Shown: piece by piece, positions 1 through 34,742 of the stretch
Numbering within the stretch: the stretch's first letter is position 1
How the letters are laid out: every line of letters starts with the position of its first letter
IMG/VR virus record: IMGVR_UViG_3300044623_000244
Location: 1-34,742 of that record
Strand: one strand, 5' to 3'
Source of the DNA: a virus
DNA length: 34,742 nt
The notes under the pieces: generated by a model
Told to the model about the DNA's origin: nothing
The model's input: the letters and a program-made list of their open reading frames with translations, nothing else
The model's database searches: none
Made by a program: the position numbers and the translations under genes

Positions 1-105
1 ACTTACATGGTAATTGATAGCGCTAACCAATGCAGGTTTGCTACAACTTCAGAAAAAAAAGCAAAAAACTTTTTAGCTAAACTTTTAAAACAAGTAAAAA
101 ATTAA
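1..105 (+). CDS. Small hypothetical protein, C-terminal part (start lies at the other end of the contig)
   Basis: Open in frame from base 1 to TAA at 103-105. It is the last 34 residues of the 46-aa protein that begins at 34439 in the second copy. It is basic, ending in a Lys-rich helix-like stretch (KKAKNFLAKLLKQVKN). It is the first gene behind the consensus promoter at 34380-34410, so it is probably an early gene. No family recognised. Confidence 0.6.
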   Translation, partial: TYMVIDSANQCRFATTSEKKAKNFLAKLLKQVKN

Positions 106-108
106 ATT

Positions 109-243
109 ATGAAAGCAAAAATTAAAATTAAAAATCCTTACACTTACCCAACATATACAGTTATGATAGGTAAAGAAATAATCAAAGGGTTTTATTTAAA
201 ATCTGAAGCAATAATTTTTAAAAATAAAATAAACCAAAAATGA
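109..243 (+). CDS. Small hypothetical protein, 44 aa
   Basis: ATG at 109 follows the previous stop by three bases and the stop TGA overlaps the next ATG (ATGA at 240-243). The product begins MKAKIKIKNPYTYP and is basic. The other copy (34583-34717) differs by Lys4 to Thr and Tyr11 to Phe plus one silent change; the conservative pattern supports real translation. No known domain. Position in a row of tiny early ORFs suggests a host-takeover or regulatory peptide, which is only inference. Confidence 0.55.
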   Translation: MKAKIKIKNPYTYPTYTVMIGKEIIKGFYLKSEAIIFKNKINQK

Positions 244-419
244 AACCAAGCCAACTAAAAATGCTCGAAGATTTGTACAACTTTCTAGGAGCAAACGAAA
301 CCTTACTAAAAGCAGAATTTAAAAAAATCAAAAAGATAATACCTAAAAGTAAAAACCTTAACTTCCCGCAATTTTGCATCACCGCTTATTCTAACTTAAA
401 TGAAACTAAAAGTAAGTAA
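240..419 (+). CDS. Small hypothetical protein, 59 aa
   Basis: Starts with the ATGA overlap at 240 and ends at TAA 417-419, overlapping the next gene. The product begins MKPSQLKMLEDLYNFLG and is predicted helical and Lys-rich, with one Cys near the C-terminus. No family recognised. Coupling to both neighbours supports it as part of the early operon. Its 5' end is repeated at the end of the window (34714-34742). Confidence 0.55.
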   Translation: MKPSQLKMLEDLYNFLGANETLLKAEFKKIKKIIPKSKNLNFPQFCITAYSNLNETKSK

Positions 420-558
420 AACAGTATTACCACCAAAGCAACCACCATTAATGAAATGGATGCAAGATTTTAAAGTAGGGGTAAGAATTGAAATAAAATC
501 AAACAATAGAGCAGAAGAAATGAACCAATTTTATGACATTCAAAAAATTAAAATATGA
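400..558 (+). CDS. Small hypothetical protein, 52 aa
   Basis: ATG at 400 lies inside the end of the preceding gene and TGA 556-558 overlaps the next ATG. The product begins MKLKVSKTVLPPKQPPLMKW, with a Pro-rich N-terminal third followed by a basic stretch. No domain recognised. The main support is the chain of stop/start overlaps on both sides and codon use like its neighbours. Confidence 0.5.
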   Translation: MKLKVSKTVLPPKQPPLMKWMQDFKVGVRIEIKSNNRAEEMNQFYDIQKIKI

Positions 559-644
559 CAAACAAAGAAATTAACGACGCAATTATTATTACAATCATTA
601 TTTTGGTAGCCTTATTTGCCGATAGTATTTTAAACTTTTTTTAA
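555..644 (+). CDS. Single-pass membrane peptide, 29 aa
   Basis: ATGA overlap with the previous gene at 555-558; TAA at 642-644. After a short polar start (MTNKEINDA) almost the whole peptide is one hydrophobic helix rich in Ile, Leu and Val, with no charged residue until Asp23. Such mini membrane proteins are common in early phage operons. Function is unknown; an effect on host membrane proteins is speculation. Confidence 0.45.
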   Translation: MTNKEINDAIIITIIILVALFADSILNFF

Positions 645-663
645 CCAACTTAAATTAACCAAA

Positions 664-933
664 ATGAAGTACAAATTTAAAACAGAAGTTGAAAACGAAA
701 TTGAAATTGAATTACCCTATTATTTTAAAATAGAAAATTCACATATTGCAGATTCTTATTTTGCTATAATATCCGAAAATGTAGGCATTAGTAACTGGAG
801 ACTAAATGATATATCTTCAATAAGTTGCCCTCAAATATTATTAAAATGGATTGAAGGAAGCAAACAAATTACTGCTGAAGAATTTAAAACTGCATTAACT
901 CAATCTTGTAACCATTTAATTAATCTAATATGA
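664..933 (+). CDS. Hypothetical protein, 89 aa
   Basis: Begins after an A-rich leader (aaccaaaATG) typical of Bacteroidota initiation and ends four bases into the next gene. The product is acidic in its first 20 residues (EVENEIEIELPYYFKIENS). The C-terminal half has a short helical stretch (TAEEFKTALTQ). No family recognised. It sits directly upstream of the recombination genes and may be co-expressed with them. Confidence 0.6.
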   Translation: MKYKFKTEVENEIEIELPYYFKIENSHIADSYFAIISENVGISNWRLNDISSISCPQILLKWIEGSKQITAEEFKTALTQSCNHLINLI

Positions 934-1151
934 AAGACAGTATAGAATTATACATCGAACACCCTACCGATTGGAAACAGTCTGAATATGTAATAGTAGA
1001 TTACTTTATAGGATGGGATGAATGCAATAAGTTGGATGATTTAGGAATTGACAAATGGCACACAGTAGAAATAGCCGAATGGATAACAGAAGATATAGTT
1101 TACAATGAATTATTTAACCAAATAAAAAAACAAAATGAGCAATCTAATTAA
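930..1151 (+). CDS. Acidic hypothetical protein, 73 aa
   Basis: ATGA overlap at the start (930); the end overlaps the ERF gene by 17 bases. The product is acidic and Trp-rich (for example WKQSEYVIVDYFIGWDE and IDKWHTVEIAEWITED). No recognised domain. Its tight coupling to the annealing protein suggests an accessory role in early DNA metabolism, but an acidic DNA mimic or an unrelated early protein is equally possible. Confidence 0.6.
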   Translation: MKDSIELYIEHPTDWKQSEYVIVDYFIGWDECNKLDDLGIDKWHTVEIAEWITEDIVYNELFNQIKKQNEQSN

Positions 1152-1683
1152 AATTCAAACCGAATTAAAAGCACCAAAAAACCAAACTAATGCGTTTGGA
1201 AAGTACAAGTACCGAAGTTGCGAGGATATCCTTGAAGCGGTAAAGCCTTTACTTTTAAAATATGATTGCTTACTTGTTATAAGTGATGCAATTAAAGAAG
1301 CTGGAGGGGTTATTTATTGCGAAAGTAGGATAGTATTTAAAGAATCAGTTAATCCACCATATACAGATGGGCAAGAAATAACAATTACTGCTTGCGCTGG
1401 TATAGAACCAAACCGTAAAGGGATGGACATAGCGCAATCATTCGGAGCGTCTAGTAGTTATGCAAGAAAGTACGCATTAAATGGTTTATTTTTAATTGAT
1501 GATACTAAAGATGCAGATGCTACAAATAACCATAAAGAGGAAGTTAAACCCTTTATGACGGATGATAAAATGATTAGCTTAGTTGCAAGGTACAATGATG
1601 GAGAAAGGGATATATTTGAGAAAGCAAAAGCGCATTTAGTATTAAGGGATAAAGATTTATTAACCATAAAAGCGTTAAAATGA
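1135..1683 (+). CDS. erf: ERF-family single-strand annealing protein
   Basis: 182 aa. The N-terminus (IQTELKAPKNQTNAFGKYKY, residues 7-26) and the central block GASSSYARKYAL with NGLFLIDDTKDADA (104-129) are hallmarks of the ERF superfamily, which anneals complementary single strands during phage recombination and circularises terminally redundant DNA. The stop overlaps the start of an exonuclease, giving the classic annealase plus exonuclease pair, as in lambda Red. The C-terminal 50 residues are less conserved and probably contact the partner. The end redundancy of this contig fits a phage that uses such a system. Family call is confident; the biochemical pairing is inferred. Confidence 0.9.
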   Translation: MSNLIKIQTELKAPKNQTNAFGKYKYRSCEDILEAVKPLLLKYDCLLVISDAIKEAGGVIYCESRIVFKESVNPPYTDGQEITITACAGIEPNRKGMDIAQSFGASSSYARKYALNGLFLIDDTKDADATNNHKEEVKPFMTDDKMISLVARYNDGERDIFEKAKAHLVLRDKDLLTIKALK

Positions 1684-2321
1684 TAGAACAATATTCTAGC
1701 GAATGGTTTTCCCAAAGGATGGGCAAACTTACTTCATCAACTATTTATAACCTAATGACAGAACCAAAGTTAAAAAGCGAAGCAGGGCAATTATCAGCAA
1801 CCACAAAAGAATATCTAACAAGTAAACTAGCTGAAAGATTAACTGGTGTACAAAGGGAGTTTACATCTAACGCAACTAATCATGGATTAGAATTAGAAAA
1901 CGAAGCGATAAGATTCTATGAAGGCAAAACAGGAAACAAGGTTAACCCTTCGGGATATATAGAAAGCATATCAGGATTATACGGTGGTACACCTGATGGA
2001 TTAATCGAAGGTGGTGGGATAGTTCAAATTAAATGCCCCTACCAATATTCAAACCATATTAATAACGGTTGCATTGATAGTCAGGAATATTTTAAAAAGA
2101 ATTATAAACAATATTACTGGCAATGTCAAAGTGATATGATAGTAACGGAAAGTGAATTTTGTGATTATGTTTCTTATTGTCCTCAAATAGCTGATAACCT
2201 AAAAATGTTTATTTTTAGGATTGAATCAAATATTGCAGACATGGAATTACTTTTACAAAAAATACATATGGCTGGAGAATATATTAATAACCTTTATAAT
2301 CAAATTTCAAATGAACGATAA
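1680..2321 (+). CDS. YqaJ/lambda-exonuclease-like recombination nuclease
   Basis: 213 aa, ATGA-coupled to the ERF gene. The N-terminal SEWFSQRMGKLTSS (residues 7-20), the GLELENEA helix with Glu71, TPDGLI with Asp106 and QIKCP with Lys118 match the PD-(D/E)XK fold of YqaJ viral recombinases, which chew one strand of double-stranded DNA to expose single strands for annealing. Odd point: the residue two before the catalytic Lys is Gln116, where lambda exonuclease has Glu. This may be a tolerated variant or may lower activity. Operon position strongly supports the recombination role. Confidence 0.85.
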   Translation: MIEQYSSEWFSQRMGKLTSSTIYNLMTEPKLKSEAGQLSATTKEYLTSKLAERLTGVQREFTSNATNHGLELENEAIRFYEGKTGNKVNPSGYIESISGLYGGTPDGLIEGGGIVQIKCPYQYSNHINNGCIDSQEYFKKNYKQYYWQCQSDMIVTESEFCDYVSYCPQIADNLKMFIFRIESNIADMELLLQKIHMAGEYINNLYNQISNER

Positions 2322-2688
2322 TTTAAAAACAATACTAAAATACATTCAGTTATATACCGAATGCGATGATTATGCTTTAGGTAAAATATCTTTATTATTT
2401 GATAAATATCCTTTAGAAACTATTAGGGTACAGATAGTTGAGAAAGAAGTAAAGCAATTTATTCCTGAAAAAAAAGATATAGATGAATGGACAAATAAAT
2501 ATCTTATAACAAATAACATTACCTATGAACAATTAACTGCTAATAATCGTAAATATGAAACAGTATTGCAAAGGGTTAATTTTTCTAAAGAAGCTAGAGA
2601 TAATGGATTTTATTTAACGCAGATAGGTAAAAAATTAAAGATGCATCACTCTAGCATCATTCACTTAGTAAACAATTTTCAACCATAA
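2311..2688 (+). CDS. DnaA-domain-IV-like helix-turn-helix protein
   Basis: 125 aa when started at ATG 2311, which overlaps the end of the exonuclease by 11 bases. An upstream in-frame ATG at 2221 would add 30 residues that merely read the exonuclease gene in another frame. Residues about 85-125 (FSKEARDNGFYLTQIGKKL then MHHSSIIHLVNN) resemble the DNA-binding domain of DnaA, whose signature is an IG-x-x-x hinge followed by an HSTV/HSSI helix. The N-terminal 80 residues are unrecognised and there is no AAA+ domain. It may recognise a phage origin; the iterated motifs at 7130-7232 are a candidate target. Confidence 0.7.
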   Translation: MNDNLKTILKYIQLYTECDDYALGKISLLFDKYPLETIRVQIVEKEVKQFIPEKKDIDEWTNKYLITNNITYEQLTANNRKYETVLQRVNFSKEARDNGFYLTQIGKKLKMHHSSIIHLVNNFQP

Positions 2689-2698
2689 AAACAAAACA

Positions 2699-2950
2699 AT
2701 GACAGCACCAACAAATCAAAATGCAGAAGTATTAAACTTGCTTCTAACAGAAAAACAAACATCATTAAACCTAGTGATGAATGGAATCCTTAACCCAACT
2801 GCAAGGATTACAAACCTTCGTGCAATGGGAGTAAATGTCCTTTGTGAATTTATTTCACATACTAACAAGTTTGGTAGGGCAATCAGGTATGGTGAATTTT
2901 CAGTATTGAATAAAAAAGATTCAAGGAGAATTTACAAAGAAATTAATTAA
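2699..2950 (+). CDS. Phage helix-turn-helix protein
   Basis: 83 aa, starting after an A-rich leader. LTEKQTSLNLVMNGILNPTA followed by RITNLRAMGVNV has the pattern of small phage HTH proteins in which a Leu-rich first helix leads to a recognition helix ending in an R-x-x-x-LR-x-MG turn; the strand that follows suggests a winged form. It is likely a DNA-binding regulator or excisionase-like architectural factor. It is the last gene before the terminator-like hairpin at 2957-2980, closing the early operon. Confidence 0.6.
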   Translation: MTAPTNQNAEVLNLLLTEKQTSLNLVMNGILNPTARITNLRAMGVNVLCEFISHTNKFGRAIRYGEFSVLNKKDSRRIYKEIN

Positions 2951-2956
2951 TTAACT

Positions 2957-2980
2957 AGGGGTGGTATCACTGCCACCCCT
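2957..2980 (+). terminator. Terminator-like hairpin
   Basis: A 10-bp stem (2957-2966 with 2971-2980; core AGGGGTGG/CCACCCCT, one wobble pair) has a 4-base loop and is followed by TAAATTT. It sits seven bases after the stop of the 83-aa HTH gene and 13 bases before the next ATG. The weak T-tract suggests partial termination or mRNA-end stabilisation at the close of the early operon. Confidence 0.65.
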
Positions 2981-2992
2981 TAAATTTACATC

Positions 2993-3223
2993 ATGATAAA
3001 TATCAATTCAAATATATTCGATTTAAAAGTAAACAATTCAGCTAAACTTTTTTATGTTTATCTTCAGCATACAAAAGCACTAGAAAAATCAAATGCCCAT
3101 TATGCCGATTGCTTCGAAGTATCAACAATGACAATTACCAACTGGCTTAATGAACTTCAGGATAAAGGAATTATAGAAATAATTTTTGATAAAAACAAAC
3201 GTAAAATAAAAATCAATGAATAA
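2993..3223 (+). CDS. Winged-helix DNA-binding protein, 76 aa
   Basis: The segment SAKLFYVYLQHTKALEKSNAH is followed by FEVSTMTITNWLNELQDKGI and a basic wing IFDKNKRKIKI. This is the layout of small winged helix-turn-helix proteins that read lin-type or replication-initiation sites. It overlaps the DUF4373 gene by eight bases, suggesting co-translation and a role in replication initiation or its regulation. No precise family can be named from sequence alone. Confidence 0.6.
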   Translation: MININSNIFDLKVNNSAKLFYVYLQHTKALEKSNAHYADCFEVSTMTITNWLNELQDKGIIEIIFDKNKRKIKINE

Positions 3224-3650
3224 AAGTTATTACTTTAGCCACGATTATGCAGCGTCAAACGATGTAAAGATTCTATTTCTTAGGCAGCAATTAGGTATGG
3301 AAGGTTACGGAATATATTGGTTTTTAGTAGAAAATTTGGCACAGGCTGGAGGCATTCTACCAATGAATATTACCCCAGTTTTGGCAATGCAAATGCAGAC
3401 AAATGAAGTAAAAGTAAAGGCAGTAATTGAGGAATTTAATTTATTTACAATAGCCGAAAATGGCTTCTTTTCTAAAAGATTAACCGAGCATTTAGACATG
3501 AGAAAAAAACTAAGCGACAAGGGTAAAAAAGGTGCTGCTTTACGATGGAAAAATGGGGGGGCTATTGGGGTGGCTAATGGGGAGGGCAATGCAAAGAAAG
3601 AAAGTAAAGAAATAAATAATAGGGATTTTTTAACAAAAATTGTTCTTTAA
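3216..3650 (+). CDS. DUF4373 (Lin1244/Lin1753-like N-terminal domain) replication protein, short form
   Basis: 144 aa. YYFSHDYAASNDVKILFLRQ and QLGMEGYGIYWFLVE (residues 5-39) are diagnostic for this N-terminal domain, found in phage proteins upstream of DnaB or DnaC genes. A basic linker (KKLSDKGKKGAALRWKNG) follows. Members I know of are usually longer; here the gene ends soon after a Gly/Asn-rich linker encoded by a G-rich stretch with a run of seven G (about 3555-3561). The C-terminal part may have been lost, or the linker length may vary. It precedes DnaB, which fits a helicase-loader or replisome-organiser role. Confidence 0.75.
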   Translation: MNKSYYFSHDYAASNDVKILFLRQQLGMEGYGIYWFLVENLAQAGGILPMNITPVLAMQMQTNEVKVKAVIEEFNLFTIAENGFFSKRLTEHLDMRKKLSDKGKKGAALRWKNGGAIGVANGEGNAKKESKEINNRDFLTKIVL

Positions 3651-3778
3651 TACATTTTCAATCCACGAATGAGTATTAATATCGTTTAAAAGCATTTTAA
3701 GATAGCAAGGATTGATTTTAAATTACTTTTGATAGAATCTATCACGAACCAATTAAATAACCAAAAAACAGGCTTAAA

Positions 3779-5131
3779 ATGGCTAAGACAACAAAAGCAC
3801 CACCAAACAACAAAGATGTTGAAGATAGGATACTAGGAGTATTATTAATCGAACAAAATTCAGTACATACCTACATTGCTAAAATTACATCAGAATTTTT
3901 CTACCAAACTAAAAACCAATTAATATTCAAAGCTATTCAAGGATTATATGATAAAATGAGTGCAATTGATATTGTAACAGTTTGCCAGCACCTAACTACC
4001 AACGAGCAAATGGAAACAGTAGGCGGACCATTTGAAGTTGTTAAACTAACAAATAATGTCACTGGCAGTAGTTCAATGAATGATTGGATATTAATCCTTC
4101 AACAAAACTACCTACAAAGAAAAGGTATTGTAATTGGTCAGGAATTAGTAAATGATTCTTATCAGGGAGAAATAGAAAACCATCTTAATAATGCTAGTAA
4201 TAAAATATTAAACGCACAAGAAAGCATATACAAAAATAGTGAGAAAGGGATGGCACATTACATCATGAGTCTTGCAAAAGAAAGAGATGCAGTTTTAGAA
4301 AATGGTCAGATAGGAATTGATACAGGATGGGAGAGTTTAAATAAATATATTAGTGGATGGGTTAATCCTGATTTAATTATACTAGCAGCAAGACCAGCAC
4401 AGGGAAAAACTGCTTTTATGTTAAATGCAATATTAAACGTATTAAGACAAGATAAGCCGGTTGGAATATTTAGTTTAGAAATGTCAGGGGAGCAGTTAGT
4501 TAACCGATTAATAAGTTTGGATAGTGGTATAGCGCATCATTATTTAAGGACCAACAACCTTACGGAAGCACAAAAATTTATGCTAATGGCAAGTGAGGAA
4601 AGATTACAAAAAGCTAAGTTATACATTGATGACACACCAAGTTTAAACATCAGAGACTTACGAAGCAAGGCAGCCATTCTAAAAAGAAAATATAACATAG
4701 AATTTCTTTGTATTGATTACCTTCAACTTATGAGTGGAGTAGATAGGAAAGGAAACAGGGAAAGCGAGATTGCAGAAATAAGCAGAGGTTGTAAAATAAT
4801 AGCAAAGGAGTTAAATATACCAGTAATGGCATTAAGTCAATTAAGTAGAGCAGTTGAAAGCAGACAGGATAAGATGCCACAACTTTCAGACCTTAGGGAA
4901 AGCGGAGGCATAGAGCAGGATGCAGATTCAGTTATCTTTTTAATGCGACCTGAAACATACGGAATAAAAGAAATAGAAGTTGATGGAATGACTTACGGCA
5001 GCGAAGGTAAATGTATTGTTAAGATAGCAAAGAATAGGCATGGTAATTTAAAAAACATACCTTTCCAGTTCATAGGTGAACGAATGGAATTTAAACAAAT
5101 GGGAATTGAAATAAAAAAAGATATTTTTTAA
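3779..5131 (+). CDS. dnaB: Replicative DNA helicase, DnaB family
   Basis: 450 aa, the usual DnaB length. The N-terminal DnaB domain (EDRILGVLLIEQNSV, residues 15-29) leads to a RecA-like core with Walker A ARPAQGKTA (204-212), SLEM (232-235), Walker B LCIDYLQL (310-317), SQLSR (353-357) and DLRESGGIEQDADSV (371-385). It would unwind the phage genome as a hexamer. It follows the DUF4373 and winged-helix genes after 128 noncoding bases and is the only helicase in the genome. No polymerase or primase gene was seen, so it presumably recruits the host replisome. Confidence 0.95.
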   Translation: MAKTTKAPPNNKDVEDRILGVLLIEQNSVHTYIAKITSEFFYQTKNQLIFKAIQGLYDKMSAIDIVTVCQHLTTNEQMETVGGPFEVVKLTNNVTGSSSMNDWILILQQNYLQRKGIVIGQELVNDSYQGEIENHLNNASNKILNAQESIYKNSEKGMAHYIMSLAKERDAVLENGQIGIDTGWESLNKYISGWVNPDLIILAARPAQGKTAFMLNAILNVLRQDKPVGIFSLEMSGEQLVNRLISLDSGIAHHYLRTNNLTEAQKFMLMASEERLQKAKLYIDDTPSLNIRDLRSKAAILKRKYNIEFLCIDYLQLMSGVDRKGNRESEIAEISRGCKIIAKELNIPVMALSQLSRAVESRQDKMPQLSDLRESGGIEQDADSVIFLMRPETYGIKEIEVDGMTYGSEGKCIVKIAKNRHGNLKNIPFQFIGERMEFKQMGIEIKKDIF

Positions 5132-5153
5132 ACCAAATAAAAACAAAAAAATA

Positions 5154-5963
5154 ATGCAAACTGAAAACTTAAAAGAAATAAATAATTTAAAAAAGATTAA
5201 TAGTATTGAAAATTTAAAGCCTTATTTATATAATGATCATTTTCAAAATTATAAAAGATATAATATTCCAAAAGCGCAATTAGTAATTGCAGATATTCCA
5301 TACAATTTAGGTAATAATGCTTATGCTTCAAATCCTGCTTGGTATAAAGATGGAGATAATAAAAATGGCGAAAGTAATTTAGCAAATAAAGAATTTTTTG
5401 ATACTGATAAAGATTTTAGAATAAGTGAATTTTTGCATTTTTGTTCAACTATGCTGCGACCTGAACCAAAGGAAACAGGAAAAGCCCCTTGTATGATTGT
5501 ATTTTGCGCATTTGAACAACAATTTGAATTGATAGAAAAAGCTAAAAAATATGGATTTATGAAATATATTAATTTAGTATTTAGGAAAAATTTTAGCGCA
5601 CAAGTATTAAAAGCAAATATGCGACCAGTTGGGAATTGTGAATATGCAATTATTTTGTATCGGGATAAATTACCTAAATTTAATAATAATGGAAAAATGG
5701 TTTTCAATTGTATGGATTGGATAAGAGACACAATAACTGAAAAGGTACATCCAACACAAAAGCCAGTTGCTTTATTAGAGCATTTAATACAAATTTTTAC
5801 AGATAAAGGAGAGGTAGTTATTGACCCTTGCGCTGGAAGTGGAACAACTTTATTGGCCGCTATTCAATGCGATAGAAAAGCATACGGATTTGAAATTAAA
5901 AAAGATTTCTTTAAATTAGCAAATGAAAAAACTTTAAAAAATATACAAAAAAAATTATTTTAA
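5154..5963 (+). CDS. DNA adenine or N4-cytosine methyltransferase, beta-type order
   Basis: 269 aa. Motif IV is DIPY (residues 47-50, a variant of DPPY) followed by NLGNNAYASNPAWY; VHPTQKPV and the S-adenosylmethionine motif DPCAGSGTT (224-232) lie at the C-terminal end, giving the motif order of beta-class amino methyltransferases. No restriction enzyme is adjacent, so it is probably an orphan enzyme that modifies phage DNA against host restriction. It lies between DnaB and a small HTH-like gene, with an A-rich start. The DIPY variant also occurs in related phage enzymes as far as I recall. Target sequence unknown. Confidence 0.85.
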   Translation: MQTENLKEINNLKKINSIENLKPYLYNDHFQNYKRYNIPKAQLVIADIPYNLGNNAYASNPAWYKDGDNKNGESNLANKEFFDTDKDFRISEFLHFCSTMLRPEPKETGKAPCMIVFCAFEQQFELIEKAKKYGFMKYINLVFRKNFSAQVLKANMRPVGNCEYAIILYRDKLPKFNNNGKMVFNCMDWIRDTITEKVHPTQKPVALLEHLIQIFTDKGEVVIDPCAGSGTTLLAAIQCDRKAYGFEIKKDFFKLANEKTLKNIQKKLF

Positions 5964-6230
5964 ATGAGAAATTTAACAATTACATCAGACCAACAAAAGC
6001 ACATACAAATAAATTATAAGCTAAAAAAACAATCCGAATTAGCAAATGAATTAAATATAACTTTAGGGGTATTAAAAGCAAATGCAAGATTAATGAACTT
6101 ATGTACTGATAGACCAAAAAGAAATAAAGATTGGAATGAGCATTATATCCAACTATCAGTATATGTTAAAAGAAAACATTACAAAGAAGCAGAAGCAGAA
6201 TTTAATCAACTTGTAAAAAAATATAGATGA
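5964..6230 (+). CDS. Hypothetical HTH-like protein, 88 aa
   Basis: ATG follows directly on the methyltransferase stop. Residues 8-50 (SDQQKHIQINYKLKKQSELA then NELNITLGVLKANARLMNLC) resemble a helix-turn-helix of the type that checks DNA by a LxVLxANARxMNL recognition helix. The tail is basic and helical. It overlaps the next gene by four bases. A DNA-binding role is plausible; the function is not known. Confidence 0.6.
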   Translation: MRNLTITSDQQKHIQINYKLKKQSELANELNITLGVLKANARLMNLCTDRPKRNKDWNEHYIQLSVYVKRKHYKEAEAEFNQLVKKYR

Positions 6231-6439
6231 AAGCAATCCTAATTTTTAATCTTCCTGAAGATAATCAGGAGTTTGAACTGGCAACAAAAGCATCTAAAAT
6301 GTACTGTACCTTGTGGGAATTTGACCAATGGTTAAGGTCTGAAATTAAATACAATGGCAAGGAACAGTACGAACCAGTCAGGGAGAAGCTGCGAGAATTC
6401 ATGAATGATAATAGGATTGATTTTGATATGGTTGAGTGA
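6227..6439 (+). CDS. Conserved phage hypothetical protein, 70 aa
   Basis: ATGA-coupled to the previous gene. MKAILIFNLPEDNQEFELA then LWEFDQWLRSEIKYNGKEQY and a C-terminal REKLREFMNDNRI resemble a small alpha-helical protein seen in many tailed phages that begins M-x-A-x-L-x-FNLPED. I know of no assigned function. It ends the replication gene run; immediately after it comes the palindromic, attC-like region. Confidence 0.7.
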   Translation: MKAILIFNLPEDNQEFELATKASKMYCTLWEFDQWLRSEIKYNGKEQYEPVREKLREFMNDNRIDFDMVE

Positions 6440-6464
6440 TTGCAGCTAACGTTTTGCAGCTAAC
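6440..6464. repeat. Direct repeat TTGCAGCTAAC (two copies, 14-bp period)
   Basis: Exact 11-bp copies at 6440-6450 and 6454-6464, directly after the stop of the 70-aa gene. The second copy is part of the left arm of the palindrome at 6456-6532. Doubling of the arm end looks like a duplication left by insertion or recombination. Confidence 0.85.
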
Positions 6465-6532
6465 AGAAGTGGCTGCTTGTAAGAACTTCTGAATTGAAAA
6501 CTAATACTTATGCAGCCATTTTTGTTAGGTGC
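6456..6532. repeat. Long imperfect palindrome resembling an integron attC site
   Basis: Arms at 6456-6476 and 6512-6532 pair over 21 positions: 18 Watson-Crick, 2 G-T and 1 mismatch, with a 35-base loop. The outer parts read AGCTAAC (6458-6464) and GTTAGGT (6524-6530). The second fits the attC R' core GTTRRRY exactly; the first fits RYYYAAC with one deviation. Total length of about 77 bp falls in the attC range. No integron integrase gene is present. It could also be another Bacteroidota intergenic palindrome or MITE-like element. Confidence 0.6.
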
Positions 6533-6533
6533 T

Positions 6534-6806
6534 GTTATAAGCTGTAAAAATTACGGATATGAAAGTAGAAACTAAAGAAAATCAGATTATTTTGAAAGAG
6601 GTGTATAACTCAATTACACTTGAAACACGAGAAGGAAAACAGTTGCATATCTGTATGAGAGATATGGGATTTGAAATGAAGATTGATGATGGTGAGTGGC
6701 ACTTGCTAACTGAAGAATCTGATTTTCTGATTAAACCAAAAGGATTTCAATTCAGAGAACCAGACTATCCAGTAGCACAAAAGCAGTAATTTTTATTGCT
6801 TATAAC
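6534..6806. repeat. Inverted 9-bp repeats flanking the 76-aa ORF
   Basis: GTTATAAGC at 6534-6542 and its exact reverse complement GCTTATAAC at 6798-6806 bracket the ORF at 6559-6789 closely on both sides. Nine-base matches can occur by chance in AT-rich DNA, but the placement at both ends of one gene next to the attC-like palindrome suggests cassette ends. Confidence 0.45.
6559..6789 (+). CDS. Hypothetical protein, 76 aa, possible host-derived cassette gene
   Basis: Product MKVETKENQIILKEVYNSITLETREGK and onward, with ICMRDMGFEMKIDDGEWHLL: a small beta-rich protein. I have an impression of similar short proteins in Bacteroidota chromosomes but cannot name a family. It stands alone rather than coupled to neighbours, has its own 119-base leader containing the attC-like palindrome, and uses codons such as CTG, CAC, CGA and TTG more freely than the A/T-ending codons around it. 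These points suggest recent acquisition from a host genome. Function unknown. Confidence 0.65.
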   Translation: MKVETKENQIILKEVYNSITLETREGKQLHICMRDMGFEMKIDDGEWHLLTEESDFLIKPKGFQFREPDYPVAQKQ

Positions 6807-6894
6807 TAGCTTATATGCGCTACAAACATTCGTATATACACCCGATTTTGGCTGCGAATGATTAATTAATAATTGATAAATTAATGACTATAAT

Positions 6895-6909
6895 TCGGAA
6901 TATTTCCGA
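6895..6909. promoter_or_regulatory. Perfect palindrome TCGGAA-TAT-TTCCGA
   Basis: Six-base arms with a 3-base centre, the size of an operator for a dimeric HTH protein. A related sequence, TTCGG-AAATA-CCGAA, occurs in the hairpin at 7704-7722. Several HTH proteins are encoded in this genome. Binding is not shown. Confidence 0.4.
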
Positions 6910-7129
6910 CATAACCGTTATTTTATGACGAAGCATTCAACATTATACTTTGCCAAATAATAACATTTAATTGAGTTTTGGCCGCATATAAATTGACAAT
7001 CTAGGAAGTGTAATTGTGCCAAATTCAGTAGTTATAATGCGCATATTGTAGGAAAAGTAAACTATGCTTAACAAAATATCAGCTATTTACTTTACATTTT
7101 GCATGAATTTTGACGGATAAATCATGCAT

Positions 7130-7232
7130 AAAGTGTCATATAAGGAACTAATGTTGGCTTTATGCGACATTTATTACACATTACGACACTTTGTTGTGAA
7201 AAAATCACAAAAAGAAGCATTGTGCGACATTT
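7130..7232. repeat. Iteron-like motif cluster (core CGACAyTT)
   Basis: TGCGACATTT at 7163-7172 and 7223-7232, ACGACACTTT at 7183-7192, and the reverse-strand form AAAGTGTCAT at 7130-7139. Four related sites within about 100 bases are more than expected for background. Such clusters mark replication origins or regulator binding regions. The DnaA-like HTH protein (2311-2688) is a possible reader. Confidence 0.5.
7194..7210. promoter_or_regulatory. Palindrome TTGTGA-N5-TCACAA
   Basis: Perfect six-base arms around AAAAA, inside the iteron-like cluster. TGTGA-N-TCACA is the core shape bound by CRP/FNR-type regulators, usually with a 6-base centre, so a host CRP-like protein or a phage HTH protein may bind here. 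It may also be a small hairpin. Confidence 0.4.
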
Positions 7233-7342
7233 AATTTGACATACATTTAAAAACATAAGTCAGGAATGCCATTATTTGAATTATGTGCAAACGAATATAA
7301 ATAGGCGCAGATTAATAAATTACAATTAAAAACATATAAATT

Positions 7343-7543
7343 ATGACAACAAAAGGAAAAGCATTAGAATTATTTGATAAATATTTTGAGGTAACAAATA
7401 ATTATTATGAAGCCAAACAATGTGCATTAATAGCAGCAGATAATATAATATTAGCAAACCCACATAGCAACCCATTTAATACAGATGTTTATTCAACATT
7501 TACATATTGGGCAGAAGTTGAAAAAGAAATAGAAAATTTATAA
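7343..7543 (+). CDS. Conserved phage hypothetical protein, 66 aa
   Basis: A-rich start (aacatataaattATG). The pattern KALELFDKYFEVTNN, AKQCALIAADNIILANPHSN, then YWAEVEKEIENL matches a small helical protein common in Bacteroidota phages, where the AKQCALIAVDEII and YW-x-EVK-x-EI motifs recur. Function unknown. It ends eight bases before the tRNA-like gene and may share its transcript. Confidence 0.7.
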   Translation: MTTKGKALELFDKYFEVTNNYYEAKQCALIAADNIILANPHSNPFNTDVYSTFTYWAEVEKEIENL

Positions 7544-7550
7544 AATCAAT

Positions 7551-7698
7551 AGTCAGGTAGCTTAATGGTTAAAGCAGGAGTACCTCCAGTGGATTAGAGT
7601 ATACGAGACGGGTGAAAGTTCCCATTCCTAGTTGACCACCACTCTTCTTTAGAGGCGTCCTAACATTGGATATACAGGTTCGAATCCTGTCCTGATTA
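7551..7698 (+). tRNA. tRNA-like gene with a long insertion in the anticodon domain
   Basis: The acceptor stem AGTCAGG (7551-7557) pairs with CCTGATT (7691-7697) with one G-T pair; TA and a D-arm GCTT-AATGGTTA-AAGC follow; a perfect T-arm ACAGG-TTCGAAT-CCTGT lies just before the 3' acceptor strand. Between D-arm and T-arm there are about 98 bases instead of roughly 22-40. No 5-bp stem with a U33-containing 7-base loop is obvious, so I cannot name an anticodon. The insert has small hairpins (GGAG-TAC-CTCC; CTCT-TCTTT-AGAG). CCA is not encoded. It may be an intron-bearing, degraded or repurposed tRNA. Confidence 0.6.
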
Positions 7699-7703
7699 CT
7701 ACA

Positions 7704-7722
7704 AATTCGGAAATACCGAATT
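7704..7722 (+). other. Stem-loop AATTCGG-AAATA-CCGAATT
   Basis: Perfect 7-bp stem with a 5-base loop, six bases after the tRNA-like gene. No T-tract follows, so it is more likely an RNA processing or protection structure, or an operator, than a terminator. Confidence 0.6.
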
Positions 7723-7737
7723 AATCATTGCAAATAT

Positions 7738-7764
7738 GCGTCGAATAGTATTATTATTCAACGC
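7738..7764 (+). other. Stem-loop (GCGTCGAATA / TATTCAACGC)
   Basis: Ten-position stem with one mismatch around a 7-base loop. It is the second of three consecutive hairpins after the tRNA-like gene, which suggests one structured RNA tail. Confidence 0.55.
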
Positions 7765-7790
7765 AAACCGTTACAATCTGTCACGGTTTT
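7765..7790 (+). terminator. Probable intrinsic terminator AAACCGT / ACGGTTT
   Basis: Seven-bp stem (7765-7771 with 7783-7789), 11-base loop, then a TTTT stretch and AT-rich sequence. It directly adjoins the previous hairpin. It is the most terminator-like of the three and would end the transcript carrying the 66-aa gene and the tRNA-like RNA. Confidence 0.5.
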
Positions 7791-7850
7791 ATAAAAATTT
7801 GTGACATAAATTATAAAATAGTGTTGTATCAAAATTATAAACTTAAACAA

Positions 7851-7888
7851 AAAAGGAGGGGGAAACTATGACATCAAAAGCAGTTTAA
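7851..7888 (+). promoter_or_regulatory. Strong Shine-Dalgarno in front of a six-codon ORF (MTSKAV)
   Basis: AAAGGAGGGGG (7852-7862) stands at near-ideal distance from ATG 7868, which opens a six-codon frame ending TAA at 7886-7888. Other genes in this window start from A-rich leaders without such a site. It could be a leader peptide controlling the operon that starts at 7974, or the remains of a foreign gene start. Confidence 0.4.
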
Positions 7889-7928
7889 AAATTAACCAGT
7901 AGAGAGGATGATAATTAAATTGCTTTTG

Positions 7929-7963
7929 ATAACTTTATTTTATTTGTTAATAACTTTATTTTA
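7929..7963. repeat. Direct repeat ATAACTTTATTTTA, 21-bp period
   Basis: Exact 14-bp copies at 7929-7942 and 7950-7963, just upstream of the VRR-NUC gene. A period of 21 bases places both on the same helix face, as for paired regulator sites, but AT-rich DNA produces such repeats easily. Confidence 0.5.
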
Positions 7964-7973
7964 ATTTTATGAA

Positions 7974-8354
7974 ATGTTAGAGAAAGACTTACACAGGTTA
8001 GTTTGCGACTACATACGTAAAATCTACCCTTACGTTATATTTAGAACTGACTTCAGTTCAGGAATGAGAATGTCGATAGGGATGGCTAAGCGACACAAAG
8101 CACTCCAATATTCCAATGCTTATCCTGATTTATTTATAGCAGAACCAAAGGGCGCTTATGCTGGATTCTTTATTGAACTAAAAACAATTAATAATGTAGT
8201 ATTTAAAAAAGATGGCTCAATGAGAAAGAACGCACATCATGAAGAACAGGAAACAATGATGTTAAAACTAAGGGGCAAGGGATATAAAGCAGAATTTGGG
8301 CAAGGATTTGGACATACAATTAAATTAATTAATGAATATTTAAACCACCAATAA
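7974..8354 (+). CDS. VRR-NUC domain nuclease
   Basis: 126 aa. NAYPDLFIAEPKG and GFFIELKTINN (residues 48-73) give the PD...ExK active site (Pro51-Asp52, Glu68, Lys70) of the VRR-NUC branch of PD-(D/E)XK nucleases. Stand-alone versions are common in phages and may resolve branched DNA, like Holliday-junction resolvases, before packaging. An ATG at 7969 leads straight to a stop (ATG AAA TGT TAG), so 7974 is the true start. It begins a tightly spaced run with the SSB-like and HNH genes, consistent with replication and DNA processing. Confidence 0.85.
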   Translation: MLEKDLHRLVCDYIRKIYPYVIFRTDFSSGMRMSIGMAKRHKALQYSNAYPDLFIAEPKGAYAGFFIELKTINNVVFKKDGSMRKNAHHEEQETMMLKLRGKGYKAEFGQGFGHTIKLINEYLNHQ

Positions 8355-8356
8355 CA

Positions 8357-8635
8357 ATGAACGAAGAAAAAAAACAACAAATCAGATTGGGAAGCGGTAA
8401 AAAAATTAACGATACTTTCCTAAGTTCAAGCCTGTGTATTACGGATGCCTTAGAGCATTCATACGAATACAATGGTAAGAAGTACATCAAGTTAAACATT
8501 AGCATATTTGCTGAACCTGACCAGTACGGAAAGAACGTAAAGATTACATTGAATGATTACGACCCAAAGGCAAAACCAGAAACACCAAAAGCAAAGCCAG
8601 TAAGTATTAATTCAAATGATGATTTACCTTTTTAA
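8357..8635 (+). CDS. Single-stranded-DNA-binding-like protein with acidic DDLPF tip
   Basis: 92 aa. A compact beta-rich part (YEYNGKKYIKLNISIFAEPD, residues about 37-56) is followed by a Lys/Pro linker and the tail NSNDDLPF (85-92). The end closely matches the C-terminal tip of bacterial SSB (DDDIPF), which recruits replication and repair enzymes. I see no full-length OB-fold signature, so the DNA-binding part is inferred from size, tail and neighbours (nuclease before, HNH after). Its stop overlaps the HNH start by one base. Confidence 0.65.
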   Translation: MNEEKKQQIRLGSGKKINDTFLSSSLCITDALEHSYEYNGKKYIKLNISIFAEPDQYGKNVKITLNDYDPKAKPETPKAKPVSINSNDDLPF

Positions 8636-8889
8636 TGAAAAACCACACAAAAATATACATGAAGTATTTTGGGTATGGCATTGAGGATTACATTGCTTGT
8701 GAAGTATGCGATAATAAAGCGGTAGACATACACCATATAGAAGCACGTGGAATGGGTAGAAGCAAAACAAAAGATACTATCGAAAATTTACAAGCACTTT
8801 GTCGTCAATGTCACCTTGATTTCGGGGATAAAGAACAGTATTTACAATTTTTAAAAGATAAGCACAATGACATTATTAGAACAGATTAA
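8635..8889 (+). CDS. HNH endonuclease-like protein, 84 aa
   Basis: Cys22-x2-Cys25, then VDIHHIEARGMG (30-41), NLQALC with Asn51, and CRQCH (56-60) form a complete HNH zinc fold with two CxxC pairs. This is shorter than packaging-associated HNH proteins and is far from the terminase genes, so a nicking or recombination role within the DNA-processing operon is likelier. A homing endonuclease is possible but there is no intron around it. It overlaps the next gene by 23 bases. Confidence 0.8.
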   Translation: MKNHTKIYMKYFGYGIEDYIACEVCDNKAVDIHHIEARGMGRSKTKDTIENLQALCRQCHLDFGDKEQYLQFLKDKHNDIIRTD

Positions 8890-9052
8890 TGCAGATTTAA
8901 ATAATCGAGAAGCCAAAGGAATCAATACCTACGGAACTAAATTAGATGATGCAGATTTAAACAAAGCACAGTTATTAAATCATTTGTATGAGGAATTACT
9001 AGATTCAGTATTTTATATTAAAAAATTAATTAATGATAAGTCAAATAATTAG
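8867..9052 (+). CDS. Small helical protein, possibly MazG-like
   Basis: 61 aa: LLEQINADLNNREAKGINTYG then LNHLYEELLDSVFYIKKLI. The pattern R-x-x-KGI-x-TYG followed by EE-x-LD-x-x-Y-x-KK-x-I is frequent in short phage proteins related to the all-alpha MazG/dATP pyrophosphohydrolase group, which hydrolyse nucleotides. This protein is about half a full MazG domain, so enzymatic activity is uncertain. It overlaps both neighbours. Confidence 0.5.
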   Translation: MTLLEQINADLNNREAKGINTYGTKLDDADLNKAQLLNHLYEELLDSVFYIKKLINDKSNN

Positions 9053-10244
9053 TATTAATAAGTTAAAGAATAATACTGGACAGATAATTGGGTTGCCTAA
9101 AAATCCAAGATTGTTAAAAGATGACAAGTTTAAAAAATTAGTTAAGTCAATTAAGGATGACCCTGAAATGTTGGAATTAAGAGAAGTTATTGCTTATCCA
9201 TTAAATAATGAATTAATTGTTATTGCTGGAAATATGAGATTAGGTGCTTGTAAAGAATTGGGACTAAAAGAAATACCTGTTAAAATATTGCCGCAAGATA
9301 CATCAGTAAAAAAATTAAAAGCATATACAATTAAAGATAATTTAGGATATGGCGAATGGTCTTGGGATGATATTGCAAACGAATGGGATATGGAACAACT
9401 TGAAGATTGGGGGATGGATTTACCTGTATTTGATTATAAAGAAATAGAAGCAGAAGAAGATGACTTTGATGTGCCTGATGGTGGATTAGAGACTGATATT
9501 GTAATAGGAGATTTATTTGAGATAGGAGAGCATAGGTTGTTATGCGGTGATTCAACTGATAGCGATGCCGTAGGAAAGTTAATGAATGGACAAAAGGCTG
9601 ATATGATATTTACTGACCCCCCATATGGTTATGAATATGAAAGCAATTATTATAAAAATGGCAATCCATTTGGTATGCTTAAAAATGACGATAAGGTTAT
9701 TGATTTTATGCCAAATATCGAATTATTTACAAAAGAAAATGCTGCAATATTTATTTGTGGTTCTTTTCAAACAATAGACAAATGGATAAAAATAGTACAA
9801 GAGTATTTTAATTATAAAAATTTAATTGTTTGGAAGAAAAATAATTGGTCAATGGGGGATTTAGAAGGCGCATTTGCTGGACAACATGAACTTATTATTT
9901 TTGCACATAAAGGAAGGATTTTAATAAATGGTAAAAGAAATACTGACATATGGGAATATGATAGACAAAAAGCAAATATACATCCAACACAAAAGCCTGT
10001 AGAACTAATTTCTTTTGCAATAGATAAAACAACAAAACAAAATAATAATATTTTAGATTTATTTTTAGGCAGTGGAACAACTATGGTAGCTTCAAATCAA
10101 CTTAAACGCAAATGCTATGGTATGGAATTAGACCCTAAATACTGCCAAGTAATTGTACACAGAATGCTTAAACTTGACCCAACATTAAGCATTAAAAGAA
10201 ATGGGATTGATGAAACGCAAAAATGGTTAGATGAACAAGTGTAA
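9033..10244 (+). CDS. ParB-like domain fused to a DNA methyltransferase
   Basis: 403 aa. Residues 6-110 form a ParB/sulfiredoxin-like domain (LPKNPRLLKDDKF; VIAGNMRLGACKEL at 63-76). Residues 157-400 are an amino methyltransferase: GDLFEIGEHRLLCGDSTD, DPPY (195-198), HPTQKPVELI and DLFLGSGTT (342-350). This two-domain form is widespread in phages. It probably methylates phage DNA, with the ParB part guiding DNA or nucleotide binding. It is the second methyltransferase in the genome, different in architecture from the one at 5154. The start lies within the end of the preceding small gene; the stop overlaps the next gene. Confidence 0.9.
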   Translation: MISQIISINKLKNNTGQIIGLPKNPRLLKDDKFKKLVKSIKDDPEMLELREVIAYPLNNELIVIAGNMRLGACKELGLKEIPVKILPQDTSVKKLKAYTIKDNLGYGEWSWDDIANEWDMEQLEDWGMDLPVFDYKEIEAEEDDFDVPDGGLETDIVIGDLFEIGEHRLLCGDSTDSDAVGKLMNGQKADMIFTDPPYGYEYESNYYKNGNPFGMLKNDDKVIDFMPNIELFTKENAAIFICGSFQTIDKWIKIVQEYFNYKNLIVWKKNNWSMGDLEGAFAGQHELIIFAHKGRILINGKRNTDIWEYDRQKANIHPTQKPVELISFAIDKTTKQNNNILDLFLGSGTTMVASNQLKRKCYGMELDPKYCQVIVHRMLKLDPTLSIKRNGIDETQKWLDEQV

Positions 10245-10743
10245 TGATATAGTCCTGGAGATATACAACCATCCTGACCTTATAAAAGCGATAGGCAAAA
10301 CAAAGCCTGAATCAATACAAGACGATTTGCGCCAAGAAATAGCAGTTAGCTTATTACTTCAGCCTTGTGATAAGATAAGCGCTTTATTCGCTTCTAATAA
10401 CTTATTACGGTATGCTATTAAGATATGTTGGTTTATGGCTACTTCAAAGACAAGTGAATTTTACTATAAATACAAAAAAAGTGATTTACTAAAGGCGGTT
10501 GAGTATTTTAATAGCCAATTGGATTTGCCGGTTATCCCTGAGAGCCTAGCAGCCGAAGCAACAAAAGCGCTCACAAAAAACAATATAGATATTAACACAG
10601 ACCACGAAGTAAGAATATTTAATAAATACGTTGAATTAGGAAGCAATAGGAAGGTTGCAGAATATTATGCTATCCCAGTCAACCACGTTTGCAATATTAC
10701 TAACAAAGTAAAAAAAGAATTAAGATGTATATTATTATCATAG
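10231..10743 (+). CDS. Sigma-factor-like or HTH regulatory protein, 170 aa
   Basis: PESIQDDLRQEIAVSLLLQ (residues 27-45) resembles a sigma region-2-like helix, and the C-terminal EVRIFNKYVELGSNRKVAEY followed by YAIPVNHVCNITNKVKKELR looks like a region-4 helix-turn-helix. The position, after replication genes and before packaging and virion genes, suits a switch to late transcription. Similarity is weak and there is no strong -10-recognition motif, so a general HTH protein is the alternative. Confidence 0.5.
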   Translation: MNKCNDIVLEIYNHPDLIKAIGKTKPESIQDDLRQEIAVSLLLQPCDKISALFASNNLLRYAIKICWFMATSKTSEFYYKYKKSDLLKAVEYFNSQLDLPVIPESLAAEATKALTKNNIDINTDHEVRIFNKYVELGSNRKVAEYYAIPVNHVCNITNKVKKELRCILLS

Positions 10744-10964
10744 CAGCATTTACGTTCGCTTATTACTTCATCAATGTATTTAATGGTCATATCATACTAA
10801 AGCGGATATTTAAAATACCTTTAGTTAAACGATTAAGACCATTTGACTGTATTCAATGTTTAACGGTTTGGTCAGCCTTATTATTTACATTATTACCAAT
10901 ACATACAGTAGAACTAATAGCAATAATATTTGGAGCAGGGTTTATATCGATTAAAATAAAGTAG
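10725..10964 (+). CDS. Membrane protein with FDCIQCLTVW motif, 79 aa
   Basis: Three hydrophobic stretches: residues 2-19 (IIIIAAFTFAYYFINVF), about 46-58 and about 60-77. Between the first two lies RLRPFDCIQCLTVW (38-51), a PFxCxxCLxxW motif shared with small membrane proteins of the DUF1360 type. The Cys pair could bind metal or form a disulfide. It overlaps the sigma-like gene by 19 bases and its TAG stop lies in the first unit of the 12-bp tandem repeat. Confidence 0.6.
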   Translation: MYIIIIAAFTFAYYFINVFNGHIILKRIFKIPLVKRLRPFDCIQCLTVWSALLFTLLPIHTVELIAIIFGAGFISIKIK

Positions 10965-11020
10965 GGTAAAAGGTAGGTTAAAAAGTAGGTTAAAAAGTAG
11001 ATACAAAAGTAGATACAAAA
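10961..11020. repeat. Five tandem 12-bp units between membrane and glycosyltransferase genes
   Basis: Units start at 10961, 10973, 10985, 10997 and 11009: GTAGGGTAAAAG, GTAGGTTAAAAA twice, then GTAGATACAAAA twice. The array exactly fills the gap between the upstream stop and the ATG at 11023. Identical neighbouring units point to recent slippage. Each unit carries an in-frame TAG or TAA depending on frame, so it is not coding. Copy-number change would alter spacing or RNA structure before the glycosyltransferase. Confidence 0.85.
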
Positions 11021-11022
11021 GC

Positions 11023-12012
11023 ATGAATATAATCGGATTAACACATAAGGAATCAGGATGCGGATATCATAGAGTAATATTGCCCCTTGCTTTTATGGAT
11101 GATATTAAAGGGTATGTAACCAACTTTATAACGGAAGATAAAACCGATGATTGGGATATTTTAGTTTATAATAGGATATGCCAATACGATTTAAATTGGA
11201 ACAAAACAAAGGAACTGCTTGGGTGTAAAGTAGTTATGGATATAGATGACCATTGGGATTTACCTTACAATCATATTAATTACCAATCATATCAGGATAT
11301 GGGCGAAAGGATTGAACGTAACATATCACAGGCAGACTTGGTTACGGTTACTAATCAAGCATTATTGAATAAAGTAAAAGAGTTTACAGACAAGGCGGTA
11401 ATAATGCCCAATGCTTTGCCATATGGTATTAATCAGTTTACCGATATTAAAGAACCATCGGACAAAGTAAGGTTATTTTGGTGCGGTTCGGTAAGTCATG
11501 AGAACGATATAAAGATATTGAGAGAACCTTTAAAAAGATTGACAGGCAATATTCAAATGGTAATGGGTGGGTATAACGATAGCGACCCTTTAACTAAATC
11601 TATTTGGGATAGAATGTTTTCAATGTTTGCAGGTAAGCATGATTCAATTAAATTACGATCAACTAGTCCAACTGCCTACATGGATATGTACAATTACGCT
11701 GATATTGTTTTGATACCTTTAGAAGATTCAGAATGGCATGGATGCAAAAGCAATCTTAAGATATTAGAAGCAGCAGCAAAGAGGTTGCCTGTTATCTGTT
11801 CAAATGTTGCTCCTTATAATATGGATGCTGATGCGCCTGTGTTATGGGTAAACAATCAAAAAGACTGGTTTAAATATATTAATTTACTAATTAACAACCC
11901 AAGCCTAAGGGAAAATTTAGGCAACGAACTTTATGCGTGGGCGACCAAAAGGTACAACTTCAAAGAAATTAATCAGCAACGATTTAATGCCTACAAAAGC
12001 ATTATTAGTTGA
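11023..12012 (+). CDS. Glycosyltransferase, GT-B fold
   Basis: 329 aa. HKESGCGYHRVILPL (7-21), VVMDIDDHWDLP (72-83), VRLFWCGSVSHENDI (149-163), and the C-terminal LIPLEDSEWHGCKSNLKILE with AAAKRLPVICSNVAPY resemble the nucleotide-sugar-binding half of GT4-type glycosyltransferases. There is no signal peptide, so it acts in the cytoplasm. It may modify phage DNA, virion proteins or the host surface; sequence cannot decide. A second glycosyltransferase-like gene follows at 12213. Expression may depend on the tandem repeat just upstream. Confidence 0.8.
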   Translation: MNIIGLTHKESGCGYHRVILPLAFMDDIKGYVTNFITEDKTDDWDILVYNRICQYDLNWNKTKELLGCKVVMDIDDHWDLPYNHINYQSYQDMGERIERNISQADLVTVTNQALLNKVKEFTDKAVIMPNALPYGINQFTDIKEPSDKVRLFWCGSVSHENDIKILREPLKRLTGNIQMVMGGYNDSDPLTKSIWDRMFSMFAGKHDSIKLRSTSPTAYMDMYNYADIVLIPLEDSEWHGCKSNLKILEAAAKRLPVICSNVAPYNMDADAPVLWVNNQKDWFKYINLLINNPSLRENLGNELYAWATKRYNFKEINQQRFNAYKSIIS

Positions 12013-12229
12013 GAAAGAAACAAATCTAGTATTTGATAAGCATAGGCACTTTTACGATTTCTACCATAAGACAGGGGAGATAGTCAATTTTAACCATGAT
12101 ATTCAAAAAGAGTTATTAGATGAATATCGCAGAGTAAAAGATGCGTACTACCATTACAATACTAATTGTACTATATGTGTTATTGACTTCCTTAATTTAA
12201 TTTACCGATGGTATGACATTCAAGCATAG
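11987..12229 (+). CDS. Conserved hypothetical protein, 80 aa
   Basis: The best start is ATG 11987; a start at 11933 would add 18 residues that only read the end of the glycosyltransferase in another frame. Product features: DKHRHFYDFYHKTGEIVNFN, ELLDEYRRVKDAYYHYNTNC and CVIDFLNLIYRWYD. The closing NTNCTICVIDFLNLIYRWY motif recurs in Bacteroidota phages as I remember it. It lies between two glycosyltransferases, with overlaps at both ends. Function unknown. Confidence 0.6.
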   Translation: MPTKALLVEKETNLVFDKHRHFYDFYHKTGEIVNFNHDIQKELLDEYRRVKDAYYHYNTNCTICVIDFLNLIYRWYDIQA

Positions 12230-12875
12230 TGGAGCAACTGGGGATATTATATTTAGCTTACCAACAATAAGAAAGATGGGGGGCGGTACTTTGTATATTA
12301 CACCTTATAATCTGCAAAGGGCTGAAAGCATAGCACCATTTATTAAAATACAGAATTATATTACCGATGTTATTATAAGCGATAATCTGCCAGCTATTGA
12401 TGTTGATTTGGATAAATTCAGGGGTTATGCAGGGCATGATTCAAATTTGATTGAGGCGCATTTAAAGGCACAAGGATTGGTAGATAATAGTTGGAGGGAT
12501 GGATGGCTAAGGATTGAAGATAATAAGCCTATAATTGATTACACGTATTCAGTAATTAATACAGGCAGCAACTATAAAGACCCAAACTTTGATTGGAACA
12601 AAGAAATTAAATACTTACTAACGTTAAGCGATAGGGTTTTTTATTTAGGTTATAAGGGTGAGTTTGATTTATTAAATAATAATGAAGCAGAATTTTTTGA
12701 ATGTGATTTTGTAACTGCTGCTGAAATGATTTATTATGCTCAAATGTTTACGGGTGGATATTCTGCCTTATCAACAATAGCGATGGGGTTGGGTATTAAT
12801 TACAGGATGGTTCAAGCACCTAACCATACTTGCAGCAGCTTATTAATGGAACGAGAAAAAATAGTTAATTTATGA
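12213..12875 (+). CDS. Glycosyltransferase-like protein related to GT9 heptosyltransferases
   Basis: 220 aa. HSGATGDIIFSLPTIRKMGG (residues 5-24) is the N-terminal glycine loop of GT-B enzymes such as ADP-heptose:LPS heptosyltransferases (GDIIFSLP). The C-terminal part has VFYLGYKGEFD and the donor-site-like FTGGYSALSTIAMGLGI. It is shorter than a typical GT9 enzyme (about 320-350 aa), so one domain is reduced. It precedes the small terminase gene with a four-base overlap. Likely partner of the 11023 glycosyltransferase. Confidence 0.65.
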   Translation: MTFKHSGATGDIIFSLPTIRKMGGGTLYITPYNLQRAESIAPFIKIQNYITDVIISDNLPAIDVDLDKFRGYAGHDSNLIEAHLKAQGLVDNSWRDGWLRIEDNKPIIDYTYSVINTGSNYKDPNFDWNKEIKYLLTLSDRVFYLGYKGEFDLLNNNEAEFFECDFVTAAEMIYYAQMFTGGYSALSTIAMGLGINYRMVQAPNHTCSSLLMEREKIVNL

Positions 12876-13255
12876 GTTTAGAGAAACAACCACATGGAGG
12901 ATTTTTAAATAGATACGAGAAAGGCGCAGCATGGAAAGGTAATAGGAATGGCAGACCTAGAAAGTACATAACTGAATTAGCCCCACACGGTTACAAGAAT
13001 GCTCAAGTAATGGATTGCATTCAGGTATTAATGGCAATGACAGTTGATGAACTGAAAGCGGTATGGGATAATAAAGAAAGCACGATATTAGAAAAGACTT
13101 TAGCAAATGCATTAATTAAGTCAATGGCTAAAGGTTCTTTGTATTCAGTAGATACTTTATTGAGCAGGGTTTACGGTAAGCCAAAAGAAACAACGGCAGT
13201 AATACAGGACAGTAAAATAGAAGTAGTATTTGTAAAGGGTAAAACTATTCTATGA
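12872..13255 (+). CDS. terS: Terminase small subunit candidate
   Basis: 127 aa. The N-terminal GGFLNRYEKGAAWKGNRNGRP motif followed by basic RKYITELAPHGY and a helical body (TVDELKAVWDNKESTILEKT) match small phage proteins directly upstream of large terminase subunits. The small subunit selects the DNA for packaging. The stop overlaps the large subunit start by four bases (ATGA). No clear HTH is visible, so the call leans on position and the GRP/K-rich start. Confidence 0.7.
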   Translation: MSLEKQPHGGFLNRYEKGAAWKGNRNGRPRKYITELAPHGYKNAQVMDCIQVLMAMTVDELKAVWDNKESTILEKTLANALIKSMAKGSLYSVDTLLSRVYGKPKETTAVIQDSKIEVVFVKGKTIL

Positions 13256-14406
13256 TTTTAGAACTACCTGAAGCGCATACAAATCAATTAAAAATCTTAC
13301 AATCAAAAGCAAGGTTTAGAGTTGTAATGTGTGGGCGAAGATTTGGTAAGTCTGAATTATCACAGGTTGAAATTATTAGCAATGCAATACAAGGGATGAA
13401 TGTTGCCTACATTACACCGACCTATAAACTAGCAAAAACATTCTTTGAGAAACTAACACAAAGCCTACCATTTGAAAACAACAAAAGCGATTTAACTATT
13501 CATTTTCCCAATTCGGGAACTGTTGAATTTTTTACAGGTGAAAGACTAGATAACCTAAGAGGCAGAAAATTTCATTTAGTAGTTATAGATGAAGCCAGCT
13601 TTATACCTAACTTAGAAGATGGATGGCTAAATTCAATCAGACCTACCTTAACCGATTATCAAGGTAGGGCATTATTCCTATCTACTCCACGAGGCAAAAA
13701 CTATTTTTATTCTCTTTACATGAAAGGCGGGCAAAGAGATTGGGAAAGTTTTAAATTTACCACTTATGATAATCCTTATATTTTAACATCCGAGATTAAC
13801 GATGCAAAAGCACAATTGCCATCAGTTGTATTTGAGCAAGAATACATGGCTAACCCTATGGAAAATGCAGCCAATCCATTTGGTAGTGAACACATTGCAA
13901 AGTGTACCTGTAATTTAAGTTACAATGAACCCATGTACTTTGGTATTGATTTGGCAAAGTCTGTGGATTGGACTGTTATAATTGGATTAGATAGTGATGG
14001 TAAAGTAAGTTACTATGAACGTTTCCAAAAGGATTGGTTACAAACAAAAGAAACAATTAGACAGATAAGAAAGCATAAACATATATTTATTGATTCTACT
14101 GGAGTAGGTGATGCAATTGTAGAGGACTTACAAAAGCATTTCAACGATATGACAGGGTTTAAATATACATCAACCAGCAAACAACAATTAATGGAAAGCC
14201 TTGCATCATCAATTCATAAAGCCGAGATAGGATTCCCCGAAGGAACAATAAAAGATGAATTAGAAATATTTGAATACTTATTTACATCGACAGGGGTAAG
14301 GTATTCTGCACCTTCAGGATTCCATGATGACTGTGTTAATGCGCTTGCCCTAGCCAATAAATGCCGTATAGAAAACAAGGGAAGCGGACAATATCATTAC
14401 ATTTAA
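13252..14406 (+). CDS. terL: Terminase large subunit
   Basis: 384 aa, on the short side for TerL. The ATPase part has Walker A CGRRFGKS (27-34), Walker B LVVIDEAS (109-116) and coupling motif LFLSTPRG (141-148). The nuclease part has GIDLAKSVDWT with Asp233, FIDSTGVGD with Asp281 and GFHDDCVNALAL with Asp359/Asp360. It cuts and pumps DNA into the prohead. Together with the small subunit it starts the late gene block. The missing N-terminal extension is normal for compact phage terminases. Confidence 0.95.
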   Translation: MILELPEAHTNQLKILQSKARFRVVMCGRRFGKSELSQVEIISNAIQGMNVAYITPTYKLAKTFFEKLTQSLPFENNKSDLTIHFPNSGTVEFFTGERLDNLRGRKFHLVVIDEASFIPNLEDGWLNSIRPTLTDYQGRALFLSTPRGKNYFYSLYMKGGQRDWESFKFTTYDNPYILTSEINDAKAQLPSVVFEQEYMANPMENAANPFGSEHIAKCTCNLSYNEPMYFGIDLAKSVDWTVIIGLDSDGKVSYYERFQKDWLQTKETIRQIRKHKHIFIDSTGVGDAIVEDLQKHFNDMTGFKYTSTSKQQLMESLASSIHKAEIGFPEGTIKDELEIFEYLFTSTGVRYSAPSGFHDDCVNALALANKCRIENKGSGQYHYI

Positions 14407-14438
14407 TTACATTTTCTAAAAACTTATATAATAGATAT

Positions 14439-15086
14439 ATGACAATTAAGCAATTTCAAGAGTTGTACTATGTGGCTACTTCTACCGATGTTGACCTAGA
14501 CAAGTCGATTAAGATGGTTGGGATAGTAACAAATAAAACACCAGAACAGGTGGAAGCGATGTCAATGATTCGCTTTAATTTACTTTGTGCAAGGGTACAT
14601 AATGAGTTTAAATTATTTGAAAGAGATTTATTAAAAACCAAACCAAAGAAAATAGTAAGGGTAGGAAAGCGCTTTTATAAAATTAATTACGATGTAGCAA
14701 AAGCAAAGGCATCAACCTATGTTGAAGTTGCAACCTTTAGCACTGATATTATTCAGAACTTACATAAGGTAATGGCTTCAATAGTTACACCAGTTAGATT
14801 TAAATGGCTTAAATGGGTTGAAGTAGAGCATGAAGATTTATCAAAGGAAATGGAATCAATGGATTTCGAAGCTGCTTACCATGCAGCGGTTTTTTTTTAC
14901 ACTCTATTCAATGTATCAATGCAAGTTATCCAGCCTTATTTGATAAACGAAATGACAGCGAAGGGGATAGCAAAGGAGAAAGCGACGGAGGTATTGACGA
15001 TTTCACAAAACATTTTGGATGGCTTTACAATGCCAAGATGGTCGCAGACTTCGAGGGAATACCTTTACAATCGGTTTGGGATTTAA
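14439..15086 (+). CDS. Tail assembly chaperone, zero-frame product
   Basis: 215 aa from ATG 14439 (MTIKQFQELYY). An upstream ATG at 14361 would overlap the terminase and add unlikely sequence. Typical elements: DKSIKMVGIVTNKTPEQVEA, KKIVRVGKRFYKINYDVAK and YHAAVFFYTLFNVSMQ. After about 14955 the zero frame shows unusual codons (tcg, acg, agg, cag), while the -1 frame carries a convincing C-terminal domain (see the frameshift entry). The short zero-frame form would correspond to the gpG-like product. Located just after terminase and before tail genes. Confidence 0.65.
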   Translation: MTIKQFQELYYVATSTDVDLDKSIKMVGIVTNKTPEQVEAMSMIRFNLLCARVHNEFKLFERDLLKTKPKKIVRVGKRFYKINYDVAKAKASTYVEVATFSTDIIQNLHKVMASIVTPVRFKWLKWVEVEHEDLSKEMESMDFEAAYHAAVFFYTLFNVSMQVIQPYLINEMTAKGIAKEKATEVLTISQNILDGFTMPRWSQTSREYLYNRFGI

Positions 15087-15169
15087 AAGTAATACATTTT
15101 TTAAATGATTTACTTTATTTAAAATTAAAGCAGGACAAAGAAAATGAGCATAACAAAAAGTCAAGCTAG
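14439..15169 (+). CDS. Tail assembly chaperone, extended -1 frameshift product
   Basis: Reading 14439-14897, slipping back one base on the T9 run (14890-14898; GTT TTT TTT) and continuing from 14897 to TAG 15167-15169 gives 243 aa. The -1 part contains an acidic linker (DSEGDSKGESDGGIDD), then FTKHFGWLYNAKMVADFEGI and VWDLKVIHFLNDLLYLKLKQ, which resembles the C-terminal domain of tail assembly chaperones in related phages and uses the normal codon style of this genome. Programmed -1 shifts of this kind make gpGT-type proteins that load the tape measure. A homopolymer sequencing error (T10) would give the same fusion. Confidence 0.7.
14890..14898 (+). promoter_or_regulatory. Slippery T9 site for -1 frameshift
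   Basis: In the zero frame this reads GTT TTT TTT TAC, a canonical X XXY YYZ heptamer (T TTT TTT). The -1 frame is open from before this point (last -1 stop near 14834) to 15169. No strong downstream hairpin was found by eye. Confidence 0.65.
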
Positions 15170-15782
15170 GCAAATCGCATTAGGAAAAAACCTAGAAGGT
15201 GACTTTAATTTAGAGGACAATAAAGTTATAGATTTAAAGGATGCTACACTTTCATTCTTTGAAAAATATGCTGCTATTTATTTAGAAGCAATTAGCAAAA
15301 GCATAGAGAAAAACAAAGTTGTAGGAAGTGGTAAAATGCTAAAAGGTATTGACCCACAGATTTCAAAGGATGATAGCACCATGCGAATTTACATGGCTGA
15401 CTATTATGACTTTGTTAATAAAGGGGTTAAGGGTGTAAAGAATTATAAGAATGCGCCAACAAGTCCTTATAAATATAAAAATTATGGAATGAATGCCGAG
15501 GGAAGGGCATCAATAAAAGATTATATACAAAGTGGAAGGGCAAAGATAAGTGTAGCAACAAAGAAAAGTACAACAAACGCAGTAGGATTAGAAAAGAAAA
15601 AAATTAGTTTAATTGATTTAAAAACAAATACTTTAATTTATCTGATAAAAAAGTACGGTATTAAAACGACTAACTTTTTTGATGAGGCAACCGAAAGCGT
15701 AAGGAAATCAATGATTGAAGATATAAGCGAAGTAATGGCACAAACAATAGTAATACAAATAGGACAACCCAAAAAGAAATGA
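15144..15782 (+). CDS. Tail completion or neck-type protein, 212 aa
   Basis: Overlaps the -1 extension of the chaperone gene and is followed by a four-base overlap. Features: SKSIEKNKVVGSGKMLKGID, IYMADYYDFVNKGVKGVKN and a basic C-terminus. The Y-x-x-FVxKGVKG motif recurs in tail-completion proteins comparable in role to HK97 gp10. Its place between chaperone and tail genes supports a structural role. Assignment is by pattern and context, not by a definite family. Confidence 0.5.
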   Translation: MSITKSQARQIALGKNLEGDFNLEDNKVIDLKDATLSFFEKYAAIYLEAISKSIEKNKVVGSGKMLKGIDPQISKDDSTMRIYMADYYDFVNKGVKGVKNYKNAPTSPYKYKNYGMNAEGRASIKDYIQSGRAKISVATKKSTTNAVGLEKKKISLIDLKTNTLIYLIKKYGIKTTNFFDEATESVRKSMIEDISEVMAQTIVIQIGQPKKK

Positions 15783-16927
15783 GTATAACAATTAACACAA
15801 ACCCTGCAAGCGGAAGCACGGCACAAGATGACCTTTGGCACGTTGCTACAAGTACGGCATCAGGTTCAACTGATATGAAATATATCTTTGAAGTATATGT
15901 AGGTGGCAATAGAAAAATATCAGTTAGGCAATTTCCCGAACCATCAAATGGTAAAGCATATTTTAACGCAGGCGCTACGGTGCGTAATAGCTTTACTTTT
16001 AATTGGTTTGAGCCAGTTGGTACTGCTTATGTTTATGAGCCAAATTTAAGCGGTGAAATGGCTGTACAATACGATATTAGAGTAGGTGAGGAAGTTAGCG
16101 GAATAACAACTTTCAATTTAGCATCTGGAAGCGTAACGGCATACAATTACAATGCGCCATTATTCAAAAGAAGGGTTGCTACATTATCAGATAGATTAAA
16201 TAAATGGTTAACAGTTCGACCACTATATGCCAATACTAAACTAGGTGAAAATTTATACATTCCATTTTATACTAATACAACCTTAAATTTAAAATGCTCA
16301 ACCTTTGACGCATCTAATAATCAAATAGCTACGGCAAGCGGAAGCACTACAACAATAGAGAATGGATTTGTACAAATGAATATAGGAAGCGCAGCTATTG
16401 CAACCGAGTTAGGAATAACAATAAATGATAGTGTAAAGTTTTATGAAGTTTGGTTTAATAGCTTTGATAAAATAAGGGTTAATGTTGTTTGCAATCCAAA
16501 GTACGATCCTATAAATATTCACTTTGTAAATGCTTGGGGAATGTGGGATAGTGAAAGATTTGATTTAGTCAGTAGGCTTAATATGTCGGTTGAACGTAAA
16601 GCATTTGAGCAAAGAGATTACAGGTTTAACGGTAATGCAGTTGATTACAAAAGCACATCAAACAGATATTATGAAGGGGCAATTAATTATAGTAATAAAT
16701 CAAACTTTACTTATAAGCTAACGGCAGACGCTTTAACGGATGATGAATATACTTGGATGGCAGACCTTATAGTATCACCACAAATATTAATGGAGATTGA
16801 AGGATATTTTTACCCAGTAACATTGACTGAAAATAATTATGAGTTTAGTAAAAATGTATTTAATAAATTAAAGGCATTGGAACTTACATTTAATATGAAC
16901 CAAACAAGATATTCCCAATTACGATGA
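15779..16927 (+). CDS. Tail or baseplate structural protein, 382 aa
   Basis: Begins SITINTNPASGSTAQDDLWH and is beta-rich, with a distinct mid-to-C-terminal block: INIHFVNAWGMWDSERFDLV, VERKAFEQRDYRFNGN and NFTYKLTADALTDDEYTWMADL. In Bacteroidota phages a similar I-x-FxNxWGxxE block marks distal-tail proteins. It lies upstream of the larger tail protein and the tape measure, with four-base overlaps on both sides. No signal peptide. Probably part of the tail tip. Confidence 0.55.
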   Translation: MSITINTNPASGSTAQDDLWHVATSTASGSTDMKYIFEVYVGGNRKISVRQFPEPSNGKAYFNAGATVRNSFTFNWFEPVGTAYVYEPNLSGEMAVQYDIRVGEEVSGITTFNLASGSVTAYNYNAPLFKRRVATLSDRLNKWLTVRPLYANTKLGENLYIPFYTNTTLNLKCSTFDASNNQIATASGSTTTIENGFVQMNIGSAAIATELGITINDSVKFYEVWFNSFDKIRVNVVCNPKYDPINIHFVNAWGMWDSERFDLVSRLNMSVERKAFEQRDYRFNGNAVDYKSTSNRYYEGAINYSNKSNFTYKLTADALTDDEYTWMADLIVSPQILMEIEGYFYPVTLTENNYEFSKNVFNKLKALELTFNMNQTRYSQLR

Positions 16928-18954
16928 CAAGAATATTAATCGAAGGATTTGATCTAGATATAGATAAAGGATTAAGCAATCAAATTACTTATTCGGTAAG
17001 TGACTTAAAGGCAATAGATACTAAAACAACATCATTTAGTAAAACAATTATATTGCCAGGAACTGCAAATAATAATAATTTACTAGGTAATATTTTTGAG
17101 TTTAATAATGCTAATTATACAAACATTGTAGACCCAAATGTAAAGTATAATTACAACGCAAGTAAAACGGCTAATTGTAGTATTCAAGTAAATGGAATGA
17201 CAGTAATTAAAGGAGTATTTAAATTACTTGAAATTATTATTGATGGTAAGAATATAGAGTATGAATGTAGTGTTATTGGTGAGTTGGGTGGATTATCAAT
17301 GAAGATGGGGGCAAAGAAAATTGAGGAATTAGATTTTAGCGATTACAACCACGTTTACAGTATTGCAAATATTACTGGAAGTTGGGCGAATGAAAATGCT
17401 GGTGCTGGTTATTATTATCCTCATATTGATTACGGAACTTATTCTACCGATAAAAAGAATTGGAAATATGGCACGTTTAGACCTGCTTTATTTGTAAAAG
17501 AATATTTAGAAAAGATTTTTGAGGTTAATGGGTATACGTATGAATGTGATTTATTTAGTACGGATAGATTTAAACGTTTAATCATCCCACATAACTTAAA
17601 AAAAATAGTAAGCTATCTAACAGGGCAAATGGAATTAGCTGCTAAAATTGCAACCTATACAGGCGCAACGGCTTGGAGGTGGAATGCAGTTACATTGGGC
17701 GATTTCCTTTCGGGTGATATTGATGGCGAAAGCTGGTATTATAATGGTGCAAGTACAATAACTGCAAATTTTAAAATAGCATTATCAGGTCAGGTTATTT
17801 CACAGGATGGGGCTGGAGTTAAACCATTTGAATTAAGAAAAAATGGAGTGATTATCGGATTTGTAAATATAACAACTGGAAGCAGCTTACCTTTTACATT
17901 TTCAAATAAACAAATAAACGTTAATAATGTAAGTGTTGCGCCTAATGATACATTTACCGTAACTTATCCATCATACAGTATAACATCGTTAAGGCAGATT
18001 ACAAGTTCATTTAAAGTAAGCACTAATTCGGTTAGTCCTGTAACAATTAATCTAGGTGATACAATAACAATAAATGATTGCATCCCTAAAAACATTCTTC
18101 AAAAAGATTTCTTTGCTTCTATTTTAAAACTATTTAATCTTTATGTAGATGAAAATAGGTTTGATGAAAAGCATTTAATAATAAAACCTTATGTAGATTA
18201 TTATGATGGTAGTGTAGAGGATTGGAGCGATAAAGTAGATAGGGCAAAACCGATTAGAATTAAACCTATGTCGGAATTAAACAGTAGGTATTATATGTTA
18301 AAATATAAAGATGATAATGATTATTACAATGAGTTATATAAAAAAAGATATAATGAAGGGTATGGAAGCAGAATGTTTGATAGCGAGTATGAGTTTTCAA
18401 AAGAGACTGAAAATGTAGAATTAATTTTTGCCCCTACACCATTGGTCGGTTATGCAGGTGAAGAAAAAATTTACAGTACAATATTTAAACAAACAAATGC
18501 GTTAGAAGAAACAATTGATAGTGTTATCAGGATATTAGTAGCAAAGAAAATTACAGGAGTTGCAAGTTACAATATCCTAGACGGTGTAACTGTATTAACA
18601 AGCCAAACTGCTTACGGTTATGCAGGACATTTCAACGACCCTGATGCAGTAGCAAACGATTTAAATTTCGGTGCAACACAAGAACTATTTTTTACTTTGG
18701 TTAGTGGTGCTTTAAATGTTAATCAATTTAATGTTTATTATAGCCCTTACATGGCAGAGATTACCGATAAGGATAGCAGGTTATTAAGTTGCAATGTAAA
18801 GTTAACCGATGTGGATATATTCAATCTTGATTTTGCAATTTTTAAATATATTGATGGTGGTTTGTATAGGTTAATTAAACTTACTGATTATACACCTGAA
18901 GCAAACGAAACAACGAAGGCAGATTTTTTAAGAGTAATAAATAAAGAATATTAA
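16924..18954 (+). CDS. Large tail protein, likely baseplate hub-like, 676 aa
   Basis: The N-terminal RILIEGFDLDIDKGLSNQ and TKTTSFSKTIILPGTANNN (about 3-50) are typical of large tail proteins in Bacteroidota phages. NGMTVIKGVFKLLEIIIDGK is followed by YECSVIGELGGLSM. A middle insert (about 290-350, VISQDGAGVKPFELRKNGVI) looks like a carbohydrate-binding or Ig-like beta domain. The C-terminal region is rich in Asp, Tyr and Lys. It stops two bases before the tape measure ATG. It probably forms the tail tip hub; exact homology cannot be fixed by eye. Confidence 0.55.
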   Translation: MTRILIEGFDLDIDKGLSNQITYSVSDLKAIDTKTTSFSKTIILPGTANNNNLLGNIFEFNNANYTNIVDPNVKYNYNASKTANCSIQVNGMTVIKGVFKLLEIIIDGKNIEYECSVIGELGGLSMKMGAKKIEELDFSDYNHVYSIANITGSWANENAGAGYYYPHIDYGTYSTDKKNWKYGTFRPALFVKEYLEKIFEVNGYTYECDLFSTDRFKRLIIPHNLKKIVSYLTGQMELAAKIATYTGATAWRWNAVTLGDFLSGDIDGESWYYNGASTITANFKIALSGQVISQDGAGVKPFELRKNGVIIGFVNITTGSSLPFTFSNKQINVNNVSVAPNDTFTVTYPSYSITSLRQITSSFKVSTNSVSPVTINLGDTITINDCIPKNILQKDFFASILKLFNLYVDENRFDEKHLIIKPYVDYYDGSVEDWSDKVDRAKPIRIKPMSELNSRYYMLKYKDDNDYYNELYKKRYNEGYGSRMFDSEYEFSKETENVELIFAPTPLVGYAGEEKIYSTIFKQTNALEETIDSVIRILVAKKITGVASYNILDGVTVLTSQTAYGYAGHFNDPDAVANDLNFGATQELFFTLVSGALNVNQFNVYYSPYMAEITDKDSRLLSCNVKLTDVDIFNLDFAIFKYIDGGLYRLIKLTDYTPEANETTKADFLRVINKEY

Positions 18955-18955
18955 A

Positions 18956-20587
18956 ATGGCAGATACAAAATCAACGATAGCATTAGAGATAAAAGTAAAT
19001 GGAGAAGCGGCAACAGCATCAGTAGGCACTTTTAAAAAACAATTAAGAGAGGCTAACAATGAATTGCTTAATATGGCTTCGCAGTTTGGGGAAACATCAA
19101 AAGAAGCATTAAACGCAGCAAAGAAAGTAGCAAGTTTAAAAGATGCTATCGGAGATGCAAAAGCACTAGCAGAAACATTTAACCCTGATAAGAAATTTGT
19201 TGCTTTGGGTGGTGCTTTACAAGGTGCAACTGCTGGTTTTAGTGCTTTACAAGGTGCAATGGGTTTATTTGGTGCAGAGGGTAAGGATGTGGAGAAGATG
19301 ATGCTTAAAGTACAAAGTGCAATGGCTTTGCAGCAAGGCATTAGCGGTATAGCTGGGGCAATGGATTCATTTAAGTTATTAGGTAATGAGATAAAAGGAA
19401 ATGTTGTAAAAGCATTTAGCACGTTAAAAGGAGCAATTATAGCAACTGGTATTGGTTTGCTTGTTGTAGGCATAGGGTTATTAGTAGCGAATTTTGATAG
19501 TGTAAAGGTTGCAATTGAAAGGATGATAGGCCCTTTAAAAATTATTACTGATTTTTTTGGAAGAGTGATTGATGCAGTTACTGATTTTGTAGGTATAACA
19601 AATGAAGCTACAAGGGCAACCGATAGAATGATTGCAGCAGCAGATAAAAGCATTAATAAAAATAAAAAATTCTTACAAGAACACGGAGATGAAATAGACC
19701 AATATACCAAAAGAAAAATTGATGCAGAAATAAGTTATAATGAAGCAATAAAAGTAAATGGTTCAGACCAAATAGCACTAGCAAAAAAATTAAATAGAGA
19801 ACTTTTACAAGCTGATGCAGATAGAAATAAACAAATATCATTGGATGTAAAAGCAGCACAAGATAAAATAGATAAAGCAAATGAGACAGCAAAAGCAAAA
19901 CAACAAGCAGCAACAGATAAATATTTTCAAGATGCAAGAAAACAAGGGGCGTTAGATTTAGAAATTGCAGCAGCAAAAACAAAACAGGAAGATGACCAAA
20001 TAAAAAAAGATGAGTTATTAGCAGCTTCAAAAGTAACTATTAGTTCAAATGCTGCAAATGCAGTTAGGATAGCAACTACACAATCTGAAGAACAAATAAA
20101 TGCTACAAAGAAAAAATATAATGATATTGATTTAGCAGATGCAAAAATATTACAAGATGCAAAAGTAAAGGCAACAGTTGATACTTTAAATATTTTAAGC
20201 GATGTATTGGGTAAGGAAAGCGCAGCAGGAAAGGCAATAGCAATTAGTAGCGCTTTAATTAATACTTATTTAGGTATTACTGCTGGATTAAAATTAGGTT
20301 TTCCTCTTGCAATCCCTGCCGTACTTGCTGCATCAGTAACAGGATTTAAAGCAGTTAAAAGCATTATAGCAACAAAAGTGCCCGGAGGTGGTGGAGGAGG
20401 GGGTAGTGTACCATCAATGGGCAGCATGGCAGCACCAATTAAACCTGAAGCACAAACTACAACATTATCAAGTCAATCAATTAATCAAATAGGGGTTGCT
20501 AGTTCAAGGGCATTTGTATTGGAAACGGATGTAACTAACAACCAAGAAAGAATACAAAGATTAAATCGCGCTGCGAGAATCAATTGA
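18956..20587 (+). CDS. Tail tape measure protein
   Basis: 543 aa. N-terminal coiled coil (FKKQLREANNELLNMASQFG), a hydrophobic stretch (IIATGIGLLVVGIGLLVANF, about 163-182), a long charged helical region about 215-400 rich in Ala, Lys, Gln and Asp, a second hydrophobic region (INTYLGITAGLKLGFPLAIP) and a Gly7 hinge near residue 475. This is the standard make-up of tape measures, which set tail length and help DNA enter the cell. At roughly 1.5 angstrom per residue the tail would be near 80 nm, a short siphovirus tail. It follows the tail proteins rather than the tail tube gene, an unusual order. Confidence 0.85.
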   Translation: MADTKSTIALEIKVNGEAATASVGTFKKQLREANNELLNMASQFGETSKEALNAAKKVASLKDAIGDAKALAETFNPDKKFVALGGALQGATAGFSALQGAMGLFGAEGKDVEKMMLKVQSAMALQQGISGIAGAMDSFKLLGNEIKGNVVKAFSTLKGAIIATGIGLLVVGIGLLVANFDSVKVAIERMIGPLKIITDFFGRVIDAVTDFVGITNEATRATDRMIAAADKSINKNKKFLQEHGDEIDQYTKRKIDAEISYNEAIKVNGSDQIALAKKLNRELLQADADRNKQISLDVKAAQDKIDKANETAKAKQQAATDKYFQDARKQGALDLEIAAAKTKQEDDQIKKDELLAASKVTISSNAANAVRIATTQSEEQINATKKKYNDIDLADAKILQDAKVKATVDTLNILSDVLGKESAAGKAIAISSALINTYLGITAGLKLGFPLAIPAVLAASVTGFKAVKSIIATKVPGGGGGGGSVPSMGSMAAPIKPEAQTTTLSSQSINQIGVASSRAFVLETDVTNNQERIQRLNRAARIN

Positions 20588-20628
20588 GTATAAATTAAAC
20601 AACTAATTTTAAATTATATATTATTAAT

Positions 20629-21348
20629 ATGAAATTGCCAATTTACGATTTAATAATAAACGAGGATGAAAGTAATGATGCTGAAGTTAGTTTTGTGGCA
20701 TTGGTTGACAGTCCAGCAATTAAGAAAGACTTTATTGCGTTTAATGAACAATTCATAGACCCTAACAAAGGCGAGCAAAAAGATGAATTTTTGCCCCGTT
20801 GCATAAGCTATGTAATTAACGAAGGCAAAGAAAGCGAACAAGCCGTTGCAATTTGTAACAGTTTGTGGGAGGAACATTTCAAAAAACCTTTAGCTTTTGC
20901 GGTTCAATCTGAAAGCGAACACATTATCACAGGCGCATTAATGATTCCACAACAATTGATTTACAGAAATTCAGAACAGTTTGGAGAACACTATGTAAAG
21001 TTTTCGAGTGATACTATCAAACAGATAGCAATTAAGTTTAGCAAAAAGGGATATCAAAAGAACGTAAACCTTATGCACGAAGCAGATATGCAAGTGGAAG
21101 GGGTAACAATGTTTGAAAGTTTTATAAGTGATTCTAAGCGTGGTATTAAGCCGATGGAAGCATTTAAAGACCTACCTGATGGAACTTGGTTTGGTAGTTT
21201 CTATGTTGAAAATATGAAGGTTTGGGAATTAGTAAAGTCAGGCAAAGTAAAGGGATTTAGTGTTGAGGGTATGTTTGATTATGAAGCACCACTATCTGAT
21301 GACCAAAAGCAATTAGCAGAATTAAGAGAAATTTTAAACAGTTTTTAA
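20629..21348 (+). CDS. XkdF-like prohead maturation protease
   Basis: 239 aa. GALMIPQQLIYRN (102-114), GEHYVKFSSDTIKQIA (119-134), NVNLMHEAD with His150 and VKGFSVEG with Ser211 match the XkdF-type serine peptidase domain that processes capsid proteins. LPDGTWFGSFYVENMKVWEL is also characteristic. Before the protease domain lies the conserved insert RCISYVINEGKESEQAVAIC (57-76), found in several phage head proteins. It precedes the scaffold-like and capsid genes, as expected for a head protease. Confidence 0.85.
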   Translation: MKLPIYDLIINEDESNDAEVSFVALVDSPAIKKDFIAFNEQFIDPNKGEQKDEFLPRCISYVINEGKESEQAVAICNSLWEEHFKKPLAFAVQSESEHIITGALMIPQQLIYRNSEQFGEHYVKFSSDTIKQIAIKFSKKGYQKNVNLMHEADMQVEGVTMFESFISDSKRGIKPMEAFKDLPDGTWFGSFYVENMKVWELVKSGKVKGFSVEGMFDYEAPLSDDQKQLAELREILNSF

Positions 21349-21367
21349 AAATCAATATAATAGTAAT

Positions 21368-21922
21368 ATGGAAGCAAAAGAAATTTTACAAAAAGTAAAG
21401 CAATATTTTAATGAATTAGCTGCTGCCCCTGAAGTTATGGCTGCACCGATTGCAGAACCTACCGAATACGAATTAAAGGATGGCGGTAAAGTCATGATTG
21501 ATGTTCTTGAAGTTGGTGGTATTGTAATGATTGACGGTAGTGCTGCATTAGCAGGCGAAGCCGAATTAGCAGATGGTACAAAAATGACTATTGGAGATAA
21601 CGGAGTTATTACTGCAATATCAATGCCTGAAGAACCAATGGAAGAACCTATCGTTGAAGATATGAACACAAAGTTTGCAGCATTTGAAACATTGACAAGC
21701 GAAAAATTTGCTAACTATGAAATTAAGTTTTCAGCCTACGAACAACGTTTTGCTGATTACGAGGTTAAAATGAAGAAAGCAAATAAAGTAATTGATGAAC
21801 TTTTAAAATTATCAACTTTACTTGTGGAAGCACCAGTACAAGCACCTGATAGTTCAGTAAGAACGTCAAACACTTTTAAAGATGTAGAAGAAAAAAGAAC
21901 ACTAAATATTTTATTTAACTAA
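21368..21922 (+). CDS. Scaffold-like or capsid assembly protein, 184 aa
   Basis: Begins EAKEILQKVKQYFNELAAAP. A small beta motif repeated twice, ELKDGGKVMIDVLEVGG and ELADGTKMTIGDNGV, is followed by an acidic Pro/Glu linker and a coiled coil (FETLTSEKFANYEIKFSAYE). Position between protease and major capsid and the acidic, helical nature fit a scaffold that is removed by the protease. Family not named. Confidence 0.65.
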   Translation: MEAKEILQKVKQYFNELAAAPEVMAAPIAEPTEYELKDGGKVMIDVLEVGGIVMIDGSAALAGEAELADGTKMTIGDNGVITAISMPEEPMEEPIVEDMNTKFAAFETLTSEKFANYEIKFSAYEQRFADYEVKMKKANKVIDELLKLSTLLVEAPVQAPDSSVRTSNTFKDVEEKRTLNILFN

Positions 21923-21936
21923 ACAATTATAAAAAA

Positions 21937-22902
21937 ATGGCATTAGCTTTTAGCGGATTATCCGCATACACAAAACAACTTGTTAAACCACTACTTACTA
22001 GTGCTGTATTTGACGCAAAAACACAACAGTTAATTCTTGCAAGCGGTATCGTTATACCAAACGTAAAAAGTTCTGTTGCAATTCCTTTGATGGAAACAGA
22101 TGCGGTATTTGCTGCACAGTCTTGTTCTTTTGACGCAAGCGGAACGACAACTTTCTCTCAACGTTCAATTACAGTTGGTAAAATTAAAGTAGAAGAAAAA
22201 ATTTGCCCGAAAGATTTAGAGGCATACTTCACACAAGAGGCACTCAAAGCTGGTAGCACTTACGAGGACTTTGGTAATGCAGATTTCCAAAAAGCATTCT
22301 TAGATAAAAAGAATTTGCGTATTGCTTCTCAACTTGAAACTGCAATATGGCAGGGAGATTCAACGGGCGCTACGGCCAACCTTAACAAATTTGACGGATT
22401 ACAAAAATTAATTGCTGCTGGTTCACCAGTACTTGCAAACGTATCAGGTTACACAGGCATTACAGGTTCACCAGTAGTTACCGTTAATGCTTCAAACGTT
22501 ATTGCTTGTACTGAAGGAATTTACAAAGCTATCCCTGTTCAAGTTTTGAGCAAAGGTGATGTAAAGATATTCGTTGGTAACGATTGGTATCGTTTGTTGA
22601 TTCTTGCTTACAGAGAGAAAAATATGTTTTCTTATAATCCACAAGATTCACAAGCTGCTTCATTTATCTTGCCTGCAACTAACGTTGAAGTAGTAAGTGT
22701 AAATGGTTTGAATGGAACTGGTGATGCTTACGCAATAAGTCTTGCAAATATGGCAATGGCGGTTGACCTTTTGGATGAGGAAAACGCATATAAGCTGTGG
22801 TTCTCCGAAGACAACAATGACGTCAGATATCGCGTAGAATTTAAAATCGGGGTAAACGTTGCATTCACTAACGAGGTAACTTCATTCATCGCTGCAATTT
22901 AA
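21937..22902 (+). CDS. Major capsid protein
   Basis: 321 aa. N-terminal SGLSAYTKQLVKPLLTSAVF, then VIPNVKSSVAIPLMETDAVF, ITVGKIKVEEKICPKDLEAY and LDKKNLRIASQLETAIWQGD suit the major capsid proteins of Bacteroidota phages (probable HK97 fold). Codons differ from most neighbours (more GCT, GGT, AAC, CTT and GTT), as expected for very high expression. An A-rich start (attataaaaaaATG) precedes it and a strong hairpin with UUCG loop follows at 22912-22939. Confidence 0.85.
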   Translation: MALAFSGLSAYTKQLVKPLLTSAVFDAKTQQLILASGIVIPNVKSSVAIPLMETDAVFAAQSCSFDASGTTTFSQRSITVGKIKVEEKICPKDLEAYFTQEALKAGSTYEDFGNADFQKAFLDKKNLRIASQLETAIWQGDSTGATANLNKFDGLQKLIAAGSPVLANVSGYTGITGSPVVTVNASNVIACTEGIYKAIPVQVLSKGDVKIFVGNDWYRLLILAYREKNMFSYNPQDSQAASFILPATNVEVVSVNGLNGTGDAYAISLANMAMAVDLLDEENAYKLWFSEDNNDVRYRVEFKIGVNVAFTNEVTSFIAAI

Positions 22903-22911
22903 TTTTCTAAC

Positions 22912-22939
22912 ATAGGGAGGTGGTTCGCTATCTCCCTAT
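22912..22939 (+). terminator. Hairpin with UUCG tetraloop after the capsid gene
   Basis: Perfect pairing of ATAGGGAG (22912-22919) with CTCCCTAT (22932-22939), extended by four pairs including two G-U to a TTCG loop (22924-22927): a 12-bp stem. It is followed by an A/T-rich rather than pure T tract. It likely protects the capsid mRNA 3' end or terminates part of the transcripts. Confidence 0.7.
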
Positions 22940-22955
22940 TTAATATTTATATTTT

Positions 22956-23474
22956 ATGGCTTGTGCAATCGTAAGCGGATATACAATAGACTGTCGGGAA
23001 TCCGTTGGAGGAATTGACGCAGTATTTTTCGCAGAATTTGGAAACGTAACAATAGCCGATGCTAGTGGTATTGTTACAGGAATTACAAAAGCAGTTGGTA
23101 AAAAATTCTTTAAGTTTGAAATACCTACTAAATCAAGTGCAGTTGCTGCAAGCAATCCTACTGGTTCTATTGAGAATGGTACTTTGTTTTTTGAACAAAC
23201 TTTAGATTTCCCTATTAATAAAAGAGATGCTACTACAAGGAATATTATTACTACTTTAAGTAAAAATAAAATTGTTGCGGTTACACTTGATAAAGATGGC
23301 ACTTACAGAATGTATGGTAAGCAATTCGGAATGTATTTAGCTGCAAGCACAGGAACAAGTGGTGCTGCTGCTGCTGATGCACAAGGTTATATGCTTAAAT
23401 TTGAAGCAAGTGAAAGGGAAGATTTCTTTGAAGTTACAAACGCACTAGGTTTGCTTTTAACTACTGCTGGATAA
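22956..23474 (+). CDS. Major tail (tube) protein candidate
   Basis: 172 aa. ACAIVSGYTIDCRESVGGID, GTLFFEQTLDFPINKRDATT and KFEASEREDFFEV resemble major tail tube proteins of Bacteroidota siphoviruses (start with CxIVxGxxxxCRxxxGGI). Codon use suggests high expression, like the capsid gene. It sits between two strong hairpins, giving its own mRNA segment. Odd: it lies next to head genes, far from tape measure and chaperone. Confidence 0.65.
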   Translation: MACAIVSGYTIDCRESVGGIDAVFFAEFGNVTIADASGIVTGITKAVGKKFFKFEIPTKSSAVAASNPTGSIENGTLFFEQTLDFPINKRDATTRNIITTLSKNKIVAVTLDKDGTYRMYGKQFGMYLAASTGTSGAAAADAQGYMLKFEASEREDFFEVTNALGLLLTTAG

Positions 23475-23497
23475 CAATTCTTAATATTTAATTTATG

Positions 23498-23526
23498 CCC
23501 CGACCGATGAAAGTCGGGGTTTTTTA
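23498..23526 (+). terminator. Intrinsic terminator after the major tail protein
   Basis: CCCCGAC (23498-23504) pairs with GTCGGGG (23513-23519) around an 8-base loop, followed directly by a run of T (23520-23526). The clearest rho-independent terminator in the window. It ends the high-expression capsid/tail-tube segment. Confidence 0.9.
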
Positions 23527-23528
23527 AT

Positions 23529-23897
23529 ATGATAAATTTAACAAAAGGACTTACCGAAACAATTTATTTCACAGGTACTGAAAAGGCTACTATTGCAAAC
23601 CCTTTTTTTTTATTTGTGTTTATCCACAGGGTTACCCTTGATGTTGTTAAGTTAATGGCAACAAATCAGAGTATAACTGGTAGATACGATAGTTTTGCAT
23701 TTACGGTTAATAACTTTTTTGATTTAAAGGAGGAGGGATTTTATAGTTATAAAATTTATCAAAAAGTATTGGTAACTGATTTCACAGTAGCAGGAGTAGT
23801 GGTTGAGGAAGGGTTTATGTATCTTAATCCATCAACTGCATTTGAACCAACTAAATACGAAGAACAAAACAATAATTTCGTTACTTATGAATTATAA
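23529..23897 (+). CDS. Conserved phage structural-region protein, 122 aa
   Basis: MINLTKGLTETIYFTGTEKA, PFFLFVFIHRVTLDVVK and the C-terminal YEEQNNNFVTYEL recur in Bacteroidota phages next to portal genes. It is beta-rich. It starts two bases after the terminator, so either the terminator leaks or a promoter overlaps it. A T9 run at 23603-23611 lies within it but the frame continues normally. Function unknown; probably a head or connector component. Confidence 0.65.
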   Translation: MINLTKGLTETIYFTGTEKATIANPFFLFVFIHRVTLDVVKLMATNQSITGRYDSFAFTVNNFFDLKEEGFYSYKIYQKVLVTDFTVAGVVVEEGFMYLNPSTAFEPTKYEEQNNNFVTYEL

Positions 23898-25875
23898 TAA
23901 TATTATCACAGTTAAATTCGCACAAGCGGAGCAACCTAGATTTGAAGAAAAGAAAGGTAAAGGGTATATTGAATTTGGGATTAATAACAATTATCCTGAT
24001 TACCTTATAGGACTGTATAACGAAAGTCCTAAACATGGTGCTATTATTAAGAGTAAAACTAATTACATATTCGGTCAGGGTTGGGATGGTATTCAACAGA
24101 AGGCAAATACTAAAGGTGAAACCTGGAATCAAGTTACAAAGAAATGTATTTTGGACGATGAACTTTTCGGTGGTTATTATTTACAAGTTATTTATAATTT
24201 ATTAGGCGAGATTAAAGATGTGTATCACCTTGAATATCATAAAGTTAGAATCAATAAAGAAAAGAATGAATTTCAAGTAAAAAATGATTGGTCAGATAAT
24301 AAAGAAACACCGAGATTATATCCTGCTTTTAACATTGCTGACCCTGTTGCAAGTCAAATTTTATTTGTAAAACAATATAATCCTAAATCAGATTACTATC
24401 CTTTACCTAATTATTATCAGGGATTAAATTATATTGAAAGTGATGTACAAGTAAGCAGGCATATTTTAGGAAATGCAAAAGATGGTTTTGTTGCTACAAC
24501 TTTAATTAACTTAAATGGCGGTGAACCAGCAGAGGAAGCAAAAGAAGCGGTTGAAAGAGGAATAAAAAAGAAATTCACAGGCAGCGAAGGGGATAGAGTT
24601 GTAATAATGTTTAACAAATCGAAAGATAATAGTGCTGAAATATTGCCATTATCTTCTACGATGTTAACAAAGGAAGATTTTACGAATGTTAACAATTTAA
24701 TTCAGCAAGAAATATTTGCCTGCCATCAGGTTACTTCACCGAGTTTATTCGGGATTAAGACAGAAGGGCAGCTTGGCGGTTCAACCGAGATTAGAGATGC
24801 TTATAAAATATTTGCAAATACTTATGTAAACGAAAGGCAGCAAGCAATTGAGGAAGTATTTAATCAGTTGTTTAATTATGTAGGTATTGAGGGAGATTAT
24901 GAATTAATACCAGTTGAGCCGTTAAGTTTTGAATTTAGCGAAAGTGTAATGGCTGCTAATATGACTAGGGATGAAATAAGGGAGAAATTAGGTTTGGCTT
25001 CGGAGGTTGTTGTTAATCCTACTTTAAATCCTTTAACTAATCCTACCGAGCAGCCTATTGCAGCATCAAATGATAGTATCAAAAACCTTACAGGAAGGCA
25101 ATATCAAAATGTGATGAGAATTGTTAGGCAGTTTACCAATGGAAAACTTACTAAAGAACAGGCTGCATTGATGTTAAAGAATGGATTTGCTTTTACTGAT
25201 TCCGATGTTAATACTTTTCTAGGTTTAGACGCAGACCCTGCTACATTTTCTAGTGATGACAACGAAATGGAGTTGGTAGAAATGTTTGAAAAGTTTAGTG
25301 ATGATTTAAGCGATTATGAAGTATTAAGCGAAAAACCTGCAAATACCTTTAATCACTTTGCAGAGAATAAGCAATTGAGCCAATTAGAGGCTGATATTTT
25401 AGGCTATCTCAACAAGGATAAGAGAATTACAAGCGAAGTACTTTCACAGGTCTTAAAACAGGATATAAAGGTCATTGATGCAACTTTAAAAAGTTTAATT
25501 GATAATAAGATTATTGATGTTAAAGAAGTAAAGGTAGGTCAAGATACTATCATAGAAAGAACAAGGACAAGCATTAAGGCTGATGTACCTAAACCTAGTC
25601 CATTGGTGTTACAGATTGGTTATACTTATGCATGGAGAAGCATTGTACCAAGTTCAGAAAGAAATACACCAGCGCACCCATCACGTATATTTTGTGTTAA
25701 AATGATGGAACTTGCAACAACTAAATTATGGTCAAGGGCAAGGATTGAGCAAATGAGTGTTGCGCTTGGATATTCGGTATTTGATAGGGTTGGAGGGTTT
25801 TGGAATAATGACGGAGTAATAGATACACAATGCAGACATGAATGGAAGGCTTTAATAATTCAAAAGAAAAAATAA
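23887..25875 (+). CDS. Portal protein with C-terminal winged-helix and minor-head-like region
   Basis: 662 aa from ATG 23887; the in-frame ATG at 23803 only re-reads the previous gene. Portal part: YIEFGINNNYPDYLIGLYNE, GAIIKSKTNYIFGQG and FACHQVTSPSLFGI with GGSTEIRDAYKIFANTYVNE (about 1-375). Then a winged-helix-like segment (LEADILGYLNKDKRI, about 527-541) and a C-terminal region with TYAWRS, PSRIFCVKMMELATTKLWSR, GYSVFDRVGGFWNN and CRHEWK that resembles minor head (MuF-like) proteins. It forms the DNA gate of the head; the tail may enter the capsid. Confidence 0.8.
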   Translation: MNYNNIITVKFAQAEQPRFEEKKGKGYIEFGINNNYPDYLIGLYNESPKHGAIIKSKTNYIFGQGWDGIQQKANTKGETWNQVTKKCILDDELFGGYYLQVIYNLLGEIKDVYHLEYHKVRINKEKNEFQVKNDWSDNKETPRLYPAFNIADPVASQILFVKQYNPKSDYYPLPNYYQGLNYIESDVQVSRHILGNAKDGFVATTLINLNGGEPAEEAKEAVERGIKKKFTGSEGDRVVIMFNKSKDNSAEILPLSSTMLTKEDFTNVNNLIQQEIFACHQVTSPSLFGIKTEGQLGGSTEIRDAYKIFANTYVNERQQAIEEVFNQLFNYVGIEGDYELIPVEPLSFEFSESVMAANMTRDEIREKLGLASEVVVNPTLNPLTNPTEQPIAASNDSIKNLTGRQYQNVMRIVRQFTNGKLTKEQAALMLKNGFAFTDSDVNTFLGLDADPATFSSDDNEMELVEMFEKFSDDLSDYEVLSEKPANTFNHFAENKQLSQLEADILGYLNKDKRITSEVLSQVLKQDIKVIDATLKSLIDNKIIDVKEVKVGQDTIIERTRTSIKADVPKPSPLVLQIGYTYAWRSIVPSSERNTPAHPSRIFCVKMMELATTKLWSRARIEQMSVALGYSVFDRVGGFWNNDGVIDTQCRHEWKALIIQKKK

Positions 25876-26661
25876 ATGAGCGCAAATATATTATTCATAT
25901 CGGAAAGTTTAATTAAAAGCAGAACAGGAATAAGTGACGCTATTGATGGCAAACAATTAAAGCCACATATTAAGGTAGCACAGGATTTATATTTGCAACC
26001 TGCTTTAGGTTCAACCTTATATCTACGTTTGCAATCAGGTATTGAAGCGGCTAACCTTTCTAATTTAGAAAAAGTATTATTAGATAGTTATATAACTGAC
26101 TGTTTAGTATGGTATACTATGAGTCTTTTACCCTTCGGATTAGGTTATCAGTTTTTTAGTAAAGGTATATTACAAAAGACAAGTGAGGAAAGCAACGCAC
26201 CAAGTAGGGCAGATTTGGAATTGATAGGAAATGAATATAAAAAGACTGCTGAATTTTACAAGCAAAGATTAATTAATTATTTAAGAGAAAATTATTTATT
26301 ATATTCTCAATACTTTAATCCTGCAACTGGATTAGATGTTATATTCCCCGAATTAAAAGCATATACAAGTCCTATTTATTTAGGTAATGTAGTTGATGGA
26401 GTAAGGGTATTTTCTAATAATGCAACTACGGATGGCGCAACAACTATTTATCATACACCAGCAGCAGGGGATAATAGCTTTTCAGTTGGTGGATTAACAA
26501 ATAAAGTAGTATTAATTGCAACAAGGTCAGGGCTAGTTAAAGGAATTACTAATTTACCTACTGCAAATCCAATGTATTTACAAATTGTTAACAGTGTAGT
26601 TACATTATCGACTGGAGATGTAACACAAGCTGGCGAAGTATTTTCATTCACAATAAGATAA
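25876..26661 (+). CDS. Head-tail connector-like protein, DUF6712-like
   Basis: 261 aa, starting directly after the portal stop. ILFISESLIKSRTGISDAID, HIKVAQDLYLQPALGSTLY and LEKVLLDSYITDCLVWY match the helical connector family of Bacteroidota phages annotated as DUF6712. After about residue 165 an extra beta-rich region (VRVFSNNATTDGATTIYHTP onward) is present, which may be a decoration domain. Likely part of the neck ring beneath the portal. Confidence 0.7.
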   Translation: MSANILFISESLIKSRTGISDAIDGKQLKPHIKVAQDLYLQPALGSTLYLRLQSGIEAANLSNLEKVLLDSYITDCLVWYTMSLLPFGLGYQFFSKGILQKTSEESNAPSRADLELIGNEYKKTAEFYKQRLINYLRENYLLYSQYFNPATGLDVIFPELKAYTSPIYLGNVVDGVRVFSNNATTDGATTIYHTPAAGDNSFSVGGLTNKVVLIATRSGLVKGITNLPTANPMYLQIVNSVVTLSTGDVTQAGEVFSFTIR

Positions 26662-26705
26662 ATTTATGGCTTATAAAAAAGCATTAATTCAAAAAGTTTT
26701 ATTTC

Positions 26706-27140
26706 ATGACCTACAACCAGTTAATAACAACAATAACAAGCCTACTGCAAAGCCATGCAATGATAGAAACGGCAAAGTTCACAACGCCAAAAGAATGGTT
26801 GTTAAGAGATGAGCAGCCAGTTTATCCAATAGCTTGCTTTTCGGTTAATTCTGGCAGCCTAAATTTAGGCAGAGAACAAGTCTTTAATGTTCAATTTTTC
26901 TTTTTAGATAAAAGCGGTAAGGAAGCAGAATTTGAAAACGATGTTATAAGCGACCAAATACAAACAGGGTCGGATATTTTAAGCCTAATGAGAACAGGCA
27001 GAAACAGTTATTCAATAGATGATAACGTTTCCTTTAATGCAATATCTGATAAGTACGAGGATTATTTAGCAGGGATAGAATACACAATTAACATTTCAAC
27101 ACAAAACGAATTTACAGGATGCAACGTGCCATTATCATAG
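26706..27140 (+). CDS. Neck or tail-terminator-like protein, 144 aa
   Basis: MTYNQLITTITSLLQSHAMI, PKEWLLRDEQPVYPIACF, VFNVQFFFLDKSGKEAEFEN and SDILSLM followed by a beta-rich C-terminus resemble small neck/tail completion proteins. Position after portal and connector agrees. The stop lies inside the fibre gene start (22-base overlap). An alternative overlapping ORF starting at 26666 was judged spurious. Confidence 0.55.
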   Translation: MTYNQLITTITSLLQSHAMIETAKFTTPKEWLLRDEQPVYPIACFSVNSGSLNLGREQVFNVQFFFLDKSGKEAEFENDVISDQIQTGSDILSLMRTGRNSYSIDDNVSFNAISDKYEDYLAGIEYTINISTQNEFTGCNVPLS

Positions 27141-30100
27141 TTTTATTATTTTTATCTTTTGGATTAAAAGCACAGGTTTATCAAGCTATGCCACAGGCTG
27201 GATATGGTCCTGTAAAAAGATTTCTTACCGATAGTGTTTTAACTATTCCAACAGGTATAAATTCTTTAAGAAATATAAGCGGTGGAAGGGATGCAGGGCA
27301 AATAAGATGGAATACAACTGATAGCGGTTTTTATGTTTATAGTGGTACACAATGGATTAAAATAAATATTGATAGTGTTTCATTAAGCAATCGAATTAAT
27401 GGCAAATTAAATATTTCAGATACTGCTTCAATGTTATCAGCTTATTTAAGAAAAGGAGATACTTTAAGCCTTTCAAATAGAATAAATTTAAGGGTTAAAT
27501 ATAGTGATACGGCAGCCATGCTTTCAGCTTATTTACGGAAGTTAGATACTGCAAGTTTATCGGATAGGATTAATAAAAAAATGGATAGTTTAATTTTAAC
27601 TACTATTGGCACAGGAGGATTGGCAACGTTGCTAGGTACTACTTTAAATATTCCAAATTATGGTGGCGCATTGACTGGCTATGTGCCATATTCAGGCGCA
27701 ACAAATAACGTTACATTGGGAAGTTATAATTTAACAGGAACTTTAATAAATGCAGATTATTCTTTACAAATAAAAAATGAGGTAGGTGCTGGCGGTGCTT
27801 CAACGTTGGGTTATACTTCTATAAGTTCAAACAATAGTGGATATTATTTTTATACAAGTTATAGCGGTGGTCAAAAGGGTGCTTATTTTAATTACCCTGC
27901 AAGTGGTACTACATTCTCTTATAACTTGCCTATTCGTGCAGGCACAATTGCATTGGTAGAGGATACGGTTAGTTTATCAAATAGAATCAATGCTAAAATA
28001 GGCGCAACCGATACAGTTTCTTTATCCGATAGAATTAATCTAAGGGTAAAATATTCCGATACTGCTTCTATGCTTTCACCGTATCTTAGAAAAGGTGATA
28101 CAAGTTCTTTAAGTAATAGGATTAATCTTAAATTAAATTCAAGTGATACTGCTTCTTTAAGCAATAGAATAAATTTAAAACTTAATATAAGTGATACGGC
28201 TTCGATGCTATCTAATTACCAAACTGCTATAAATGCTCGTGTTAAATATACCGATACTGCGGCAATGTTAGACCCTTATTTAACCGCTGCGGTAACAAGC
28301 GTAGGGTTATCAATGCCAGTTGCTTTTAACGTTAGCAATAGCCCTATAACAAGCACAGGAACGATTGCAGTAACAGGAGCAGGAACGGCGGCACAATATA
28401 TTAGGGGTGATGGTCAATTGGCTACTTTGCCATCAGGTTCAAGCGGTGGTTCTTCGGTTGATTATTATTTAAATGGGGGAACAAGTCAGGGAACTATTGG
28501 CGGAAGTACTTATTACGAAATGAGTAAAATTCCAGTTATAGGAACTGGCGCAGATTTTAACAGAACAAATGCACAAGGCAATGGATTAATTGCTCAATTT
28601 ATTACCGATTCTTTAGACCCTAACAGAACTGAAATACCAGCAGGTGCATGGAATTTTGAAATGTTTTTTAGTGCTTCTTCAAATGGCGGTACACCTTCAT
28701 ATTATATTGAGTTATTAAAGTATGATGGAACTAATTTTACTTCTATTGCTAGTGGTTCGGCAGTACCTGAATTAATTACAAGCGGAACTATTATTGATTT
28801 ATATTTAACTTCTTTAGCAGTCCCATTTACTGCATTATCTATAACGGATAGATTAGTGGTAAGAGTTTACGTTACTACTTCAGGTAAGACAATTACACTA
28901 CATACTGAAAACGGACATCTTTGTTTAATTACAACAAGTTTTGCAGGTGGTGTAACATCGTTAAATGGGTTGGCTGCAAATACTCAATATTTGGCCGTTG
29001 ATACGGTAGGAAGTGATTTTAATATTAACAGTTTAGTTGATACACATACTTTTAATTTACCGACTGCAAGCGCAACAAAACGAGGTGCTTTAAAGTCTGC
29101 GGATTGGTCAACCTTTAATGGTAAAATGAATTATTCAGATACTGTAAGTTTATCAAACCGTATAAACACAAAATTAAATAGTAGTGACACTGCTTCGCTA
29201 TCAAATAGAATTAATGCAAAAGCAGACGTATTAAGTGGAACAACTAACACAGTACCTAAATTTACTTCAGCAACTACAATAGGAAATAGTAATATTAAAG
29301 ACAATGGAAATGCAGTAAGTATAAATACAACTGCTGGCGCAAATGGTGCGTTACAAGTTGGGAGTTATGGTGGTAATATTTTATTAAATACCGATAATAG
29401 TAGCGGAGGATTAATATTTAAAAACACATCATCATCCAATAAATTGTGGGATTTTTCTTCTTATAATAACGATATTAATTTTAATGAATCGGGAGTTGCT
29501 ACACCAGTAATGACTTTACAAGCTGGGGGAAATGTAGGGATAAAAACAATTACGCCTGCTTATCAATTAGAAGTTAACGGAACTTTTAAGTCGGTAGGTA
29601 TTGCGACATTTGGCAGCACATTATCTAATGGAACTTATGGTTATACCTTACCATCTGCAACAGGAACGCTTGCGCTAACATCACAATTAACAAGCGGAAC
29701 GGTTACATCAATAGCAACAGGATTAGGATTAAGCGGTGGTACAATTACAACATCAGGAACATTATTAGTCGATACTGCTTCTGCATCAATACTTAGCAGA
29801 CAAAGGGCAGCTAATACTTATGCAACTACATCAGCATTAAGTGGATATCTACCATTAACAGGTGGTACACTTACAGGTGCTTTGGGTGGGACAACTGCAA
29901 GTTTTAGTTCAAGTGTAACTTCTTTATCATTTACAAGTACAGGTGTAAGTAATGGTAATGGTATTGTTACTGTTCAAGACCAAGACGGAAGAGCAGCAGC
30001 ATTTAAATCACCAACTCCTTTAGGTGGTGTATCTTCAATAGGTTCTATAACAAATCACGATTTTAGAGTAAATACAGGAGATGTATTAAACACTTTAACT

Positions 30101-31126
30101 TTTGGAAACAAAAGTGGAACTACTTGGTTAACATTAGCATCCACAGGAGCAGCTACATTTAATAGTACAATACAAACTAAAATACAATTAAATGCAAGTT
30201 CAAATGAATATTCATCATTAGCTTTTGCAAATAATTCAGGTACTTCAAAATACGAAATATCAAAAAGTAATACAGATGATTTATATTTTTATAGCATTGG
30301 TGTAGGTTACACAATGATGTTAAAAAATAATGGAAATGTATTAATTAACACTACAACAGATGCAGGATATAAACTAGATGTTAATGGTACAGGAAGGTTT
30401 AGTGGTGGGGTTACAGTAAAAAGTGGCAATGGTGACCAATTACAATTAAACAATGCAGGTGAAAGATTTACTCAAATAAACTTTAGCAACAATAATGTAT
30501 CAAAAGCAAATATTTGGTGGGATAATACTAATACGGAATTAGTTTTATTAGCATCGGGTAGTGGTTCAGGTCACTTAAAAATAGCATCCACAGGAGCAGC
30601 TACATTCTCTAGTAGTGTAACTAATAAAGTAACTAATATTTCCGCTGATGGTGCAGGGGTTGTATTGCAAGGTTATGTAGATAATACTTTAAGGATAGCA
30701 GTAAGAGGTAGCGGATATAATGATGGAGCAAGAGGTGGATTGTTAGCATCAACAGGAGAATTTGGTTCATTAGGAACAGGATTAGTATACTCAAATGGTG
30801 GTTTGTTAACTAGTACAAATCCTTCTGATAGCAAATTAAAAGAAAATATAACAGATATATCTTGGGGATTAAAAGACATTTTAAAACTTAGACCTGTTCA
30901 TTATACTTGGAAAAAAGATTTAATTAATCAAGGTTTACAATTTGGTTTTATTGCACAAGAAGTTAAAGAAGTAATGCCTGAAGCCATTAAAGAGTTTGGA
31001 GAAGATGTTAAATACTTAGGACTTGAAAAGGATGCTATTTATGCAACATTAGTAAAAGCTGTTCAAGAACTATCAGCTAAAAACGAAGCATTAATTAAAA
31101 GAATAGAAACATTAGAAAACAAATAA
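27119..31126 (+). CDS. Large tail fibre with S74 chaperone domain and N-terminal signal peptide
   Basis: 1335 aa. Residues 1-18 (MQRAIIIVLLFLSFGLKA) form a signal peptide with Gln19 after the cleavage site. Repeated SDTASLSNRIN/DTASMLSAYLRKGD-type motifs lie in about 85-390 and 673-705, then long beta-rich, Gly/Ser-rich fibre. The last 100 residues are an S74 intramolecular chaperone (SDSKLKENI from 1236, GFIAQEVKEVMPEA) that trimerises and cuts itself off at the Ser. A 25-base identical repeat lies at 30135-30159 and 30582-30606. Fibre role is clear; export to the envelope is odd for a virion protein. Confidence 0.85.
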   Translation: MQRAIIIVLLFLSFGLKAQVYQAMPQAGYGPVKRFLTDSVLTIPTGINSLRNISGGRDAGQIRWNTTDSGFYVYSGTQWIKINIDSVSLSNRINGKLNISDTASMLSAYLRKGDTLSLSNRINLRVKYSDTAAMLSAYLRKLDTASLSDRINKKMDSLILTTIGTGGLATLLGTTLNIPNYGGALTGYVPYSGATNNVTLGSYNLTGTLINADYSLQIKNEVGAGGASTLGYTSISSNNSGYYFYTSYSGGQKGAYFNYPASGTTFSYNLPIRAGTIALVEDTVSLSNRINAKIGATDTVSLSDRINLRVKYSDTASMLSPYLRKGDTSSLSNRINLKLNSSDTASLSNRINLKLNISDTASMLSNYQTAINARVKYTDTAAMLDPYLTAAVTSVGLSMPVAFNVSNSPITSTGTIAVTGAGTAAQYIRGDGQLATLPSGSSGGSSVDYYLNGGTSQGTIGGSTYYEMSKIPVIGTGADFNRTNAQGNGLIAQFITDSLDPNRTEIPAGAWNFEMFFSASSNGGTPSYYIELLKYDGTNFTSIASGSAVPELITSGTIIDLYLTSLAVPFTALSITDRLVVRVYVTTSGKTITLHTENGHLCLITTSFAGGVTSLNGLAANTQYLAVDTVGSDFNINSLVDTHTFNLPTASATKRGALKSADWSTFNGKMNYSDTVSLSNRINTKLNSSDTASLSNRINAKADVLSGTTNTVPKFTSATTIGNSNIKDNGNAVSINTTAGANGALQVGSYGGNILLNTDNSSGGLIFKNTSSSNKLWDFSSYNNDINFNESGVATPVMTLQAGGNVGIKTITPAYQLEVNGTFKSVGIATFGSTLSNGTYGYTLPSATGTLALTSQLTSGTVTSIATGLGLSGGTITTSGTLLVDTASASILSRQRAANTYATTSALSGYLPLTGGTLTGALGGTTASFSSSVTSLSFTSTGVSNGNGIVTVQDQDGRAAAFKSPTPLGGVSSIGSITNHDFRVNTGDVLNTLTFGNKSGTTWLTLASTGAATFNSTIQTKIQLNASSNEYSSLAFANNSGTSKYEISKSNTDDLYFYSIGVGYTMMLKNNGNVLINTTTDAGYKLDVNGTGRFSGGVTVKSGNGDQLQLNNAGERFTQINFSNNNVSKANIWWDNTNTELVLLASGSGSGHLKIASTGAATFSSSVTNKVTNISADGAGVVLQGYVDNTLRIAVRGSGYNDGARGGLLASTGEFGSLGTGLVYSNGGLLTSTNPSDSKLKENITDISWGLKDILKLRPVHYTWKKDLINQGLQFGFIAQEVKEVMPEAIKEFGEDVKYLGLEKDAIYATLVKAVQELSAKNEALIKRIETLENK

Positions 31127-31127
31127 A

Positions 31128-31217
31128 ATGGGAATTATACTTTATATTTTATTTGGGATATGGATTATAAGAATGTCAATTAAACAATGTGAAATTGGGC
31201 GTAGAAGAAAATGGTAA
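31128..31217 (+). CDS. Small membrane peptide, 29 aa
   Basis: Starts one base after the fibre stop. MGIILYILFGIWIIRMSIKQ is one transmembrane helix followed by a basic tail (CEIGRRRKW). Spacing and membrane character suggest a real gene at the beginning of the lysis/secretion block. Function unknown. Confidence 0.4.
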   Translation: MGIILYILFGIWIIRMSIKQCEIGRRRKW

Positions 31218-31233
31218 CAAATAAAAATCAAAT

Positions 31234-31455
31234 ATGAAAAAAACAATTACAACCCTAGTAATGGCATTAAGTATGTCAGCAGCATTTGCCCAAGTATCCG
31301 ACACATTAATTATTAAGATGGATACAACAACTTTTAAAAATGTAATTGCAATTATACAAAAACAATTAGATAGCAAAGCAGCAAGTACCTATGTATTAGA
31401 AGCATTAAGTAAATACGAATTAATCGCAACAAAGCCTAAAGAAATAAAAAAGTAA
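31234..31455 (+). CDS. Small secreted protein, 73 aa
   Basis: MKKTITTLVMALSMSAAFA (1-19) is a textbook signal peptide with Gln20 next, as in Bacteroidota signal-peptidase-I substrates. The mature part of about 54 residues is helical (TLIIKMDTTTFKNVIAIIQK) with a Lys-rich end. A short secreted helical protein could interact with the envelope or the fibre. It stops one base before the next signal-peptide gene. Confidence 0.65.
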   Translation: MKKTITTLVMALSMSAAFAQVSDTLIIKMDTTTFKNVIAIIQKQLDSKAASTYVLEALSKYELIATKPKEIKK

Positions 31456-31456
31456 T

Positions 31457-31831
31457 ATGAAAAAAATAATCTTATCAGTTTTAGTGTTGGCTAGTTTGTC
31501 AACGAAAGCACAAATGTTTAGAAATGGTGGCGATACTGCTATAATCGGAAACGATACCATCTACTATCAAAAAGGTGGCATCTTAATAAAGCCAGTAATA
31601 GTTAACTACTCAGGCGATTTAGCTTGGTCATTAAGTTGGACTGCAAACAACCTTTCAAGTAACGGAGAAGGATGTAATACTTATGTAACTTTAAGAGGTA
31701 AAAATAACCAACAGTTAGCTGATTTTAATTGCTATATTCCTGCTTCAGTAGTTGCAGTTTGGGGAATTAGTAATTATCCTGTGGACTCAACAATATTAAG
31801 TCAATATCCACGATTTGTAAAACAAGACTAA
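31457..31831 (+). CDS. Secreted protein, 124 aa
   Basis: MKKIILSVLVLASLSTKA (1-18) followed by Gln19 is a signal peptide. The mature domain is beta-rich with two Cys (GEGCNTYVTLRGKNN and ADFNCYIPASVVAVWGIS) that could form a disulfide in the periplasm. No family recognised. It is the second of two adjacent small secreted proteins and its last base is the start of the next gene (TAATG overlap). It may act on the cell surface. Confidence 0.65.
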   Translation: MKKIILSVLVLASLSTKAQMFRNGGDTAIIGNDTIYYQKGGILIKPVIVNYSGDLAWSLSWTANNLSSNGEGCNTYVTLRGKNNQQLADFNCYIPASVVAVWGISNYPVDSTILSQYPRFVKQD

Positions 31832-31989
31832 TGAACTTTCAAGATTACAAAATATACATATTGAATGGGGTTGCGCTTTCGGTATCTCTTACAAGTGTTG
31901 AAACCTATTTACGCATTTCATTATTGGTGCTTTCAATAGCATATACAATTTTTAAACTTTTAAAAAATGATAAAAATGAAAAATCTTAA
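31831..31989 (+). CDS. Small membrane protein, holin candidate, 52 aa
   Basis: ATG 31831 overlaps the previous stop. Two hydrophobic stretches (IYILNGVALSVSLTSV and LRISLLVLSIAYTIFKLL) separated by a short polar turn, and a charged tail KNDKNEKS. Size, two membrane helices and position just before the spanin and lysozyme genes are typical for holins. Sequence families for holins are too diverse to confirm. Confidence 0.55.
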   Translation: MNFQDYKIYILNGVALSVSLTSVETYLRISLLVLSIAYTIFKLLKNDKNEKS

Positions 31990-32158
31990 AACAAGTTTAG
32001 CTGGCTTATTGGCTGGTTTACCATTCATAGTGGATGCGCTTCTGCAAGCATATACCGCTGGTTCTTTTAACAATAAAAGCGGATTGCAATTAGTAGCTGC
32101 AATCGGGGTGGTTCTTTTAGGTCTGTACTCTAAAGACCATGATGTTAAGGGTATTTAG
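31967..32158 (+). CDS. Small membrane protein, second holin-like candidate
   Basis: 63 aa from 31967, or 60 from the second ATG at 31976 (MKNLKTSLAGLLAGLPFIVD), which looks more natural. Two hydrophobic segments (LAGLLAGLPFIVDALLQAY; LQLVAAIGVVLLGLYSK) and a KDHDVKGI end. Similar short proteins ending in GLxxKDHDV are common in lysis modules of Bacteroidota phages. Overlaps both neighbours by about 20 bases. Holin, antiholin or accessory membrane protein. Confidence 0.6.
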   Translation: MIKMKNLKTSLAGLLAGLPFIVDALLQAYTAGSFNNKSGLQLVAAIGVVLLGLYSKDHDVKGI

Positions 32159-32645
32159 TTGGTTTGTGGTAGTTTCCTTATTAGGAGGCTGCTACACCCA
32201 ATTTAAGGCGACTAAACAAGTTGGTAAGGCATTGGCTCATTATCCGCAAATAGTGGCTAGAATTGCCTTAGATTCATTCCCTTGTGATGTTATCCGTATC
32301 GATACGATTATATCCGTAAGGGATACGATTATTGAATGTATTCCAGTAGAGAACTTTACCACCCTGTCCCAAATAGATACAATATATGGGACGAAATTTA
32401 TAAAGTTACCTATTAAGACAACCTACATTACAAGGATAGTTGAATCAACTGCAAAGCTAACTATTATTAATGCTCAATTAGATTCGGTTAACAATGTAAT
32501 TCGTGAATTGCAAAAGTCGAAGGATGAATTAAGCGGTAAAGTTGAAAGAAAAAATAAAGTTATTTGGTGGCTTATTGGTCTTTTGTTGTTATTGTCAATT
32601 CCTTTAGTTATCCGCATTTTTAAAATGTTATCAATAAATATTTAG
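32139..32645 (+). CDS. Unimolecular spanin candidate (lipoprotein with C-terminal membrane segment)
   Basis: 168 aa. VVVSLLGGCYT places a lipobox Cys at residue 18, predicting an outer-membrane lipoprotein; WWLIGLLLLLSIPLVIRIF (about 143-161) predicts an inner-membrane anchor. Between them is a long helical, partly coiled segment (KLTIINAQLDSVNNVIRELQ; KSKDELSGKVERKNK). A protein bound to both membranes matches the u-spanin of phage T1 (gp11), which fuses inner and outer membranes in the last lysis step. It sits between holin candidates and lysozyme. Confidence 0.7.
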   Translation: MMLRVFSWFVVVSLLGGCYTQFKATKQVGKALAHYPQIVARIALDSFPCDVIRIDTIISVRDTIIECIPVENFTTLSQIDTIYGTKFIKLPIKTTYITRIVESTAKLTIINAQLDSVNNVIRELQKSKDELSGKVERKNKVIWWLIGLLLLLSIPLVIRIFKMLSINI

Positions 32646-32654
32646 TTTTGCCAT

Positions 32655-33122
32655 ATGAAGCAGCCATCAGAAGAATTTTACAGGTTAATAAAGTTATTTG
32701 AGGGTTGTAAATTAGAGGCTTATAGATGCTCTGCAAATGTTATAACAATTGGCTGGGGTAGTGTATTGGATAGCAAAGGCAATCCTATTTATATGGGTGC
32801 TAAAATAACACAGGCTGAAGCTGATTCACTTTTAAAAAATGAAGTTACACGAAAGGCAGATTTTTTAAATAAAGAATTAGGAAAGACAGTTATTAATCAA
32901 AATCAATTTGATGCGCTTTTGTCATTTCAATATAATTGCGGAAATGCTGCATTAAGTAGAAGTTCATTATTAAGAAAAGTAAAAGCCAATCCAAAGGACA
33001 TTACTATAATCGCAGAATTTGCAAGATGGAATAAAGCAGGCGGCAAAGAAATTAAAGGCTTATCTATACGTAGAGCAACGGAATCAAAACTTTATTTTAC
33101 AAAATATGAGACCAAGATTTAA
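32655..33122 (+). CDS. Endolysin, GH24 lysozyme
   Basis: 155 aa. LIKLFEGCKLEAYRCSANV followed by ITIGWGS shows the GH24 active site: Glu16, Cys25 at the place of T4 Asp20, and Thr31. NQNQFDALLSFQYNCG and FARWNKAGGKEIKGLSIRRA are also family typical. It hydrolyses peptidoglycan. It lacks a signal peptide or SAR segment, so it depends on the holin for export. The E-C-T form is a known GH24 variant. Its end overlaps the phosphoesterase gene by 17 bases. Confidence 0.92.
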   Translation: MKQPSEEFYRLIKLFEGCKLEAYRCSANVITIGWGSVLDSKGNPIYMGAKITQAEADSLLKNEVTRKADFLNKELGKTVINQNQFDALLSFQYNCGNAALSRSSLLRKVKANPKDITIIAEFARWNKAGGKEIKGLSIRRATESKLYFTKYETKI

Positions 33123-33939
33123 CGAAATTCAAACAGACTGGTGGCAACAAAAGCAATTATTTGATAAACAACTTTACAAGGTATTAATATTTTCTGACTG
33201 TCATGGATGGCTGGCAGACCTTTCGGCACTTCGTTGCATTAATAAAGTACTTCAGCATAATAAATTTGATGAGGTAATTATTAACGGTGATGTAACTGAT
33301 ATGCCTTACATATCAAAGCACAGTCAGAAACTTTATCAGGAGGGTATACTTAAAGGATATACTGAAGTCGGAGAAATTGAATACACTAAAGAGCAGATAC
33401 TTAAGCCTTTACGATTAAGCACAGACGCAAAGATAAGAGTAAGGCTAGGCAATCACGATGAACGAATTACAAACCCATATAATTTAGGAGATAAGCAGTT
33501 GGCAAGATTGGCAGTATTATATAAATATTATAATAGTACTAAGTACAATGAGATGCTAGACCTTAAGGAAAGTGATGGCTTTATATATGACGAAAGCGAC
33601 GTGTACAATTTATTTAATATTTTCGACATAACACATGGATTAAGTTTAAATAAGACTGCTGCAGAGAAAAACATATTTGAGTATATGGGGAGTGGTTCTA
33701 CTGGTCATACTCACAGATTAAATTCAAAGTATTTAACCAATAGGAAAAACCCTTATGTTTGGCTAGAAAGTGGATGTACAAGATTAACAAAGGAAGTTGA
33801 ATTTTTCCCAACAGGAAAGACTGCTGATTGGCAACAAGGATTCATTGAAGTAGTATTTACGAAGGCAGGGTTTTTTGCCCAGCCTACTTTAATTCTTAAT
33901 GGAGAATGTTATTATAACGGCATAATCTACAAGGGATGA
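33106..33939 (+). CDS. Calcineurin-like metallophosphoesterase
   Basis: 277 aa from ATG 33106; starting at 33019 would add 29 residues that just re-read the lysozyme gene. The metal-binding motifs are FSDCHG (29-34), NGDVTD (60-65), GNHDER (115-120), THGLS with His177, and GHTHR (200-204): a complete metallophosphoesterase set. It may hydrolyse nucleic acid or nucleotide phosphoesters. The location after lysis genes is unusual for repair nucleases; a role against host signalling nucleotides or DNA is speculative. Confidence 0.9.
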   Translation: MRPRFNEIQTDWWQQKQLFDKQLYKVLIFSDCHGWLADLSALRCINKVLQHNKFDEVIINGDVTDMPYISKHSQKLYQEGILKGYTEVGEIEYTKEQILKPLRLSTDAKIRVRLGNHDERITNPYNLGDKQLARLAVLYKYYNSTKYNEMLDLKESDGFIYDESDVYNLFNIFDITHGLSLNKTAAEKNIFEYMGSGSTGHTHRLNSKYLTNRKNPYVWLESGCTRLTKEVEFFPTGKTADWQQGFIEVVFTKAGFFAQPTLILNGECYYNGIIYKG

Positions 33940-34244
33940 ACGGAAGTATTTTAATACCCGAAAACTTTAAGCTAGGAGGCAAAAGAATAATTAATATTAT
34001 AGACAATGAATATTGTAATGATAACAATTGTTTAGGTGAAGCGGATTTTAGTTTAAAAATAATTACTTTATGCGATACCTATGCAGGAAAGAAATTAACT
34101 AAGCGAAGCAAAGAGCAAATATATTACCACGAATTAATACATCAGATATTACATACAATGAAGCTAGAAAGATTAAAGTACAATGAATTGTTTGTAGATA
34201 GTTTTGCCGATTGCCTTATTGAGTATGAACGCACAAAAAGATAG
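33936..34244 (+). CDS. Zincin-like metallopeptidase, 102 aa
   Basis: ATGA-coupled to the phosphoesterase. YYHELIHQILHTM contains HExxH (65-69), followed by a third possible zinc ligand Glu84 in YNELFVDSFADCLIEY. This is a compact gluzincin pattern often found in small phage peptidases. The N-terminal half carries GEADFSLKIITLCDT, a possible edge strand. No signal peptide. Substrate unknown. Last gene before the terminator at 34268. Confidence 0.75.
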   Translation: MNGSILIPENFKLGGKRIINIIDNEYCNDNNCLGEADFSLKIITLCDTYAGKKLTKRSKEQIYYHELIHQILHTMKLERLKYNELFVDSFADCLIEYERTKR

Positions 34245-34267
34245 TTTGTTTTTTAGTTTTGGTTTAA

Positions 34268-34294
34268 TCCTGCCGTTTTTACGGTGGGATTTTT
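34268..34294 (+). terminator. Intrinsic terminator at the end of the late region
   Basis: TCCTGCCGT (34268-34276) pairs with ACGGTGGGA (34281-34289) with two G-T pairs, loop TTTT, followed by TTTTT. It lies 24 bases after the metallopeptidase stop and separates late genes from the early promoter at 34380. Confidence 0.85.
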
Positions 34295-34379
34295 AATTTA
34301 TTTTATAAGCTGAAACCCAATAAAATAAAGGCTTATTATAATTATTATATATATATTATAAAAAAAACTTTAAAATAAA

Positions 34380-34410
34380 TTTGGTGGTATCAAAAAAGGT
34401 TGTATCTTTG
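34380..34410 (+). promoter_or_regulatory. Bacteroidota-type promoter, exact consensus
   Basis: TTTG (34380-34383), 19 bases, then TATCTTTG (34403-34410), matching TAnnTTTG: the -33/-7 consensus of Bacteroidota primary sigma factor promoters. An AT-rich stretch (about 34336-34379) precedes it like an UP element. Predicted transcription starts a few bases downstream, ahead of ATG 34439. It would drive the early operon that continues at base 1. Confidence 0.85.
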
Positions 34411-34438
34411 ATTTATCAATAACGAAAAAACAAACAAA

Positions 34439-34579
34439 ATGACTTACGCAAAAATTACATTTAACGGTTCAAAAACTTACATGGTAATTGATAGCGCTAA
34501 CCAATGCAGGTTTGCTACAACTTCAGAAAAAAAAGCAAAAAACTTTTTAGCTAAACTTTTAAAACAAGTAAAAAATTAA
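34439..34579 (+). CDS. Small hypothetical early protein, 46 aa (complete copy)
   Basis: A-rich start (aacaaacaaaATG). Product MTYAKITFNGSKTYMVIDSA onward, with a Lys-rich C-terminus. It is the first gene after the consensus promoter. The last 34 codons are repeated at bases 1-105. No family known. Confidence 0.65.
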   Translation: MTYAKITFNGSKTYMVIDSANQCRFATTSEKKAKNFLAKLLKQVKN

Positions 34580-34582
34580 ATT

Positions 34583-34717
34583 ATGAAAGCAACAATTAAA
34601 ATAAAAAATCCTTTTACTTACCCAACATATACAGTTATGATAGGTAAAGAAATAATCAAAGGGTTTTATTTAAAATCTGAAGCAATAATTTTTAAAAATA
34701 AAATAAACCAAAAATGA
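34583..34717 (+). CDS. Small hypothetical protein, 44 aa (second copy of 109-243)
   Basis: Same gene as at 109 in the variant form: begins MKATIKIKNPFTYP. Two amino acid differences, Lys4/Thr and Tyr11/Phe. In the closed genome only one of the two versions would exist. Confidence 0.55.
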   Translation: MKATIKIKNPFTYPTYTVMIGKEIIKGFYLKSEAIIFKNKINQK

Positions 34718-34742
34718 AACCAAGCCAACTAAAAATGCTCGA
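34714..34742 (+). CDS. Start of the 59-aa hypothetical protein (partial, continues as 240-419)
   Basis: The first 29 bases of the gene at 240-419, cut by the end of the window. ATGA overlap with the preceding ORF. Confidence 0.5.

Follow-up and report, generated by a model that had tools for sequence, protein, structure and literature searches.

In a family of uncultured tailed phages, a gene directly following the large terminase gene very probably makes a tail assembly chaperone in two forms from one start codon, through slippage at a run of nine T residues (T9). The gene was studied in the window, i.e., the whole 34,742 bp stretch of a viral record that was analysed (Table 1). Standard decoding would result in a 215-aa form. 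Slippage at T9 would shift a fraction of the products into the -1 frame and give a 243-aa form, in which the same N-domain would be followed by an acidic flexible linker and a helical domain marked by the residues FGW. Lambda gpG/gpGT suggest by analogy what the parts would do: the N-domain shared by both forms would form a coat on the tape measure protein, and the less abundant long form would bring in the major tail protein through its -1 domain. We infer the production of both products, their ratio and the chaperone role. The family is large, and in the aligned loci the T9 run is preserved even though the sequence around it in the gene varies.

Table 1. Features around the T9 run, with positions in the window; BLASTP E-values against Nonlabens phage P12024S are from single comparisons.
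Feature	Position	Strand	Remarks
Terminase large subunit	13252-14406	+	Directly upstream; phrog_2 E 5e-48; Terminase_6N/6C
Zero-frame product, 215 aa	14439-15086	+	N-domain plus zero-frame C-terminus; short, G-like form; probable tail assembly chaperone
N-domain, 153 aa	14439-14897	+	Common to both predicted products
T9 slippage site	14890-14898	+	Reads GTT TTT TTT TAC (14889-14900) in the zero frame
Canonical heptamer T_TTT_TTT	14891-14897	+	Within T9; expected slip point for a ribosome
-1 extension, 90 codons (TTA CAC ...) to TAG 15167-15169	14897-15169	+	Predicted long, GT-like form
Dual-coded overlap, about 62 codons in both frames	14899-15083	+	Drop in synonymous divergence
Next gene, 212 aa	15144-15782	+	Probably neck/HK97-gp10-like, from its position; overlaps the end of the -1 extension
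Tail-module protein, 382 aa	15779-16927	+	Homologue of P12024S gp44, BLASTP E 5e-7
Tail-module protein, 676 aa	16924-18954	+	Homologue of P12024S gp45, BLASTP E 2e-4
Putative tape measure protein, 543 aa	18956-20587	+	From its features; homologue of P12024S gp49, BLASTP E 2e-10; phrog_21917 E 5.5e-8

Two conserved reading frames and a run of fixed length

A sequence-only reading of the window had claimed that the gene at 14439 contains GTT TTT TTT TAC, that the -1 frame is open from the T9 run onward to give a spliced product of 243 aa, and that this frame follows the codon style of the genome; all of this was borne out. The zero frame starts at ATG 14439 and ends with the stop at 15084-15086; relatives keep this ATG (MTIKQFQ...) as the start and not the earlier in-frame ATG at 14361. 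In the -1 frame no stop interrupts the stretch between 14834 and TAG 15167-15169; the 150 codons upstream of T9 contain 20 stops in this frame and the 90 codons downstream contain none. When the codons were resampled with the zero-frame protein held fixed, the -1 frame remained open over the overlap in 1 of 10,000 draws (P = 1e-4). The spliced long form consists of a 153-aa N-part and 90 aa from the -1 frame, which encode an acidic, G/S-rich linker and then the helical FGW...FLNDLLYLK domain. Codon preference in the zero frame falls past T9 from 0.223 to 0.023 bits per codon and GC3 changes from 0.30 to 0.49, whereas the -1 frame is closer to the codon usage of the phage (0.189 bits per codon, and 0.312 past the zero-frame stop).

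The same reading held that the zero frame drifts into rare codons after the run. The rare codons are real but there is no drift, as the zero frame encodes a second, conserved C-terminus from the dual-coded DNA and its product is conserved at full length in relatives to about 30% identity. Zero-frame synonymous divergence is 0.51 upstream of T9 but 0.24 in the overlap, with nonsynonymous divergence at 0.08 in both parts, and this halving of synonymous divergence argues that both frames are coding. In a close group of sequences dN/dS over the overlap is 0.31 for the zero frame, 0.73 for the -1 frame and 1.00 for the +1 control; in a wider group of five the values are 0.53, 0.70 and 0.70, respectively, and the contrast between frames is weak there. 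Past the zero-frame stop, where the -1 frame alone codes, its codons have a pS of 0.38 and a pN of 0.04. Counted from the GTT codon to its end the zero-frame tail is 39-69 codons long in the surveyed relatives, the shortest of which may be cut by a contig end. The rare codons in the zero frame reflect a double constraint and not decay, and the comparisons show that both frames and the T9 run are, as judged from the alignments, under selection. Nearly all relatives conserve the zero frame past T9, where the same DNA also codes in the -1 frame; the gene is therefore predicted to make two alternative C-termini rather than one complete and one shortened form.

The 29 viral loci recovered by an initial protein search all carry T9 in the same phase, and in each of them neither frame is interrupted over the available length of contig. 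Wider searches were made with alignments of either frame, the zero frame reaching to about 30% identity, and with a DNA pattern. Relatives of the -1 domain are encoded in 391 stretches, of which the best 80 were kept, and in the profile-based surveys, which were not conditioned on a T run, T9 was present in a -1-compatible phase at nearly every locus. A later count, in which a T run was required, comprised 80 distinct contexts from viral contigs after removal of duplicates; 78 have T9 in the same phase and two have T10. These contexts form 31 clusters at 70% identity and 13 at 50%, and at the 70% level 29/31 clusters have T9 and 2/31 have T10. The sequence-only reading had allowed that the run might turn out to be T10 or T7, or that the -1 domain might lack homologues; neither occurred, as the T9 count stands at 78 of 80 and the domain has hundreds of relatives. 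With local codon use, the probability of finding GTT TTT TTT for VFF is 0.19 per lineage, or about 2e-23 over 31 lineages if these were independent, a figure that is overstated because of shared ancestry.

Elsewhere in these phages long runs are rare. Across the loci of 22 relatives, T runs of at least seven and, less strongly, A runs of at least eight are well below Markov expectation: T8 was seen twice against 28 expected and T10 or longer was seen 0 times against about 5 expected, while 22 of the 24 T9 runs are at the slip site described here. Given this deficit of T8 and T10+ and the concentration of T9 at one site, it is concluded that long T runs are purged nearly everywhere except at the slip site. 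No relatives were confirmed in 84,980 bacterial and archaeal genomes, and direct tblastn with either frame of the window matched no isolated phage.

Departures from T9 can be read in the light of the two frames. At locus L076 a T10 run is created by substitution of TAC to TTC, which leaves both frames unchanged. At L075 (844-1584), owing to the T10 run, the N-domain continues directly into the -1 domain to form a single protein of 247 aa; the alternative frame there closes after 8 codons, and the zero-frame tail has been lost. L075 is, as predicted from its open reading frame, a natural in-frame fusion of the two domains, and the N-domain and the -1 domain are shown, at the level of the predicted proteins, to belong together. 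The fusion is also seen in L317 and L168 (same contig).

RNA polymerase or ribosome at the T9 run

As the agent of slippage, RNA polymerase and the ribosome are nearly equally likely, with the polymerase slightly favoured. A homopolymer of about nine or more T or A residues that is conserved in length, as is looked for in transcriptional slippage, is present here, and mxiE provides a precedent for slippage at T runs of more than 8 (PMC3711429). It is the exact length of T9, the missing RNA structure, the mxiE precedent and the sequestered anti-Shine-Dalgarno sequence of the likely hosts that cause us to lean towards the polymerase. We accordingly put forward, tentatively and at somewhat less than even confidence, that polymerase slippage at a T9 run selected for its length makes both forms across a large phage group, that the T10 run of L075 exchanges the product that is read directly, with loss of the zero-frame tail, and that both C-termini are functional and come from the same DNA. 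If this is true, the ratio of the two tail chaperone forms becomes a transcriptional property.

It is about as conceivable that the long form instead arises when the ribosome shifts to the -1 frame at T_TTT_TTT, in the manner of lambda gpG/gpGT, a reading to which we likewise give a little under an even chance. The heptamer conforms to X_XXY_YYZ in the right phase, it is retained in L076 despite the T10 run, and the known frameshifts of tail chaperones are described as ribosomal (PMC5009743). On the other hand, no stable structure was found downstream of T9 in seven relatives, where folding did not go beyond that of shuffled sequences (z -0.9 to +1.5), and visual inspection of the alignment upstream showed no Shine-Dalgarno-like motif. 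The likely hosts are Bacteroidia, in which the anti-Shine-Dalgarno sequence is sequestered, and stimulators of the Shine-Dalgarno type would therefore be hampered, although prfB frameshift sites are still common in this group (PMC8710568). Furthermore, conservation extends over all of T9 and thus beyond T7, but a V or L codon before the heptamer, a T-initial codon after it and the -1 Leu could explain the outer T residues. The sequence-only reading had spoken of a programmed frameshift: the conserved frameshift site and the longer second product stand, while a ribosomal mode is not established, as stimulatory RNA structure is missing and T9 fits polymerase slippage too. The fusion in L075 together with the strict length of T9 makes a sharp test of polymerase against ribosome slippage possible.

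The product and its place among the tail genes

The gene product is a probable tail assembly chaperone, an assignment that is well supported but not proven. The name rests on scores of relatives below threshold, on gene order and on an isolated phage. Phage_TAC_7 (PF10109) was matched by 15/29 relatives with a best E of 1.7e-4; the best listed score is 19.8 bits against a curated cut-off of 25, and the singly listed members are all under the cut-off. Similarly, phrog_166 'tail protein' was matched by 17/29 relatives. The claim of the sequence-only reading that this is a tail assembly chaperone is therefore backed by these profiles and by the conserved synteny of the tail module, but not by the window's own protein, which gave no TAC profile match and no useful match in Pfam, PHROGs or NCBIfam. 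The -1 domain, in which 10 residues are invariant among 29 diverse relatives and which follows a linker with a mean net charge of -3.6, had no convincing match in Pfam or PHROGs and no chaperone match in NCBIfam. The AlphaFold2 model of the zero-frame product is mostly helical (mean pLDDT 78) and structurally matches uncharacterised phage proteins, one of them I6R9M9 of Nonlabens phage P12024S; no fold match was found in the PDB. The model of the 243-aa fusion (mean pLDDT 68.6) is a guide only, as its alignment is partly misplaced just after the slip. Flavobacterium phage 6H gp10, a weak fold match, was rejected as a counterpart since it has no T9 and no clear frameshift.

The order TerL, T9 gene, 212-aa, 382-aa, 676-aa and tape measure gene is kept in nearly all relatives, within the DNA that was fetched and for genes that can be detected. 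As had been stated from the sequence alone, the gene lies four genes upstream of the tape measure gene and not directly before it: the genes at 15144, 15779 and 16924 come between, and the arrangement is similar in relatives and in P12024S, where gp42, in a place similar to that of the 212-aa gene, weakly matches HK97-gp10_like. The usual place of the chaperone gene, between the major tail protein and tape measure genes and adjoining the latter, is thus not the one found here. This lowers the chaperone claim without excluding it, as the location is a usual and not a strict feature. It is unlikely that the gene encodes some other tail or neck protein made in two forms: the lack of a TAC match for the window protein and a gene that adjoins terminase instead of tape measure would agree with this, but half of the relatives give weak matches to Phage_TAC_7 and tail-protein profiles, and a shared N-domain with a minor, C-terminally extended product is the known pattern of chaperones.

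Further downstream and well away from the tape measure gene, a probable capsid gene is followed by a 172-aa gene (22956-23474) for a putative major tail protein. A second T9 run is found at 23603-23611 with the phase CCT TTT TTT TTA, inside a 122-aa ORF (23529-23897) before the portal gene; it was rejected as another frameshift site, since both other frames stop within about 17 codons. The portal ORF (23803-25875) was called from TTG 23803, but it more probably begins with an ATG near 23887, where it would overlap the end of the ORF before it.

Nonlabens phages P12024S and P12024L resemble the window in several respects: the gene comes after TerL, its T9 run has the same phase, the -1 frame past the run is open, and the tail genes and the tape measure gene downstream match. 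In P12024S (NC_018271) gp38 directly follows TerL and contains ATA CTT TTT TTT TAT, from which the -1 frame is open through gp39; the two (L169:23136-23830) are annotated as separate hypothetical genes. P12024L has the same T9 and the same genes. These phages differ from the window in that similarity in this gene is distant and confined to the N-domain (hhalign of the window N-domain to gp38, E 2.8e-5, probability 74%), with no detectable similarity of the two -1 domains by hhalign (probability 1.7%), and in that their zero-frame tail past the slip is only about 25 codons. The host of P12024S is a Persicivirga (Nonlabens) strain, a flavobacterium, and the host of the window phage is therefore likely to be found in Bacteroidetes.

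The split annotation raises the question of whether the -1 frame is an independent gene that overlaps the first and has a start codon of its own, as annotated for gp39, and in P12024S an ATG overlapping the gp38 stop (TAATG) would indeed allow coupled translation. This is very improbable for the family, however, as no Met precedes the invariant FGW in any of 77 relatives (GTG and TTG starts are outside that count), conservation in the -1 frame begins right at T9 (L, S, N, YPALF), and the two domains are fused in L075. On this comparison gp38 and gp39 are probably one frameshifted chaperone gene, which appears to have been mis-split into two hypothetical genes in both P12024S and P12024L. Least credible of all, and already refuted by the conserved dual coding, is a sequencing or assembly error that hides a true run of T10 or T8 and one continuous frame: homopolymers are error-prone, L075 has T10 in frame, and L248 has T10 although the sibling locus L247 encodes the same -1 protein with T9 (L248 was set aside for this reason and because its run is at a contig end), but the length is the same in 78/80 contexts and in both isolates, and the zero frame is conserved past T9, which is not expected from a simple indel error.

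Relation to known slippage systems

Two forms made by slippage at one T9 run in a single chaperone gene would add a large unannotated phage family to the class of frameshifted tail chaperones, one whose slip site is a homopolymer and whose dual-coded overlap is unusually long. Such genes tend to escape frame-blind callers as well as predictors in which a close in-frame stop is favoured. Frameshifting tail chaperones are known already, but our search of the open-access literature gave no account of one with a T run or of one that depends on transcriptional slippage. As in Shigella mxiE (T run; PMC3711429) and Thermus dnaX (A9; PMC5009743), a homopolymer of nine or so would give two products from one gene; those are cellular or plasmid genes with experimentally shown slippage, whereas slippage in the window phage is predicted from sequence. 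The overlap from the T run to the zero-frame stop is about 185 nt. In the actinophage set on which PRFect was trained the in-frame stop follows after 26 nt on average, and more than 51 nt was predicted in only 2 of the 43 test genomes, which are those of eukaryotic viruses (PMC10885494).

In lambda, gpG and a minority gpGT are made by -1 ribosomal slippage at a ratio of about 30:1; G is the part that binds the tape measure protein and T the part that binds the major tail protein, and the virion retains neither (PMC5009743). Together with P2 gpE/E+E', Mu gp41 and HK97 gp13/14 (Phage_TAC_7 and related), lambda gpG/gpGT are the closest known systems. Slip sites of the lambda type are mixed slippery heptamers, e.g., GGGAAAG, whereas the site here is a T9 homopolymer. 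Also unlike lambda, the gene in the window has a second conserved C-terminus, encoded by the roughly 62 codons over which the zero frame continues after the slip, no RNA stimulator was detected, and the gene follows terminase, four genes before the tape measure gene. The N-domain is like that of lambda-type chaperones in its weak similarity to Phage_TAC_7, which is seen in relatives. One start, a -1 shift, a shared N-domain and a C-terminally extended minority product are predicted here at the sequence level just as they are known for lambda gpG/gpGT.
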